From: Turicibacter faecis
GTDB lineage: Bacteria; Bacillota_I; Bacilli_A; MOL361; Turicibacteraceae
NCBI RefSeq assembly: GCF_037076425.1
Contig: NZ_AP028127.1
Coordinates: forward strand, 650,001 to 714,000
DNA: 64,000 nt
Reading direction: 5' to 3'
A program made the position numbers and the translations under genes. The notes under the pieces are model-generated. The model worked only from the letters and a program-made list of their open reading frames with translations, ran no database searches and was not told the DNA's origin. Shown piece after piece: positions 1 to 64,000 of this stretch. Every line of letters starts with the position of its first letter. Positions within the stretch are counted from its first letter, which is position 1.

Positions 1-1257
1 GGCTATATATGTCCAATTAATTTTATTGCTGATACGGTTTAGGGCGATGTATTTTTTTAGTAGTTGATCAGTAAATAGTTGGATAGATGTACTACTGAAG
101 CCGAATGTTTGGTCTAGATGGGTCATAGAATCTTTAATATCAATAGTTTGAATCTCACCTAAGATGGTTTCTATATCGTAGTTTTTATTTATAATCTGAT
201 TATAAATCATTGGAGCTTTGAACTTAAGAATGATTAAGAGTGCATAGAGGTAAGCAGTTGTAATAAGGTATAGTGGTTGATACGTACTAAACTCTTTATT
301 AAATTCAGGAATTAGTGGGAGAAGTAAGTCAAGATAATTATATAGCTTATTAATGTCCCTTAATGAGAAGTTATAAGTATGAATGAATTCAATTAAGAAA
401 AAGGAGAAATAGTTTGTATTTTTATAGTGAGAAAAGGTGAGATCACTTTTTAATTGGGAGTAGGCACGTAAATCGGGATGGGGGAGTTGAAAATCGATGT
501 CCAAAAAACGTCCTAAATATCCGATAGTATCCATATTAGTGCCGTAGATTGAGGATATCGAATGTGAAAGTTGTTCCTTATCTATGGATAAAATAAATGC
601 AAATCCTTCGATATTAAAGAGATGTTTGATTACTTCTAATAATTCAATGGTATAGGGAGGACGACAACGATCGAGTTCATCAATAAAGAAGATTATCTTC
701 TTTCCTACAGTTTTCTGATAATTACTCATCGCACGTTTTAATTCTTTCCTTAAATTTTTGTTATTAATTGTTTCAGAGAGGACTGTATAATTTAATTTCC
801 TTTTAAGATTTCTAAACTCTTTGTCTACATTATCATCCTTTATGAAATCGGACTTTTCTAAAACTCCTTGAGTCAAGAGTTTAATTGCGATAGAACTTCC
901 AATATCTATCGTATCAAGGAAAAACATTTTCATTTTATCGAATGCTTTTTTTAGCTCGGGTGTATTATTATTTATACATGTTTCAAGTTCTATAAAAATA
1001 TCTATAAGTGGAGTTTTGCTGTAGTCATTCTCCCATGCATTAAAATAAATAGTTTCAAATTGTTTTTGATATTGTTCCGTACTCATTAACATATCTTGCC
1101 ACATGTGAATAAAGGTTGTCTTTCCTGTTCCCCATCCAGAGTCTAGTGAGATGACTAAGGGCTTATTTTTAGTTGAAATAATGTGTGTTAAGTTTTGAGC
1201 GATTCCTTTTCGATTTAATTGATCTTCTTTAAATGATGTTAAAATAGTATCATTCAT
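1..1257 (-). CDS. KAP-family P-loop NTPase (3' end beyond window)
   Basis: My own reading of the minus strand gives an open frame from ATG at 1257 to the window edge (419 codons, no stop). An AGAGGAG ribosome site lies just upstream. The N-terminus carries a Walker A motif (GWGTGKTT) around residue 40 and a Walker B motif (IIFFIDELDRCRP) around residue 200, the arrangement of KAP P-loop NTPases (related to PifA and Kidins220/ARMS). The region after Walker B is hydrophobic and Leu/Ile/Tyr-rich. KAP proteins are often membrane-associated and occur in bacterial defence loci, but the role here is not known. It diverges from the Cys/His-rich gene at 1465 across about 200 bp, so the two may share a control region. 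The C-terminus is not visible. Confidence 0.85.
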   Translation of the reverse strand, partial: MNDTILTSFKEDQLNRKGIAQNLTHIISTKNKPLVISLDSGWGTGKTTFIHMWQDMLMSTEQYQKQFETIYFNAWENDYSKTPLIDIFIELETCINNNTPELKKAFDKMKMFFLDTIDIGSSIAIKLLTQGVLEKSDFIKDDNVDKEFRNLKRKLNYTVLSETINNKNLRKELKRAMSNYQKTVGKKIIFFIDELDRCRPPYTIELLEVIKHLFNIEGFAFILSIDKEQLSHSISSIYGTNMDTIGYLGRFLDIDFQLPHPDLRAYSQLKSDLTFSHYKNTNYFSFFLIEFIHTYNFSLRDINKLYNYLDLLLPLIPEFNKEFSTYQPLYLITTAYLYALLIILKFKAPMIYNQIINKNYDIETILGEIQTIDIKDSMTHLDQTFGFSSTSIQLFTDQLLKKYIALNRISNKINWTYIA

Positions 1258-1464
1258 GAGATGACTCCTCTCTAGTCTTATAAAGATTAATAAGGTTAAT
1301 ATGGTCAGAATTATAAAATTTATTTTATTTTTGGATTAATATCATGATTTTGGGTATTTTAACTATAAAGAAGTAAATTGAGTTGAATTGATGTATCTGA
1401 TTTTTTTTCTTAAAATATTTTCAATATTAAAAACTGATTTATTAATTAAAAAGGTGATGATTCA

Positions 1465-2313
1465 ATGGCTAGAGAATATGCGAAATTAAATCTAAACAAA
1501 ATGACGCGAGTTCTTAGTAAATTAAATAAGAGTGAATTAATAGATTCTAAAAAAGTAGTCAGCAAGGGTATAAGAACTGCGCAATCTAAAGCAAAAGAGA
1601 GTAATTGTTATTATTGCGGCACCCCATGTAGCAGTTTTTGTAATTCTCATACAATTCCTGCATTTAGTTTAAGAAATATTGCTCAAAAAGGGAAGCTTTT
1701 TTCAGCCAATAAAGTAATAGAGATGAGATTAGTGGAAATGGAAAAGGGAGTAAAGGCTGCGGGAACATTTCAAATAATATGTAAGAGTTGCGATAACACA
1801 ATCTTTCAAGAATATGAAAATCCTGAAAACTATCTAAATGAAATAACGAGTAAGATGTTAGCCCAAATTCATTTGAAGAATACCCTGAAAATGATAAGTC
1901 AGAGAAAAATGGAGATTCAATTATATGCCAATATCCAGTTCGGAAATCAAGGCAAATTTAAAAATAAAATTAATCAGATGGATCTAACAGAGTTGGAAGA
2001 AGAGCTGGCGTACGCTAAAAGAAAAATAAATAAAAGTTATAAAGGTGATTATCAAATTATTTTTCATAAAAAATTAGATTATGTTATTCCTATAGCATTT
2101 CAAGGGGCAGTAGTGCTTCCAATCGACTTAAAGGGAGCGGTCATTAATAATATATATAACGCCAACCCTAAACATAAGATGAAATGGATTCAAATGGCAA
2201 TTTTGCCGATGGAGGCGACAAGTGAGATTATTTTATTTGTTGACAAGGGGAATATTAGATATAGGGAGTTTCGAAAACAATTAAATAGTGTTGATTCCTT
2301 GGAAAAAAATTAA
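1465..2313 (+). CDS. Unrecognised Cys/His-rich (zinc-finger or HNH-like) protein
   Basis: A 282-residue protein; start ATG has a good AAGGTGATG ribosome site. Residues about 48-62 read CxxC-x3-C-x3-C-x2-H followed by IPAF, and a second CKSC pair lies near residue 107. Together these could form a zinc-bound treble clef of the HNH type, but I cannot assign a catalytic set. The first 45 residues are Lys-rich and basic, compatible with nucleic-acid binding. The middle (about 115-200) is helical and charged. I do not recognise the family. It diverges from the KAP NTPase and may be its partner in a two-gene accessory module; that is inference from position alone. Confidence 0.7.
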   Translation: MAREYAKLNLNKMTRVLSKLNKSELIDSKKVVSKGIRTAQSKAKESNCYYCGTPCSSFCNSHTIPAFSLRNIAQKGKLFSANKVIEMRLVEMEKGVKAAGTFQIICKSCDNTIFQEYENPENYLNEITSKMLAQIHLKNTLKMISQRKMEIQLYANIQFGNQGKFKNKINQMDLTELEEELAYAKRKINKSYKGDYQIIFHKKLDYVIPIAFQGAVVLPIDLKGAVINNIYNANPKHKMKWIQMAILPMEATSEIILFVDKGNIRYREFRKQLNSVDSLEKN

Positions 2314-2318
2314 GTATT

Positions 2319-2543
2319 ATTAATAATATAATTTTTTTATACAGTGAGGGTTATTTTATTTCACCTACAATTTCAGAGGAGGTATTGGATAGTTTAAAAT
2401 CATTAGCTGATGAGACATCAGGATTGTTTTCCTGCCGTCAATTGACTACCCAAGAATTAATTGCTATTTTGAAAGCAGATAAGGATAAGATAATGAATCA
2501 TAATATTCCCAATTTATTATCAAAACAATTTGAATTGATGTAG
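2319..2543 (+). pseudogene. Possible remnant of a truncated small ORF
   Basis: An open frame runs from just after the 1465 gene to TAG at 2541-2543, ending in QFELM. It has no ATG near its 5' end; the only in-frame ATGs are close to the 3' end. It reads as a plausible soluble, charged C-terminal fragment (SLADETSGLFSCRQLTTQEL). It may be the tail of a gene lost by rearrangement. I cannot name the family, and chance cannot be excluded at this length. Confidence 0.25.
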
Positions 2544-2579
2544 ATAAAATGGACTAAATAAACCGCTTATCTTAAATAT

Positions 2580-2625
2580 CCCCCCAATGGTTCTCTTCGT
2601 ATCAATCGTGGGGGCTTTTTTATTT
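2580..2625 (+). terminator. Rho-independent terminator
   Basis: A CCCCC run at 2580-2585 pairs with GGGGGC at 2609-2614, followed by a T-rich tail. It separates the accessory genes from the phage lysis pair. A second inverted repeat (GTGAAC / GTTCAC, 2634-2663) follows at once and has no T-tract. Confidence 0.6.
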
Positions 2626-2708
2626 TTAGGATAGTGAACACTCCTAGGTGGGGATACGTTCACTTCGTAAATGGCTTTATAATTAATTAAGATAGGAGGT
2701 GAGGGGAA

Positions 2709-3149
2709 GTGGTGATGACGAAGATGATTGAAGTGTTTTCGCATGAAGTGGTAGTTCCAGTAGCGGGAATGACATTGGTTGTCTTTTTGATGGTGTGCGA
2801 CATTCTGAGTGGAATTTTCAAAGCTGTGGCGATGCGGCGGGGAATTAATTCCACGATTGGAACGAACGGCCTGATTCGAAAGGCGGGGGTGCTACTGGCG
2901 TTACTTGTCTTCATTGTGATTGATTCTTTGGTCGAATTGAATTTGGTGACGATGATCCCAACCGATTTACTGTCTATTTTCAAACTTGAAGAAACCCAAA
3001 TCGGATTAAGCCATATGATGTTATGCTTTTTTGGGTTATTCGAGTTGGTTAGTTTGTTTGAAAATCTAGGTGAGGTCGGGGTACCTTTACCACGCTTTAT
3101 AAGTAAATTTATTGAACGATTACGAATCACATTGGAGGGGGAAGAGTAA
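2709..3149 (+). CDS. Phage holin, toxin-secretion/phage lysis holin family (phage_holin_4)
   Basis: A 146-residue membrane protein with three to four hydrophobic segments (about 15-32, 55-75, 95-115) separated by short basic loops, including the family-like stretch CDILSGIFKAV near residue 28. Holins of this type permeabilise the cytoplasmic membrane to release the endolysin. The start is uncertain: GTG at 2709 is 8 nt from AGGAGGT (2694-2700); ATG at 2715 is the alternative. The stop overlaps the ATG of the amidase (TAATGA), a tight lysis cassette. No other structural phage genes are visible, so the pair is a prophage remnant or the end of one. Confidence 0.8.
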   Translation: MVMTKMIEVFSHEVVVPVAGMTLVVFLMVCDILSGIFKAVAMRRGINSTIGTNGLIRKAGVLLALLVFIVIDSLVELNLVTMIPTDLLSIFKLEETQIGLSHMMLCFFGLFELVSLFENLGEVGVPLPRFISKFIERLRITLEGEE

Positions 3150-3916
3150 TGACCTATACATTTAGAAAGCAACTCGTTTCAAAAGATAAATATTCTTTAA
3201 AATGCCCGTACGCGATGACGGTGGAGTATATTACCGTGCATGATACCGCGAATCGGGCGAGTGCGGAAAATGAGATTAAGTATATGACGACGAATAATTT
3301 AGAAGTTTCCTATCATCTTGCCGTTGATGAGGAGCAAGTCATTCAGGGACTTCCATTTAATCGCAATAGTTGGTCATGTGGGGATGGTTCCAATGGTCTT
3401 GGAAACCGGAAGGGCATTAGTGTAGAGATTTGTCGTCCGCTACATGAAGATGGCTTTCTATATGAGCAGGCTGAGGAAAATGCGGTCTATGTGGTGGCGA
3501 GACTGTTGCATCAGTTTGGGTTGCCGATTGAACGCCTGAAAAAGCATCAGGATTGGAGCGGGAAGATGTGCCCGAATCGAATTTTGACCAACCATAAATG
3601 GGAAAATTTTAGATACCGTGTCCAGTGGGTGCTTGATGAAATCAAAAAAGGGAATATTGAAGCCCCACTCGAAGCGGGAACAACCGCCCTTAAACAAAAT
3701 GCAAGCCCCGCTCCTGCAACAGAAACATTCCTAGTAGAAATCATCTGCGACTCGCTTAACATCAGAGAGAAAGCTGATTTTAACTCTAAAATCGTCGGAA
3801 CTGTTACACGTGGAGAAGTCTTTACGATTATTGAAGAGGAAAACGGACTCGGCAAGTTAAAGTCAGGTGCGGGTTACATCAGCATGAATAGTAAGTACGT
3901 CAAAAAGAGAGCCTAA
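3149..3916 (+). CDS. N-acetylmuramoyl-L-alanine amidase with SH3 domain (phage endolysin)
   Basis: A 255-residue endolysin. Residues about 20-150 form an Amidase_2 (PGRP-like) domain: zinc ligand His in VHDTAN (about 31), substrate-loop YHLAVDE (about 55) and the C-terminal metal-site motif KHQDWSGKMCPNRI (about 130-143) with its His and Cys. After a Pro/Ala linker, residues about 195-252 form a bacterial SH3 domain (SLNIREKADFNSKIVGTVTRG) expected to bind cell wall. It cleaves the amide bond between MurNAc and the stem peptide. It is translationally coupled to the holin. No signal peptide is present, so release depends on the holin. Confidence 0.9.
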   Translation: MTYTFRKQLVSKDKYSLKCPYAMTVEYITVHDTANRASAENEIKYMTTNNLEVSYHLAVDEEQVIQGLPFNRNSWSCGDGSNGLGNRKGISVEICRPLHEDGFLYEQAEENAVYVVARLLHQFGLPIERLKKHQDWSGKMCPNRILTNHKWENFRYRVQWVLDEIKKGNIEAPLEAGTTALKQNASPAPATETFLVEIICDSLNIREKADFNSKIVGTVTRGEVFTIIEEENGLGKLKSGAGYISMNSKYVKKRA

Positions 3917-3930
3917 CGGCTCTTTTTATA
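3901..3930 (+). terminator. Terminator of the lysis cassette
   Basis: AAAAAGAG.GCC-taac-GGC.CTCTTTTT spans the amidase stop codon and ends in a T-run. Confidence 0.75.
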
Positions 3931-4038
3931 TTATAAAAATTAGATAAATCTTTAAATAAAAAGAATAAGGATGGAAGGCGTTTGAGTGTCTATCAACAGT
4001 TGGGGCTAGGGGGATACGCTTACCACTAATAAATCCAA

Positions 4039-4170
4039 ATGTATGTGTACGACACGCCACAAGAAGATAAAACAAACTTGGAAACTCGGGGAGTTTTCAC
4101 CGTAATTAAAAACAAATTCCGTACAGACCAAAAAACAGTGCTGGATACCCAAACATTTACCGAGGTCTAG
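4039..4170 (+). pseudogene. Short orphan ORF, possible gene fragment
   Basis: ATG to TAG encodes 43 residues (MYVYDTPQEDKTNLE... to TFTEV). It has no recognisable ribosome site and in-frame stops lie directly upstream. The composition looks protein-like and might be a relic of a lysis or tail gene, but no family is recognised. Confidence 0.2.
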
Positions 4171-4270
4171 GGGCGAGGGTTATCACATGAAATTAGGTTA
4201 TTAATGCGTTCTAATTGTTCGATTTAGAAGTGCACATTGTTATAGCAACAGTATCCGTAACTAAATCTAT

Positions 4271-4460
4271 CCCGCTTCCATCATGTCCTTAATCTCTATC
4301 CACCACCAATCAAGTCACTTATGGCCACCTACTAGCGTATGGTGTGTGCCAGTGCCTTGATAGTGGTGGAACTGTTATAGGGATAAGGGGAGTCATTCTA
4401 GTAGCGGGAATATCATAAGAAAGGCAAATTGTTCGGCGTGCCGATCTATTTGCTTTTTTT
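4271..4460 (+). repeat. Structured non-coding repeat module, copy 1 (divergent)
   Basis: CCCGCT (4271-4276) can pair with AGCGGG (4403-4408). The enclosed segment 4300-4369 forms a long hairpin: CCACCA/TGGTGG, ATCAAG/CTTGAT, CACT/AGTG. A second hairpin (GCAAAT / ATTTGC, 4424-4453, with an inner TTCGGC / GCCGA) ends in seven T and looks like a terminator. This last hairpin is the divergent relative of the GTTCGC...GCGATC hairpin in the copies at 5229, 11498, 12009 and 13253. Confidence 0.6.
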
Positions 4461-4477
4461 AATACCTATATAAAAAA

Positions 4478-4512
4478 AACAACTGGTTCCGTGTACTGGA
4501 ATCAGTTGTTTA
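4478..4512 (+). terminator. Terminator-like hairpin
   Basis: AACAACTG (4478-4485) pairs with CAGTTGTT (4503-4510), with an inner TTCC/GGAA extension and short A/T runs on both sides. It may work in either direction. No gene lies directly upstream. Confidence 0.55.
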
Positions 4513-4624
4513 ATGAAAGATATTATTTTTTAGAGTAGCCTTTGGTGGAAAGTTCTCAAACTCATATTTGATTATGGTTATATCCCGCTAGGTTTATTCA
4601 GCCTTTATATATCTACCTAACAAA

Positions 4625-4660
4625 AAAAGCGATAGCACGGGGGAGAGCTATCGCTTTTGT
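4625..4660 (+). terminator. Terminator-like hairpin
   Basis: AAAAGCGATAGC (4625-4636) pairs perfectly with GCTATCGCTTTT (4647-4658). It lies in the 1.5-kb gene-free stretch after the lysis cassette. Confidence 0.6.
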
Positions 4661-4792
4661 CATATAAAAAATTTAGGAAGAGTTTTATAAAAAAATATTT
4701 TAGGGGGTGTAAGCAAATCACTTACATTACTGTTATTGGTAAAAAGAGTAAAAGTTATTCAAGGAAGCGAGATAAATTGATTTAAAGAATGT

Positions 4793-5258
4793 CCCGCTAC
4801 AAGTATTGCCACTAGATCTAGCAGACAGTAGTGCTATTCCTTACGCGGGTGGTGTTTGTTAAACAAGGAAACCTCATTTATAAACATAGTCTATTTCTCT
4901 TAACCCAAACGAGCGATTTCTAACCATTCCACCAGTGTCAAACTACCGTTTTCCTTTGGGGTGGTCTTGTTAGAACGCTACCTAGAAGCGGGAATCTCAT
5001 GGATAGGCTAATCATGTTTACACATCCTTAGCCTTTTCTTATGGAATGCCTCCCGCTACAATCAAGAACTGAACTAACCATCAATCCATAGACGCCCGAC
5101 AACGTAGGGGCGTGTGGGCTTGTTGGTTAGTTTTTATGTTTAAGGAAGATGCCTTCCAGTAGAAAGAAAATCCCCTCAATCGTTGCGTGGCACTCGCAAC
5201 AGTTGAAGGGATTAATTTTAATATAGGGATGAATAGTTCGCCTAGGCGATCTATTCAT
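4793..5258 (+). repeat. Structured non-coding repeat module, copy A
   Basis: Ordered hairpins: an outer helix CCCGCT (4793-4798)/AGCGGG (4987-4992) enclosing a hairpin at 4912-4979 (AGCG, CTAAC, CCACC pairing); an AGGCTAA hairpin with T-tail (5005-5034); a second CCCGCT at 5052; the AACTAACCA/TGGTTAGTT hairpin with inner GACGCCC/GGGCGTG and T-tail (5072-5135); a GGAAG...CTTCC hairpin (5144-5157); AATCCC..TCAA/TTGA..GGGATT (5169-5213); and ATGAATAG/CTATTCAT with GTTCGCC/GGCGATC inside (5229-5258). The same order recurs near 11.3-12.0 and 13.0-13.3 kb. No protein-coding frame explains the conservation. Confidence 0.85.
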
Positions 5259-5447
5259 TTGGTGTTGTGAAGTTGACGGTTCTTTTATAAGAAGGGAGTA
5301 CCATCTGCTCTTTTAAAATATAAGAGAAAATAAAAAAGGAAATTGTATCAATTATGCGTATTGTTATATGAGGTGATTAAAAGATGTTCCCTTAAATGCT
5401 ATATATATGATATAATTATGCTATACACTTACAAAGGAGGTTGTCTT

Positions 5448-5651
5448 GTGAATGTAAGTGAAGCTATTAAGGGGATTAGAAAAAAGTGTTTATTAAGTCA
5501 AACGGAATTTGCTGATCATATAGGTGTCTCTTTCTCTACAGTAAATAGATGGGAGAATGGGAAGACAGCACCTAATTATCAGACGTTGAGAAGAATAAAG
5601 CACTTTTGTGATATAAATGATATTGTTTTTAATATTGATGACTTACTATAG
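5448..5651 (+). CDS. XRE-family HTH regulator, likely controller of the R-M genes
   Basis: A 67-residue protein. I start it at GTG 5448, 7 nt after AAAGGAGG (5433-5440). A longer frame exists upstream but lacks a ribosome site and reads non-protein-like. Residues 5-60 form a helix-turn-helix of Cro/C1 type: [20 protein letters not shown] followed by [15 protein letters not shown]. It ends 11 nt before the methyltransferase gene. Small XRE proteins placed before type II methyltransferases often act as C-proteins that delay restriction. Whether this one binds here is inference. A TATAAT box at 5411-5416 lies 37 nt upstream. Confidence 0.85.
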
Positions 5652-5662
5652 GAGGTAAAGAT

Positions 5663-6667
5663 ATGAACGTGATTAGTCTATTTAGTGGTTGCGGTGGTTT
5701 AGATCTTGGGTTTGAAAAAGCAGGATTTAAAATTCCAGTTGCAAATGAATTTGATAAAAAGATTTGGGAAACATTTAAGGTGAATCATCCCAATACTAAA
5801 TTAATTGAAGGTGACATAAGAAAGGTTAGCAAGAAAGACATTGAACAATATTTTGATGGAGATGTTGATGGCATTATAGGAGGACCACCTTGTCAATCAT
5901 GGTCAGAAGCTGGATCATTAAAGGGGATTGAAGATGATAGGGGACAATTATTTTTTGATTATATTAGACTTTTAAAGGAGTTTAGTCCGAAATTCTTTTT
6001 AGCAGAGAATGTTAGCGGTATGTTGGCTAATAGACATTCGACGGCTGTTCAGAATATCATGAAGATGTTCGATGACTCAGGGTACGATGTCACTTTAACA
6101 TTAGTTAATGCTAAGGATTATGGAGTAGCTCAGGAAAGAAAGCGAGTGTTTTATATTGGTTTTAGAAAAGATTTGGGGATTAATTTCGAGTTTCCAAAAG
6201 GATCAACAGAGGATGACGAAAAGAAGATTACATTAAGGGATATAATTTGGGATTTACAAGAGACCGCGGTACCTGCCGGACCTAAGAATCGTCGAAATCC
6301 AGAGGCGATTAATAATAATGAATATTTTACGGGATCATATTCTACAATTTTCATGAGTCGAAACCGGGTAAAGTCTTGGGATGAACAAGCTTTTACGGTA
6401 CAGGCATCTGGACGCCAGTGCCAACTACATCCTCAAGCTCCTAAAATGGTTAAGTTCGGTAAAAACGATCATAGATTTGAGGAAGGAAAAGAAGAGTTGT
6501 ACCGTAGAATGACAATCAGAGAGGTTGCAAGAGTTCAAGGATTCCCAGATGACTTTAAGTTTATATATGAAGAAACAAACAATGCGTATAAGATGATTGG
6601 GAATGCGGTTCCTGTTAATCTTGCTTATGAAATAGCATTGGGTATAAAAAAATCACTAGAATGTTAG
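5663..6667 (+). CDS. DNA cytosine-5 methyltransferase, M.HaeIII-like (predicted GGCC)
   Basis: A 334-residue C5 methyltransferase with all key motifs: I ([17 protein letters not shown], residues 5-21), IV (GGPPCQSWS, catalytic Cys, about 75), VI (ENVSGM), VIII ([12 protein letters not shown]) and X ([13 protein letters not shown] near the end). The variable region is strikingly close to my memory of M.Hae[34 protein letters not shown] and the GSLKGI loop after motif IV. This suggests methylation of the internal C of GGCC; specificity is inferred from similarity. It follows the HTH gene at once (ribosome site GGAGG) and converges on the putative restriction gene. Confidence 0.95.
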
Positions 6668-6674
6668 TATAAAA

Positions 6675-6712
6675 TAAAGACACCTGATCTATAGATTCAG
6701 GTGTCAAGTTTT
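6675..6712. terminator. Bidirectional terminator between convergent R-M genes
   Basis: GACACCTGA (6679-6687) pairs with TCAGGTGTC (6697-6705) and is flanked by A- and T-rich runs. It serves the methyltransferase (+) and the gene on the other strand. Confidence 0.85.
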
Positions 6713-7611
6713 TATTCGTAGATAATAGTTGTATCCTTTACATTATTATCGTTTATATCATCTGTTGTTTTAATATTAAGTTGATCTAAAGAGTCTTTAA
6801 GGTTTTTAGCTGCTTCATGACCACCATATACAAGAGGTGTTTCAAAGCATAGTTTGTGTGCCAGTTTTCCGTTTTCTACGCACCATTTTACATAAACTGC
6901 TAATGGTCGGTTTCCATCATATTTTTGACGAAAAGTCCTGTAATTTAATGCCTTGCATGCGAAGTAGACCTTAGGGTGTTGGATGACGTAATCATCGATT
7001 GTGATTAAGGCGTTAACTGCGTCCTGTACATTGTTTATTGGCGCATCTTCAAATAAAATAAAATTAGCAATACCGCTAGCAGGGATTAATTTCCCATTAA
7101 CGAGCGCATCTCTTTTTTCAATGGATAAGTTCTTTCCAGCATACACATCAACTATTTGGTCATGCGTTAATGATATATCACTACTTAATTCACCACTTTG
7201 TTTGTTTAAAAGTTCAAACTTCCAGCCAAGAGTAATAGCACCGGCTTCAGTCCTTTTGAATTTTGTTTTATAAATGAGTGGTCTTTCCTTAAAATTTGTA
7301 CGTAGGTTCTCGGTTGCAGTTGAAATAATATTACTCCAATTGTCTCCAAAGAGTTGGGCTGCGCGCTCAGCGTTCGTTTTGTTTTCTAAAAAATCAGCAT
7401 TTTGCTTTTTGAAAGAAATTTTAAACTCCATTCGTTTAGCTGTCATAGTATCTTGTGCTTCAATATAAATATCTGTTTTAGGTTCTCCCTTCTTGCATGT
7501 AGGTTTTCCTGATAAGGTTACTTCGTATTGATTATCGTTATACTCAAAAGTTATTCCTGGTTGAAACATATTTAGTATATTTTTTTCACTTTCACCAAAT
7601 GTTTTTGCCAC
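6712..7611 (-). CDS. Putative type II restriction endonuclease, PD-(D/E)XK type
   Basis: About 300 residues, convergent with the HaeIII-like methyltransferase. A candidate PD-(D/E)XK core lies near residues 45-70: KTDIYIEA followed by MEFKISFKK (Asp ... Glu-x-Lys). I do not recognise it as a close relative of HaeIII, BsuRI or NgoPII endonucleases, so its pairing with the methyltransferase rests on position and the motif. An ATG at 7620 directly abuts its GAGGAG ribosome site with no spacer; GTG at 7611 has a normal 9-nt spacing and is my preferred start. Alternatives: a methylation-dependent or solitary nuclease. Confidence 0.65.
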   Translation of the reverse strand: MAKTFGESEKNILNMFQPGITFEYNDNQYEVTLSGKPTCKKGEPKTDIYIEAQDTMTAKRMEFKISFKKQNADFLENKTNAERAAQLFGDNWSNIISTATENLRTNFKERPLIYKTKFKRTEAGAITLGWKFELLNKQSGELSSDISLTHDQIVDVYAGKNLSIEKRDALVNGKLIPASGIANFILFEDAPINNVQDAVNALITIDDYVIQHPKVYFACKALNYRTFRQKYDGNRPLAVYVKWCVENGKLAHKLCFETPLVYGGHEAAKNLKDSLDQLNIKTTDDINDNNVKDTTIIYE

Positions 7612-7883
7612 AATTTTCATCTCCTCTATTTTACTGAAATAGCATCTAATATCTATGCGCTACTTTGTGATGGATCTTTAAAAGCTTTTTTCTATGCACC
7701 GTTTCCTTTCTTTGAAATATAGATAATCTGTGATCTATCCTTTAATATAGGATTCTCGGTGGAAAACAGACACTACTTATTTTAGTTTGTATTTACTAAT
7801 AATAAAAGTAAATTAATGAAAAAGCATCATTTTGTCGAAAAAAGATATATTTTAATTCTCATATTTAAGGTAAGGTGAATCAT

Positions 7884-8330
7884 TTGAATTTAAATAGAAC
7901 ATTAACAGCGACGGTATACGTTATTTATCAAAATAAAGTTTTGCTACATCTTCATAAAAAACATAAGTCATTGTTTCCGGTAGGGGGACATATGTTGCCT
8001 GATGAATTGCCCCACGAAACGGCAATTAGGGAAGTCTATGAGGAATCAGGGTTAAGGGTAACTTTGATTGATGATCAAAAGAAATTAGGTATGACGAGAG
8101 TAAGTCAGTTGAATAATCCTAGATATACGCTTTTAGAGAATATTGGTAAGGAAGTAGAGAATATCGATTTTATTTATTTTGCGATAGCTGAGTCAGATCG
8201 TGTTAAGCCCCAGAAGGGAGAAAGTCGGGATTTATATTGGCTTTCGAGGGAAGAAATCTTAAATAGTTCGGATATGAAAGAACATATTAAAATTATGGCA
8301 TTAGAGGCATTAACAGCGGTAAAGTGTTAA
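7884..8330 (+). CDS. NUDIX hydrolase
   Basis: About 148 residues with a complete NUDIX box (GHMLPDELPHETAIREVYEE plus SGL), fitting GX5EX7REUXEEXGU. The enzyme should hydrolyse a nucleoside diphosphate linked to another group; the substrate is unknown. TTG at 7884 is favoured as start because AAGGTGA (7872-7878) is 5 nt upstream; GTG at 7875 is the alternative. It lies between the two methyltransferase modules, in the same direction as the second, 88 nt before it. NUDIX genes occur in some defence islands, but there is no direct evidence for a defence role. Confidence 0.85.
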   Translation: MNLNRTLTATVYVIYQNKVLLHLHKKHKSLFPVGGHMLPDELPHETAIREVYEESGLRVTLIDDQKKLGMTRVSQLNNPRYTLLENIGKEVENIDFIYFAIAESDRVKPQKGESRDLYWLSREEILNSSDMKEHIKIMALEALTAVKC

Positions 8331-8418
8331 TTTTATAGGGTGCTGTAACTGAAAAGAGGAAATCTTAAAAAGTTTTTAAACGAACAATACGTAAGAGAAA
8401 AAAGGAGGAGTGATAAGT

Positions 8419-9480
8419 TTGACTGTTTCAGTTGTGGATTTATTTTGTGGTATAGGGGGACTAACTAAAGGATTAGAATTTGCAGGATTAGACGTCATCG
8501 CTGGAGTGGACATAGATGAAACTTGTCGCTATGCCTATGAAATGAACAATAAATCTAAATTTATTCAAGGAGATGTTAGTTCTGTAGATGTTAATCAAAT
8601 AAAGGAGTTATATTCAAAAGGTTCGGTACGTGTATTAGTAGGGTGCGCACCCTGCCAGCCATTTTCGAAGTATACCCAAAGGTATCGTAAAGAAGGGCAT
8701 AAGGATGAGAAATGGAAGCTATTGTATGCGTTTGCTAATATTATTAAGGGTGTAAAACCGGAGGTAATATCAATGGAAAACGTTCCTGAATTAGCTAAGG
8801 AAGCTGTTTTTTCGGATTTTTTGAGTTTTTTAACCGACGAAGGTTATCGTTTTTCTTGGAAAATTGTGTATTGTCCGGACTATGGAGTTCCACAGAAACG
8901 AAAGCGGTTAGTTTTACTCGCTTCCCTTCTAGGTGATATTGAATTAATTCCGCCTTTATATGAGAAAGAAGAGTACTTAACGGTAAGAGATGCTATTGGA
9001 GATCTTCCTGTATTAAAAAATGGAGGACAAGATAGGGAGGATAGTATTCATTGTGTTACCAAACTATCGCAGATCAATTTAAAACGCATTCAGCAATCAA
9101 TTCCGGGAGGAACATGGCTGGATTGGGATGAGGATTTACGACTACCATGCCATAAAAAAAGTACAGGAAAAAGCTATGGAGCTGTTTATGGTAGAATGGC
9201 TTGGAATGAACCATCTCCTACTATAACAACTCAATTTTATGGATATGGTAATGGGCGATTTGGACACCCTGAGCAAGATAGGGCACTTTCATATCGCGAA
9301 GGTGCAATTTTACAATCCTTTCCGAAAGATTATAAGTTTATAGGGGAAGAGGAGAGTTTTAATAGAAGAAAGTTGGGCATACATATAGGTAATGCTGTTC
9401 CAGTTGAGTTAGGGCGAGCTATTGGGTTGAGTATTTTAAAACATTTGAAAGAGATGGGAGTGGGACTAAGTGAAGAATAA
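8419..9480 (+). CDS. DNA cytosine-5 methyltransferase (second, orphan specificity)
   Basis: About 353 residues. Motif I DLFCGIGGLTKGLEFAG, motif IV GCAPCQPFSKY (catalytic Cys, about 78), motif VI ENVPEL, motif VIII QKRKRLVLLAS and motif X GNAVPVELGRAIG are present. It differs clearly from the HaeIII-like enzyme in motif I and in the target-recognition region, so a different target is expected, which I cannot predict. TTG 8419 is the likely start: AAGGAGGAGTGA ends 5 nt before it, while GTG 8410 is too close. It overlaps the DUF262 gene by 11 nt, so methyltransferase, DUF262 and HEPN genes are translationally coupled. Confidence 0.93.
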   Translation: MTVSVVDLFCGIGGLTKGLEFAGLDVIAGVDIDETCRYAYEMNNKSKFIQGDVSSVDVNQIKELYSKGSVRVLVGCAPCQPFSKYTQRYRKEGHKDEKWKLLYAFANIIKGVKPEVISMENVPELAKEAVFSDFLSFLTDEGYRFSWKIVYCPDYGVPQKRKRLVLLASLLGDIELIPPLYEKEEYLTVRDAIGDLPVLKNGGQDREDSIHCVTKLSQINLKRIQQSIPGGTWLDWDEDLRLPCHKKSTGKSYGAVYGRMAWNEPSPTITTQFYGYGNGRFGHPEQDRALSYREGAILQSFPKDYKFIGEEESFNRRKLGIHIGNAVPVELGRAIGLSILKHLKEMGVGLSEE

Positions 9481-10525
9481 AATTACAGAGGAGCAGAAGG
9501 AAAAGGCTAATGCACAAATTAGAGAATTACGTAAAGAGATTGATTATGATACCAGGGACTATTCAATTGATTTTCTAGTAAAGCAATTTGGAGAAAATGA
9601 ATTTTTTATACCTGACGAGTATCAACGACAATTTGTTTGGGAAAATCAACACAAAACAGATTTTATTGAGTCAATTTTATTGGGGTTACCTATCCCGTTT
9701 ATGTTTTTTTCAGACACAGATGATGGAAGATGTGAAATTATTGATGGTGCTCAAAGGACTAGAACTTTGGATACGTTCATGGAGAATAACTTGGTATTAA
9801 AAAATTTGAAGCTATTAACAAGTTTAGAAAATTTCACTTATGAGGATTTACCTGATTATTTCAAACGGAAATTTAATAAAACTACAATGAGGATCATTGT
9901 TTTATCAGATGAAACCACGTTAGAGACTAGAAGAGAAATATTTAATCGTATTAATACTGCTGGGGTTCGCGCGAATAAAAGTGAGGTTCGACGCGGAACC
10001 TATTCGGGTCCTTTTATGGATTTTCTTAAGGAGTGTACTAAAAATGAATTATTCATTAGTGTATGCCCCGTAAGTGATAACGGAAAGAAACGTTATGAGG
10101 ACTTAGAGTTAGTATTAAGATTTTTTGCCTTTTTGAACAATTACCAATCGTTTAATCATCGAGTAGGTGAATTTTTAGATAATTATGTTGAACGGGTACA
10201 GGATAGCTTTAATAAAGATGAATTAACAAGAGAGTTTCTTAATATGTTGAGATTTGTAGATAAATATTTTGAGTTTGGGTTTAGAAAAACCAAAAAGGCG
10301 AAATCTACTCCTCGAGTTCGTTTTGAAGCTATTTCTGTAGGTGTAGCATTGGCATTAAGAGCGAAACCCGACCTGGTCCCAGCTTCGATGGATTGGCTGG
10401 ATAGTGAGGAGTTTAAGAAACATACAACAACTCATGCGAGTAATTCCCAGGCGAGAGTAAGAGGACGAATTGAATTTGTAAGAGATATGTTATTAGCGGG
10501 GGATAATGATGCAGGAGACTATTGA
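9470..10525 (+). CDS. DUF262-domain protein (ParB-like NTPase/nuclease fold)
   Basis: About 351 residues. The N-terminal DUF262 (GmrSD N-domain-like) shows FIPDEYQRQFVWENQHKTDF (residues 44-64), PIPFMFF, the signature DGAQRTRTL (about 92-100) and NRINTAGVRANKSEVRRG (about 160-177). DUF262 is the domain that pairs with a nuclease in GmrSD and SspE-like anti-phage enzymes, using nucleotide hydrolysis. The usual C-terminal HNH domain (DUF1524) is absent: after residue 180 there is only a helical region, so nuclease activity may come from the partner HEPN protein. It starts with GTG inside the methyltransferase stop region and overlaps the HEPN gene by 20 nt. Confidence 0.9.
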   Translation: MKNKITEEQKEKANAQIRELRKEIDYDTRDYSIDFLVKQFGENEFFIPDEYQRQFVWENQHKTDFIESILLGLPIPFMFFSDTDDGRCEIIDGAQRTRTLDTFMENNLVLKNLKLLTSLENFTYEDLPDYFKRKFNKTTMRIIVLSDETTLETRREIFNRINTAGVRANKSEVRRGTYSGPFMDFLKECTKNELFISVCPVSDNGKKRYEDLELVLRFFAFLNNYQSFNHRVGEFLDNYVERVQDSFNKDELTREFLNMLRFVDKYFEFGFRKTKKAKSTPRVRFEAISVGVALALRAKPDLVPASMDWLDSEEFKKHTTTHASNSQARVRGRIEFVRDMLLAGDNDAGDY

Positions 10526-11195
10526 TATGTTTAATGACCGAGTCGAGGAAATAAAGCTATATTATTCCGCATTAGAAAAATTGTATGATTTTAAGGAAAT
10601 AGAAGAAGAAAATCAAGATTTTCTAAAGGATGATTTTTTAAAGATCTTAAAATCTAATGCATTGTTGATGGTCTATAACCTTGTAGAGTCCACTATTATG
10701 GGGGGGATATTAGAGATATATGAAAATTTACACCAAAAGGGTATGACATATAAGATGGTTCGGAAAGAAATACAAGAGATTTGGTTTTCCTATAAATTCA
10801 ATCAGGTTTATGCTAAAAATGCCCATTTTAATTCATATAAAGGGAAAGCGATGGAGATAATTAATTTTATTTTAGAAGAAACACCCTTAGAACTTGATAG
10901 AAAGGCAACGGATATAAGTGGAAATTTAGATGCAGATAAAATAAGGCAAATATGTCAAGAACACGGAATTGTATATAATTTAGATAAAGATAGTCGAGGA
11001 GGAATTATTCTTAAAGATGTTAAGGATAAGAGAAATAACCTTGCACATGGGACGATTTCATTTGTCGAGTGTGGGCGTGATTATAGCATGGATGATTTAG
11101 ATAAAATAAAGCGAGAAACTATTTCCTTTTTGAATAGTATTCTAGAAGGAATGCAAAATTATTACGATAATGAGTTATATCTTTCATCAAGATAA
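10506..11195 (+). CDS. HEPN-domain protein, MAE_28990/MAE_18760-like putative RNase
   Basis: A 229-residue all-helical protein. The C-terminal part carries RNNLAHG (about residue 179), the Rx4-6H catalytic motif of HEPN ribonucleases, and the N-terminal helix DMFNDRVEEIKLYY plus LVESTIMGGILEIYE match what I recall of the MAE_28990 family. Such proteins are described with DUF262 proteins and DNA modification genes in predicted defence operons. It is coupled to DUF262 by a 20-nt overlap. Expected role: an RNA- or tRNA-cleaving effector unleashed when the methyltransferase/DUF262 sensor detects unmodified or foreign DNA; this is inference. Confidence 0.85.
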   Translation: MMQETIDMFNDRVEEIKLYYSALEKLYDFKEIEEENQDFLKDDFLKILKSNALLMVYNLVESTIMGGILEIYENLHQKGMTYKMVRKEIQEIWFSYKFNQVYAKNAHFNSYKGKAMEIINFILEETPLELDRKATDISGNLDADKIRQICQEHGIVYNLDKDSRGGIILKDVKDKRNNLAHGTISFVECGRDYSMDDLDKIKRETISFLNSILEGMQNYYDNELYLSSR

Positions 11196-11324
11196 AGGAT
11201 ATTGCGTTTAATTTTAAGGGTAATTTATCTTTAATAGATCCATCTTATCTCAAGAAATGATTCTTTTTCATTTCACTTAAATAATAAAAGGCCTTGCAAT
11301 GTGATGTTTAGATAATCATCAGAT

Positions 11325-11526
11325 CCCGCTACAATCAAGAACCGAACTAACCATCAATCCATAGACGCCCTACACGGTAGGGGCGCGTGGGATTGTTGGT
11401 TAGTTTTTTTTGTTGAAGGAAGGTGCCTACCATTAGAACGAAAAATCCCCTCAATAGTTGCGATTCAACAGTTGAGGGGATTGGTTTTTAATAGGGGATG
11501 AATAGTTCGCGCGGCGATCTATTCAT
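11325..11526 (+). repeat. Structured non-coding repeat module, copy B
   Basis: CCCGCT (11325-11330), then the AACTAACCA/TGGTTAGTT hairpin with inner GACGCCC/GGGCG and T-tail (11345-11412), a degraded GGAAGGTGCC hairpin, AATCCCCTCAA/TTGAGGGGATT (11444-11482) and ATGAATAG/CTATTCAT (11498-11526). The apical stem of the second hairpin is shorter than in copies A and D but still pairs (GTTG/CAAC), so length changed while pairing was kept. It closes the block of defence genes that copy A opens. Confidence 0.85.
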
Positions 11527-11574
11527 TTTGTGTTATAGGAAGGTGTCTTTGGAAAGGTAGACCTTTTATCAAAG

Positions 11575-12037
11575 CGGTCTTTAATAAAGAATGGCTACAA
11601 GATCTATCAGACACGGATGTGATTTGTTATAGGGATTGGTTCGTTAAACAGGACTTTCCTCATTTATAAACCTAGTCTCATTCTCTTAACCCCACCAAGC
11701 GATTCCTAACCATTCCACTAAATCGCCAGCAGGCTCTCGAAGGTGTCATGGTTAAATCGCTAAACTGGAATAAGTATAGATATGGATAGGCTAATCATGC
11801 ATTCGCATCATTAGCCTTTTCTTATTGGATTTATCCCGCTACAATCAAAATAGAACTAACCATCAATCCATAGACGCCCGACAAGGTAGGGCGTGTGGGC
11901 TTGTTGGTTAGTTTTTATGTTGAAGGAAGGTACCTTCCAGAAGCGGGAAAAGAAAATCCCCTCAACTGTTGGAATCAACTATTGAGGGGATTAAGTTGTA
12001 ATAGGGAGAGGAATAGTTCGCCAAGCGATCTATTCCT
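11575..12037 (+). repeat. Structured non-coding repeat module, copy C
   Basis: This copy repeats the long form seen at 4793-5258. It has the segment with shared GTTAAAC, TCATTTATAAAC and CTCTTAACCC blocks (11641-11695), hairpin AGCGATT/AATCGCT (11699-11762), AGGCTAATcATGC/GCATcATTAGCCT with T-tail (11788-11820), CCCGCT/AGCGGG (11835-11840/11942-11947) enclosing AACTAACCA/TGGTTAGTT (11854-11913) and the perfect palindrome GGAAGGTACCTTCC (11925-11938), AATCCCCTCAA/TTGAGGGGATT (11955-11992), and AGGAATAG/CTATTCCT (12009-12037). Several stems show compensatory changes relative to copy A. Confidence 0.85.
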
Positions 12038-12184
12038 TTTATGTTATAGGATGATGACTTTTGGTGATAGGGATTGGAGAAGATAGGCGTTATACAGTGG
12101 GGTTTTGTATCTAAAAAGGATTTAAATCTTTTTATAAAGTAGGATTGATATGTTCATCTGATTTAAAAGTTGGGAATGATAGGA

Positions 12185-12190
12185 TATAAT
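12185..12190 (+). promoter_or_regulatory. Candidate -10 box of the EVE-HNH gene
   Basis: A TATAAT hexamer 30 nt upstream of the coding region. The -35 (TTTAAA, 12162-12167) is weak. Confidence 0.4.
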
Positions 12191-12220
12191 ATTAGATGTT
12201 AGTTAGGATAGGGAGTGAGG

Positions 12221-13003
12221 ATGATGCAGTGGATTATTCCATGTGATTTAAATTATTATGACGCGATAAGTGCCTTTTCTAGTTTAAAAACGCTAGATTG
12301 GCGACAAAATAACCGGTATGTTGTAGGGGATACTGTGTTTATTTATGCTTCGGCGCCCTATCAAAAAATTATGTTTAAAACGAAAGTTTTAGCAGTAGAT
12401 CTCATGTACGAGGATACGATTGATGATTTTACTTTTTGGAAAGTACCAGTTGATGAACGGGAGAAAGAGCAAAGGAAATCACGTCGATATGTAAGGTTAC
12501 AATTAATTAAGTTTTTGGAATGTGACGATTTAGGGCTAGAATCTCTACTGAAGCAAGGTTTAAAAAAAGCACCACAAGGTGCGGTAAAGTGTCAGAATGA
12601 TAAACTTCAATTAGGTGAATATATTGAGAAATGTTTTGCTCAGGATACTCTGGATGATAAATCGAATGTGATTGAAGAGGATAATTATTACGAAGGAAAT
12701 AGTATTGAGGTTCAACTTAATAGGTATGAGCGTAGTGTTGAGGCAAGAGAGAAGTGTATTGAATTTCATGGATGCCATTGTAAGATTTGTGGGTTTGATT
12801 TTGAAGAAGTGTATGGAGATGCAGGAAGGGGATTTATTCATGTTCACCATATTGTTCCAATATCAGAAGTCAAGGAAGAATATTCGGTAAATTATAAAAA
12901 GGACTTAATCCCGGTTTGTCCAAATTGTCATGCAATCATTCATAGAAGAAAAAAACCGTATACTGTTCAAGAAGTCAAGCAACTACTACAAAATAGAAAG
13001 TAG
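12221..13003 (+). CDS. EVE-HNH modification-dependent restriction endonuclease (predicted)
   Basis: About 260 residues. The N-terminal ~140 residues resemble an EVE/PUA-like domain (MQWIIPCDLNYYDAISAF; later YVVGDTVFIYASAPYQKIMF), which in this architecture binds modified cytosine. The C-terminus is an HNH domain of McrA type: CKICGFDF, HVHHIVPIS, and DLIPVCPNCHAIIH, with four zinc-binding Cys and the catalytic His pair. EVE-HNH proteins are type IV-like enzymes that cut DNA with modified C. Starts at 12221 or 12224 fit the GGGAG ribosome site better than GTG 12215. It stands alone between repeat copies C and D, as a separate cassette. Confidence 0.88.
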   Translation: MMQWIIPCDLNYYDAISAFSSLKTLDWRQNNRYVVGDTVFIYASAPYQKIMFKTKVLAVDLMYEDTIDDFTFWKVPVDEREKEQRKSRRYVRLQLIKFLECDDLGLESLLKQGLKKAPQGAVKCQNDKLQLGEYIEKCFAQDTLDDKSNVIEEDNYYEGNSIEVQLNRYERSVEAREKCIEFHGCHCKICGFDFEEVYGDAGRGFIHVHHIVPISEVKEEYSVNYKKDLIPVCPNCHAIIHRRKKPYTVQEVKQLLQNRK

Positions 13004-13013
13004 GTGTTTGGAT

Positions 13014-13277
13014 AGGCTAATCATGTTTACACATCATTAGCCTTTTCTTATGGGAATAATCCCGCTACAATTAAGAACTAAACGAACCATCAATCCATAG
13101 ACGCCCTACGTGGTAGGGGCGTGTGGGCTTGTTGGTTAGTTTTTTTATGTCGAAAAAAGATGCATTCCAGTAGCGGGAAAAGAAAAATCCCCTCAATAGT
13201 TGCATGGCACTAGCAACAGTTGAGGGGATTAATCAATATTTTTAAAAGGGAGGAATAGAACGCTTGGCGATCTATTC
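13014..13277 (+). repeat. Structured non-coding repeat module, copy D
   Basis: It begins 11 nt after the EVE-HNH stop. AGGCTAAT/ATTAGCCT with T-tail (13014-13046, probable terminator of the gene), CCCGCT/AGCGGG (13061-13066/13172-13177) enclosing AACgAACCA/TGGTTAGTT (13081-13141) and T-tail, AATCCCCTCAA/TTGAGGGGATT with apical GTTGC/GCAAC (13186-13230), and GAATAG/CTATTC with inner CGC/GCG (13253-13277). Confidence 0.85.
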
Positions 13278-13385
13278 ATTTTGTGTTATAGCGGGAGGGC
13301 TTTGGTGATAGGGATTTTAATGAAATTTTGAATTATCAATGATTAGAGTATTTCAAGTAATCATCTGTATCTTTTAACAACAAAA

Positions 13386-13422
13386 ATACCAGACATCTAA
13401 TTTGGGAGAGGATGTCTGGTAT
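13386..13422. terminator. Hairpin, possible terminator
   Basis: ATACCAGACATC (13386-13397) pairs perfectly with GATGTCTGGTAT (13411-13422); A-rich 5' flank, no strong T-tract 3'. It could terminate minus-strand transcription. Confidence 0.4.
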
Positions 13423-13590
13423 AGGGAGTTATATATATTAAATTTGGGATGATTAAATTATAACATGAAAGTATTTACAATGGAAGAAGTATTTTGTCAG
13501 AACGTGACTTTTTTGAAAGTGTAAATGGGAATATAATTGAATTATGGGGGATAAAGTCTCCTATAATAATAATGAAAGTGGGGAAATAGT

Positions 13591-13797
13591 ATGAATGATA
13601 TTTATGATCGCCGATTATCGATTTATTTGAACGTGGGGCTTGATGATGATGGGAAGGATATTATCAAGGCGAAGACGTTTTCTAATGTTCGCTTGGACAC
13701 AACGGACGAGGAGTTAACAGAGTTTGCACAAAAGTATGTCGCTTTATCATCAGGAGCGAACACGAAAAATGTAGTCGCTGACTACCGTATGCTTTAA
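13591..13797 (+). CDS. DUF1659-family small protein
   Basis: A 68-residue protein (LSIYLNVGLDDDGKDIIKAK, TFSNVRLDTTDEEL) typical of DUF1659. It is followed after 20 nt by a DUF2922 protein; the two families are commonly paired in Firmicutes. Function unknown. A possible promoter (TTGAAT 13537, TATAAT 13562, 19-nt spacer) precedes it. Confidence 0.8.
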   Translation: MNDIYDRRLSIYLNVGLDDDGKDIIKAKTFSNVRLDTTDEELTEFAQKYVALSSGANTKNVVADYRML

Positions 13798-13817
13798 TTA
13801 GAAGGGGGAAATGAAAA

Positions 13818-14060
13818 ATGGCTATGGAAGAAACGTATACATTAACTTGTAAATTTAAAGACACAGAAAATAAGACTCGTACGATTGAGGTGAACAATCC
13901 AACTGCGAACTTGACGAATGACAAGATTTTGGATTTCATGAATCACGTCATCGACAGCAACGTGTTAGTCTTGAATGAACTAGATCCGAACTTAAAGTTC
14001 GCCAAAATTGATGGCGCGTATCTCACAACTAAAACAGTTGAAGATATTACTTTAGTTTAG
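13818..14060 (+). CDS. DUF2922-family small protein
   Basis: An 80-residue protein (YTLTCKFKDTENKTRTIEV near the N-terminus) of the DUF2922 type, in an operon with the DUF1659 gene. Strong ribosome site GAAGGGGG. No signal peptide or membrane segment. Function unknown. Confidence 0.8.
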   Translation: MAMEETYTLTCKFKDTENKTRTIEVNNPTANLTNDKILDFMNHVIDSNVLVLNELDPNLKFAKIDGAYLTTKTVEDITLV

Positions 14061-14105
14061 TCTAAAAGGCTTGGGGTGATGGTTAGGCTTTCGTACACGT
14101 CGTAA

Positions 14106-14145
14106 CCCAGGGTCAAAATTCATGAAGTGGATTTTGTGACCTGGG
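14106..14145 (+). other. Long inverted repeat after the DUF2922 gene
   Basis: CCCAGGGTCAAAAT (14106-14119) pairs with ATTTTGTGACCTGGG (14131-14145) with one or two mismatches. There is no T-tract, so it is not an obvious terminator. It opens the 850-bp gene-poor stretch up to 14841. Confidence 0.5.
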
Positions 14146-14194
14146 AAGACTTGAAAGAAAGACTGTCACTCCAAGCTAGATTGCGTAAGGGAGG

Positions 14195-14225
14195 AAAGTC
14201 ACTTCGAAAGGAGTGGCTTTTTTTG
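14195..14225 (+). terminator. Terminator
   Basis: AAAGTCACT pairs with AGTGGCTTT (one G-U) followed by T-run to 14224. Probable terminator of the DUF1659-DUF2922 transcript. Confidence 0.65.
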
Positions 14226-14313
14226 GTACTTAAAAAGGGTAGTACAGTATTCCTGATTATGTTAGAATAAATAAGCCGTTAGGCAACACATCTATTATCT
14301 ATCACACTATTTT

Positions 14314-14348
14314 AAAAACAGGAGTCGGTGAACGATTGCTGTTTTTTA
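14314..14348 (+). terminator. Terminator-like hairpin
   Basis: AAAAACAG (14314-14321) and CTGTTTTTT (14339-14347) form the stem; no gene directly upstream. Confidence 0.45.
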
Positions 14349-14447
14349 ATAGGATGATGGCAAAAGAGTCGATTAACTTTTAAAATATGATATAATAAAT
14401 AAGAAGGGCCAGCTTTTTATTTACCGTACCAGGGATAACTTATAATC

Positions 14448-14491
14448 AAAAAACCAGTCAAGTAGCAATCTGCTACCTCACTGGTTTTTTT
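14448..14491 (+). repeat. Duplicated terminator hairpin, copy 1
   Basis: Stem ACCAGT/ACTGGT and GTAGC/GCTAC between an A-run and a T-run. The same hairpin with identical bulges but a different loop recurs at 17743-17786, after the HD gene. The two copies bracket the 14.8-17.7 kb gene block. Confidence 0.75.
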
Positions 14492-14795
14492 GCTATTTAA
14501 GCCTTGAGTCCTCCTAAAGTGTAGGGATCGTTAATAGTAATGATGAGTTGCCGTTTTAGAGCGGGACGGGGTGAGGGTGTAACATGAGTTAAATTCCCGT
14601 TAGTGATAAGATGGATGTGATAGTTGTGATTCAGACAAAGACCGACAGTTGTGATATAATGATTAAGATGATACGAGGTAAGTTCGATATTTTACCATAA
14701 TTGGAATTGATTTTAGCTTAGAAAAAGATGCTTGCATTTTTCGGTATCATTAGGATTCTTTTAAAAATGGTGGCAACATCATGAGGGTATCCTTT

Positions 14796-14829
14796 CTATT
14801 GGGTGGCTACCAGTGAATTTCTAGAAAGG
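14796..14829 (+). promoter_or_regulatory. Leader hairpin before a 17-codon ORF
   Basis: CCTTTCTA pairs with TAGAAAGG, with an inner GGT/ACC helix. It sits 12 nt before the short ORF at 14841 and might regulate its translation or that of the next gene. No T-tract. Confidence 0.3.
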
Positions 14830-14840
14830 GTGTTTTTCTT

Positions 14841-14894
14841 ATGTCATCCAATAAAAAGAATAAATCATCAAGAGGGTACTTGATAAATGTTTGA
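14841..14894 (+). CDS. Possible 17-residue leader peptide
   Basis: ATG to TGA encodes MSSNKKNKSSRGYLINV. It has a weak AAGGGTG ribosome site and ends 16 nt before the 14910 gene, whose ribosome site overlaps its stop. It could be a translated leader or chance. Confidence 0.25.
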   Translation: MSSNKKNKSSRGYLINV

Positions 14895-14909
14895 AAAGGA
14901 GCACGGATA

Positions 14910-16379
14910 GTGATGGAAAGACATATTTTAAGAAAGTTTTACTTTCCCTACGCGATTGATTTTATTAAAAAATGGAAAGGCGTAAAAAATTTTGGTTGTT
15001 CTTGGGATGGCTTTAAAGGAACAGAAGAAAATAGAGCTGAATTAGAAGAAATAAAAGCGCTTATGCCTGAGAATTCCTCACTTCATAAAGAAATACTACA
15101 ACTTATTTCTAGAGAGGTGCTAAAAGGGAAGAAAAAGAATGAGACAATTGGTTATGATACGTTGGTTCAATGGATACTAGGTTTTATCGTAGAAATTGAT
15201 CAGAACTTAGCCAAAAATCGCATGCGGGCATCTCTAGAAATAGAGACGGAATTAGTACGTATAAAGGAAGATATTTTACAAGGAAAATTTTTAAATGAAA
15301 ATTATTTAGCCCAATTTCCCCCAGTAGCTAGCACTTCTCCTGTTAGAAGATTCGCTTTATATAAATTAGACGAAGATGAAGCTTTTAAAGGAGTAGATTG
15401 TGATGTTTCTTTAGCCGCTATCGTAACCTACGCCTTAATGCATGAGTGGCTAATTTATCCTACTATTCAAAAACAAAAGGGATACGCTAGAAAGTATGAA
15501 ATAAAAAATGGAAGCGGGACTATTTATAAAGGAGATACGATGACATCAGCAGAGATCTTCTTTAAGAAATATCTAACTTGCTTATGGTTCGCCAAATTTG
15601 CTTCAGATGCTTCAGGTGTTTCAGATACTTCAGATGTTTCAGATACTTCAGATGTTTCAGATGCTTCAGACGATTCAGATGTTTCAGATGCTTCAGATAA
15701 GGAATTTCAATCCCTTTTTGAACGACATGGTAATGCAATTAAAGTTCCAGATGATAAAGATAGCAAGAGGTATGGAGGGTTAAAAGATTATTTATACGAT
15801 CAAATTATCTCAAATGAGGAGTTTTTAGAAATAATAGAAGGTAGAATAAGTAAGGAAGCAAGAGCCTTTTTAGATAACTATCATAAACCGGGTAATATGA
15901 TAATTTGCCCCAAAAAATTTAATAAAGAACGAGCAGGTTATCAAGCAAGATATGACACCGTCGATCGAATGCTTTGGGCCATCTATAATTATTTTCAAAC
16001 TAAAGAAAAACAATATTTAGAAAAGTTATTTAGGAAAGTCGAGGGCAATGATTTAGAAACATCAATAAAAAATTTTGAAAAATGGATGGATGAGGCTAAT
16101 ATTACGAAGTGGTCTGATTTTGTTGGAGATAATTTATTAGATGATTTTGTTGAGAAGGGGACTCAAATACCTATTTCGATGAAAACGGGTAAACCCATCG
16201 AAGATTCAGAAGATTATGATCCAATGCCAAAGAGTCTAGATGAATTTGAAAAATTCTTTTCTAATTTAAATCAAAAAATTAAGGCACGTACTAAAAGAAT
16301 TTATACAGAAATAAAAGACGATGACGAAAAAAAAGAAGATTACAAATTAACGAATGAATCTGAAAATCATTGTGAATGA
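14910..16379 (+). CDS. Unrecognised protein with Ser-Asp repeat linker
   Basis: A 489-residue soluble protein, no signal peptide or membrane segment. GTG 14910 lies 8 nt from AAAAGGAG; ATG 14913 is the alternative. Residues 1-230 are helical. Residues 231-263 are eleven three-residue units of the form x-Ser-Asp, encoded by a 9-nt tandem repeat (15600-15698), likely a flexible acidic linker. Residues 264-489 hold GNMIICPKKFNKER, YDTVDRMLWAIYNYF and an acidic/basic tail. I do not recognise a family. AT-rich codon use and the position between duplicated terminators suggest accessory origin. Its length class and cytosolic look would fit a defence or abortive-infection gene, but nothing shows this. 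Confidence 0.75.
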   Translation: MMERHILRKFYFPYAIDFIKKWKGVKNFGCSWDGFKGTEENRAELEEIKALMPENSSLHKEILQLISREVLKGKKKNETIGYDTLVQWILGFIVEIDQNLAKNRMRASLEIETELVRIKEDILQGKFLNENYLAQFPPVASTSPVRRFALYKLDEDEAFKGVDCDVSLAAIVTYALMHEWLIYPTIQKQKGYARKYEIKNGSGTIYKGDTMTSAEIFFKKYLTCLWFAKFASDASGVSDTSDVSDTSDVSDASDDSDVSDASDKEFQSLFERHGNAIKVPDDKDSKRYGGLKDYLYDQIISNEEFLEIIEGRISKEARAFLDNYHKPGNMIICPKKFNKERAGYQARYDTVDRMLWAIYNYFQTKEKQYLEKLFRKVEGNDLETSIKNFEKWMDEANITKWSDFVGDNLLDDFVEKGTQIPISMKTGKPIEDSEDYDPMPKSLDEFEKFFSNLNQKIKARTKRIYTEIKDDDEKKEDYKLTNESENHCE

Positions 16380-16458
16380 TTAAAGTAATTTCACAGACTC
16401 TACTTAACGATTCGATGGAATGACAGTTCAGTAAAGTTTTTAGAATAGGTAAAAAACG

Positions 16459-16467
16459 TGTTATAAT
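16459..16467 (+). promoter_or_regulatory. Extended -10 promoter
   Basis: TG-t-TATAAT at 16459-16467, 46 nt before the phosphatase start. Confidence 0.5.
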
Positions 16468-16513
16468 GGGGTATCAATGGACATCTAAAGCGTCAAGAGA
16501 AGGAGGTCATTTG

Positions 16514-17236
16514 ATGAAACGTACATTTGTGATAAGTGATATTCATGGTCATCAAGATGCGTTCTTTGACTTATTAAAACAAGTCAATTTTACAGATGAT
16601 GATTTTTTATATATCTTAGGCGATGTAATTGATCGCGGACCCGATGGGATTTCTTTACTTAGGTCTATCATGAGACAACCGAATATGTATCTCTTACTCG
16701 GAAATCATGAGCTTATGATGCTTGAGGTATTTGGTGTGTTAGGGAAAGTATCAGATTCGGAAGAGTTACTTGAAATGTGGGTGCAAAATGGTGGAGCTTT
16801 AACGTATCACTCCTTTCTAAAACTCTCTCTACAAGAACAACAAGAATTATTAGACTTTCTAGAAGATTGTCCCTTATATGAGCAGATTACGTTAGAACAA
16901 GGAGAATTTTTACTCGTACATGCCGGTATTCGTCCATTACCAGGGCTTCATTGGGAAGACCAACTGAATGCCCAAACGCCTCGGGATCTCTTTGAAATTA
17001 GAAAAGAATTTCTTCAATCTCCGTTAACAGAATTTCCACTGACGATTGTTCATGGACATACGCCCACCTTAATGTATCCAAGAATATCGGCCCTTTCTCC
17101 TGCAACACGAGGGATTTCTATTGAGCCTAATCGGATTGGGATTGATTGCGGGGCTGCTATGAATGCGCAGTTAGGGCTTTATTGTTTAACAGATGGCTCT
17201 TGTTACTATGTAGATATTCCTAAAGTAGAGAGTTAG
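16514..17236 (+). CDS. Metallophosphoesterase, serine/threonine-phosphatase type
   Basis: A 240-residue calcineurin-like phosphatase with the full metal motif set: DIHGH (8-12), GDVIDRG (about 36-42), GNHE (about 66-69) and VHGHTP (about 178-183). It resembles bacterial PP1-like enzymes (PrpE/ApaH-like), which act on phosphoproteins or dinucleoside polyphosphates; the substrate cannot be decided here. ATG 16514 is 8 nt after AAGGAGG and is preferred over the earlier ATG at 16466. Confidence 0.88.
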   Translation: MKRTFVISDIHGHQDAFFDLLKQVNFTDDDFLYILGDVIDRGPDGISLLRSIMRQPNMYLLLGNHELMMLEVFGVLGKVSDSEELLEMWVQNGGALTYHSFLKLSLQEQQELLDFLEDCPLYEQITLEQGEFLLVHAGIRPLPGLHWEDQLNAQTPRDLFEIRKEFLQSPLTEFPLTIVHGHTPTLMYPRISALSPATRGISIEPNRIGIDCGAAMNAQLGLYCLTDGSCYYVDIPKVES

Positions 17237-17281
17237 ATGAAGCTTTGAAAGAAAGATAACGATGAATTGGGGGAGGCAAGT

Positions 17282-17725
17282 ATGGAATTACATGAGCAAT
17301 TAAAAGTCGCCATAGACTTAGCGAATACTTATCACGATGGACAAGTTGATAAAGCTGGGCTTCCTTATATTTTACATCCCTTACACGTGATGAATAATGT
17401 CGATGGGCTTGAAGCAAAAATTGTAGCCATACTCCACGACATGATAGAAGATACAGTCATCACAGTTGAAGATTTAATCAGTTATGGCTTTGACTCAAAT
17501 ATTGTAAATGCTATCGTGGCTATAACTAAAGTTAATGGCATTTCTTATGACGATTATTTAAAACGAGTCAAAACTAATGAATTAGCAAGAATAGTAAAAC
17601 TAGCCGATTTATCACATAATATGGATATAACTCGATTACCAAATCCAACTAAAAGAGACTACCAACGTCTCGAAAAATATAAAAAAGCTTATGAATACTT
17701 GATGGATTTTGAATTCAAAAATTAA
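17282..17725 (+). CDS. HD-domain phosphohydrolase (RelA/SpoT-like hydrolase domain)
   Basis: About 147 residues with the HD metal motif ILHDMIEDT (His-Asp, then Glu-Asp) and the downstream KLADLSHNMD, both typical of the (p)ppGpp hydrolase domain of SpoT-like proteins. The synthetase and TGS domains are absent, so it is a small stand-alone hydrolase (compare MESH1-type enzymes). The start ATG at 17282 has GGGGGAGG upstream. It follows the phosphatase by about 45 nt and may be co-transcribed. It is terminated by the hairpin at 17743. Confidence 0.85.
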   Translation: MELHEQLKVAIDLANTYHDGQVDKAGLPYILHPLHVMNNVDGLEAKIVAILHDMIEDTVITVEDLISYGFDSNIVNAIVAITKVNGISYDDYLKRVKTNELARIVKLADLSHNMDITRLPNPTKRDYQRLEKYKKAYEYLMDFEFKN

Positions 17726-17742
17726 CAAATATATATTTAATC

Positions 17743-17786
17743 AAAAAAACCAGTCAAGTAGCCACCCGCTACCTCACTGGTTTTTT
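17743..17786 (+). repeat. Duplicated terminator hairpin, copy 2
   Basis: Same ACCAGT/GTAGC...GCTAC/ACTGGT structure as 14448-14491 with a CACCC loop. It lies immediately before the broken 5' end of the helicase gene, marking a rearrangement junction. Confidence 0.75.
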
Positions 17787-17810
17787 GTTTTTTCATGGAA
17801 TATCTATTTT

Positions 17811-19982
17811 AGGTTTTCAGGAGGTATCGCTACAGGAGCAGGTAAAACGTATATGTCGGCGTTTGATGTGGCGCAAGTGAATCCAAATCGAATGTTATTT
17901 CTTGTTCATCGTGAAGATATTTTGTATCGGGCAAAGGAGACGTTTGAATATGTGCTAGGTAAAACGGGTAAGAAAATGGGGATTTATACCTCCAATGTTA
18001 AGGAGGTAGAGGCGGATTACTTATTTTCTACTGTCCAAACAATGTCCCGGCATTTTAAAAATTATGCAAGGGATTCTTTTGATTATTTGATTGTTGATGA
18101 GGCTCACCATATCGGGGGAGAAACTTATCAGCAGTTGTTAAATTATTTTACGCCAAAGTTTTTATTAGGGATGACGGCAACGCCCGAACGATGTGACGAT
18201 TTTAATATTTTTGATTGTTTTGATGGGCACGTCGCGTTAGAAGTACGACTTCGTGATGCGCTTGAGCAACGTTTAATTGTACCCTTTCACTATTTTGGGA
18301 TTCGTGATATCGACGGTGTTGATTTGAGTAATATTAAGGCAGACCAAATTCACGAATTAACTAAACGTTTAAAAGTAAATGAACGTGTTTCTTTTATTTT
18401 AGAGCAGATGGATTTATACGGGCATGATGGTCGCTATCGTAAGGGAATTGGTTTTTGCGCAAGTATTGAACATGCTGAGTATATGACGAAGAAATTTAAT
18501 GAAGCATCAGTTCCGAGTGTCTGTTTAACGGGGAATCATTCTCCGAAAGAGCGCCAGGTGATGATGAATCGCCTAGCTTGCGATGAGGATCCTCTTGAAA
18601 TGATTTTCACAGTAGATATTTTTAACGAGGGAATCGATATTCCGAGCATTAATACGGTGTTAATGCTTCGCCCAACGCAATCTCCGATTATTTTTATTCA
18701 ACAGTTGGGAAGGGGACTGCGGAAAAATGAAGATAAAGAATTTTTAACGGTTCTTGATTTTATTGGAAATCATAAAAAGTCCTTTTTAATGGCAATTGCA
18801 CTTAGTGGAGATCGTTTTTATGATAAGGATAGTTTAAAAGTAGCTGTGGCGACTAACTTTGCGGGACATTTAGGAGATAGTTTTGTCACTTTAGACGCAA
18901 TTTCTAAAGAGCAAATCCTTAGTCAACTAGAGAACGAAAAATTTAATTCGATGATGTACCTCAAAGAAGCATATGCCGAGTTTAAGCGGATGAAACGCGG
19001 GCAGATTCCGTACATGTTATGTGATTATTTAGGGTGTGAGGGAGCCCCCGATCCGTTAGCTTTTGTCAAAAAATCTAAGACATATTTACAGTTTATTTAT
19101 CAGGTAGAGAAGGATTTATTCTTAGAATCTGTACTAAGTCACGACACCTTTGTAAAGGTTTTAAAGGAGTGGTCATCTCAACTGCCATTAAAGAGACCTT
19201 ATGAGTTTATTCTCATGAAATATTTGTTAAATCACCGGGAAGTGATGACATTAAACCAGGAACTAGCAACACGGGAAATTTTAAAATATGTGGATTCTGT
19301 TTCACCAACAAGTGTCACTCATGCCCTTGAATGCCTCGGACAAACCTATTATGATCTGAGTGATCAGGCTCAATATGTTCAAACATTTGATTGGATAGGT
19401 GGGACATTAGTGACCTTACCCGTTTTTAATCAATTACGATCAGTTCCGCATTTTAAAACTTACTTAGATGATGTGTTGACCTATGGTCTTGTTCGTTACC
19501 AGGAAGAATTTTCAACCGCTGATTATGGGGACCCTTTTTTAAAGCTGTATGAAACGTATTCTATGCGGGAGGTTGCTAAGGTGGCTAATTATAATAAGAA
19601 ACATAGTGCCTTTCGTGGGAGCGGCTTGTTGACGTATAAGAATAATTTCTTTTTATTTGTTGAGTTGCATAAAGAAAAAGATATTAAGGAAAGCATTAAT
19701 TATGATGATCGTCTGACGTCATCTCGGACATTTCAGTGGCAATCTCCAAATAAAACAACCCAGGAGTCTCCGCAAGGACAAAATTTAATTAAAAATGTAG
19801 AGCGTCAGATTCACCTGCATTTATTTGTAAGAAAATTTAAAAAACTTGATGGCGATGTTCAGCCGTATATTTATTTAGGAAAAGCCAATACCCTGTCAGC
19901 AAGTGGAAATAATCCAATTACTCTTCAACTAGAATTGGAACATGAAATTCCACCACAACTCTATCGCGAACTTAGTTATTAA
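17811..19982 (+). pseudogene. DEAD/DEAH-box helicase with DUF3427 C-terminus, 5'-truncated
   Basis: Sequence similarity starts abruptly just before Walker A (GGIATGAGKT) and then runs through VHREDILYRA, Walker B DEAHH, SAT-like motif MTATPER, GRGLRKN (motif VI) and a long C-terminal region of DUF3427 type. The family is usually about 950-1050 residues with an N-terminal phospholipase-D-like nuclease domain; here the N-terminus is missing. The frame that continues upstream simply reads through the terminator hairpin at 17743-17786 and overlaps the HD gene, so its first ~34 residues are not real. It may still be transcribed, but I see no start codon that keeps Walker A with a ribosome site. 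Confidence 0.85.
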
Positions 19983-20023
19983 ATGAAATAGAGAGGATGG
20001 AGGGCTCATGAAAAATTAACGTT

Positions 20024-20066
20024 GCTAGCCTCAGTTATTTTGGGTGATTCCAAAAAACGAGGCTAG
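20024..20066 (+). terminator. Hairpin downstream of the helicase remnant
   Basis: CTAGCCTC (20024-20031) pairs with GAGGCTAG (20059-20066), long loop. Weak as a terminator. Confidence 0.35.
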
Positions 20067-20100
20067 TGATGGATAAATAAAACGGCTTTTGTAGGTATGT

Positions 20101-20143
20101 AAAAAAACTAGACGTCCTTCTTATGGAAGGCATCTAGTTTTTT
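20101..20143. terminator. Bidirectional terminator
   Basis: AAAAAACTAGA pairs with TCTAGTTTTTT, with inner CCTTC/GGAAGG. It separates the plus-strand accessory region from the minus-strand core genes. Confidence 0.8.
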
Positions 20144-20327
20144 GTAAATTAGTTTGATGATATAAGAAAACAGAGAAAAATCTATTATTTAGGGGGGGGT
20201 TAGATTTCTCCTTGGATTGATTTTATTATAGCATATTTTCCACCATTTTCAAGCATCCTTCTACATTTTTTGAGAAAAATAGAGAGAGTTTCCAATGAAA
20301 ATGATGGAGAGTGTAAGCGATGGGCTA

Positions 20328-20374
20328 AATGAAAAGACTCTATTCGATTTATTCGAAATAGAGTCTTTTCATTT
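20328..20374 (-). terminator. Terminator of the minus-strand NUDIX gene
   Basis: Near-perfect inverted repeat AAATGAAAAGACTCTATT / AATAGAGTCTTTTCATTT overlapping the NUDIX stop codon, T-rich on the minus strand. Confidence 0.8.
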
Positions 20375-20765
20375 AATTGTTTAAAAGTCGTTTTACGGCC
20401 GGAATATCGGCAGGTGCCCAACGGAGTTTTTCGAGTTGATCGACGTCTACCCACATGAGTTTAGCGTGTTCTTTGGCGATAGGGGTTCCCGAAATTAATT
20501 GGCAATCGATCGTTATGAAATGAACAATCAAATTCTCATACTCATGGAAATAGTTGTCTCTTAACTGTAAGGGTTCAATCACGCAATTTAATTCTTCTAA
20601 GATTTCACGACGAATGGCTTCATTAAAGGTTTCACCCGGTTCAACTTTACCGCCCGGAAATTCCCAATAGTTTGGGAGTGACATTTGAGGTGAACGAAGG
20701 GCGCACAAAATCTGGTTATGTTCATTTTTGATAATGGCAGCGACGACAGGTATAGTTTTTTTCAA
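20373..20765 (-). CDS. NUDIX hydrolase, MutT-like (8-oxo-dGTP diphosphatase)
   Basis: A 130-residue MutT-like protein. The NUDIX box GGKVEPGETFNEAIRREI continues LEELNC, and the preceding NYWEFPGG matches MutT. MutT removes oxidised dGTP from the nucleotide pool; substrate is inferred from the close motif match. It is downstream of the YitT gene on the same strand (27 nt gap). Confidence 0.88.
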   Translation of the reverse strand: MKKTIPVVAAIIKNEHNQILCALRSPQMSLPNYWEFPGGKVEPGETFNEAIRREILEELNCVIEPLQLRDNYFHEYENLIVHFITIDCQLISGTPIAKEHAKLMWVDVDQLEKLRWAPADIPAVKRLLNN

Positions 20766-20791
20766 CGGTTATCAGCTCCTCTTATGCATGA

Positions 20792-21664
20792 TTAGTCAAG
20801 GTAAGGCAATCCATTGGCATCGAAGGTAAATCCTTCTCCAAGTGTTTCATAAACATGGCTCACACTCACAAAGGCCTGAGGATCAATGGTATAAATTATT
20901 TCTTTGAGTGAATTGAGCTCACGCTTATTAATAATTGTTAAAATAATTGTTTTTTCGGTTTTATTGTAAGAACCCATTCCATGAATAAAAGTAGCTCCTC
21001 GAGACATTTTTTGATGGATGGCATCGGCAATATCTTGGTAGGCATCTGAGATAATGAGGACTTTATGTCCCGCTTGAAATCCTTCTTGAAAGCGTTCGAT
21101 AATTTTTGAGGCGATATAAAGCCCAAGAATGGTATAAATAGCGTTGGTAAATGATAGAAAGATAACTAATGAAATCCCGATGACAATAGCGTCAAAGGTA
21201 AACATCGTGCGCGCCATTGGAATCCCTAATTTATCTTTTATAATTTTGGCTATAATATCGACTCCTCCCGTGGTTCCCCCAGCGTTAAAAATAATGCCAA
21301 GCCCTGTCCCAATTAGAACCCCCATTCCTATTGAGGCGATAATCATATCGTTGGGTAGTGGGGGAATAATATGCCCTAATGATTCAAATAGGCTTAAGAA
21401 GAGAGAGAGCATACATGTTCCATAAATGGTTAACCAAAAACCACGTTTTGTAAATTGACGGTAGCCAATAATGAGCATTGGAATATTTAGTAGAAGATTG
21501 CTAACTCCAGTACTAATTCCAAATAAATGATAAAGAATAATTGTAATTCCAGTAAATCCCCCTTCGGCCATTTGATTGACAATGGCGAAATTAACGACTC
21601 CTAATGCCATGAGTGCTGTTCCAATCGTAATAAAAAATAGTTGTTTTAAGAGTTTGAATGACAT
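20792..21664 (-). CDS. YitT-family membrane protein (DUF161/DUF2179)
   Basis: About 290 residues. I start it at ATG 21664, preceded by AAGGAGGGG, rather than at the longer frame from 21730. Five to six hydrophobic segments occupy residues 10-180, with NFAIVNQMAEGGFTGI and NAGGTTGGVDIIAKI motifs of the YitT family. The C-terminal 80 residues form the cytosolic DUF2179 domain (SRGATFIHGMGSYNKTEKTI). Transport substrate unknown. Confidence 0.9.
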   Translation of the reverse strand: MSFKLLKQLFFITIGTALMALGVVNFAIVNQMAEGGFTGITIILYHLFGISTGVSNLLLNIPMLIIGYRQFTKRGFWLTIYGTCMLSLFLSLFESLGHIIPPLPNDMIIASIGMGVLIGTGLGIIFNAGGTTGGVDIIAKIIKDKLGIPMARTMFTFDAIVIGISLVIFLSFTNAIYTILGLYIASKIIERFQEGFQAGHKVLIISDAYQDIADAIHQKMSRGATFIHGMGSYNKTEKTIILTIINKRELNSLKEIIYTIDPQAFVSVSHVYETLGEGFTFDANGLPYLD

Positions 21665-21859
21665 GTGAGCGACCCCTCCTTGAATGAATAATTTAATGAT
21701 TATTATAGCAAAATTTTCTAAAATATACAATTATCGTGATTTTTAGGTCAAGGAATTTGACAATTTTTTGACGAATAGACGTGATATGGCCCAATAGACC
21801 TTAAAGATAAAGGACCTTATGTTGGCTACACAGCCGGGGGTGGTTGCAGAAGTTAAGTT

Positions 21860-21902
21860 TAAAAAAGAGGGCAAAGTTCGGTGAAATGAACTTCGTTTTT
21901 AA
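21860..21902 (+). other. Weak hairpin in a 490-bp intergenic stretch
   Basis: AAGTTC/GAACTT with a GTTTTT tail. Otherwise 21665-22156 shows no convincing gene, RNA or riboswitch. Confidence 0.3.
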
Positions 21903-22156
21903 GCAGATAAATGTGTGGTCTCGTGTTAGTAAGGGGGGTGTAGTAAGCCCATCTAGTGTTGAATAATCCTTTGGTTTACGGCGAGGTTGTGTATTGAGTG
22001 GCAAATAGGAGGTGCGCTTTATTTTAGTCAGCTTATCCTTTGGATGTGGCACAACGGTTTATACGGGAATTAATATTTTTTCTTAACAACGGATGAAGTT
22101 ATCACACTTTTTATGATTTGCAATACAATAAAATAGGCAAATAAAGGAGTGATAAG

Positions 22157-22867
22157 ATGAAAAGAGTTGTTGTCGGTGGATTAGAGGGAAGAATGGGAAG
22201 TTTTCTCGTTGAGGCATTGAAAGTTGAGGAAGATATTACGTTAGTTGCCGGTGTGAGTGAAGTGGAGTGTCTAGAAGGGGAAACCCCTATTTATAACGAT
22301 ATAGATAAGGTCCTTGCAGAGGTGGATTTTGATGTTTATATTGATTTTACGGTTTATACCTTTGCAAAGGAAGCGGCAGAAAAGATGTTAAAGGCTGGAA
22401 AATCTATTGTTATCGGAACGACGGGCTTTAACAAAGAAGATGTAGATTATTTGAAAGAAGTGGCGAAGGAGTATGGTGGAAGGGGGGTTATTGCGCCTAA
22501 CTTTTCTGTCGGTGCGATTTTAATTAATAAATTTACGGAGATTTGTTCGCATTACTTTGATAACTTTGAGATTGTGGAGTATCACCATGTGAATAAGAAG
22601 GATCAGCCTTCAGGAACGGCAACCTACATTGCAAATACCCTTGATTGTGCATTAAAACGTAAATTAGCTTCTACGCATGTTCATAGTGTACGTATGCCTG
22701 GTGTCTTGGCAAAACATCAAGTTTTGGTAAGTGATGAATATCAAACGCTTGAGTTGATTCATCAGTCGAATAGTCGTCATTCATTTGAAAAGGGAATTAT
22801 TTTAGCTATTCGTAAAGTTGGTGAATTGGACGAACTTGTTTATGGATTACAACATTTATTAGATTAA
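22157..22867 (+). CDS. dapB: 4-hydroxy-tetrahydrodipicolinate reductase
   Basis: A 236-residue DapB. N-terminal nucleotide-binding GGLEGRMGSFL (8-18), IGTTGF (about 89), and the substrate loop EYHHVNKKDQPSGTA (about 139-153) with the catalytic His pair and Lys. It reduces the dapA product in lysine/diaminopimelate synthesis, which also feeds dipicolinate for spores. The gene stands alone, with its own terminator; no lysine riboswitch seen upstream. Confidence 0.95.
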   Translation: MKRVVVGGLEGRMGSFLVEALKVEEDITLVAGVSEVECLEGETPIYNDIDKVLAEVDFDVYIDFTVYTFAKEAAEKMLKAGKSIVIGTTGFNKEDVDYLKEVAKEYGGRGVIAPNFSVGAILINKFTEICSHYFDNFEIVEYHHVNKKDQPSGTATYIANTLDCALKRKLASTHVHSVRMPGVLAKHQVLVSDEYQTLELIHQSNSRHSFEKGIILAIRKVGELDELVYGLQHLLD

Positions 22868-22893
22868 ACCTTCCGAGCGAAGGTTTTTTTATG
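22867..22893 (+). terminator. dapB terminator
   Basis: AACCTTC-cgagc-GAAGGTT followed by seven T. Confidence 0.85.
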
Positions 22894-22901
22894 ATAAAAA
22901 G

Positions 22902-22931
22902 TTGATTATAAGCTTTAATCTTCAGTATAAT
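22902..22931 (+). promoter_or_regulatory. Promoter of the cca-ypmB-dnaD-nth operon
   Basis: TTGATT (22902-22907), 18-nt spacer, TATAAT (22926-22931), 34 nt before the cca start. Confidence 0.65.
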
Positions 22932-22965
22932 AAGAAGAGTATAAATTTGAGATGGAGTGTGTGTC

Positions 22966-24123
22966 ATGGACTTGTTAGCAGCTGGTACGAGTGTTTTAGA
23001 AACGTTGAATGGGGCGGGATATGAGGCCTATTTTGTTGGAGGAATGGTTCGGGATCGGTTAATCGGACGTCCAATCTACGATGTTGATATTACGACCTCT
23101 GCCACGCCTGATACGGTCATGTCATTATTTGATAAAACAATAGCAACTGGTTTGCAACATGGGACAGTCACAGTGATGATCGGGAAGATCCCCGTTGAGG
23201 TCACAACGTTCCGAGTGGAAAGCCACTATATTGATTATCGCCGTCCGAAGGAAGTGCGTTTTACTCGCTCATTAGATGAGGATTTGAGACGTCGCGACTT
23301 CACGATTAATGCCATTGCGATGGACCGAGAAGGTCAGCTCCTAGATCCCATTGGAGGGCGAGAGGATCTTGAAAAATCGTTAATTGTCTGCGTAGGGAAA
23401 CCAACTGAGCGGTTTCAAGAGGACCCTTTAAGAATTTTACGTGGAATACGCTTTGTTTCTAAGCTTGGTTTTTCATTAGAAGCTGAAACATTAGCTGCAA
23501 TGATTGAAACGAAAGAATTATTACAACAGATTTCCATGGAAAGAGTTAAAAAGGAACTAGAAGGCATGGTGAAAGGGGACTTTTTTCAAAAGGCGATGAA
23601 TGATGCCTATGAAATGGATTTAATGTCAGTCATCCCGTTTTTTAATGGCTTAAATAAATATCGACAACGTTGCTATGAAGCAATCACACATCCTATTATA
23701 TTGTTTGCATTGGCTGGATTAACATGCGATAATTTAGCTGAATATTTAGCGGCCTGGCCTTTTTCACGGGTAGAACGCAAATGTATTGAGGTATTATGTC
23801 ATGCCCTGAATCAGGAGGTAGACCCTACTTATTTTACTTATTTATATGGGGAAGAGTGGGCAAGGTTTTACCATCAAATGAAATTATTTATCCATCAGGA
23901 AAACGTTCCGTATCAGGTGGTTGATTTACCGATTAGTGATCGCCGCGAATTGTTGATTAGTGGAAAGGTGATTGCTGAGGTGATTCAGCGTCCGAAGGGA
24001 CCGTGGATTCAGGAACTATTAAGGAAAATAGAGTATTTAGTTGTAATGAATCAATTGAAAAATGAGAAAGAAACGTTAATTCAGTATATAAAGAATGAGA
24101 TGGAGGAAGCTGATGATGAATAA
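22966..24123 (+). CDS. cca: CCA tRNA nucleotidyltransferase
   Basis: 385 residues from ATG 22966 (GGAGTG ribosome site). Class II nucleotidyltransferase head: GGMVRDRLIGRPIYDVDITT with the metal-binding DxD; then RRRDFTINAIA and the conserved DPLRILRGIRF. It adds or repairs the 3' CCA end of tRNAs. The C-terminal body and tail are less conserved. Its stop overlaps the ypmB start, beginning an operon through nth. Confidence 0.94.
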   Translation: MDLLAAGTSVLETLNGAGYEAYFVGGMVRDRLIGRPIYDVDITTSATPDTVMSLFDKTIATGLQHGTVTVMIGKIPVEVTTFRVESHYIDYRRPKEVRFTRSLDEDLRRRDFTINAIAMDREGQLLDPIGGREDLEKSLIVCVGKPTERFQEDPLRILRGIRFVSKLGFSLEAETLAAMIETKELLQQISMERVKKELEGMVKGDFFQKAMNDAYEMDLMSVIPFFNGLNKYRQRCYEAITHPIILFALAGLTCDNLAEYLAAWPFSRVERKCIEVLCHALNQEVDPTYFTYLYGEEWARFYHQMKLFIHQENVPYQVVDLPISDRRELLISGKVIAEVIQRPKGPWIQELLRKIEYLVVMNQLKNEKETLIQYIKNEMEEADDE

Positions 24124-24592
24124 AAAAAATAAGTGGTTAAAAAGAGCTGTCCTTTTAATTGTTGTTTTGCTTGCGATAGGTGTGATTTCGTTTGCTTCGT
24201 ATGTTTTACAATATGATAAACAGTTACTGACCTATCAGGAGTCCTTATCTAAGCTACCGGAAGTTAAAAAGGTATTAGAAATATCGCAATATAACGGCGA
24301 AGAGCAGTATTATGTCGCGAAGGTTCAGTTGACATCAGGTAAGGATTATTATTATTTTATTAAAGATAATACCGTTAAGTTAAGCTGTGAGACGAAGGAT
24401 TTAATGACGAAAAAGCAAGTAGAGGAAAAAGTAGCGAATGTTATCGATCAGGGTGTGATTAAACATTACTATTTAGGTGTTTATGGTGAGACACCGATTT
24501 ATGAAGTTCTTGTGACGAATGATAAAGGTGATTTTTATGTCATTTTAGATGCGAAAACATCAGAGGTATTATTACAATTTAAGGCGAAATAG
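24113..24592 (+). CDS. ypmB: YpmB-like protein (DUF5590)
   Basis: About 159 residues. Basic start, one membrane segment (RAVLLIVVLLAIGVISFASYV, split about 10-29), then an extracytoplasmic PepSY-like domain with repeated Tyr/Lys-rich strands. The order ypmB-dnaD-nth matches Bacillus, supporting the symbol. Function unknown. Start 24113 (or 24116) chosen from GGAGGA spacing. Confidence 0.8.
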   Translation: MMNKKNKWLKRAVLLIVVLLAIGVISFASYVLQYDKQLLTYQESLSKLPEVKKVLEISQYNGEEQYYVAKVQLTSGKDYYYFIKDNTVKLSCETKDLMTKKQVEEKVANVIDQGVIKHYYLGVYGETPIYEVLVTNDKGDFYVILDAKTSEVLLQFKAK

Positions 24593-24600
24593 GAGCGGTT

Positions 24601-25278
24601 GTGGTGTACGGATTATGGAAAGATAATTTACTTGATTTTAATACGTTATTATTAACAACTTATAAAGAATTAGGATTGAACGAGCAGGAGTATGTGTTGT
24701 TAGTGTTGCTCGCTCGCTTACTAAAAACAAATCCTTCGGGCTGGACGTTTAGTGATATTTCAACACATATGACGATTGATGAGGCAAATTGCTCGGTGTT
24801 ATTTATTAATCTTGTTGAAAGACAGTATATTACAGTGAGTAGTAAAATGGATGAGCGAGGGAAGCGGTTTGAGGAATACTCGATTGCCCCTCTGTTTGAA
24901 AAGATAGAGACGTTATTAAGACAACAAAAGACGCAAGCTACATCTACCCAACGTGAAGAAATTTTTAGTATGATTGAACAGGAGTTTGGGATTTTAAGCC
25001 CGTTAGACATTGAAACCATTCATCTTTGGATGACAGAGGATAATTTTGACCCGGAGTTAATTAAGCTAGCTATTCGGGAAATGAATTCTTATCAAATTAA
25101 ATCAATCCGTTATATTGATAAAATTTTGCTGGATTGGAAGAAAAAAAATATTAAAACAGTAGAAGAGGCTAAACGACAATTAATCGCCTTTCGTCAACGT
25201 AAGCAATCATCGATGACGACAGAAACTCAAACGGTTTCTGTTGATCCCAATTTTTATTATGATTGGATGAACGAGTAA
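24601..25278 (+). CDS. dnaD: DnaD, replication initiation/primosome protein
   Basis: A 225-residue protein. Residues 10-100 form a winged-helix N-domain; the C-terminal DnaB_2-type domain (about 120-200) ends in the ssDNA-binding motif YIDKILLDW (YxxxIxxxW type). DnaD loads the replicative helicase with DnaB and DnaI in Firmicutes. GTG start (24601 or 24604) after AGGAG; 8 nt after ypmB. Confidence 0.9.
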   Translation: MVYGLWKDNLLDFNTLLLTTYKELGLNEQEYVLLVLLARLLKTNPSGWTFSDISTHMTIDEANCSVLFINLVERQYITVSSKMDERGKRFEEYSIAPLFEKIETLLRQQKTQATSTQREEIFSMIEQEFGILSPLDIETIHLWMTEDNFDPELIKLAIREMNSYQIKSIRYIDKILLDWKKKNIKTVEEAKRQLIAFRQRKQSSMTTETQTVSVDPNFYYDWMNE

Positions 25279-25295
25279 AGCTAAAGGAGTATATT

Positions 25296-25946
25296 ATGGT
25301 ATCGAAGAAAAAAGCAGCAGAAATGATAGATGTGATGGAAGAATTATTTCCAGATGCCCATTGTGAGTTGAATTTTACGAATGAATTTGAATTGGTCCTT
25401 GCTGTGTTACTATCAGCTCAAACGACGGATAAAAGTGTAAATAAACTAACGGCGCAATTATTTCAAAAATATAAGACACCTGAAGATTATTTAGAGGTGA
25501 CGCTTGAAGAGCTTGAACAGGATTTAAGGACGATTGGGCTTTATCGAAGTAAAGCAAAAAATATTCAGGCGTTATGTCGTTTGTTAATTGAGGAATATCA
25601 AGGCGTTGTCCCGCATATATTTGAAGAGTTGGTAAAGTTACCGGGTGTGGGGAGAAAGACGGCTAATGTTGTACTATCTGTTGGTTTTAATGTTCCACGA
25701 ATAGCGGTGGATACACATGTGGAACGGGTATCAAAGCGATTGGGATTCGCCAAAGCGGATGATACGGTATTAGAGGTGGAACATAAATTGATGAAGTTAA
25801 TTAAAGAGGATCGTTGGTCTAAGTCACACCATTTAATGATCTTCTTTGGCAGATATCATTGTACGGCCAAAAATCCTAAATGTGAAACCTGCCCACTCTT
25901 TACAAATTGTAAGGAAGGGAAGAAATTAATAAAGAAGGCAAAATAA
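25296..25946 (+). CDS. nth: Endonuclease III
   Basis: 216 residues from ATG 25296 (AAAGGAG). HhH motif LPGVGRKTANVVLSVG with catalytic Lys, VDTHVERVSKRLG with catalytic Asp, and a C-terminal [4Fe-4S] site C-x6-C-x2-C-x5-C (CTAKNPKCETCPLFTNC). It removes oxidised pyrimidines and nicks AP sites. Last gene of the cca-ypmB-dnaD-nth operon. Confidence 0.95.
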   Translation: MVSKKKAAEMIDVMEELFPDAHCELNFTNEFELVLAVLLSAQTTDKSVNKLTAQLFQKYKTPEDYLEVTLEELEQDLRTIGLYRSKAKNIQALCRLLIEEYQGVVPHIFEELVKLPGVGRKTANVVLSVGFNVPRIAVDTHVERVSKRLGFAKADDTVLEVEHKLMKLIKEDRWSKSHHLMIFFGRYHCTAKNPKCETCPLFTNCKEGKKLIKKAK

Positions 25947-25991
25947 AAAGGACTCCATGAATGTAGTGAACCCCAAAAGTTGAACTTAATA

Positions 25992-26906
25992 TTATGCAGC
26001 TAATTGGCTGGTACGAATTCGGTATTTGACTGGACTCATACCAGCCAATTTTCTTTTAATTCGTTTATGATTATAGTAGTAGATATAGTTTTCAATGGCT
26101 TCTTTTAACTCCTCATAGGTTTTAAATGTCTTTCCATAGTACATTTCTTGTTTAAGGATTCCAAAGAAGTTTTCCATCGGTGAATTATCTAGACAATTTC
26201 CTTTTCGTGACATACTTTGAAAAATTTTATGTGTTTTTAATGCTTTAACCCATTTTTGATGTTGATACTGCCAACCTTGATCGGAATGAAGGGTTATTCT
26301 ATATTTTGCTTGTTTGAGAATAGGTAGGACCTGATTCAGAGATTCCATGACAAAATTCAAGTCAGGTTTATGGCTCATTGAATAGGACAAAATTTCACCG
26401 GTTGCCATGTCCATGATTGGGCTTAAATATAATTTCTTTCCTTCCTGCGTTTTAAACTCAGTCACATCTGTTGTCAATTTCTGATACGGATAAGGGGTAT
26501 TAAATCGGCGGTTAATTCGATTCTTAGCCACTGTTCCAACAGTTCCTTTATACGAACGATATTTACGTGATTTATGACTAAACTTAACGCAAATAATTCC
26601 ACGCTTTTTCATCAGACGATAGACTTTCTTATGGTTAACCCGATGACCTCGATGATGAAGCTCATCTGTGATTCGACGATAACCATAATTCTCATCATTT
26701 TCTTTAAAAATGCTTAAAATAAGATTTTCAAGTTCTTGATCTGGATTCTCTTGCGCCATCTTTTTAACCCAATAATGATAGGTTGATTTAGGAAATTTTG
26801 TGACCTTTAAAATATCACTTAATTTAAAATTAGCCGTTAATTCTTGGATGATTCTTGTCTCGATTTGATTCTTTGGTTCCATGGCGTAATCCCATGGGCG
26901 TGACAC
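25992..26906 (-). CDS. IS3-family transposase OrfB (DDE catalytic subunit)
   Basis: A 304-residue integrase-core protein. The HTH_21 region (ENYGYRRITDEL, HRVNHKKVYRLMKKRGI) is followed by the DDE catalytic triad: TTDVTEF, LHSDQGWQYQH and SPMENFFGILK. It overlaps orfA by 70 nt. At the overlap, the minus strand reads A-AAA-AAG (about 26907-26913), a classic -1 slippery site, so a full-length OrfAB transposase is probably made by frameshifting. Confidence 0.93.
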   Translation of the reverse strand: MSRPWDYAMEPKNQIETRIIQELTANFKLSDILKVTKFPKSTYHYWVKKMAQENPDQELENLILSIFKENDENYGYRRITDELHHRGHRVNHKKVYRLMKKRGIICVKFSHKSRKYRSYKGTVGTVAKNRINRRFNTPYPYQKLTTDVTEFKTQEGKKLYLSPIMDMATGEILSYSMSHKPDLNFVMESLNQVLPILKQAKYRITLHSDQGWQYQHQKWVKALKTHKIFQSMSRKGNCLDNSPMENFFGILKQEMYYGKTFKTYEELKEAIENYIYYYNHKRIKRKLAGMSPVKYRIRTSQLAA

Positions 26907-27370
26907 TTTTTTAAGTATTCATTCTCAATTCTGAGTAATTTAATTTCTTCTTCTAATTGTTGTTCACGTGTTAAAGTTTTCGGTTGTTTAGATGCTTTTA
27001 ATTTTGGCATAGGGCTTTGAGACCCTCCTTTCGGTTTAAGTAATGCCTCTACACCGCCTTTTAGAAACGTTGCATTCCAATTCGCAATCGTTCCTATATC
27101 TGATATTCCAAAATGAATAGCAGTTTGGCTATATGAAGCACCTGTTGTCTTGATATAGTTTAATACATTTAATTTAAATTCTCCAGTATATACTTGTTTT
27201 TCTTTTGGTTGTAATCCGTTTTTTCCTTCTTGTTTATACTGTCTAACCCATGTTTCAATTTGTGATTGACTTGGAATCTGATATTTCTTAGCAAGCGATC
27301 GATAACCTAAAGTCCCTTGTAAATATTCATTAACAATCCTTAATTTGAATTCTGGACTATATTTAGCCAT
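26837..27370 (-). CDS. IS3-family transposase OrfA (HTH)
   Basis: A 177-residue protein with two helix-turn-helix segments (LRIVNEYLQGTLGYRSLAKK and the second near FKLNVLNYIKTTGASYSQTA) and a C-terminal coiled coil (REQQLEEEIKLLRIENEYLK), which usually serves as dimerisation zipper. Its 3' end holds the frameshift site into orfB. Confidence 0.92.
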   Translation of the reverse strand: MAKYSPEFKLRIVNEYLQGTLGYRSLAKKYQIPSQSQIETWVRQYKQEGKNGLQPKEKQVYTGEFKLNVLNYIKTTGASYSQTAIHFGISDIGTIANWNATFLKGGVEALLKPKGGSQSPMPKLKASKQPKTLTREQQLEEEIKLLRIENEYLKKCHAHGITPWNQRIKSRQESSKN

Positions 27371-27452
27371 AGAAAAAACACCCCTAACGTTAGATTTTTT
27401 AGTCTAACATTTGGGGTGCACATCAGAAAGGAATCCTTTTTATTTTATTTAA

Positions 27453-30400
27453 TTAGTCTGTTGAGTCATCATTTTCAGGAAATCCTAGAATGCCTGAGTT
27501 CTCATCATCTGGAAGGTCATCAGGTGACTGATCGGGTGATTGGTCAGGTCCAGTACTTGGTGGCGGCGTTGTTGAATCATTGCCTTTAGGTCCTTTTGAA
27601 ATAGTAATGGTTAAGGTTGAACCTGGGGAAATAGCCGATCCAATTCCAGGATTTGAACCAATATAAGCTCCTTTTGGTAATGTTGCATGGAATTCTTCTT
27701 TAATTGAGACATTGACTGAATTTAATGAAGCCCACGCTTGATACTGACTAATGAAATCAGACTCATTTTTAAAGTTTGGTACAACTAATTGAGCCGACGC
27801 GATGACAACACTTAATGTTTCACCTGGGAAAATTGTACCTGTTGCCGGAGAGGTTGAAAGAACAAGACCGGCATCTACTTCATTTGATGCTGTTTCCGAG
27901 TAAGAAACATTAACTCCATTTGTTGATGCCCATTCTTCAACTTGTTGTTTTGTCCAACCTTTCATATTAGGGATGGTCACAGGTTTTGAGCAATTTTCAC
28001 AGTTGATTGTAATAGAATTAGAGTTTTCACTTGTTAGGGCACCTGAATTTTCGTAACGTGCACGAATGTAGAAATCCTTGTAGCGTGCCATATCACCAAT
28101 TGAAACATTATCAATTGTTAAGGCATTACTTGTGGTTGAACCTAGTAAGACTTCACTACCAGCGTAATCTCGTGCATAAACATCATAAACTGTTGCTCCG
28201 ATAATCTGAATTTGTTTTAGCATCATGCGCAGTTCAGATTCGGTTGGATTTAATTTAGGCATCTGACTAATATTCGTTGCCTTTGTTGCTAAACTTGCGG
28301 CGTTAGCAATCTGAGAAGTGATTTCAGAGGTTGAAAGTGTATATCCTTTGATATGGTCCCATGAAAACTGAAGAGCTGAACCTGTATAAGAACCTGCAAA
28401 GTTTTTAGGGGTACTTAATTGTTGGAAACGAGTAGATGTTCCCTTAGGTCCATGTCCTTTAATAAATAACTCAGATGAAATATATTGACTTGGTGTAAAT
28501 TTCGATGGCGATTGTACTTCACCGTCTTTATCACCACTTTCTTGCTCGATTGAATGGGATTGAATGCTGCTTGGACGCTTAGGTTCCTCATATCCTGCAG
28601 GATTTAAGTACTTCATCAATGTGTTGAAGACATACCATGGTTTAGATTGTGAGGATTGTGTAATGTATCCGTCTTTATTTTCATTAAATCCTGTCCAAAT
28701 AGCGGCAGTATAGTAATTAGAATAACCAACAAACCATGAATCGCGAATGGCATTGTCAGGATATCCATATTTTGAACGTTCAGATGGATCAAGGTTTGTT
28801 GTTCCTGTTTTTCCAGATAAGTACATGCTACCGACATTAGCTGTTGTTCCTGTTCCCTCAGTCATAACGGTATGTAGCATATCTGTTAGTAAATAGGCTG
28901 TTTCCTCACTGATTGCACGATGAGATTCTTGGTCTGCCTTAATGACAGTTCCATCATTTGTAATAATTTTTTCAACTGTAATCGGCTCGTTATAGATTCC
29001 ACCATTTCCAAATGTTGCATAGGCCGCTGCCATTTGAAGAGGCGAGTATCCTGTTGAAGCTCCACCGATGGCCATTGATTCATATAATGTTTCTTCATCG
29101 TTAAACTCAAATCCTAAGTTTTCAGCAAAGGCTTGAACATCTTTTGCTCCTACAGCATTAAAGGCTTTTACGGCAGGAACGTTTAATGATTTGTTAAGGG
29201 CATAACGGATTGTCATACGCCCTTGATATTCATGGTTATAGTTATGGACAATACGTCCACTTCCATCTTGATAGGTATATAATTCATCATCAAGTGTTGT
29301 CCCAGATCCCCATTTTAAATATTCGATCGCCGGTCCATATGCGAAGATGGGTTTAGCGGTTGAACCCGGTTGACGTTTTAATTGTGTCGCAAAGTTAACT
29401 CCACGCTCTACGCCTTCTTCATTAACGCCACCACCAATCGCACGAACTTGTCCGGTTTGGGTATCCATAAAAACAATTCCTGATTGAACATCTGTTGACT
29501 TAGCTAATCCAGTTGCCGACCAATCAACATACTTGTTAGAGTTTTGGATATCGTAAACAAGTGATTGCGCCTCAGGGTCTAAAGTCGTGTAGATTTGAAG
29601 ACCAGAGTAAGGGTCTAAATCATATTTGTTTTCGATTTCATTTAAGACGGCATCAATGAATGACTGATACTTCGTATTATCGAATTCATCTGATTTATGA
29701 TAAACGAGCATATCAGTAATCGGTTCAGCAGCAGCGAGATTTGCTAAGTCTTTTGTGATATAACCGTGCTTAACCATTAATTTTAAAACGATATCGCGAC
29801 GTTTTTCTGCCGAATCGGCATAGCGGTCAGGACGGTAATTTTCAGGTGCCTGTACAAGCCCTGCCAATGTTGCGGCTTGAGAAAGGGTTAAATCATTTGC
29901 TGTTGTCCCAAAATAGTATTCTGCCGCTTTTTGAATCCCATTGATTCCACCCCCGAAAGGTGAATAATTTAAATAGGCTTCAATGATTTGTTCTTTTGTT
30001 AGTTGTTTTTCAATTTTAATAGCTAGGTATAATTCTTTGATTTTACGATCAATACTTTTTTCACTTGTTAAGTGTGTTTGCTTAATTAGCTGTTGTGTTA
30101 ATGTACTTGCACCTTGATCAAAATCACCCGATTGAAGGTTTCCGATGAGGGCGACTAGGAAACGTTGCCAATCGGCACCTGAATGCTCATAGAATTTTGA
30201 ATCCTCTGTTGCAATAATTGCATCAATTAACACAGGAGAGATATCTTGGTAGGAAACCCATTCACGCTTTTGGATTCCGAGCTCATCGATAATATTTCCG
30301 TCCTTATCATAAATGATTGTTGATTCTGTTGCATAAATTTTTGATACATCGAGTTCAGGAGCTGTCTCAATTGTTTTTATGAGAATAAAACTCCCGATCA

Positions 30401-30506
30401 TCATGGCAGCAATTCCCCCTAGCAGCCCCACTAATATAAAGGATTTAAATATAGTCCCAATTGCTTGGAGCAGGGTGAAGGAAAATTTACCTTTGTTTTT
30501 CTTCAT
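27453..30506 (-). CDS. ponA: Class A penicillin-binding protein 1A with PASTA domains
   Basis: A 1017-residue bifunctional cell-wall synthase. N-terminal membrane anchor (about 18-45), GT51 glycosyltransferase (EDSKFYEHSG with catalytic Glu; GASTLTQQLIKQ), then transpeptidase with SxxK in GSTAKPIFAYGP and SGKTGTTN (KTG triad). A fibronectin-like stretch and two PASTA repeats (about 845-910 and 912-975) precede an acidic Pro-rich tail. It is longer than typical PBP1A (about 700-900) because of the PASTA repeats. Next to recU as in Bacillus. Confidence 0.94.
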   Translation of the reverse strand: MKKNKGKFSFTLLQAIGTIFKSFILVGLLGGIAAMMIGSFILIKTIETAPELDVSKIYATESTIIYDKDGNIIDELGIQKREWVSYQDISPVLIDAIIATEDSKFYEHSGADWQRFLVALIGNLQSGDFDQGASTLTQQLIKQTHLTSEKSIDRKIKELYLAIKIEKQLTKEQIIEAYLNYSPFGGGINGIQKAAEYYFGTTANDLTLSQAATLAGLVQAPENYRPDRYADSAEKRRDIVLKLMVKHGYITKDLANLAAAEPITDMLVYHKSDEFDNTKYQSFIDAVLNEIENKYDLDPYSGLQIYTTLDPEAQSLVYDIQNSNKYVDWSATGLAKSTDVQSGIVFMDTQTGQVRAIGGGVNEEGVERGVNFATQLKRQPGSTAKPIFAYGPAIEYLKWGSGTTLDDELYTYQDGSGRIVHNYNHEYQGRMTIRYALNKSLNVPAVKAFNAVGAKDVQAFAENLGFEFNDEETLYESMAIGGASTGYSPLQMAAAYATFGNGGIYNEPITVEKIITNDGTVIKADQESHRAISEETAYLLTDMLHTVMTEGTGTTANVGSMYLSGKTGTTNLDPSERSKYGYPDNAIRDSWFVGYSNYYTAAIWTGFNENKDGYITQSSQSKPWYVFNTLMKYLNPAGYEEPKRPSSIQSHSIEQESGDKDGEVQSPSKFTPSQYISSELFIKGHGPKGTSTRFQQLSTPKNFAGSYTGSALQFSWDHIKGYTLSTSEITSQIANAASLATKATNISQMPKLNPTESELRMMLKQIQIIGATVYDVYARDYAGSEVLLGSTTSNALTIDNVSIGDMARYKDFYIRARYENSGALTSENSNSITINCENCSKPVTIPNMKGWTKQQVEEWASTNGVNVSYSETASNEVDAGLVLSTSPATGTIFPGETLSVVIASAQLVVPNFKNESDFISQYQAWASLNSVNVSIKEEFHATLPKGAYIGSNPGIGSAISPGSTLTITISKGPKGNDSTTPPPSTGPDQSPDQSPDDLPDDENSGILGFPENDDSTD

Positions 30507-30527
30507 CTAAGTCACCACCTTATAGTA

Positions 30528-31124
30528 TTATAAGAAAAGTTCTTCAACTACTTTTAAGTAATCAATTCGTGGAAAAGCTCCTTCAGGAATCATCGTTCCA
30601 TATTGCGCAAATTCTTTCCGAGAAATAGAACGTCTACTACCTAATTTATATTCTTGCCAAAACGTTGCAAGGTTTTCACACGGTAGTAGATAAATTTCAT
30701 TAAATTTTGCAAATTTTACGAGTAAAAAAGTTATCCCCCCATTTTTATTGACGGCCATCATATGATTTACTTGATGCTCGTGTAAATTCTGTAAAGGAAA
30801 GAGAGTAGCGTTTAAAGTTTCCTTGGCTTCAAAATCAATGTATTTCCCTTTAAAGACTCCATTGAAGTCTGTTGTAGAGGGCGTTCTAAAGTATGCCTCT
30901 GTAATGACAGCTGCTGCACGTTTAGGGTAATGAACTTTAACAATTTGAACAGGAGTCGGCTTTTTATGAATAACCGCCTTATTGGCTGCCAAATAATGTT
31001 CATTTGATTTTGTTAAATCATCTTCAAAAGACATTCCGCGCTTTCCAAATGAAATTGTTTTTTCGCTCGTACTCTTAAGTGTTGGTTTCTTTTTATGAGG
31101 ATAATTTACCACAGAATTATACAC
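30528..31124 (-). CDS. recU: Holliday junction resolvase RecU
   Basis: A 198-residue RecU. The core STTDFNGVFKGKYIDFEAKE carries the metal-binding Asp and E-x-K; the N-terminal GKRGMSFEDDL is also family-specific. It resolves recombination intermediates and supports chromosome segregation. It lies 21 nt before ponA on the same strand, the classic recU-ponA operon. Confidence 0.95.
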   Translation of the reverse strand: MYNSVVNYPHKKKPTLKSTSEKTISFGKRGMSFEDDLTKSNEHYLAANKAVIHKKPTPVQIVKVHYPKRAAAVITEAYFRTPSTTDFNGVFKGKYIDFEAKETLNATLFPLQNLHEHQVNHMMAVNKNGGITFLLVKFAKFNEIYLLPCENLATFWQEYKLGSRRSISRKEFAQYGTMIPEGAFPRIDYLKVVEELFL

Positions 31125-31229
31125 CTCCTAACTCTATATCTTATCAAATAATAGGTAAAAAAGCTAATCTTTAATCAGATTTCATGTTTAATTCATACAA
31201 TTTATAGACGTATTGTATTATTTTTACAT

Positions 31230-31258
31230 TTGACAATTTCGTCTGTTTTTGACATAAT
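31230..31258 (+). promoter_or_regulatory. rnpB promoter
   Basis: TTGACA (31230-31235), 17-nt spacer, CATAAT (31253-31258), directly before the RNA start. Confidence 0.75.
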
Positions 31259-31265
31259 GAATGTT

Positions 31266-31658
31266 ATATAGCAATTGGGTAATTGCGCTGTCCTTTTGGA
31301 TGGTGAGGAAAGTCCATGCTCGCACAATCTGAGATGATTGTAGTGTTCGTGCCTAACGAAACAATAAGTTAGGGCAGTTAATCATTAACTGACGGCTGGG
31401 AACGTACCTAAGTCTTTAGATAGGGTATTATTACCTTTAAAAGTGCCACAGTGACGATGTCGTTTGGAAACAAACGAAGTGGAACGGGTAAACCCCACGA
31501 GCGAGAAACCCAAATTTGGTAGGGGCACTCCTAAAGCAGAAATGAATGCATATGGGAGGTAAAGTGAAAACTTTACAGACAGATAATTACCGCCTGAGTA
31601 CGAGGAGGCATCCGCTTGAGTACAACGGTACAGAACATGGCTTATAGATTGCTATTCA
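31266..31658 (+). ncRNA. rnpB: RNase P RNA, class B
   Basis: Close to the Bacillus rnpB across conserved blocks: GAGGAAAGTCCATGCTCGCA (31309 on), TAGTGTTCGTGCCTAACGAA, AAAGTGCCACAGTGACGA, GGAACGGGTAAACCCC, GCGAGAAACCCAAATTTGGT and CGCCTGAGTACGAGG. Helix P1 is ATAGCAAT (31268-31275) paired with ATTGCTAT (31648-31655), which sets the ends. It is the catalytic RNA that matures tRNA 5' ends. Close to recU/ponA as in Bacillus. Confidence 0.96.
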
Positions 31659-31660
31659 TG

Positions 31661-31693
31661 TAAAAAGCACAACAATTAGTTGTGTTTTTTTTA
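31661..31693 (+). terminator. rnpB terminator
   Basis: CACAAC-aatta-GTTGTG followed by eight T. Confidence 0.85.
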
Positions 31694-31819
31694 TTAATAA
31701 AATAGAGGGTTTATGTATGAATCGATGAATTTAACTAAACCTATGAAAAGGATTAAAGTTTAAACAGGGTCATCTGATGAACTGTTGGATAGAGAAAATA
31801 AACCATTCTTTACAAAAAA

Positions 31820-31854
31820 ATACCTATATTTACTTTTTTATTAAATATAGGTAT
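31820..31854. promoter_or_regulatory. Perfect 13-bp inverted repeat upstream of rodZ
   Basis: ATACCTATATTTA (31820-31832) and TAAATATAGGTAT (31842-31854), 9-nt spacer. Too AT-rich for a good terminator; could be an operator. Confidence 0.5.
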
Positions 31855-31906
31855 GCTATTATTAGTTTAGTTTGCTTATAAAAGGATGTTTGTGGGAGGT
31901 GCCAAG

Positions 31907-32773
31907 ATGGATTTTTCAAATAAAGAAAGCAATCAACAATTAGCTGATTATTTGCGAGAACAACGACAAAATCAAAACCTTGACCTAGAAGAAGTATCTG
32001 CTAAAATTGGTGTTCCAATTCAGCATTTAAAAAGTATTGAGCAAGGTGATTTTGAACGATTTGATTCGTTTTATTTGAAAATGTATATTAAAAAGTATGC
32101 AACATATTTATCGTTGAATGTTGGGGAGTTGTATCAACAATTTTACGGAAATCAAATTCAAAAAGAGGTTGAGGTAAAAATTCATAAGCAACAGGTTGAA
32201 AGAAGAAATCAAAACCTAGGACGGATTGCGGGGGTTATTTGCGGTATTTTAGTCATCGGGCTAGGCATTTTTTATGTCGTTGATATGGTTAAAAGTGCAG
32301 AGCCGAAAGAGGATAAAAATATTGTAATTAATAATCCAAATTCTTCAACGTTACTTGAGGCTGAGAAGAAGGAAGATAAAGATCTCAGTGAAGAGAAACC
32401 ATCAAAACAGGATGAAGCTCCTAAGGCTGAGGAACCTGTTGTGAATGAAACGGTGGATATAAAATTAATTTCTCAACAAAATAAAGAACTTGTTTTTGAT
32501 GTGACAACCAAAAAAACTGAGGTAGATTTAAAGTTAGAATTTACCGCATCTTGTTGGTTGAGTATGACGCTAGGAACGCAGAATCTAATTCCAGGGGAAA
32601 CGTATCAAGCGGGTGGAGTATTTGAGCATAAAGTAACGAATGATCAGTTTGGAACGTTAGAACTGAATGTCGGGGATGCAACAGCAGTTCGTGTTTTAGT
32701 TGATAATCAACCGCTTGAATTTCAACCATCAAGTCCGCATCAATATATAAAAATTAATCTGAAAACTGAGTAG
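31907..32773 (+). CDS. rodZ: RodZ-like cytoskeletal/HTH membrane protein
   Basis: 288 residues from ATG 31907 (GGGAGGTG). HTH_25 domain (residues 10-75: LADYLREQRQNQNLDLEEVS), membrane segment (about 105-127, IAGVICGILVIGLGIFYVV), an acidic Lys/Glu linker, and a C-terminal DUF4115 domain (about 195-285). RodZ links MreB filaments to the elongation machinery. The rodZ-pgsA order matches Bacillus ymfM-pgsA; cinA, normally next, is absent before recA. Confidence 0.9.
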   Translation: MDFSNKESNQQLADYLREQRQNQNLDLEEVSAKIGVPIQHLKSIEQGDFERFDSFYLKMYIKKYATYLSLNVGELYQQFYGNQIQKEVEVKIHKQQVERRNQNLGRIAGVICGILVIGLGIFYVVDMVKSAEPKEDKNIVINNPNSSTLLEAEKKEDKDLSEEKPSKQDEAPKAEEPVVNETVDIKLISQQNKELVFDVTTKKTEVDLKLEFTASCWLSMTLGTQNLIPGETYQAGGVFEHKVTNDQFGTLELNVGDATAVRVLVDNQPLEFQPSSPHQYIKINLKTE

Positions 32774-32781
32774 GTGTGAGT

Positions 32782-33363
32782 ATGAACTTAGCAAATAAGT
32801 TAACATTGTTACGTATTATTTTAATTCCATTTTTTATTGTGTGTTTCTATATTCCAAGTTTAATTGTCAACACAGTAGCTGTTAATAATTATTTAATTCC
32901 CTATGCGAACCTTTTAGGGTTAATTATCTTTTTATTAGCTGCAATTACTGATTTTATTGACGGTTATGTGGCGCGAAAATATAATATGATTACTGATTTT
33001 GGAAAATTTATGGACCCGTTAGCGGATAAACTATTAGTAACAGCAGCTCTTTTAGTTTTACTAGAAAATGGTTTGATTTCAGGATGGGTTGTCTTTGTTA
33101 TTTTAGCTCGTGAGTTTATTGTAACAGGATTTAGAACCATTGCAGCTTCAAAAGGTGTTGTTATTGCAGCGGGATGGCTAGGGAAGATTAAAACGGTTGT
33201 TCAATTTATGATGATTTCCACTTTATTGTTATTAAATTATCCATTTGAGATTTTCAACTGGCCGGTGGATCGAATTTTCATTGCATTAGCTGTTGTCTTA
33301 ACAGTTGCCTCAGGTGTTGAATATATCTACAAAAATTTACATATTTTCGATGAAGCGAAGTAA
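32782..33363 (+). CDS. pgsA: CDP-diacylglycerol-glycerol-3-phosphate 3-phosphatidyltransferase
   Basis: 193 residues, start ATG 32782. CDP-alcohol phosphotransferase motif DFIDGYVARKYNMITDFGKF then MDPLADKLL (DxxDG...AR...G...D...D) at about 57-86. Five to six membrane segments. It makes phosphatidylglycerol phosphate. Starts 8 nt after rodZ. Confidence 0.95.
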   Translation: MNLANKLTLLRIILIPFFIVCFYIPSLIVNTVAVNNYLIPYANLLGLIIFLLAAITDFIDGYVARKYNMITDFGKFMDPLADKLLVTAALLVLLENGLISGWVVFVILAREFIVTGFRTIAASKGVVIAAGWLGKIKTVVQFMMISTLLLLNYPFEIFNWPVDRIFIALAVVLTVASGVEYIYKNLHIFDEAK

Positions 33364-33365
33364 GA

Positions 33366-33404
33366 TAGAACAAAAAAGCGAACAAGTTTTCGCTTTTTTG
33401 TTGC
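33366..33404 (+). terminator. pgsA terminator
   Basis: AAAAAAGCGAA-caag-TTTTCGCTTTTTT. Confidence 0.85.
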
Positions 33405-33516
33405 TTTTAGAGAAAAATTAGTTTATTATTAAAATAAATTAAAGGAATTTAGACCTAAAATGGGTATGTTAAAAGTAGATAGAAAAAATAAAACAGGATC
33501 TAGGAGGATATAGTTG

Positions 33517-34539
33517 ATGAGTAATAATCGTGAAGCTGCGCTTATGCAAGCGTTGAAAAGTATTGAAAAGCAATACGGTAAAGGATCTGTCATGAAGTTA
33601 GGAGAAAAAACGGATACTCGAATAGAGGTTATTTCGTCGGGATCTTTAGCGTTAGACTCGGCCTTAGGTGTTGGTGGTTATCCTCGTGGACGTGTCATTG
33701 AAATTTATGGTCCAGAGAGTTCTGGTAAAACAACTTTTGCATTACATGCGATTGCAGAAGTACAAAAATCAGGTGGAACGGCAGCTTTTATTGATGCAGA
33801 GCATGCCCTTGATCCAGCTTATGCGGCAAAATTAGGTGTAGATACAGACGAGTTACTTGTTTCCCAACCAGATACTGGGGAACAGGCGTTAGAAATTGCC
33901 GAGGCTTTAGTTCGAAGTGGAGCTATTGATATTTTAGTTGTCGATTCAGTAGCGGCATTAGTTCCACGTGCGGAAATTGAAGGGGAGATGGGTGATTCGC
34001 ATGTTGGATTACAGGCTCGCCTTATGTCACAGGCTTTACGTAAATTATCTGGAGCAATTAATACGACAAAGACAATTGCAATCTTTATTAACCAAATTCG
34101 TGAGAAAGTTGGAATTATGTTTGGTAACCCAGAAGTTACACCAGGTGGAAGAGCGTTAAAGTTCTATTCAACAATTAGACTTGAGGTGCGACGCGGTGAG
34201 GCGATTAAGCTTGGAACAGATATCGTCGGAAATGTTGCTAAGATTAAAGTTGTAAAAAATAAGGTAGCTCCTCCATTTAAAACAGTTGAGGTTGATGTGA
34301 TGTACGGTGAAGGGGTATCTAAACAAGGTGAGATTCTCGATTTAGCGGTTGATTATAATATCATTGAAAAAAGCGGTTCTTGGTATTCTTATCGAGGAGA
34401 AAAGATGGGACAAGGACGTGAAAATGCTAAATTATTCCTTAAAGAAAATCCATTCATTATGGAAGAAATTGCAGACCTTATTCGAGCAGAATTGAATATT
34501 CCTACATCAGGACATGAGGAAATCATGATTGAGGAATAA
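33517..34539 (+). CDS. recA: RecA recombinase
   Basis: 340 residues from ATG 33517 (AGGAGG, 9-nt spacing). Walker [10 protein letters not shown] (about 66-74), [14 protein letters not shown], loop L2 region around [20 protein letters not shown], and a short acidic C-terminus (EEIMIEE). It forms the nucleoprotein filament for recombination and triggers LexA self-cleavage. No GAAC-N4-GTTC operator is visible in the 110 nt upstream. Confidence 0.97.
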
Positions 34540-34540
34540 T

Positions 34541-34585
34541 AAAAAAGAGATAAATGAGTTGGGTAGACTCGTTTATCTCTTTTTC
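34541..34585 (+). terminator. recA terminator
   Basis: AAAAAGAGATAAATGAG pairs with CTCGTTTATCTCTTTTT. Confidence 0.85.
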
Positions 34586-34609
34586 TATTGAAATTTACAG
34601 GGATTTATT

Positions 34610-36149
34610 GGCTCTTTGTCAAATCGTGTGGGTGAATAAAATCTATACATGTAATCAAGAGGAATTAGGCCATTCTTTAGACGGCTTGGTTCCTCTTCTT
34701 TTTTTGTTCAAAAGTGTATTTATGAATAATCAAAATTCTTGCTTTGAAATGGTAGAAACTACGGTATCCGAAGGCAATACGTTTAATGACTTTAATGTTA
34801 TTGTTAATTCCTTCGAGTACTCCATTGGTATAAGGAGTTTCGATAGTATTTTTGACATAATCTTGATAATGAGTGAGTGTTTTTAAAGCTGTTTTCATTT
34901 CGTGTGAAAGCAGGTCAGAGGGGTGTTGAATGGCATGATGAAATATTTCAAGGTTACGAAGTTTAATAGCCTGTTGGACAGTTTGGTAGAAATCATAAGT
35001 CTCCTTTAGTTCAGGGTCTAGGGCTAATAAAAAGTCAATAATTTCTTGTTGAGAGATCATCTTTTTGAAGCAGTTGGAATAGAAGTAATGAGTGGCATTA
35101 AGATCTTCTTGGGCTTTTAAGAGAAGTCGCCAATAATGTTTGAATTTATTATAAAACTCTTTATTTTGATTCATGAAACGAATGCGTGTTTTATTAAGAG
35201 CACGAGAGACTAGTTGAACGATATGAAATTTATCTAAAACAATCTTAGCCTTAGGGAATACCTCTTTAATGAGTGTCATATAAGGGGCGTACATGTCAAT
35301 GACGACGTGGGTTACACCTTCACGAGCTGCTTTAGAAAATCGCATAAAGTAAGTCCTTAGTGTACTTAAGCGACGGTCTTCAACGATATCAATTAGCTTT
35401 CCATTGGACGCATCACAAAAAATGAAGGACATTGCTCCGTTCCCTACCAATGGAGGATACATGCTTCGCATGGCAGGTGACCCTCGGCCGATTTAACCGA
35501 CTTAAACTCGTCAAAACAAAGAACTTTTGGGAGAGAATTAAAGGGAAGCGGCTGTTCTTCATAGGAAGAATGAATGACGCGGTTAACGGTTGAATGAGAA
35601 ACGTTAAGCTCACGTGCAATATCTGTTTCGGATTTCTTATGACTAGCTTCTAAAAAGATGGCTTGTTTTACGGGAGTGGAAATAAAACAATTAGGGTTAA
35701 CAAGAGATGTTTCTAGGGTAAATGTTCGGACACAATGACGGCATTTATAACGTTGTTTTTTTAAGTCTAGATAAGCATCAAATCCGGAAATTTTGACTAG
35801 CTTAATACGTGAAGTTTTGAAGCCGTGTTTAATGATATTTGAGTCAAAAGAATGACCACAGTGGTAGCAATGAGTCGGTTGAAAAGAAAGAGTTCCCAAA
35901 ATAAGTTTAGAACGAACATTCTTAATCTGAGTTTCGTGGATACAATTTTTTGAAAAAGTAATATTTTTATCTTTTAAATCAAGTAAAGTTGAGATACAAT
36001 TAGTGTGAGACATAAACCCAATCCTTTCGTGTTGTTTTAGCCGATTACATTGTATAGGATTTTGGGGACTATGTCTCTTTTTTTGTCTTAATATTTATGG
36101 CAATCAAAAAGGTGTGAGTAATCCCACCCACACCAAATATTATAGAACC
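34610..36149 (-). mobile_element. ISL3-family insertion sequence, copy 1 (disrupted)
   Basis: 1540 bp, 26-bp imperfect terminal repeats beginning GGCTCTTTGTC (left) and, reversed, GGTTCTATAAT (right). It matches copy 2 at 48129-49623 except for a 44-nt insertion in the transposase gene and scattered substitutions. The flanks share TTTATT but no clean 8-bp duplication, so a later change or recombination may have altered one flank. Confidence 0.9.
34677..36013 (-). pseudogene. ISL3-family transposase, broken by a 44-nt insertion
   Basis: Two frames (36013-35444 N-terminal half; 35471-34677 C-terminal half) correspond to the intact 430-residue copy at 49488-48196. They are separated by 44 extra nucleotides at about 35438-35481, which shift the frame between KSAEG and AMSFIF. 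The N-part keeps the zinc-finger (CYHCGHSF, CRHC) and HTH, the C-part the DDE-type core. Probably inactive. Confidence 0.92.
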
Positions 36150-36218
36150 TTTATTTTTTCTTGAACAACTCCTTCACCAATTTTTGGTGTTAGTTTTGGT
36201 TAGATTGGGGTGGAATTC

Positions 36219-36247
36219 TTGACATGTTATTACAATAATATTAAAAT
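36219..36247 (+). promoter_or_regulatory. rny promoter
   Basis: TTGACA (36219-36224), 17-nt spacer, TAAAAT (36242-36247), about 105 nt before rny. Confidence 0.6.
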
Positions 36248-36351
36248 AAAGAATGTAGTATTATATCATAATGCTAATTATCTTAAAACTATAGAGCCGT
36301 TAAATAGATCTATGGCGGATAATCGTATATCAAATAATTGGAGGTGGACTT

Positions 36352-37905
36352 ATGTCACAAATTATCATCTCCATTTTGCTAGTAGGGATAGGGTTAGTTA
36401 TTGGGTATTTTATGAGAAAAAAGGTGTATGAGGCTGAGTTAGAGAGAGCACAACAAACAGCTGCACATATTATCTCAAAATCTGAAAAAGAAGCGGAATC
36501 AAAGAAAAAAGAGGCACTTTTAGAAACAAAAGAAGAGGTCCAACGACTTAAAGTTGGTGCAGAACGTGACATTAAGGAGAAGAAGACGGAACTTGTACGC
36601 TTAGAGGAACGTTTAGTCCAGAGAGAGGAAACTATTGATCGCCGTATTTTGAATTTAGAGAAGCGTGAAATGGCACTTGAAAAGAAAGATGAAGCCATCG
36701 CTGAAAAACAACTCGAACTAAAAGAACTAGAAAGCAAAGTGGAAGAAACTTTAGAAGGGCAACGACAAAAGTTAATTGAAATCTCGGGATTAACCATGGA
36801 TGAAGCCCGTGACATTATTTTTAAACAAGTTGAGGATGAGATGTCTCACGAGGTTGCGAAGTATATTAAAGAAGAGGAAGAGAAGGCGCGATTAGAAGCC
36901 GATAAAAAGGCGAAGGAATTAATTGTATTAGCCATTCAGAAATATGCTTCGGAACAGACAAGTGATTATAGTGTAAATGTTGTTAATTTACCTAGTGATG
37001 AAATGAAGGGACGTATTATTGGACGTGAGGGACGCAATATTCGTACGATTGAATCGTTAACAGGTGTGGATTTAATTATAGACGATACGCCAGAAGCGGT
37101 CGTTTTATCATGCTTTGATCCAATCCGACGTGAAATTGCTCGTATTACACTTGAGACCTTAGTTCAAGATGGGCGAATTCATCCAGCTCGAATTGAGGAA
37201 ATCGTTGAAAAGACTCGTCGTGAAGTTGACTTGCGCATTCGCGAATATGGAGAAAATGCTGTATTTGAAGTTGGAATTGGTAAAGTTCATCCAGACTTGA
37301 TGAAAATTTTAGGTCGACTTAATTACCGTACAAGTTATGGGCAAAATGTATTAAAGCACTCAATGGAGGTTGCATTTTTAGCTGGAATAATTGCTGCGGA
37401 GTTAGGGGAAGATGTTAAGTTAGCTAAACGAGCAGGATTATTGCACGATATTGGAAAAGCTGTTGACCATGAAGTTGAAGGTAGTCACGTTGAGATTGGA
37501 ATAGAGTTAGCGACGCGTTATCGCGAACATCCAGTTGTCATCGATGGAATTGCATCGCATCATGGGGATCGTGAACCTCAAAGTTTAATTGCTGTCATTG
37601 TGGCAGCAGCCGATACATTATCTGCTGCTAGACCTGGAGCAAGAAGTGAATCATTAGAAAATTATGTGAAACGTTTGGAACAACTTGAAAACATTGCATG
37701 CCGTTTCGAAGGTGTTGAGAAGGCGTTTGCTATTCAAGCAGGACGTGAAGTTCGTGTCGCTGTTATTCCAGAACAATTAGATGATGTTCAAGCTCACCAA
37801 GTAGCTCGTGATATTCGTCAAACGATTGAAAATGAATTAGAATACCCTGGAAATATTAAAATAACAGTAATTCGTGAAACACGTGCTGTTGAAACCGCAA
37901 GATAA
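36352..37905 (+). CDS. rny: Ribonuclease Y
   Basis: 517 residues. N-terminal membrane anchor (about 3-20), long charged coiled coil (about 25-190), KH domain with [15 protein letters not shown] (about 220-235) and HD domain with [12 protein letters not shown] (about 360-371). It is the membrane-bound endoribonuclease that starts mRNA decay in Firmicutes. Directly upstream of ymdB, as in Bacillus; the recA-rny boundary carries the ISL3 copy. Confidence 0.96.
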
Positions 37906-37923
37906 CGAATAGGTATTAAATGG

Positions 37924-37964
37924 TGTAAGAGCTATTAATGGGGATTCATTAATAGCTCTTTACT
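37924..37964 (+). terminator. rny terminator
   Basis: AAGAGCTATTAATG pairs with CATTAATAGCTCTTTA. The remaining 270 nt to ymdB show nothing further. Confidence 0.8.
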
Positions 37965-38237
37965 ATGTGTAAGGAAAGAATCATTTACGGTGTGTGTCTT
38001 AATCCTCGTTAGGCACACCCTAGTTAAAGAGATGTACCGATATTGGGATTTTTACTAGATGAACAGGGGACGCGGTGAACTTTAGATGATGTGGTGTCTT
38101 TTACGACCTCATGACGATGGGTTAAGATAGGGCTTTAAAATGTGGAAAGTAGCACGGGCTATTTAGAGAAATAAAAGAGTTTAACGAGTGATAGATCATT
38201 AACAACGAGTGAATTGACGACTAGAAAGGCGGATAAC

Positions 38238-39029
38238 ATGAAAATTTTATTTATTGGAGATATTTATGGATCGTTGGGACGAGAAATGATTAAGGAGAAA
38301 CTACCTAAAATTAAGGAGAAATACAAACCTCATTTTATTATTGCTAATGGTGAGAATATTTGTCATGGAAAAGGGATTAATGAAAAGTACTATAAATTCT
38401 TACTTGAACAAGGGGTTAATGTTATTACGCTTGGAAATCATACATGGGATAATCGTTCGGTCTTTGATTTTATTGACGATACAGATAAATTGATTCGTCC
38501 GGCTAATTTTCCAGATTCTAACCCGGGTAAGGGGTTAACTTTTGTTAAGTTTAATGCCTACGAGGTAGCGGTAATTTCTATTCAGGGGCGTACTTTTATG
38601 CCGATGAGTAATTGTCCATTTGAAAAGGTAGATAAGTTGATTGAAGAGGCTAAAAAGCGCACGAATATTATATTTGTTGATTTTCATGCAGAGGCAACAA
38701 GTGAAAAGGTAGCGATGGGGTATTTTTTAGATGGACGTGCTAGTGCCGTTGTCGGGACGCATACCCATGTGCCAACGGCAGATGAGCGAGTTTTAGCTAA
38801 AGGAACGGCCTATATTACGGACGTTGGAATGACTGGACCTTTAGACGGAGTAATTGGGGTTGAACGTGAAAATGTTATTAATAAGTTTATAACAGGGCTT
38901 CCTATTCGTTTCAATGCTCTTGAACAAGGAGCGGCACAACTAAATGCTGTCTTAGTAGATATTAACGAAAAGACTGGGAAAGCTACTGCAATTGAGCGTA
39001 TCAATTTGAAAAAAGAATCTGCTTTTTAA
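38238..39029 (+). CDS. ymdB: YmdB metallophosphoesterase
   Basis: 263 residues, start ATG 38238 (AAAGGCGG). Metal motifs FIGDIYGSLGR (5-15), NGENICHGKG, LGNHTWDNR, DFHAEATSEK and VGTHTHVPTADE fit the YmdB/TIGR00282 family, which hydrolyses 2',3'-cAMP and affects sporulation versus biofilm in Bacillus. Located between rny and spoVS as expected. Confidence 0.93.
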   Translation: MKILFIGDIYGSLGREMIKEKLPKIKEKYKPHFIIANGENICHGKGINEKYYKFLLEQGVNVITLGNHTWDNRSVFDFIDDTDKLIRPANFPDSNPGKGLTFVKFNAYEVAVISIQGRTFMPMSNCPFEKVDKLIEEAKKRTNIIFVDFHAEATSEKVAMGYFLDGRASAVVGTHTHVPTADERVLAKGTAYITDVGMTGPLDGVIGVERENVINKFITGLPIRFNALEQGAAQLNAVLVDINEKTGKATAIERINLKKESAF

Positions 39030-39068
39030 AAAGTAGTCATTTAATTACTTTAAAGTAGTCATTTAATT
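39030..39068 (+). repeat. Two tandem 17-bp direct repeats before spoVS
   Basis: AAAGTAGTCATTTAATT at 39030-39046 and again at 39052-39068, period 22 bp. About 50 nt upstream of spoVS. Confidence 0.7.
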
Positions 39069-39120
39069 GTTTTTGCGTGCATAGAATGTCTGTGTAAAAC
39101 AAAAACAGAGGGGGACTACT

Positions 39121-39384
39121 ATGGAAGTATTAAAAGTATCATCAAAATCAAATCCAAATTCAGTTGCGGGAGCATTAGCTAATGCATTTCGTGAGAGAGG
39201 GCTTGTTGAAATTCAAGCAATTGGGGCAGGAGCATTAAATCAAGCAGTGAAGGCTATTGCTATCGCTCGAGGATATGTAGCTCCAACAGGTAAAGATTTA
39301 ATTTGTATTCCAGCGTTTACGGATATCTTAATTGATGGAGAAGAACGCACGGCGATTAAATTAATTGTGGAATCACGCCAGTAG
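39121..39384 (+). CDS. spoVS: Stage V sporulation protein S
   Basis: An 87-residue Alba-like protein nearly identical in feel to Bacillus SpoVS: MEVLKVSSKSNPNSVAGALA and IQAIGAGALNQAVKAIAIAR. Needed for spore coat/cortex completion; may bind nucleic acid. Ribosome site AGAGGGGG. Confidence 0.96.
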   Translation: MEVLKVSSKSNPNSVAGALANAFRERGLVEIQAIGAGALNQAVKAIAIARGYVAPTGKDLICIPAFTDILIDGEERTAIKLIVESRQ

Positions 39385-39387
39385 CGA

Positions 39388-39424
39388 AAAAGCTAGTACC
39401 TTATGAGGTGCTAGCTTTTTTTTA
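39388..39424 (+). terminator. spoVS terminator
   Basis: AAAAAGCTAGtACC pairs with GGTgCTAGCTTTTTTT. Confidence 0.85.
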
Positions 39425-39451
39425 TGTGTCAAAACGGGTGGTTTACATTAG

Positions 39452-39481
39452 TTGATTATTTGATAGGATGTAATGTATAAT
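39452..39481 (+). promoter_or_regulatory. miaB promoter
   Basis: TTGATT (39452-39457), 18-nt spacer, TATAAT (39476-39481), about 75 nt before miaB. Confidence 0.65.
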
Positions 39482-39554
39482 AGACAAAGTGACTCAGGTT
39501 TTGTCACATAGCGAATGAAGTTGATGAATAAATCTTTAAATATAGGTGATAAAA

Positions 39555-41063
39555 ATGAACGAACAACAAAAGGAATTATCGTTACAAGCAAATACGCAAA
39601 AAGGGGAAAAGGACTATAGCCGTTATTTTCAACGTCCAAGCATTAAAGATGCTCGTAAGCGTAGTCGTGAACAGGCACATGTCCACCGTGATTTTGCCAT
39701 TGAAGAATCAATTAAAAACATTGGACAAGGGAAAAAGTATTTAATTCAAACTTATGGATGTCAGATGAACGAACATGATTCTGAGGCTATTATTGGAATT
39801 GCAGAGGAGTTAGGATATACAAAGGCTAACTCTCATGAAGAGGCGGATTTAATTATTTTAAATACGTGTGCCATCCGTGAAAATGCTGAGAACCGTGTTT
39901 TTGGTGAGTTAGGGCGTTTAAAACCATTAAAACGAACAAATCCGGATTTAATATTAGGAGTTTGCGGATGTATGTCGCAAGAAGAAAAAGTCGTGAACCA
40001 AATCATGGAGAAACATCAACATGTCGATCTTGTTTTTGGAACACACAATATCTACCGCTTACCAGAATATATCCATAATGCCTTAATGGGGAAAGAGCGT
40101 GTCATTGAAGTGTGGTCTCAAGAAGGGGAAATCATTGAGAATATGCCACGTACTCGTCAAGGGCATACTAAGGCATGGGTAAATATTATGTATGGTTGCG
40201 ATGAGTTCTGTACATACTGTATCGTTCCTTACACACGCGGTAAAGAACGAAGCCGCTTACCAGAGGATATCATTGCTGAGATTAAGCACTTAGCGGAAGA
40301 AGGATATCAAGAAGTAACCTTACTTGGACAAAATGTTAATGCCTATGGGAAAGACTTTAAAGACCATGAATACACATTTGGTGATTTATTAAATGACTTA
40401 CATGAAATTGACATTCCACGTATTCGTTTTACGACATCTCATCCACGTGATTTTGATGAAAAGACGATTAATGCATTAGCAAAACGTGGAAACTTAATGG
40501 AACACATTCATTTACCTGTTCAGTCAGGAAATAATGAAGTGTTAAAACGTATGAACCGTAAATATACACGTGAGATGTACTTACAATTAGTACGCGACTT
40601 AAAAGCAGCTATTCCAGGGGTATCAATTACAACGGATATTATTGTTGGGTTCCCTGGGGAAACAGAAGAACAATTCCAAGAGACTTTATCATTAGTTGAA
40701 GAAGTAGGTTATGAAGGGGCCTTTACATTTATTTTCTCACCACGTGAAGGAACACCTGCTGCGAAAATGGAGGATAATGTTTCTGAAGCTGAGAAAAAGG
40801 ATCGTTTAAACCGTTTAAATGAGGCTATTAACCGAGGATTCCGTGCAGGAAATAAACGATTCGAAGGTCAAATTGTAGAAGTTTTAGTTGAGGGAACAAG
40901 CAAAAACGATGATACAATGTTAGCAGGTTACACTCGTCATAATAAACTCGTTAACTTCAAAGGTGATGAGAAAAAGATTGGTCAAGTTGTTAAGGTTAAA
41001 ATTACAGAGGCTAAAACATGGCACTTAACTGGGGAAATGGTATCGGATGATAGTATTAACTAA
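39555..41063 (+). CDS. miaB: tRNA-2-methylthio-N6-dimethylallyladenosine synthase
   Basis: 502 residues, start ATG 39555. N-terminal MTTase domain with three cluster Cys ([32 protein letters not shown]), radical-SAM CxxxCxxC in [15 protein letters not shown] (about 214-228), and a C-terminal TRAM domain. It methylthiolates i6A37 made by MiaA, encoded 6 kb downstream. Confidence 0.96.
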
Positions 41064-41397
41064 TTTACCGTCTTTTGAGCGCTTGAGTGAAAAATTAGCG
41101 AATGATCCTGTGATTGAGCGATATGTTATGCTAACTAAAAAAGTTCATCAAAATAAAAAACTACTCGCCATGTATGACGAGTATATAAAGAAACAAAAGG
41201 AAGTTATAAAGTTTGACCATTATGGAAAATCTAATGCCAAATCTCAAAAAGAGAATGAGTTAAAAGCGTTAGAGGAGGAACTTTATAACCATCCTCTCTT
41301 TAATGAATATATTCAAATCCAAATTGAGTTAAATGAACTCTTTTCGACGATGGCTCATATAATACAGTATAAGGTTAATAAACATCTTAGTGAATAG
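41047..41397 (+). CDS. ymcA: YmcA/RicA regulator (DUF964)
   Basis: A 116-residue helical protein of the YlbF/YmcA type ([38 protein letters not shown]). In Bacillus it forms the Y-complex (RicAFT) with YlbF and YaaT, controlling RNase Y and development. The start overlaps miaB by 17 nt. This copy has no cysteine, so any cluster ligands would have to come from partners. Confidence 0.88.
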
Positions 41398-41413
41398 CTA
41401 AGATGTTTTTAAT
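41386..41413 (+). terminator. ymcA terminator
   Basis: CATCTTAG-tgaatag-CTAAGATG then TTTTT; spans the stop codon. Confidence 0.8.
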
Positions 41414-41544
41414 TTTAGGATGAATGAGGATAGGAAGTAAGACAAATACACTTTTCCTACGAAAAAGAAAACCTTATAAAATGATTTAATTAAGTATCAA
41501 ATAGGTGAAGAGCTGAATATAGTATCAGTGAGGAGGTATTCAGG

Positions 41545-42087
41545 ATGAATGATATTCGTGAAATTGTAACAAAAGCCGTGATTGGTAAAGGGAAAAAAAG
41601 ATTTAAAATCACATCACCTCTTAATGATTTAAGAAGTCCTGCAGATAGTATTTTAGGGTGCTGGATCATTAATCATAAATTTGGAGCTAGAAAATGTGAT
41701 AATGCTGTTGATGTAAAAGGTATGTATGATATTAACGTATGGTACTCATTTGCGGATAATACGCAAACAGAAGTGGCGCGTCAAACTATTGAATATGATG
41801 ACCAAGTTAATGTTCATCGTACAATTCGTGATTGTTTATATGAAGGTGATGAAGTCATTGCTAGAACGATTCAACAACCAACTTGTGTGGATGCAAGAAT
41901 TGAAGATGGTGAAATTGTGGTTGAAGTTGAGTTCGAAATTGTGGTTGAAGTCATCGGGGAAACAAAAATGCGCGTTTCAATCTTAGGACCTGTTGAAAAC
42001 GATGTTGATACAGATGATGAAGATGATGAAATCGATCAACAAATTAACCCGAACTTTTTGAAAAGTTCACCTTTTAGAGGAGAATAA
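41545..42087 (+). CDS. cotE: Spore coat morphogenetic protein CotE
   Basis: 180 residues, strong GAGGAGG site. Family features: MNDIREIVTKAVIGKGKK at the start, ILGCWIINHKFGA and YDINVWYSFADNTQTEVA in the middle, and a strongly acidic C-terminal region (about 150-165). CotE directs assembly of the outer spore coat. Between ymcA and mutS exactly as in Bacillus. Confidence 0.95.
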   Translation: MNDIREIVTKAVIGKGKKRFKITSPLNDLRSPADSILGCWIINHKFGARKCDNAVDVKGMYDINVWYSFADNTQTEVARQTIEYDDQVNVHRTIRDCLYEGDEVIARTIQQPTCVDARIEDGEIVVEVEFEIVVEVIGETKMRVSILGPVENDVDTDDEDDEIDQQINPNFLKSSPFRGE

Positions 42088-42116
42088 GGCAGGAATGCCT
42101 TATTCTTTTTTTTTTA
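42083..42116 (+). terminator. cotE terminator
   Basis: AATAAGGC-aggaat-GCCTTATT followed by a long T-run. The 380 nt between it and mutS hold only the promoter described next. Confidence 0.85.
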
Positions 42117-42454
42117 TTTTGAGGAGTTTAGGACAATGATGATTAAAAAAACGTAAAAATGTCCATATATAAGTCTAGATAGGTTTTTTATAGAAAAAAC
42201 TTGAGCTCAATGAGTAAGGTCCTGTATAGCTTGTCGATTAGATATCAGGTAAGTTTCCTAAAAGGGGAACGGAATGACAGTGATATTTATAGAGGTAGAT
42301 AAATAGGTATACCGTTTTAGGGCTCGTTTGATAGGGGGAATCGTAAGTTTTTTTTAGTATAAATCGTGTTGATGAGTTTTCTCTGCCTTTTAACCCGTAA
42401 TGGATGGCGATAAGCAAAATGAATAATTCTTAAAGCTATCGTTTCGACAATTTA

Positions 42455-42463
42455 TGCTATAAT
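42455..42463 (+). promoter_or_regulatory. Extended -10 promoter of mutS
   Basis: TGcTATAAT, 35 nt before the mutS start. The -35 is poor. Confidence 0.6.
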
Positions 42464-42497
42464 ATAAGAATGTGTAAAAGAAGAAGGAGTTTTTAGC

Positions 42498-45230
42498 ATG
42501 CGCAATAAGAATGAATATACACCGATGATGCAACAATATTTAACGATAAAGGAAAACTATCAAGACGCCTTTGTTTTTTTTAGATTAGGAGATTTTTATG
42601 AATTATTTTTTGAGGATGCCCAACTTGCTTCTAAAGAACTAGAAATTGCGTTAACTGGGCGAGAAGCGGGAACGGCGGAGCGCGTCCCTATGTGTGGAGT
42701 ACCTCATCATTCCGCCGATACTTATATGAACCGCCTCATTGAACGAGGGTATAAGGTTGCCGTTTGTGAACAGGTGGAGGATCCTACGAGTGCGAAGGGT
42801 GTTGTTCGTCGAGAGGTCGTTCGATTATTAACCCCTGGAACGGTGATGAATCAAACAGCTTTAAATGAGAAAGAGAATAACTTTATCCTCTCAGTTTTTT
42901 CATGTCCAGATGCCTATACGGTGGCATATTGTGATTTATCAACGGGAGAAAATTATGCCATGCGTCTGCCAAAGGAAGACCAGTTATTAGTAGGAGAATT
43001 GATTAGTTTAGGGTGTAAAGAAATTGTTGTAGGAGCCGATGTTAATATTCAAATGTTTGATAATTTAAGGGCCCTTAAACACCTTGTTCTATCTATGGAA
43101 GAATCGTGTGAAATTCCTATTGAATATCAACTTTTGGCACAGGAAATTAAAGACGAAGGATTAAGAAATGCCTTTGGGCGTTTAATTAATTATTTAACAC
43201 GGACGCAAAAAGGCGCACTTGGACACTTGCAGCCGATTAGTTTAACAAAAAATGATAGCTATTTAAGCATTGATTATAATTCGCGACGAAATTTAGAGTT
43301 GACTGAAACGATTCGTTCGAAAGCACGACAAGGTTCATTACTTTGGTTATTGGATAAAACGAAAACGGCAATGGGGAGCCGACTATTGAAACAATGGATT
43401 GAACGTCCGTCTATCGATAAGGGCGTGATCGAAGAACGACTCGATGTGGTTGAAGCTTTTATGAATGATTTTATGTTAAAGGAGGAGCTAAAACAACACC
43501 TGGATGAAGTCTACGATTTAGAGCGTGTGTCAGGACGTATTGGTTTTGGAAATGCGAATGCACGAGACCTACTTCAGTTAAATTCATCGCTTTTACAAAT
43601 TCCAATGATTAAAACGTTATTATCCACATTGCCGATGCCAACGATTCAACAACAATTGGATAAGCTAGAAGATTGTACAGATATAACGTCTGTACTATCG
43701 AAGGCGTTGGTCGATAATCCGCCGCTTAGTATTAAAGAAGGTGGGATTATTAAGGAAGGTTATAATGAAACGTTGGATGAATATCGATATATCGTCTCTC
43801 ACGGAAAAGAATGGATCTTAGCGTTAGAGGCAGCTGAACGTGAGAAAACCGGAATTCGTTCGTTAAAAATCAAGTATAATAAAGTATTTGGTTATTATAT
43901 TGAAATTAGCAAAGCCAATCTTCATTTAATTCCAGACGATGCTGGATATGAGCGTAAGCAGACGCTTGTGAATGCTGAACGTTTTATTACAAAGGAGTTA
44001 AAAGAAAAAGAAAATTTAATTTTAAATGCCGAAGAAAAATCAATCCAGTTAGAATATGAACTGTTTTTAGAATTACGTCAACTCATTAAAAATGATATTC
44101 CTAAGATTCAACAGATTGCAAAAATCATGGCATATTTTGATGTTTTACAAGCTTTTGCAACGATTAGTGAAGAAAGTCGATATGTTCGCCCTCAGTTGAA
44201 TGAAAACCATACTATTGAGGTTAGAGACGGGCGCCATCCTGTGGTTGAACGTGTACTAAAGGATGCGCAATACGTTGAAAATGATTGCATCATGCCCGAT
44301 GATTTATCTGTGTTATTAATCACGGGACCGAATATGTCGGGGAAATCGACGTATATGCGTCAGATGGCTTTGATTTCTGTTATGGCACAAATGGGGTGCT
44401 TTGTTCCGGCCAGCTATGCGAACCTTCCTATTTTTGATCAGATTTTCACTCGCATTGGGGCAGCCGATGACCTAGTTTCGGGACATAGTACGTTTATGGT
44501 AGAGATGATGGAAACGAATTATGCGATTGAACACGCGACAAAGAATAGTTTGATTTTATTAGATGAAATTGGACGTGGGACGGCAACCTTTGATGGGATG
44601 GCGTTAGCACAGTCAATTATTGAATATGTCCACGATGAAATTGGTGCGAAGACATTATTTTCGACGCATTATCATGAATTAACACAGCTTGAAAAGAAGT
44701 GTGCGCATCTAGAAAATCGTCATGTACGTGCTAAGGAGCATGAGGGACAATTAATTTTTATGCATAAGGTGATGGAAGGACCTTCAGATAAAAGTTACGG
44801 GATTCATGTGGCGGAAATCGCGAAGTTACCTAAACCACTCATTACGAGAGCGAAAGAGTTATTACACGCCTTAGAACAAGATAAACTATCGATTCATTCT
44901 TCGTCTAACATGCAAGATGTTGAGGAAGAAAAATGGAAGATTCAGGATCAAACTGTCAATGGAGATGACGAGGTGAAAGAAGAAGAGTCCGTCGTGAATG
45001 ACGTGATGCCGAAGGTTGTGGTCCCAAATATTGAACCGGGACAACTTTCTTTATTTGAAAAGGTACAGAGACCGAAAAAAGAGGTTCCTCAAGAAATTTC
45101 AATCCCACAACCGCATCCTTATGAAGAGATTATTAAGGAGTTAGAGGCCATCGATTTATATCAATTAACACCGATGCAGGCAATGAATGTCATGTATGAA
45201 TTAAAAGTGAAAATGAATCAACGAAAGTAG
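42498..45230 (+). CDS. mutS: DNA mismatch repair protein MutS
   Basis: 910 residues. Mismatch-wedge Phe-x-Glu motif in FFRLGDFYELFFED (near 29-42), core and clamp domains, P-loop TGPNMSGKSTYMRQM (about 610-625), LLDEIGRGTATFDG (Walker B) and STHYHELTQLE. A Pro/acidic tail precedes the C-terminal helix. First gene of the mutS-mutL-miaA operon (7- and 8-nt gaps). Confidence 0.97.
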   Translation: MRNKNEYTPMMQQYLTIKENYQDAFVFFRLGDFYELFFEDAQLASKELEIALTGREAGTAERVPMCGVPHHSADTYMNRLIERGYKVAVCEQVEDPTSAKGVVRREVVRLLTPGTVMNQTALNEKENNFILSVFSCPDAYTVAYCDLSTGENYAMRLPKEDQLLVGELISLGCKEIVVGADVNIQMFDNLRALKHLVLSMEESCEIPIEYQLLAQEIKDEGLRNAFGRLINYLTRTQKGALGHLQPISLTKNDSYLSIDYNSRRNLELTETIRSKARQGSLLWLLDKTKTAMGSRLLKQWIERPSIDKGVIEERLDVVEAFMNDFMLKEELKQHLDEVYDLERVSGRIGFGNANARDLLQLNSSLLQIPMIKTLLSTLPMPTIQQQLDKLEDCTDITSVLSKALVDNPPLSIKEGGIIKEGYNETLDEYRYIVSHGKEWILALEAAEREKTGIRSLKIKYNKVFGYYIEISKANLHLIPDDAGYERKQTLVNAERFITKELKEKENLILNAEEKSIQLEYELFLELRQLIKNDIPKIQQIAKIMAYFDVLQAFATISEESRYVRPQLNENHTIEVRDGRHPVVERVLKDAQYVENDCIMPDDLSVLLITGPNMSGKSTYMRQMALISVMAQMGCFVPASYANLPIFDQIFTRIGAADDLVSGHSTFMVEMMETNYAIEHATKNSLILLDEIGRGTATFDGMALAQSIIEYVHDEIGAKTLFSTHYHELTQLEKKCAHLENRHVRAKEHEGQLIFMHKVMEGPSDKSYGIHVAEIAKLPKPLITRAKELLHALEQDKLSIHSSSNMQDVEEEKWKIQDQTVNGDDEVKEEESVVNDVMPKVVVPNIEPGQLSLFEKVQRPKKEVPQEISIPQPHPYEEIIKELEAIDLYQLTPMQAMNVMYELKVKMNQRK

Positions 45231-45237
45231 GTAGGTT

Positions 45238-47160
45238 ATGGGGAAAATACAACGAATGAGCGATCAATTAGCTAATATGATTGCAGCGGGAGAAGTTATT
45301 GAACGTCCCGCTTCAGTTGTTAAAGAGTTACTCGAAAATGCGATTGATGCTCAGAGTACAAGTATTGAGGTTCATTTACAAGATTCAGGAATACGACAAA
45401 TTAAGGTTATTGATAATGGTGAGGGAATGAATGAGGAAGATGCCCACCTTGCGTTTGAACGCCATGCGACAAGTAAAATTAAAACGCAATATGATATTTT
45501 TAGGATTCAAACTCTCGGCTTTCGAGGGGAAGCCTTACCGTCGATTGCCTCAGTTTCCGATGTTCATGTCAAGACGTCCGATGGGGTGCAAAGTGGCTTA
45601 CATTTAAATATTAAAGGCGGGAACGTGATCACCTCTAAACCGGGGGTGATGCGTAAGGGAACAGAGATGGAGGTTAACCATTTATTTTTTAATACGCCAG
45701 CCCGGCTGAAGCATATTAAATCTTTAAATACGGAGCTGAGCCATATCACCGATTATATGAATAAAATTGCGTTATCTCATCCGAATATTGCATTTAAGTT
45801 ATTTAATAATCAACGATTGTTATTTCAAACAAATGGACAAAACAATCTGCAAAGCGTGATTGCTAGTGTTTATGGATTTGATATTGCAAAGAAAATGATA
45901 CCGATTAAAGCTAAAAATGATACGTATGAGATTGAAGGCTTTATTAGTGACCCTATTATTAATCGGGCCTCAAGAAATTACATCACGCTTATTGTGAATG
46001 GGCGTGCCATCCGTCATTATCCTATCACGCGTTCCATTTTGGAGGCGTACCATACGTTATTACCTAAAGATAAGTATCCGATTGTTGTCCTCCATTTAAC
46101 TTTTGATCCAATGCTCGTGGATGTGAATGTCCATCCAGCAAAACTAGAGGTGCGATTTTCACAGGAGGAGTCGTTAAAGTCATTTATTTATACAGAGATT
46201 AAAAATGTGTTGCAACAAGTAGAATACATTCCGAATCCATTTGTTAAAGCGATGACAGTTGAACCAGAACCACGATTGATTCAACCGAAACTAGAGGAGT
46301 CTGTTCGAGAAGGAGAGCCTTCTTCGCCTATCACCGTCCCAAAATCAAAGACGTCTTCTTATCAAACATCGACGCCATCTGTATCGTATGTTAATAAGAG
46401 TGTGATTCGGGATGAGGAGAATGAAAGCAGTGGAGAACCCTTACCAAAATCCGGACACTCATATACTCCGAAGATGGTTGAGGCCAAAGGCGCGCTACCT
46501 TCACATCAGGGAAGGATAGAGGAAGAATCAAGGTCGAAGGAGGCGCTTCAAGTTTCTGTTCCAACGAAAACACGTGACCGAAAACTTGAGCTTTATTATA
46601 TTGGGCAATTGCATGGAACCTATTTATTAGCTCAAAATGAAGAGGGATTGTTTATTGTGGACCAACATGCCGCAATGGAGCGTGTTCAGTATGAAAAAAA
46701 CTATCAACTTCTCCAAGATGTTAATGGGGATTGTATAGAACTTCTTATTCCAATCGTTTTAAAATATTCATCAGATGAGTTACTGTTGCTAAAGGATCAT
46801 CTATCTTCTCTTTTAAAGTTTGGATTTGAAATTGAAGAGTTTGGCGGCCAATCGTTAGTTGTCCGGACGGTTCCAGTTTGGGCACAACAACTAGATGTTA
46901 AATTAATTGCTGAAACGATTCTTCATCAGGTGATGTTAGATCGTCGAGTTGATATTGGAAAATTACGCGAATCGGTGGCGGTGATGATGAGTTGTAAGGG
47001 ATCGATTAAAGCCAATCAATATATTAATGAGCATGAGATTAAGGAGCTGCTTCAAAGTCTTTGTTACTGCGAACAGCCTTATACGTGTCCGCATGGTCGT
47101 CCGATTATAGTAAAAATGACAAAATATGAAATTGAAAAAATGTTTAAACGGGTAATGTAG
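45238..47160 (+). CDS. mutL: DNA mismatch repair protein MutL (endonuclease type)
   Basis: 640 residues. GHKL ATPase: ELLENAIDAQST, DNGEGMNEED, TLGFRGEALPSIASVS. A variable linker (about 335-455) leads to the C-terminal dimer domain with the latent nuclease motif DQHAAMERVQYE (DQHAx2Ex4E, about 478-489), and ending motif CPHGRPI. So this host uses MutL nicking, not MutH. Confidence 0.97.
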   Translation: MGKIQRMSDQLANMIAAGEVIERPASVVKELLENAIDAQSTSIEVHLQDSGIRQIKVIDNGEGMNEEDAHLAFERHATSKIKTQYDIFRIQTLGFRGEALPSIASVSDVHVKTSDGVQSGLHLNIKGGNVITSKPGVMRKGTEMEVNHLFFNTPARLKHIKSLNTELSHITDYMNKIALSHPNIAFKLFNNQRLLFQTNGQNNLQSVIASVYGFDIAKKMIPIKAKNDTYEIEGFISDPIINRASRNYITLIVNGRAIRHYPITRSILEAYHTLLPKDKYPIVVLHLTFDPMLVDVNVHPAKLEVRFSQEESLKSFIYTEIKNVLQQVEYIPNPFVKAMTVEPEPRLIQPKLEESVREGEPSSPITVPKSKTSSYQTSTPSVSYVNKSVIRDEENESSGEPLPKSGHSYTPKMVEAKGALPSHQGRIEEESRSKEALQVSVPTKTRDRKLELYYIGQLHGTYLLAQNEEGLFIVDQHAAMERVQYEKNYQLLQDVNGDCIELLIPIVLKYSSDELLLLKDHLSSLLKFGFEIEEFGGQSLVVRTVPVWAQQLDVKLIAETILHQVMLDRRVDIGKLRESVAVMMSCKGSIKANQYINEHEIKELLQSLCYCEQPYTCPHGRPIIVKMTKYEIEKMFKRVM

Positions 47161-47168
47161 GTGAAAAA

Positions 47169-48080
47169 ATGGATGTATTATGTATTGTAGGTCCAACGGC
47201 GGTTGGTAAAACGAAGATGAGTATTGAGCTTGCTAAACGCCTAAATGGTGAAATAATTAGTGGCGATTCGATGCAAATTTATCGAACAATGGACATTGGA
47301 ACGGCAAAGATTTCAGTAAAAGAACGAGAAGGAATCGTTCATCATTTGATTGATGAAAAGGAACCGGAGGAGTCTTATTCAGTCGCTGATTTTCAACGGA
47401 CGGTTCGGGCTAAAATTGCAGAGATTAAATCACGAGGAAAGTTACCTATTATTGTAGGTGGTACGGGACTTTATATAAAAAGTGTATTGTACGATTATGA
47501 ATTTGTGCAGGATGCTGATTCTAAGGATTCAGACCCGTCAAAATATGCGCACTTAACGAATGATGAGTTACATGCGATGTTAAAAAAGGTAGATGAAGAA
47601 GGGGCCAAGGCCATTCATCCGAATAATCGTAAGCGAGTGATTCGAGCGCTTGAAATTTATACGACATCAGGAATGAAAAAGTCAGAAATGATTGAACAAC
47701 AAGAACACCGACTCATTTATGATGCTTGTGTGATTGGATTAACGGATGATCGGCAAGTTTTATATGAGAGAATTAATAAACGGGTGGATCAGATGTATGA
47801 AGAAGGATTAGTTGAAGAAGTGCGTTCGCTCTTTGATCGAGGAATTCCTGAAACCACTCAATCGATTCGAGCGATTGGTTACAAGGAGCTATATGACTAT
47901 TTTAAAGGGAACCTGTCCCTTGATGAGAGCAAGGAACTAATTAAAAGGAATTCTCGTCGCTATGCGAAACGTCAATATACATGGTTTAATAATCAAATGG
48001 AAGTTGTTTGGTTTCAAGTTAATGTAGCAGCATTCGAAAAAACGGTCGATGAGGTTTTAGATTATTTGAAAACGAGATAA
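47169..48080 (+). CDS. miaA: tRNA dimethylallyltransferase
   Basis: 303 residues. P-loop VGPTAVGKTKMSIELA (6-21), SGDSMQIYRTMDIGTAK, GGTGLYIKSVLYDYEF, and RRYAKRQYTWFNNQ near the C-terminus. It isopentenylates A37 of tRNAs, the substrate of MiaB. Confidence 0.96.
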   Translation: MDVLCIVGPTAVGKTKMSIELAKRLNGEIISGDSMQIYRTMDIGTAKISVKEREGIVHHLIDEKEPEESYSVADFQRTVRAKIAEIKSRGKLPIIVGGTGLYIKSVLYDYEFVQDADSKDSDPSKYAHLTNDELHAMLKKVDEEGAKAIHPNNRKRVIRALEIYTTSGMKKSEMIEQQEHRLIYDACVIGLTDDRQVLYERINKRVDQMYEEGLVEEVRSLFDRGIPETTQSIRAIGYKELYDYFKGNLSLDESKELIKRNSRRYAKRQYTWFNNQMEVVWFQVNVAAFEKTVDEVLDYLKTR

Positions 48081-48116
48081 AAAAAACTGTTCACGTCGTG
48101 TGAACAGTTTTTTTTA
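48081..48116 (+). terminator. miaA terminator
   Basis: AAAAAACTGTTCAC-gtc-GTGTGAACAGTTTTTTTT. Confidence 0.85.
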
Positions 48117-48128
48117 CATTGTTCTAAA

Positions 48129-49623
48129 GGCTCTTTGTCAAATCGTGTGGGTGAATAAAATCTATACATGTAATCAAGAGGAATTAGGCCATTCTTTAGA
48201 CGGCTTGGTTCCTCTTCTTTTTTTGTTCAAAAGTGTATTTATGAATAATCAAAATTCTTGCTTTGAAATGGTAGAAACTACGGTATCCGAAGGCAATACG
48301 TTTAATGACTTTAATGTTATTGTTAATTCCTTCGAGTACTCCATTTGTATAAGGAGTTTCGATAGTATTTTTGACATAATCTTGATAATGAGTGAGTGTT
48401 TTTAAGGCTGTTTTCATTTCGTGTGAAAGCAGGTCAGAGGGGTGTTGAATGGCATGATGAAATATTTCAAGGTTACGAAGTTTAATAGCCTGTTGGACAG
48501 TTTGGTAGAAATCATAAGTCTCCTTTAGTTCAGGGTCTAGGGCTAATAAAAAGTCAATAATTTCTTGTTGAGAGATCATCTTTTTGAAGCAGTTGGAATA
48601 GAAGTAATGAGTGGCATTAAGATCTTCTTGGGCTTTTAAGAGAAGTCGCCAATAATATTTGAATTTATTATAAAACTCTTTATTTTGATTCATGAAACGA
48701 ATGCGTGTTTTATTAAGAGCACGAGAGACTAGTTGAACGATATGAAATTTATCTAAAACAATCTTAGCCTTAGGGAATACCTCTTTAATGAGTGTCATAT
48801 AAGGGGCGTACATGTCAATGACGACGTGGGTTACACCTTCACGAGCTGCTTTAGAAAATCGCATAAAATAAGTCCTTAGTGTACTTAAGCGACGGTCTTC
48901 AACGATATCAATTAGCTTTCCATTGGACGCATCACAAAAAATGAAGGACATTGCTCCCTCGGCCGATTTAACCGACTTAAACTCGTCAAAACAAAGAACT
49001 TTTGGGAGAGAATTAAAGGGAAGCGGCTGTTCTTCATAGGAAGAATGAATGACGCGGTTAACGGTTGAATGAGAAACGTTAAGCTCACGTGCAATATCTG
49101 TTTCGGATTTCTTATGACTAGCTTCTAAAAAGATGGCTTGTTTTACGGGAGTGGAAATAAAACAATTAGGGTTAACAAGAGATGTTTCTAGGGTAAATGT
49201 TCGGTCGCAATGACGGCATTTATAACGTTGTTTTTTTAAGTCTAGATAAGCATCAAATCCGGAAATTTTGACTAGCTTAATACGTGAAGTTTTGAAGCCG
49301 TGTTTAATGATATTTGAGTCAAAAGAATGACCACAGTGGTAGCAACGAGTCGGTTGAAAAGAAAGAGTTCCCAAAATAAGTTTAGAACGAACATTCTTAA
49401 TCTGAGTTTCTTGGATACAATTTTTTGAAAAAGTAATATTTTTATCTTTTAAATCAAGTAAAGTTGAGATACAATTAGTGTGAGACATAAACCCAATCCT
49501 TTCGTGTTTTTTTGGTCGATTACATTGTATAGAATTTGGGACGTTATGTCTCTTTTTTTGTACTTATTTTTTAATTCCAATAAAAGAGGTGTGGGCATCA
49601 CCCACACCAAATATTATAGAACC
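48129..49623 (-). mobile_element. ISL3-family insertion sequence, copy 2 (intact)
   Basis: 1495 bp with 26-bp imperfect terminal repeats (GGCTCTTTGTC... left; reversed GGTTCTATAAT... right, sharing GTGTGGGTGA inside). An exact 8-bp target duplication GTTCTAAA lies at 48121-48128 and 49624-49631, the size expected for ISL3. The element landed in the last codons of lexA. Confidence 0.95.
48196..49488 (-). CDS. ISL3-family transposase (intact)
   Basis: 430 residues. N-terminal zinc-finger pairs CYHCGHSF and CRHCDRTF, HTH with SETDIARELNVSHSTVNRVI, and a DDE core (DEFKSVK, VIDMYAPYMTLIKEVFPKA, TNGVLEGINNNIKVIKRIA). Full length and without frameshift, so this copy can probably move and could mobilise copy 1 in trans. 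Confidence 0.95.
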   Translation of the reverse strand: MSHTNCISTLLDLKDKNITFSKNCIQETQIKNVRSKLILGTLSFQPTRCYHCGHSFDSNIIKHGFKTSRIKLVKISGFDAYLDLKKQRYKCRHCDRTFTLETSLVNPNCFISTPVKQAIFLEASHKKSETDIARELNVSHSTVNRVIHSSYEEQPLPFNSLPKVLCFDEFKSVKSAEGAMSFIFCDASNGKLIDIVEDRRLSTLRTYFMRFSKAAREGVTHVVIDMYAPYMTLIKEVFPKAKIVLDKFHIVQLVSRALNKTRIRFMNQNKEFYNKFKYYWRLLLKAQEDLNATHYFYSNCFKKMISQQEIIDFLLALDPELKETYDFYQTVQQAIKLRNLEIFHHAIQHPSDLLSHEMKTALKTLTHYQDYVKNTIETPYTNGVLEGINNNIKVIKRIAFGYRSFYHFKARILIIHKYTFEQKKKRNQAV

Positions 49624-50264
49624 GTTCTAAATAGGCCAATGACTTTACCGAGAATCGTAACATGGGTTGAAAAAATAGGTTCTAGTAAGTCATTTTCAGG
49701 TTGGAGTCGTACATATTCAGCTTCTCTAAAGAAACGTTTAACAGTGACTTCATGCCCCTCATCTAGCATCGCCACAATAATGTCACCATTATGAGCATCG
49801 CTTTGTTGTTTAACGATAATTTGGTCACCATCATAAATTCCCGCGTTAATCATGGAATCCCCGGATACGTTTAACATAAACACTTTTTGATGGGGGGGGA
49901 CTAAATGGGTGGGAAGGGGAAAGAAATCATCTGGATTTTCGATGGCTTCAATCGGAGAGCCTGCCGTCACTTTTCCAATCAGCGGAATATTGATGACCGA
50001 TTTTAGTTCCTGTTGAGGAGGGGAAACCTTAGATGATTCGTTTGTTGTTTCAGGCGATAAAATCATAATTCCACGTGTGGTAGATTTATCTTTCCGTATG
50101 AACCCCTTCTTTTCTAACTGATTAAGTTGATTGTGAACCGATGCTGTTGAAGATAGGCCAACGGCTAAACCAATTTCACGGACACTAGGCGGATATCCCC
50201 GTTTATCGACCTCTTGTTTGATAAAGTCTAAAATGGCTTGTTGCCTTTTCGTAATAGGTTTCAT
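49614..50264 (-). CDS. lexA: LexA repressor, C-terminus rewritten by an IS
   Basis: 216 residues. Winged HTH ([34 protein letters not shown]), Ala-Gly cleavage site in [11 protein letters not shown], and Ser-Lys dyad (SGDSM and TVKRF). The final codons run into the ISL3 end: reconstruction of the empty site gives ...GLFRTM-stop, while now the frame ends ...GLFRTVL-stop, with VL and the stop coming from the IS terminal repeat. Catalytic and binding parts are untouched, so it is probably functional. The native 3' terminator is displaced. Confidence 0.95.
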
Positions 50265-50295
50265 AATAGCTCTCCTCCTTCCAAATCATAGCCTT

Positions 50296-50336
50296 ATTAT
50301 ATCAGTATTTTGATAACTTATCAAACGTTCGTTCTT
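50296..50336 (-). promoter_or_regulatory. lexA promoter with overlapping LexA operator
   Basis: On the minus strand: TTGATA (50324-50319), 17-nt spacer, TATAAT (50301-50296). A GAAC-N4-GTTT palindrome (50334-50323), one mismatch from the Gram-positive LexA half-site pair, overlaps the -35, consistent with autorepression. Confidence 0.7.
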
Positions 50337-50494
50337 TTTTTTGCAGTGAATTGTTAGTGTAAAATATGGAAAATGTTCAAAGAGGAAGGAGGAGAGAACC
50401 TAAAAGATTAATGAGGTTTTTAGACATTATGAGTTATCAATTGATAATAAATTTGGTATATTAATGATGGGAAGACTAATCGAGGTGATATATT

Positions 50495-50737
50495 ATGTTA
50501 ACAACAGAAAAAATGAACCGTTTAAACGAGTTAGCTAAAAAGAAAAAGGCTGGAGCACTTACTGAAGAAGAGGTGAAGGAGCAACAGGCTCTTCGTGAAG
50601 AATATTTAACAACCTTTAGAGAAAGTATGAAAAATACGATTGAAAATGTACGCGTCATTGATCCAAATGGTGAGGATGTCACCCCAGAGAAGTTAAAACA
50701 AATTCAGGCAAAACGTCAGAATGAGGAGATCCATTAA
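50495..50737 (+). CDS. ynzC: DUF896 protein YnzC
   Basis: 80 residues, two-helix DUF896 protein (MNRLNELAKKKKAGALTEEE, LREEYLTTFRESMK, IDPNGEDVTPEKL). In Bacillus it follows lexA-yneA-yneB in the SOS locus; yneA and yneB are absent here. Function unknown. Confidence 0.9.
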   Translation: MLTTEKMNRLNELAKKKKAGALTEEEVKEQQALREEYLTTFRESMKNTIENVRVIDPNGEDVTPEKLKQIQAKRQNEEIH

Positions 50738-50780
50738 ACGAGAAAGACCCTTTAATAGAAGAGGGTCTTTTTTCTTTTAA
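50738..50780 (+). terminator. ynzC terminator
   Basis: AGAAAGACCCT pairs with AGGGTCTTTTTTCT. Confidence 0.85.
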
Positions 50781-50991
50781 TAATGAGTCAGATTAACCTA
50801 ATATTTCATTTTTTTTCTTTCCTTGGAATAAAATAACGGAAATGAAGCAAGATATTAAAAATGAGAGTAGTATCGTTTTTGAGTTTGTTCTTTTTTGTAG
50901 GATGTAAGGAAAAAATATCTTTTTTTCTAATATATTGTAAAATATTTGACAATAGGGTAAGATATAGATGGTATAAAAGGAGGTCACTGAT

Positions 50992-52971
50992 ATGGAAAAT
51001 AACATCTCATTACAATCAATTAATGCGATTCGTACGTTAGGAATCGACGCTATTAATAAGGCAAAATCGGGTCACCCGGGTGTTGTGTTAGGGGCAGCAC
51101 CAATGGCTTATACTCTATTTACAAAGCATATGAATATTAACCCAACGAATAGTCATTGGTTTAATCGTGACCGCTTCGTCTTAGCAGCGGGACACGGGTC
51201 TATGTTACTTTACTCGCTTTTACATTTATCAGGTTATCAAGTAAGCATGGAGGATATTAAACAATTTCGTCAGTGGGACTCTAAAACACCGGGTCATCCA
51301 GAGTTTGGACATACGGATGGAGTCGATGCAACAAGCGGACCTTTAGGTCAAGGGATTCCGATGGCAATCGGGATGGCTTTAGCTGAAAAATATTTAGCGG
51401 CGCGCTACAATAAAGAGGGATACCCACTGATTGACCATTATAACTTTGTTATTTGTGGTGATGGTGATTTAATGGAGGGGGTAACAAGTGAGGCCTCTTC
51501 ATTAGCAGGACATTTAGGATTAGGAAAAGTTATTGTTTTATATGATTCAAATGACATTTGTTTAGATGGTGACTTAACACAAAGTTTTACTGAGGACGTT
51601 TTAAAACGTTATGAGTCATATGGATGGCATGTTCAACGCGTGGAAGATGGAACGGATATTCAGGCGATTGATCAAGCCATCGAATGTGCAAAAAAAGAAG
51701 TAAATAAACCATCGATTATTGAGATTAAAACAGTGATTGGGTATGGTTCAAAGTTACAAGGAACAAATGCAGTTCACGGGGCTCCACTTGGTGAAGAAGA
51801 TGGAGCGTATGCGAAGGAACAGTACGGTTGGAATCATGAACCTTTCGCCATCCCACAAGAGGTGTACGATCATTTTGAACAGAGCGTAAAAGTACGTGGG
51901 CAAGAATCAAATCAGGCATGGGATAAGTTATTTTCTGATTACTCAAAACAATATCCAGAATTAGCAAAAGAATTGGAAAAAGCAATCAATAATGAATTAG
52001 TTGTTGATTTAGAAACGGTGATGCCAACTTATGAGGTAGGACATTCTCAAGCGACTCGTGATACGAACCATGAGGCAATTAATGCTATTTCAGAAGTGAT
52101 TCCTTATTTCTTAGGTGGGTCAGCTGACCTATCTCATTCAAATAAAACGAATATTAAAAACGGTGGAGATTTCTCAAAAGTTACACCATCTGGTCGAAAT
52201 ATTTATTTTGGTGTTCGTGAATTTGCAATGGCATCTATTTTAAACGGGATGATGTTACACGGTGGTGTTCGTGTATTTGGAGGAACTTTCTTTGTCTTCT
52301 GTGACTATTTAAAACCTGCTATGCGTATGGCAGCCTTAATGGGACTACCTGTCACTTATGTTTTAACGCATGATTCGATTGCTGTAGGGGAAGATGGACC
52401 AACACATGAACCAATTGAACAATTAGCTATGTTACGTACAATTCCTAATTTTTCTGTTATTCGTCCAGCGGACGCAAATGAAACAGCTGCAGCATGGCGC
52501 TTAGCGATGGAGTCTAAATCTACACCGACAGCATTAATTTTAACGCGTCAAAACTTAACAACTATGGCTAATACAACATACGAAGGTGTGAGCAAAGGGG
52601 CATATGTTGTAAGTGAAGCCCAAAAAGAAATGGATGGAATCTTAATTGCTACAGGATCAGAAGTTAACTTAGCTGTTGCCGCACAGACTGCTTTAGCAGC
52701 CGAGGGGATTCATGTTCGTGTCGTAAGTATGCCATCAATGGATTTATTTGAAAAGCAACCAAAAGAATATCGCGAATTAATTCTTCCAAAATCAGTGACT
52801 AAACGTTTAGCGATTGAAATGGGAGCGACATATGGATGGCATAAGTATGTTGGATTTGAAGGTGACGTCCTTGGAATTGATCGATTTGGGGCATCTGCAC
52901 CAGCAAACAAAGTCATCGAGGCTTATGGATTTACTGTTGAGAATGTTGTTTCTTTATATAAAGCACTATAA
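50992..52971 (+). CDS. tkt: Transketolase
   Basis: 659 residues. Thiamine diphosphate motif [20 protein letters not shown] (about 154-173), catalytic region [24 protein letters not shown] (about 464-476) and TRQNL. Transfers two-carbon units in the pentose phosphate pathway. Ribosome site AGGAGG. Confidence 0.97.
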
Positions 52972-52973
52972 GA

Positions 52974-53018
52974 GTTTTTTAAGATTGTTTTCTTTTAAGA
53001 AAACAATCTTTTTTTGTG
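52974..53018 (+). terminator. tkt terminator
   Basis: AAGATTGTTTTCTT pairs with AAGAAAACAATCTT and a T-run. Confidence 0.9.
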
Positions 53019-53176
53019 TCTAGCTAATTGAGAGGTAAATATTTTTGAAAACGCTGTCTAATATTAGCGGTAGATAGTGATTTGGCCGAGATTTACTTGA
53101 CATCTTAGCTATAATTTAGTATAAATTGAATATGATAGTGGTCTATTGAATTGTAAAATGTTTGGAGGAAATAGAT

Positions 53177-53398
53177 ATGTTTACGAGTTGGGTATTCTGG
53201 TTATGGATTGTAATTGCGTTATTAGTAGGAGCCGCTGTTGGTTTTGTTGTTGCACAACGTCAATTAAAAAAATATTTACAAAAAAATCCACCGATTAACG
53301 AAGAAGTTGTTCGTACAATGATGATGCAAATGGGTCGCACGCCTTCTCAAAAGCAAATTAATCAAGTGATGAAACAAATTAATCAAAACATGAAATAA
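53177..53398 (+). CDS. yneF: YneF/UPF0154 small membrane protein
   Basis: 73 residues from ATG 53177 (TGGAGGAA). One N-terminal membrane segment (VFWLWIVIALLVGAAVGFVV) and the conserved tail NPPINEEVVRTMMMQMGRTP, diagnostic of UPF0154. Function unknown; position after tkt as in Bacillus. Confidence 0.93.
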   Translation: MFTSWVFWLWIVIALLVGAAVGFVVAQRQLKKYLQKNPPINEEVVRTMMMQMGRTPSQKQINQVMKQINQNMK

Positions 53399-53399
53399 A

Positions 53400-53442
53400 T
53401 AAAAAGCATTAAATGAATGACTCATTTAATGCTTTTTTTTAT
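53400..53442 (+). terminator. yneF terminator
   Basis: AAAGCATTAAATGA pairs with TCATTTAATGCTTTTTTTT. Confidence 0.85.
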
Positions 53443-53541
53443 TGAAAGGATGTCAGTTGAAAAGAAAGTTTGGGTTACTTCTTATAATTTAGAGAGTGAC
53501 GTCATATATTCAAGTACAATCTAGGATAGGTAGACTGTTTT

Positions 53542-54126
53542 CTATAAGAAGGAAACTTTATTCTCAGTTCCATTTAAGATTCGTTTATAATTAGGAATGT
53601 GTTTAATAATGATAAAGACGGCAAAGATAGTTAACATGATTCGTGCGGTTAAATCATAATTACCAAGCCAAACAATAAACACAGCTGCGATTGAGATAAT
53701 TGTTGATGAAAGGGAAACCATTTTCCAAATTTTCAGTGTAATAACAAAGATGATAAATAAGGTGATAAAGAGAAGGGGCGAGTAAAATAAAATAATCCCT
53801 GCACTTGTTGCGACCGCTTTTCCACCCTTGAAGTTAGCGAAGATGGGATAAATGTGACCAATTAGGGCAAAAACGGCGATGATTAAAGGAGAAATCGTTG
53901 CACCCGCATATTTGGCAATTAAGAAGGCAAGTCCCCCTTTTAGAATATCTAAGATAAAAACAATAGCCCCGCCTTTTTTTCCTAAGACTCGGAACGCATT
54001 TGTACTTCCTAAGTTTCCAGACCCGTAATTACGGATATCTTTGTTGTAAAAGGTTTTCCCAATCACAAGCGCTGAGGGGAAAGAACCTAATAAATAAGCG
54101 ATGATCATTAATATTAAATTTCTCAT
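53542..54126 (-). CDS. plsY: Acyl-phosphate glycerol-3-phosphate acyltransferase
   Basis: 194 residues, five membrane segments. PlsY motifs: LLGSFPSALVIGK, RNYGSGNLGSTNAFRVLG (motif 1), FKGGKAVATSAG (motif 2) and KHIPNYKRILNGTE (motif 3). First acylation step of phospholipid synthesis. Divergent from parE, as in Bacillus. Confidence 0.95.
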   Translation of the reverse strand: MRNLILMIIAYLLGSFPSALVIGKTFYNKDIRNYGSGNLGSTNAFRVLGKKGGAIVFILDILKGGLAFLIAKYAGATISPLIIAVFALIGHIYPIFANFKGGKAVATSAGIILFYSPLLFITLFIIFVITLKIWKMVSLSSTIISIAAVFIVWLGNYDLTARIMLTIFAVFIIIKHIPNYKRILNGTENKVSFL

Positions 54127-54375
54127 TTAAATCCTCCTTTTTGTAGGAATATTATAACATATAGACCGATAATAGTAGGCCGTTTTGCAAAAAAAATATA
54201 AAAAACCTCTTTTTCGACATATTTCACACTGTTATTCGTATTCTAATTAATGTATAATACTTTTATTTTGTATAGAAATAAAAATGGGGGTTAAATAAAG
54301 TTGTGCAAATAAGCCCTTTTATTTAAAGACAAAATCTTTTAAAATGAGATAATGGAAAGAGAAAGGAGTGTCATC

Positions 54376-56310
54376 ATGTCGACGCACTTAAATTATAACG
54401 AAGATTCGATACAGGTACTCGAGGGACTTGAGGCTGTACGAAAAAGACCAGGGATGTACATCGGGTCTACAGATGGCCGTGGATTACATCATCTCGTTTA
54501 TGAAATTGTTGATAACGCCATTGATGAGGTTTTAGCCGGGTATGGAAATTATATAAAAGTAACGATTCATGAAAATAACAGTATTAGCGTTCAAGATTGT
54601 GGCCGTGGGGTTCCAACAGGAATGCATAAATCGGGGAAACCAACACCGGAGGTTATTTATACTGTCTTGCATGCTGGTGGAAAGTTTGGTGCAGGTGGCT
54701 ATAAGACATCTGGTGGATTACATGGTGTTGGTGCCAGTGTTGTCAATGCATTGTCAGAATGGTTAGAAGTTGTTATTAAAAGGGACGGATCAATTTTCCG
54801 TCAACGTTTTGAAAATGGTGGACATCCAGTTACAGGATTAGAGGTTATTGGTAAAACAAAAGAGACGGGAACACTTGTAACGTTTAAACCCGACCCAGAA
54901 ATTTTTTCAACGACGGTTTATTCTTATGATGTGCTAGCGGAGCGATTACGTGAATCAGCCTTTTTGCTAAAGGGATTAAAGATTGAATTAGTAGATTTAC
55001 GAAACGATAAAGAAGAGATTTTTCATTATGAGGATGGAATTAAGTCTTTTGTTAGCTTCTTAAATGAAGGAAAAGATACGTTACATGAAGTAGTTTACTT
55101 TGAAGGGGAGAGTCAGGATATTGAAGTGGATTTTGCATTTCAGTACTCTGGTAGCTACTCTGAAAATATTTTATCGTTTGTTAATAACGTTCGTACAAAA
55201 GATGGGGGAACCCATGAAACAGGTGCAAAGGCCGTTCTTACACGTATTTTTAATGACTATGCTCGAAGAAATGGCCTTTTAAAAGAGAAGGACAAAAATT
55301 TAGAGGGTGCCGATATTCGAGAAGGCTTAGCCGCTATCATTTCTGTAAGAATTCCTGAACGTCTCTTACAATTTGAGGGGCAAACAAAGGCGAAACTTGG
55401 AACGCCTGAAGCTCGATCAGCGGTAGATAACGTTATTTCGGAAAAGTTAACCTTTTTCTTTAATGAAAATGGGGCAGTAGCCACGCAGCTTATTAAGAAA
55501 GCCGTGAAAGCGGCGCAGGTTCGTGAAGCGGCACGTAAGGCACGTGAGGATGCGCGTAGTGGAAAAACGAAGAAGAAAAAGGAAACAAATTTATCTGGAA
55601 AGTTAACACCGGCTCAGACAAAAAATCCGCAAAAGAATGAATTATTTTTAGTGGAGGGGGACTCAGCAGGTGGGTCTGCAAAACTCGGTCGTAATCGTGC
55701 TTTTCAAGCTATTCTTCCGCTTCGTGGAAAGGTGATTAATACAGAAAAGGCGAAAATGGAAGATATTTTTAAAAACGAAGAGATAAATACGATGATTTAT
55801 ACGATTGGTGCCGGTGTTGGGGCTAATTTTGAGTTGAGTGATGTTAATTATGATAAAATTATCATTATGACCGATGCCGATACGGATGGGGCTCATATTC
55901 AAGTTTTATTATTAACGTTTTTCTTCCGCTATATGAAAGAGTTAGTAGAAGCTGGAAAGGTTTATATTGCCTTACCACCTCTTTACAAGGTATCAAAAGG
56001 TCAAGGGAAAAAACAGGTGATTGAATATGCTTGGACGGATGAAGAATTAAGTGAAGTGATTGCTAAAGTTGGAAAAGGTTATACCCTTCAACGCTATAAA
56101 GGTCTCGGTGAAATGAATGCGGATCAGTTATGGGATACAACGATGAATCCAGAAACAAGAACGTTGATTCAAGTAACAATTGATGATGCCGCCGATGCCG
56201 ATCACCGCGTCACAACGCTCATGGGTGATAAAGTTGAACCACGACGTGAATGGATTGAACAAAATGTGGACTTTACCATGGAAGATGATTATGACATAGA
56301 GAGGGTGTAA
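54376..56310 (+). CDS. parE: DNA topoisomerase IV subunit B
   Basis: 644 residues from ATG 54376 (AAAGGAGTG). GHKL ATPase (EIVDNAIDE, CGRGVPTGMH, GGLHGVGASVVNA), TOPRIM with EGDSAGGSAKLGRN and DADTDGAHI. ParE rather than GyrB is inferred from pairing with parC beside plsY. A TATAAT box lies at 54253-54258. Operon with parC (3-nt gap). Confidence 0.94.
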   Translation: MSTHLNYNEDSIQVLEGLEAVRKRPGMYIGSTDGRGLHHLVYEIVDNAIDEVLAGYGNYIKVTIHENNSISVQDCGRGVPTGMHKSGKPTPEVIYTVLHAGGKFGAGGYKTSGGLHGVGASVVNALSEWLEVVIKRDGSIFRQRFENGGHPVTGLEVIGKTKETGTLVTFKPDPEIFSTTVYSYDVLAERLRESAFLLKGLKIELVDLRNDKEEIFHYEDGIKSFVSFLNEGKDTLHEVVYFEGESQDIEVDFAFQYSGSYSENILSFVNNVRTKDGGTHETGAKAVLTRIFNDYARRNGLLKEKDKNLEGADIREGLAAIISVRIPERLLQFEGQTKAKLGTPEARSAVDNVISEKLTFFFNENGAVATQLIKKAVKAAQVREAARKAREDARSGKTKKKKETNLSGKLTPAQTKNPQKNELFLVEGDSAGGSAKLGRNRAFQAILPLRGKVINTEKAKMEDIFKNEEINTMIYTIGAGVGANFELSDVNYDKIIIMTDADTDGAHIQVLLLTFFFRYMKELVEAGKVYIALPPLYKVSKGQGKKQVIEYAWTDEELSEVIAKVGKGYTLQRYKGLGEMNADQLWDTTMNPETRTLIQVTIDDAADADHRVTTLMGDKVEPRREWIEQNVDFTMEDDYDIERV

Positions 56311-56313
56311 TTT

Positions 56314-58719
56314 ATGAATAAATCGACTCAAGAGCGTGTCCAACCGATGCGCTTAGAGGATATTATGGGCGACCGTTTTGGCCGCTACTCGAAATATATT
56401 ATTCAAGATCGGGCATTACCTGATGTAAGGGATGGGTTGAAGCCCGTTCAGCGACGAATTTTATATGCAATGTATAAAGATGGAAATACTTTTGAAAAGC
56501 CGTTTCGTAAATCAGCGAAAACGGTAGGTAATGTTATCGGTAACTATCATCCTCACGGGGATTCATCTGTGTATGATGCGATGGTTCGTCTTTCACAAGA
56601 TTGGAAGTTACGTGAACCACTTGTGCAAATGCACGGAAACAACGGGAGTATTGATGGCGATCCGGCTGCGGCGATGCGTTATACAGAAGCACGTTTATCG
56701 TCTATTTCTGGTTTATTATTAAGAGATATTGATAAAAACTTAGTCGATTTTATCCCTAACTTTGATGACTCGATGACAGAGCCTACGGTATTACCTGCCT
56801 TTTTTCCTAATTTATTAGTGAATGGTGCGACGGGAATTTCAGCGGGGTATGCGACGGATATTCCTCCCCACAACTTAGGTGAAATTATTAATGCAGTTAT
56901 TTACCGAATGAATCATAAGCAATGTACGCTTGATGATATTTTAACGTTTGTTCAAGGCCCAGATTTTCCAACAGGGGCTATTATTCAAGGAGAACAGGAG
57001 ATTAAAAAGGCGTATACTACTGGAAAAGGTAGAATTGTTATTCGTTCAAAAACCGAAATTGAACCGATTCGTGGGGGACGGGAACAAATTGTTGTGACTG
57101 AAATTCCTTATGAAGTGAACAAAGCTAATTTAGTTAAAAAAATAGATGATTTACGAATCGATAAAAAAGTTGAAGGGATCATGGAGGTTCGAGATGAAAC
57201 GGACCGCAATGGGTTACGTGTGGTTATCGAACTTAAAAAAGATGTGAAATCTGATTTAGTATTGAACTATCTCTTTAAAAATACGGATTTGCAGATTTCT
57301 TATAATATTAACATGGTAGCTATTCATAATAAACGTCCGGTGTTGATGGGCTTAATGGAGTTAATTGACGCTTATATTCAACACCAAAAAGAAGTTGTGA
57401 CGAATCGCTCGAACTTTGATCTTAAGCGTGCACGAGAACGTCAGCATATTGTCGAAGGGTTAATTAAAATGGTTTCGGTTTTAGATGAGGTCGTTCATCT
57501 TATTCGTCAATCAAAGGATAAGGCAGATGCAAAACAAAATTTAATTAAAGCTTTTGAATTTAGTGAGCGCCAGGCAGAGGCCATTGTGATGTTACAGTTA
57601 TACCGTTTAACCAATACGGATGTGACGGCTCTTCAACAAGAAAATAGCGAATTGACTCAGCGAATTGAAGAGTTAACAGCTATTTTAAGTAGTGAAACGA
57701 GGTTATTACACGTCATTCAAGAAGAATTGGCACAAGTGAAGAAACAATTCGAGACGCCACGTCGAAGTGTCATTGAAAAGCATATCCAAGAAATTAAAAT
57801 TGATGAAACAGATATGGTCGTTAAAGAAGACGTGATGGTTGCCATTACAAAAGATGGATACGTGAAGCGAACAACATTGCGTTCTTATAATGCAACGAAA
57901 TCAGATGTGCAAGCCATGAAAGAGGGAGACGCACTGGTGGCTAAATTGCAACTGGATACCTTGCAGACTATTTTGATGTTTACTAACAGGGGAAGCTTTA
58001 TCTATTTACCAGTCTTTAAGTTACCTGAATTTAAATGGAAGGATCTTGGGCAACATGTTTCTAACCTTGTGACGATGGATTCAGAAGAGAAGATTATTGC
58101 TGTTTACCCAGTGACGAATTTTAAAACAGAGGAATATTTCTTCTTTACAACGGCGAGTGGGATGATTAAGAAAACACGTTTAAGTGATTTTGAGGTCTCA
58201 CGTTATCACCGTGCGATGGTTGCCATGTCAGTTAAAGAAGAGGACGAACTTGTTTCTGTTATTCGTGCTTCATTTATGAATGATGTGATTATGGTCACTA
58301 AGAAGGGATATTTATTGAAGTTTAGTGATACAGAGATTACACCGACGGGGCTTAAAGCGATGGGGGTAAAAGGAATTCAATTAGGAAATGATGACCAGCT
58401 CGTTAAGGTTTTATTGGCTGCAGTTAATGATGAACTCCTATTATTAACTCAAAGAGGAAATATTAAAAAGTTAAAAGTTAAAGATATTGCCTTATCTTCA
58501 AGAAATAAAAAAGGATGTTTAGGAATTAAGACATTAAAATCAAATCCGCATTATTTTGTGGATGTTATTAAAGTGATTCCTAACCAGGAAGTGTCTATTT
58601 TAACAGTAGACGGTCTGACAAAATTAAATACAGCATTTAAAGCGGTAGATTTAAATTCAGTAGGAACAAATATGGTAGATTCCCTGGCTTTAAAGTTTGT
58701 CGTTAGCGAAGTAGAGTAA
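56314..58719 (+). CDS. parC: DNA topoisomerase IV subunit A
   Basis: 801 residues. Winged-helix region with [19 protein letters not shown] (the quinolone-resistance region; Ser and Asp are wild-type-like) and active-site Tyr in [10 protein letters not shown] (about 123). C-terminal beta-pinwheel from about residue 490, without a clear GyrA-box, supporting ParC over GyrA. Together with ParE it decatenates chromosomes. Confidence 0.94.
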
Positions 58720-58752
58720 AAAAACGATTCCTTTTAGGAATCGTTTTTTTAT
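58716..58752 (+). terminator. parC terminator
   Basis: AAAAACGATTCC-tttta-GGAATCGTTTTTTT. Confidence 0.9.
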
Positions 58753-58890
58753 TCTAAACATAGGATGTTAGTGAGATAAATGAAAGGACAGGAGCCTAAA
58801 AGTTTTAGTAATTTACTCATATTTGGTGGCTATGTTTCATAAAATCTTATGAGCATACGAACAGTTAATAAGAAAAATGATGGTGATAAA

Positions 58891-59160
58891 ATGGAAATGG
58901 TGAATAAGGTTGAATCATTAATCTTTAAGCAGGCGTTAAACTATCCTCTCATTCAACTCATTAAGAATAAAACCGTCATTGTAAATGATCATTGTACGGT
59001 GGAGAATTTTACGGAAACGTCTTGTATTTTAAAGACCCCAGAAAATAAGTATATTATTTCGGGAGAAAACTTAAGAATTAAAGAGTATGGTGACTTAGTT
59101 ATTCGTATTGAAAGTGATCGGATAAAAAAAATAGAAATAGTCGGTGATAGGAATGAATAA
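58891..59160 (+). CDS. yqfC: Sporulation protein YqfC
   Basis: About 89 residues from ATG 58891 (GATGGTGAT site). YabP/YqfC-type fold: KTVIVNDHCTVENFTETSCI, LKTPENKYIISGENLRIKEY. In Bacillus it is made under sigma-E; probable partner of YqfD. The stop overlaps the yqfD start. Confidence 0.88.
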   Translation: MEMVNKVESLIFKQALNYPLIQLIKNKTVIVNDHCTVENFTETSCILKTPENKYIISGENLRIKEYGDLVIRIESDRIKKIEIVGDRNE

Positions 59161-60283
59161 CAAATGGTTAGGAATATTTATAGCAAAGGTGCAAATTTTA
59201 GTTCCTGATATGACGGAAATCAATCAACTCAGGCGACAGAACGTGATGTTGTATGGAGTGAAACGAAAAAAGGAGGGTTATTTAGTAACGATTCGAAAGG
59301 ATGTTGCGAAGCAATTAGACAGGGATTATCCGATTGTTCGAGAAATCTCTATCTATCCTTCGGTCCTAAAAATTATTGTTCCACTTGTCGTGTTGACTTT
59401 TATCTTGATGTCACTGATGGATAAGTACACGATTGGTTATCAAATCCATGGTAACTTAAATAAGCAAGAGACGGAAGAATTAGAAACGTTGCTAGCGCCT
59501 CATTTTAAACAGTTTGGGCCATTAGCCTTTTTGCAGGGCGATCTTGAGGCCATTGAGGCAGAATTGAAGGAACATTACAATGAGTATGCCTGGATTAATA
59601 TTTACCGTAAGGGAACAGATATTGTATTTGAAGTCTATAATACTCCGGTAGAGGAGCGAGAAGACTTGGATACGTATTCGGATACGCTTTATGCTAAACG
59701 ATCGGGTGTCATTCGGGATTATAAGGTTTCAAGCTGCCGGGTGTTAGTTGAACAAAATCAGCTAGTGAAGGAAGGAGACCCGCTAGTAACTTGTTATGTT
59801 GAACAACCTTATACCACAGAAATTATCCCGATTGAGGATACGGCGAAGGGGGAGGTATTTGCTGATACTTGGTACGAAGCCATCGTGACAGCGGAGAAAG
59901 TAGATGTCCAAGAAGGATTTACGGCTAATAAGGAAACGAAGTATGTACTTCATGTCGGGGGGATAGACTTAAAACTTCCAAGCAAAAAGGTAAGTTATGA
60001 AAAGTATGAAGAAGTAAAGAAATCATATAATCCCTTCTTTTTTCTAAAAAAATCACCCCTTTATTTAGAAAAAATACAATATTATGAAAAAAGTGATATA
60101 ATGAGAGTAAATACTTCTGAGGAGTTAAAAGAAAATCTTCTGACTATTATTAAAAATAAATACAAACAAGAGACAGATGATGAGTTTATCATTAAAAATT
60201 TGGAGATAATATCAGAGGAAGAGACAGAGACACAGTTTATTTTTAAGTGTCATCTGACAGTATACGAAAATATTGCATATTAG
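59153..60283 (+). CDS. yqfD: Sporulation protein YqfD
   Basis: 376 residues. Cytosolic N-terminal part, one membrane segment near 75-95 (VLKIIVPLVVLTFILMSLMD), then an extracytoplasmic domain with YAWINIYRKGTDIVFEVYN. Matches YqfD, which acts with YqfC in the mother cell during sporulation. Co-directional with phoH. Confidence 0.88.
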   Translation: MNNKWLGIFIAKVQILVPDMTEINQLRRQNVMLYGVKRKKEGYLVTIRKDVAKQLDRDYPIVREISIYPSVLKIIVPLVVLTFILMSLMDKYTIGYQIHGNLNKQETEELETLLAPHFKQFGPLAFLQGDLEAIEAELKEHYNEYAWINIYRKGTDIVFEVYNTPVEEREDLDTYSDTLYAKRSGVIRDYKVSSCRVLVEQNQLVKEGDPLVTCYVEQPYTTEIIPIEDTAKGEVFADTWYEAIVTAEKVDVQEGFTANKETKYVLHVGGIDLKLPSKKVSYEKYEEVKKSYNPFFFLKKSPLYLEKIQYYEKSDIMRVNTSEELKENLLTIIKNKYKQETDDEFIIKNLEIISEEETETQFIFKCHLTVYENIAY

Positions 60284-60295
60284 AGGAGCTGGATT

Positions 60296-61264
60296 ATGAG
60301 TAAAGACCCTATTAAAATACCTGCAGTGTTTGAAACTATTGATGAGACGATCTCAGTGGTGGGACATCATGATAAACATTTAAAAATCTTTGAAGATTAT
60401 TACAATGTTGAGATTTCCCTACGTGGGGATCAGATATATTTATTTGGAGATGAGAAGAAGGCGGCTATCATTCGAGAAGTGTTAATGGCGCTTGTTGAAT
60501 TACACCGCAAAGGAAAAGAAATTACAGAACGCGATGTCTTATATGCGATTAAAATGAACGAACAACATCGTCTAGGTGATTTAGAATCATTATTCGATGA
60601 GCGGTATAAAATTATTAAAACCGTTCAAGGAAAAATGATTTATGCAAAAACATTTAATCAAAAGGACTATTATCGTAAAATTCAGGACAATGACTTAGTA
60701 TTTGGAATTGGACCAGCGGGAACAGGGAAAACTTATTTAGCAGTTGTAATCGGGGTTGCACTGCTTAAAAAGAATATCGTCCGCAAAATTATTTTAACGC
60801 GTCCAGTCGTTGAAGCGGGGGAAAACCTTGGGTTCTTGCCAGGGGATTTAAAAGAAAAAGTGGATCCTTATTTAAGACCGTTATATGATGCGTTATATGA
60901 CGTATTAGGATTAGAACAAACCGAAAAAATGATTGAACGCGGCATTATTGAGATTGCCCCGTTAGCCTATATGCGTGGTCGTACGTTAGAAGACGCGTAT
61001 ATCATTTTAGATGAGGCTCAAAATACGACAAAGCAACAGATGAAAATGTTCTTAACGCGTTTAGGTTTTAATTCTAAGATGGTCGTAACGGGGGATGAAA
61101 CGCAAATCGATTTACCGAAACCCGTTAAATCAGGATTAAAACATGCAAAAGAAATTTTATCAGACGTTAAGGGAATTGAATTTGTTCAATTTGAAACAGT
61201 CGATGTAGTGCGTCATACATTAGTTCAAAAAATTATTGAAAGTTATGAGTCTTCAGGTGAATAA
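60296..61264 (+). CDS. phoH: PhoH-like ATPase
   Basis: 322 residues. N-terminal KH-like region, Walker A GIGPAGTGKTYLAV (about 140-153), ILDEAQNTTKQQMKMFLTR (Walker B, about 237-255) and VTGDETQIDLP. PhoH-type ATPases sit with ybeY and era and are linked to RNA metabolism. Ribosome site AGAGGAG. Confidence 0.95.
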   Translation: MSKDPIKIPAVFETIDETISVVGHHDKHLKIFEDYYNVEISLRGDQIYLFGDEKKAAIIREVLMALVELHRKGKEITERDVLYAIKMNEQHRLGDLESLFDERYKIIKTVQGKMIYAKTFNQKDYYRKIQDNDLVFGIGPAGTGKTYLAVVIGVALLKKNIVRKIILTRPVVEAGENLGFLPGDLKEKVDPYLRPLYDALYDVLGLEQTEKMIERGIIEIAPLAYMRGRTLEDAYIILDEAQNTTKQQMKMFLTRLGFNSKMVVTGDETQIDLPKPVKSGLKHAKEILSDVKGIEFVQFETVDVVRHTLVQKIIESYESSGE

Positions 61265-61277
61265 AAGGAGTAAAAAA

Positions 61278-61751
61278 ATGGCAGTTGATATCCAGTTTTA
61301 TAATCAAACAGACGAAGCAGTGGATGTATATGAAAAAATGGTTGAAATCGTTGTAAATGAAACCATTAAGCAGGAAAAATTAGATCAGGAAACGTTAGAA
61401 TGCAGCTTTATTTTTGTTGATAATGAACAAATCCGAGAGATTAATGCTAATTATCGAAATAAAGATGCCGTGACGGATGTCATTACATTTGCCATTGAAG
61501 ATGAAATTCCCGGAGAAATTAAAATTCAAGGAGTGCCAATGCCAAGAATGTTAGGTGATGTCTTTATCTCATTACCGAGAACACGCGAACAGGCTGAGCG
61601 TTATGGGCATTCCTTTGAGCGGGAATTAAGTTTTCTTGCTGTGCATGGATGCCTTCATCTTCTCGGGTATGATCACTTAGAACCCGAGGAGGAAAAAATC
61701 ATGTTTGGTAAACAGGAGGAGGTTTTAAATGCGCTCGGAATACAACGCTAA
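61278..61751 (+). CDS. ybeY: Endoribonuclease YbeY
   Basis: 157 residues from ATG 61278 (AAAAGGAG). Zinc motif HGCLHLLGYDH (H-x3-H-x5-H, about 130-140). Acts in 16S rRNA maturation and ribosome quality control. Overlaps dgkA by 23 nt. Confidence 0.95.
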   Translation: MAVDIQFYNQTDEAVDVYEKMVEIVVNETIKQEKLDQETLECSFIFVDNEQIREINANYRNKDAVTDVITFAIEDEIPGEIKIQGVPMPRMLGDVFISLPRTREQAERYGHSFERELSFLAVHGCLHLLGYDHLEPEEEKIMFGKQEEVLNALGIQR

Positions 61752-62118
61752 AGAGGAGCATTCCGTTTATGCCGTGTTAAAATCTTTTCGACCTGCCATT
61801 CGTGGTATCTTGACAGCATCTGCAATAGGGCGTAATATAAAGGTTCACTATCTAGCAGCAATAGCTGCTATGATGGGTGGCCTTTATTTTGATATTACTA
61901 AGATAGAGTTTTTAATTATTTTAGTGGTGATTATGCAAGTTATTTGCCTCGAGATGGTGAATACTGCCATTGAAAAGACGGTTGATTTGGTAACAAGTGA
62001 GTATCATCCTTATGCTAAAATTGCGAAAGATGTTGCCGCAGGAGCCGTATTAATCGCGGCCATTTTTTCAGTGATTATTGGAGGAATTATTTTTCTTCCA
62101 TATTTATTAAAAATGTAG
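61729..62118 (+). CDS. dgkA: Undecaprenol/diacylglycerol kinase
   Basis: 129 residues with three membrane segments and the DAGK signature EMVNTAIEKTVDLVTSEYHP (about 76-95). Firmicute homologues phosphorylate undecaprenol, recycling the lipid carrier. Position ybeY-dgkA-cdd-era as in Bacillus. Confidence 0.93.
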   Translation: MRSEYNAKEEHSVYAVLKSFRPAIRGILTASAIGRNIKVHYLAAIAAMMGGLYFDITKIEFLIILVVIMQVICLEMVNTAIEKTVDLVTSEYHPYAKIAKDVAAGAVLIAAIFSVIIGGIIFLPYLLKM

Positions 62119-62126
62119 GTGAAAGT

Positions 62127-62534
62127 ATGATAAAAGAAATGTATGCAGATTTAATCGAAGCAGCGAAAGAAGCTTACCAAAATGCTTATGTCCCTTATTC
62201 GAAATTTCCAGTAGGGGCTGCCTTAAAATTAACAGATGGAACTATTATTAATGGAGCTAATATTGAAAATGCTTCATTTGGATTAACGAACTGTGCTGAG
62301 CGCTCAGCTTTATTTACAGCCTTTACAAAAGGTTATCGTCGAGAAGATATTGAGGCGATTGCTGTTGTAGCGAATACGGATCGTCCTATCTCACCTTGTG
62401 GGGCATGCCGTCAAGTGATGAGTGAACTTATGCCGGCTGATGCAACGGTTATCCTATTAAGCAATAAAGACGAGATCAAAAGCTATCGTGTCTTTGAATT
62501 ACTACCTTATTCATTTACATCGGAGGATCTATAA
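62127..62534 (+). CDS. cdd: Cytidine deaminase
   Basis: 135 residues. Catalytic NCAERSA (Cys and Glu) and PCGACRQV zinc motif, [10 protein letters not shown] at the N-terminus. Pyrimidine salvage. TAATG overlap with era. Confidence 0.96.
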
Positions 62535-63442
62535 TGACTAATGCAGCATTTAAATCAGGATTTGTTTCAATTATTGGACGCCCAAATGTCGGGAAATCAA
62601 CATTTTTAAATCGCGTACTAGGGAAAAAAATCGCGATTATGAGCGATAAGCCTCAGACAACTCGAAATAAAATTCAGGGGGTTATTACAGATAGTGATTC
62701 CCAAACGATTTTTATCGATACACCGGGAATTCACAAACCGAAACATGAATTAGGGAAATTTATGACCGATTTAGCAATTGGGACCTTAAATGAAGTAGAC
62801 GCAGTTATGTTTATGGTCAATGCAACTGAAAAATTAGGTCGTGGTGACCAATTTATTTTAGAGCATTTAAAGTCGGTGAAACAGCCGGTATTCCTTGTAA
62901 TTAATAAAATCGATTTAATTACGAAGGAAGAATTACTCGCCGTTATTGCTACTTACCGTGAATATCATGAATTCGCTGGTATTATTCCGATTTCGGCAAT
63001 GACAGGGGAAAATATTGACACGCTACTCTCTGTTATTAAGGAAGAATTACCAGAGGGACCACAATTTTATCCGTCCGATCATATTACCGATCATCCCGAA
63101 CGTTTTATTATTTCAGAATTAATTCGTGAGAAGGTGTTGCATTTAACTCATGAGGAAGTTCCTCATTCTGTAGCGGTTGTGATTGATAAAATTGAGAAGG
63201 TAGAAGGTAAAAATGTGATTGATGTGATGGCAACGATTGTCGTAGAACGTCCGTCTCAAAAAGGAATCTTAATCGGTAAAGGTGGAAAAATGCTTAAAGA
63301 TATTGGGACATTGGCACGAAAAGATATCGTTAAGCTATTAGGAACAAAAATTTACCTTGAATTATGGGTAAAGGTACAAAAAGATTGGCGTAATAAAAAG
63401 TTATATTTAAATGATTTTGGTTATAGCGAAAAAGAATATTAA
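62534..63442 (+). CDS. era: GTPase Era
   Basis: 302 residues. G1 [10 protein letters not shown]3 [14 protein letters not shown]4 NKID, G5 ISAMTGEN, then a KH domain with [15 protein letters not shown] (about 249-263). Assists 16S rRNA 3'-end processing and 30S assembly. Confidence 0.97.
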
Positions 63443-63555
63443 TTCGACTGATTAAGACAAAAGTTTAGGTTAATTTTTCATAATTTTTAGATTCTAGGAT
63501 ATACTAAAAAATAGGGACTAAAAATAATAGCGTAGCTAGTAAGAAGGGATTATAC

Positions 63556-63714
63556 ATGAATAGTCTAGAATGGGAAATCTTCAAACGTACGGGAAAAATT
63601 GATCACTATTTGTTAATGAAAGAATCAGAAGAATTAACAGTAGATAATTTAACGACCGAATTCTCAGACGAGATTGCTGATGTGAAACCTGCTAAAGTTA
63701 CAGAGGAGGAGTAA
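63556..63714 (+). CDS. yqzL: YqzL-like small protein
   Basis: 52 residues, not tracked among longer frames. The N-terminus MNSLEWEIFKRTGKIDHYLL resembles YqzL (aromatic Trp, 'TG-I--YLLMKE'), which lies between era and recO in Bacillus; the rest is acidic. Ribosome site AAGAAGGGAT. Function unknown. Confidence 0.8.
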   Translation: MNSLEWEIFKRTGKIDHYLLMKESEELTVDNLTTEFSDEIADVKPAKVTEEE

Positions 63715-63715
63715 C

Positions 63716-64000
63716 GTGGCACTTGATGTAGAAGGAATTGTATTAAAGAGCTTTAATTACGGCGAACATCACAAAATTGTAAAGGTTTTAACAGAAGAAA
63801 AAGGAGTTATTGGCGTTTTCGTTCAAAACGCCAATAAAGTTAATACGAAGAAAAGTGCACTCGTTCAACCATTAACGTGTGCACGTTTTAATTTGAACTC
63901 CTCACACCAAGCAAACAGTGATCTTTACTTTGCTTATAGTGGGGATGTTATCGAATATTATTTAAATTTAAAATTGAATTATGAACACATGGCTTATTTT
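63716..64000 (+). CDS. recO: DNA repair protein RecO (N-terminal part)
   Basis: GTG start 1 nt after yqzL, GAGGAGG ribosome site in the yqzL end. 95 codons remain open to the window edge. The N-terminal OB-fold reads VEGIVLKSFNYGEHHKIVKV, EKGVIGVFVQNANK, typical of RecO, which loads RecA on SSB-coated ssDNA. Incomplete at the right edge. Confidence 0.92.
   Translation, partial: MALDVEGIVLKSFNYGEHHKIVKVLTEEKGVIGVFVQNANKVNTKKSALVQPLTCARFNLNSSHQANSDLYFAYSGDVIEYYLNLKLNYEHMAYF

Follow-up and report, generated by a model that had tools for sequence, protein, structure and literature searches.

VcaM4I and the PcaRCI/PcaRCII pair of Pectobacterium carotovorum are among the described systems closest to the locus discussed here. 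According to the accessible part of the report on VcaM4I (PMC7897488), this enzyme flips 5mC or 5hmC and cuts 5hmC DNA faster than 5mC DNA, its binding is only moderately specific, and the authors anticipate very little or no influence of sequence context on its EVE domain. In the Pectobacterium case, the available part of the report (PMC8989522) describes a conflict between PcaRCI and PcaRCII that is settled by M.PcaI, which methylates the PcaRCII promoter, and one intact promoter methylation site was essential for PcaRCII repression. Among the papers listed by the literature searches made, no title or abstract opening dealt with the present EVE-HNH subfamily or with a combination of M.HaeIII and an EVE-HNH enzyme.

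The locus is part of a stretch of 64,000 nt of Turicibacter faecis (GCF_037076425.1, contig NZ_AP028127.1, 650,001-714,000, forward strand), which we call the window, and coordinates are those of the window unless otherwise given. Its own genome (G000) and four other genomes of the genus (G001 to G004, of which G002 is 85% complete) were used for comparison. The nuclease gene lies on the forward strand at 12215-13003, an open reading frame of 262 aa counted from GTG 12215 (12221-13003 in a preliminary description of this DNA), and translation probably starts at ATG 12224, because the closer relatives begin with M-[QKE]-W. Numbered from the GTG, the protein would consist of an EVE domain (about aa 4-142), a low-confidence linker (145-171) and an HNH domain (about 172-262). 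The HNH part matched PF01844 in Pfam (E=2.4e-7), the C-terminal part aligned to the HNH domain of EcoKMcrA as the nearest among solved structures in the PDB search, and the nuclease gave a weak match (6.4e-5) to PADLOC mREase_IV. Residues H211, H212, N237, H239 and H243 were invariant in five of five full-length proteins, as were Cys 189, 192, 235 and 238; the alignment (A1) omits the 95% identical second copy, a protein that exactly duplicates another row, and one near-duplicate. The catalytic residues appear intact as far as the sequence tells. Degeneration of the HNH or pocket residues, named in the preliminary description as a finding that would undo its claim, does not seem to apply, because the HNH residues are invariant, W29 and W74 are mostly Trp across the rows and an intact second copy is present.

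The gene is an orphan, forming its own cassette with no dedicated methyltransferase, and its second copy adjoins different genes. The related-locus search with the nuclease found one locus among the genome contigs and none among the viral contigs, and searches with other queries found 3, 4 and 79 viral loci, 76 of the 79 rows matching only from query residue 119 onward. Matches at E<=1e-12 were present in 13 of 395 genomes of the class, and the full-length match was in the window's own genome only.

The assignment of the N-terminal domain to EVE rather than to another PUA-like family is supported by an AlphaFold2 (AF2) model and by profile comparison, and it remains a prediction from these. 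Pfam found nothing in the N-terminal part of the nuclease, even at E<=10, and among 12 aligned family rows of this domain, one matched PF01878 (EVE) at 1.3e-3 and one matched ASCH at 0.069. The model was made from a 15-row alignment of the window and fetched loci (A4, with 12 rows of A3 and two longer-form rows), A3 itself (25 rows) having been dropped for misaligned rows. Its mean pLDDT was 84, with 82-98 in the blocks of the N-domain, and comparison with solved structures gave the modelled N-terminal part a PUA-like fold. VIA-align placed the model near 2ar1 (EVE; Z 12.1, 129 aligned, 3.1 Å), 2gbs (EVE; Z 11.5, 127 aligned, 4.2 Å), 5guq (ASCH; Z 11.4, 133 aligned, 3.2 Å), 5j3e (THYN1; Z 11.0, 128 aligned, 3.4 Å) and 2eve (EVE; Z 10.8, 122 aligned, 3.1 Å), and the ranges of 10.8-12.1 for EVE, 10.9-11.4 for ASCH and about 10 for YTH are a near tie. 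Foldseek placed ASCH structures in all of its eight top rows (E 1.4e-5 to 3.4e-5); the highest-ranking EVE structure was 2g2x (3.6e-4). The EVE label of 2ar1, 2eve, 2g2x and 2gbs comes from their match to the EVE profile, and 1zce is presumably an EVE structure as well.

Profile comparison by hhalign gave a probability of 97.0% to six EVE domains over 122 columns (E 1.7e-10 as a single comparison), and a second run with a different reference row gave 96.4%. The ten ASCH proteins reached 0.2%, and each of two reversed controls 0.1%. This comparison covers EVE and ASCH only, and its split is one of sequence kinship and not of fold, because the ASCH set comprises a single group of proteins from Bacilli, which scores 0.0% against the EVE set too. 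We considered whether EVE had been a mere guess in the preliminary description and rejected this: Pfam misses the domain, and ASCH leads when Foldseek is taken by itself, but the fold and profile comparisons back the assignment. Together with the Pfam match of the HNH part, the EVE-HNH architecture proposed there is borne out. Relatives of the N-domain, read by eye, are fused to McrB-type ATPase, MmcQ/YjbR-like, GIY-YIG and HNH_2 parts, and the available part of PMC7641849 reports such kinds of fusion for defence EVE domains. In the phylum sample, Pfam EVE matched 4 of the 295 genomes.

The pocket positions look kept by alignment. W29 falls at the position of the pocket residue Trp26 of PSPTO5229 in both the EVE-profile alignment and hhalign, and 11 of the 12 family rows have Trp there. 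By the same two alignments, F73/W74 fall at the position of PSPTO5229 Tyr82 and VcaM4I Trp82, and the Trp of W74 is shared by 7 of the 12 rows; the accessible part of the VcaM4I report (PMC7897488) notes that Trp82 replaces Tyr82 of PSPTO5229. In the same source, the change of VcaM4I Tyr130 to alanine impaired all three assays. In the profile alignment, which is poor at that end, Val124 seems to fall near this Tyr130, and the pocket may, by a weak inference, differ from that of VcaM4I there. VcaM4I itself had no match in the sequence searches and was not among the best 50 rows of each fold search, which excludes no family.

The presence of two C5 methyltransferases in the nuclease's island, also proposed in the preliminary description, was confirmed by PF00145 matches and complete motifs. 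The first, M1 (5663-6667, forward strand), matched PF00145 at 2.2e-103 and M.HaeIII at 9.7e-137, aligning with M.HaeIII over residues 1-331 of 334 with the target-recognition region included, and from this likeness it is confidently expected to methylate GGCC (GG5mCC). The second, M2 (8410-9480, forward strand), matched PF00145 at 1.9e-59. Both carry the FxGxG, PCQ, ENV, QxRxR and GNA motifs, and the idea that M2 is decayed was rejected on their presence. M1 and M2 are the only PF00145 proteins of the window's genome; elsewhere in the genus, matches were found in G001 and G004 and none in G002 and G003. Convergent to M1 lies a member of a type II restriction-enzyme family (6712-7620, reverse strand; PADLOC REase_II PDLC03438, E=6.6e-62), for which Pfam gave nothing at 1e-3 and the PDB search nothing credible, and its product is presumed to be the partner of M1. 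A NUDIX hydrolase gene follows at 7875-8330, and M2 is followed by a GmrSD_N (DUF262) protein at 9470-10525 (also NsnA/PD-T4-2_A-like in PADLOC) and a MAE_28990-like HEPN protein at 10506-11195, all three on the forward strand and identified by Pfam. The C5 methyltransferase, DUF262 and HEPN genes appear as one unit at 8410-11195, and the same three kinds of genes adjoin each other on a Klebsiella plasmid.

The combination was also looked for outside Turicibacter. PF00145 was found in two of the six other records with a full-length in-frame relative of the nuclease, a Psychrobacillus plasmid and a viral contig, both Pfam-confirmed. The six are four plasmids and two viral contigs, which may be fragments; two of them (L074 and L087) carry near-identical proteins, the chromosomes of the plasmid hosts lie outside the count, and the Klebsiella record is left out for its broken frame. 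The statistics are weak, but since the pairing was seen in two of the six, it is not a one-off. On one viral contig (L079:1870-5780), the EVE-HNH gene follows two genes judged by eye to be McrB and McrC, and two modification-dependent systems would then be stacked there.

A mobile element carries this island as its cargo. The element encodes two serine recombinases, a rolling-circle-type Rep and a repressor-like protein, together with a phage-type holin (2709-3149) and an amidase (3149-3916), the last two identified by Pfam on the forward strand. A DUF1659 gene (13591-13797) and a DUF2922 gene (13818-14060), also on the forward strand and from Pfam, form a pair; similar pairs, judged by eye, are present at the cargo edges of related elements, and one is annotated on the Psychrobacillus plasmid. 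The same chromosome harbors a sister element at 2.00-2.02 Mb, whose recombinase, Rep and amidase are 47-62%, 88% and 49% identical to those of the window element, and G004 has a related element (Rep 74%, amidase 46% identical). The mobilizable plasmid NZ_CP031224.1 carries DUF1659, DUF2922, YvrJ, SSB and amidase genes, recalling the content of the chromosomal elements and hinting at one element family with a plasmid and an integrated form. Tandem units of 9 nt at 15581-15717, within the open reading frame 14910-16379, encode a short repeat.

Between the cargo genes lie direct repeats, each about 280 nt long and all in the same orientation on the forward strand: copy A (4999-5290), copy B (11291-11558), copy C (11782-12072) and copy D (13007-13313). 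Copies C and D are the left and right borders of the nuclease cassette, and D begins just past the stop codon of the nuclease, so the mapped coordinates agree with the preliminary description, which had placed the gene as a separate cassette between these two. Copy D had at least 15 matches in the whole genome at E<=0.001, all in the loci of the window element and its sister (40 of 47 candidates scored). Repeat loci lie at 2000955-2015832 of G000, at 93.7-103.7 kb and 445-464 kb of G004 and at 646-714 kb of G001. Four of the five genomes of the genus matched, mostly over the first 43 nt, and a profile found longer partial matches in G004 and G001; full copies are in the window's genome and parts in three of the four others. 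Neither the plasmid nor the phage collection yielded the repeat in blastn searches. Five copies give a consensus fold made up of hairpins in a row (-75.7 kcal/mol; 85 pairs, of which 5 show a compensated change), and covariation gives this fold no support because its term is unfavourable (+4.7). The repeats look like insulating terminators and may also serve as recombination borders. Such hairpin-bounded cassettes are a more unusual part of this locus than the nuclease.

The second nuclease copy is on the sister element at 2.00 Mb, encodes an intact protein of 95% identity and is likewise flanked by a repeat on either side; its neighbours are an Eco57I-type methylase and a PLD-SNF2 helicase. 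These neighbours and a GIY-YIG nuclease further in lie at 2002690-2009621 of G000 (L020:12691-19622) and L021:3648-4475. The two copies differ at 23 nt (dN 0.019, dS 0.074), and the dN/dS of 0.26 rests on these 23 differences without a significance test. Between the cassettes, the nuclease reading frame is 97.1% identical (766/789), the spacer 91.0% (122/134) and the flanking repeats 88.9% (263/296) and 79.5% (240/302). A reading frame closer than its flanking repeats fits either cassette exchange by recombination in the repeats or slower change of the gene.

The nuclease upstream region (12086-12214, forward strand) holds a sigma-70-like pair, TTTAAA-17-TATAAT, at 12162-12190 in a pattern scan; by itself, this pair is no evidence, because the region has 37 such sites against 33.8 in shuffles. 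There is no GGCC, CCGG, GCGC, GATC, CCWGG, GCNGC or AGCT in 12086-12230, which has one CG (12088), and no GGCC in 11294-13400, a stretch that takes in the whole cassette. The window has 49 GGCC. In the host, GGCC is mildly depleted (77 seen against 101 expected, ratio 0.76), which is closest to G003 (0.81) among the genus ratios, the others being 0.50 in G001 and 0.38 in G004, and the window's genome does not stand out in the counts of GGCC and other palindromes. GATC was below expectation in all six sets counted from stretches of G000, G001, G003 and G004, with 178 against 283 expected in the chromosomal stretches of G000.

Our preferred reading, to which we give a probability of about one half, is that an orphan type IV nuclease tolerates sparse 5mC and attacks phage DNA that is more heavily or differently modified. 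The EVE domain would flip out and read the modified base, the HNH domain would cut the DNA near it, and the nuclease would be kept on sister mobile elements as a self-contained cassette. If M1, M2 and the nuclease are all expressed, as we assume, coexistence would be possible because what the nuclease effectively attacks would not be the ordinary 5mC that M1 and M2 place thinly along the DNA. Most likely it would need a modification that is bulkier or far denser, for instance 5hmC over a whole phage genome, or else a different modified base; the host has few GGCC, a fully cytosine-replaced phage would have the modified base at every cytosine, and the host would be spared. We infer modification-dependent cutting with a preference for dense or different modification. 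Such tolerance is not a family property, because VcaM4I binds and cuts 5mC DNA. The mild GGCC depletion of the host speaks against this preferred reading, since it would also fit a recent arrival of M1, with a compatibility untried by time. It is possible though rather unlikely, and we put it forward tentatively, that the pocket of this EVE-HNH subfamily has moved off 5mC and reads another phage modification, which would make it compatible with C5 restriction-modification cassettes, and that the elements make use of this and shuffle mutually compatible defence cassettes via the ~280-nt multi-hairpin repeats; the basis for such a pocket would be a conserved D-W-[RK]-Q strand and no VcaM4I-like Tyr lid.

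The preliminary description had explained the coexistence by another modification or by an excluded context. Both belong among the explanations, but promoter silencing, a threshold of modification density and recent assembly were left out. A nuclease that reads 5mC only in flanks that neither methyltransferase produces would never meet the host DNA as a substrate; modification-dependent enzymes with sequence context exist according to the available part of PMC12707154, and this is compatible with the presence of C5 methyltransferases. We consider it rather unlikely, as the VcaM4I authors' expectation on context (PMC7897488) is against it, and one reader would have to avoid both GGCC and the M2 site and, in the relatives, the sites of their own C5 enzymes. 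The cassettes may instead have been joined lately via their shared repeats, leaving the conflict unresolved or tolerated at low expression. The nuclease cassette in two sister elements with Rep proteins of 88% identity, the reading frame more alike than its flanking repeats and GGCC that is not unusually depleted in the host stretches counted all favour such a history; coexistence in two other records does not, and we judge it unlikely. Still more doubtful is that the nuclease or a methyltransferase is unexpressed or inactive, for instance through promoter methylation of the kind by which M.PcaI acts on PcaRCII. The Pectobacterium precedent is direct (PMC8989522, as far as its accessible part goes), but the two copies of the nuclease gene and the genes for M1 and M2 are all intact, and M1 cannot silence the nuclease at its promoter because no GGCC is there or in the cassette. 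Promoter silencing by M1 was rejected on this ground, which bears on M1 only and not on M2.

The claim of the preliminary description that the enzyme should cut DNA with modified cytosine stands for the EVE-HNH architecture; the target itself is not established by it, given the near tie of EVE, ASCH and YTH and a Val124 that seems to take the Tyr130 position. Its further statement that coexistence restricts the specificity would require every one of the partners to be expressed. The paradox is also softer than it looks, because a known remedy exists and the pairing recurs. The compatibility of such nucleases with C5 methyltransferases decides which defence genes can share one cell, and Turicibacter offers a natural possible clash with one expected site (GGCC) and with promoter silencing by M1 struck out. 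A clean answer on specificity would tell what this EVE subfamily reads.

Compared with the known systems, the nuclease is, by its sequence and model, a further member of the known EVE-HNH modification-dependent restriction endonucleases. It shares with VcaM4I (PDB 6YEX, 6YJB, 6YKF, 6YMG; PMC7897488) the EVE-linker-HNH order, a similar size and, as it seems from alignment, aromatics at the pocket positions. It appears to keep a Trp at the PSPTO5229 Trp26 position that VcaM4I does not conserve, and its HNH domain matched EcoKMcrA, not VcaM4I, in the PDB search. As with PcaRCI/PcaRCII, one genome houses an HNH modification-dependent nuclease along with a C5 methyltransferase. The N-terminus of PcaRCII, however, resembles a helical DNA-binding domain, whereas the sensor of the Turicibacter nuclease is predicted to be EVE, and PcaRCII is silenced at its promoter, whereas the promoter region of the Turicibacter nuclease is free of the M1 site GGCC. 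In the HaeIII system, M1 has a relative in M.HaeIII, and for the convergent nuclease at 6712-7620 our searches brought up no evident link with R.HaeIII. The EVE-HNH protein of the Psychrobacillus glaciei plasmid NZ_CP031224.1 is related over 93% of the length at 46% identity. This plasmid differs in having a BglII-type nuclease, and a search of the plasmid collection for the ~280-nt repeat found none, but it carries a C5 methyltransferase, DUF1659, DUF2922 and an amidase as in the Turicibacter element.
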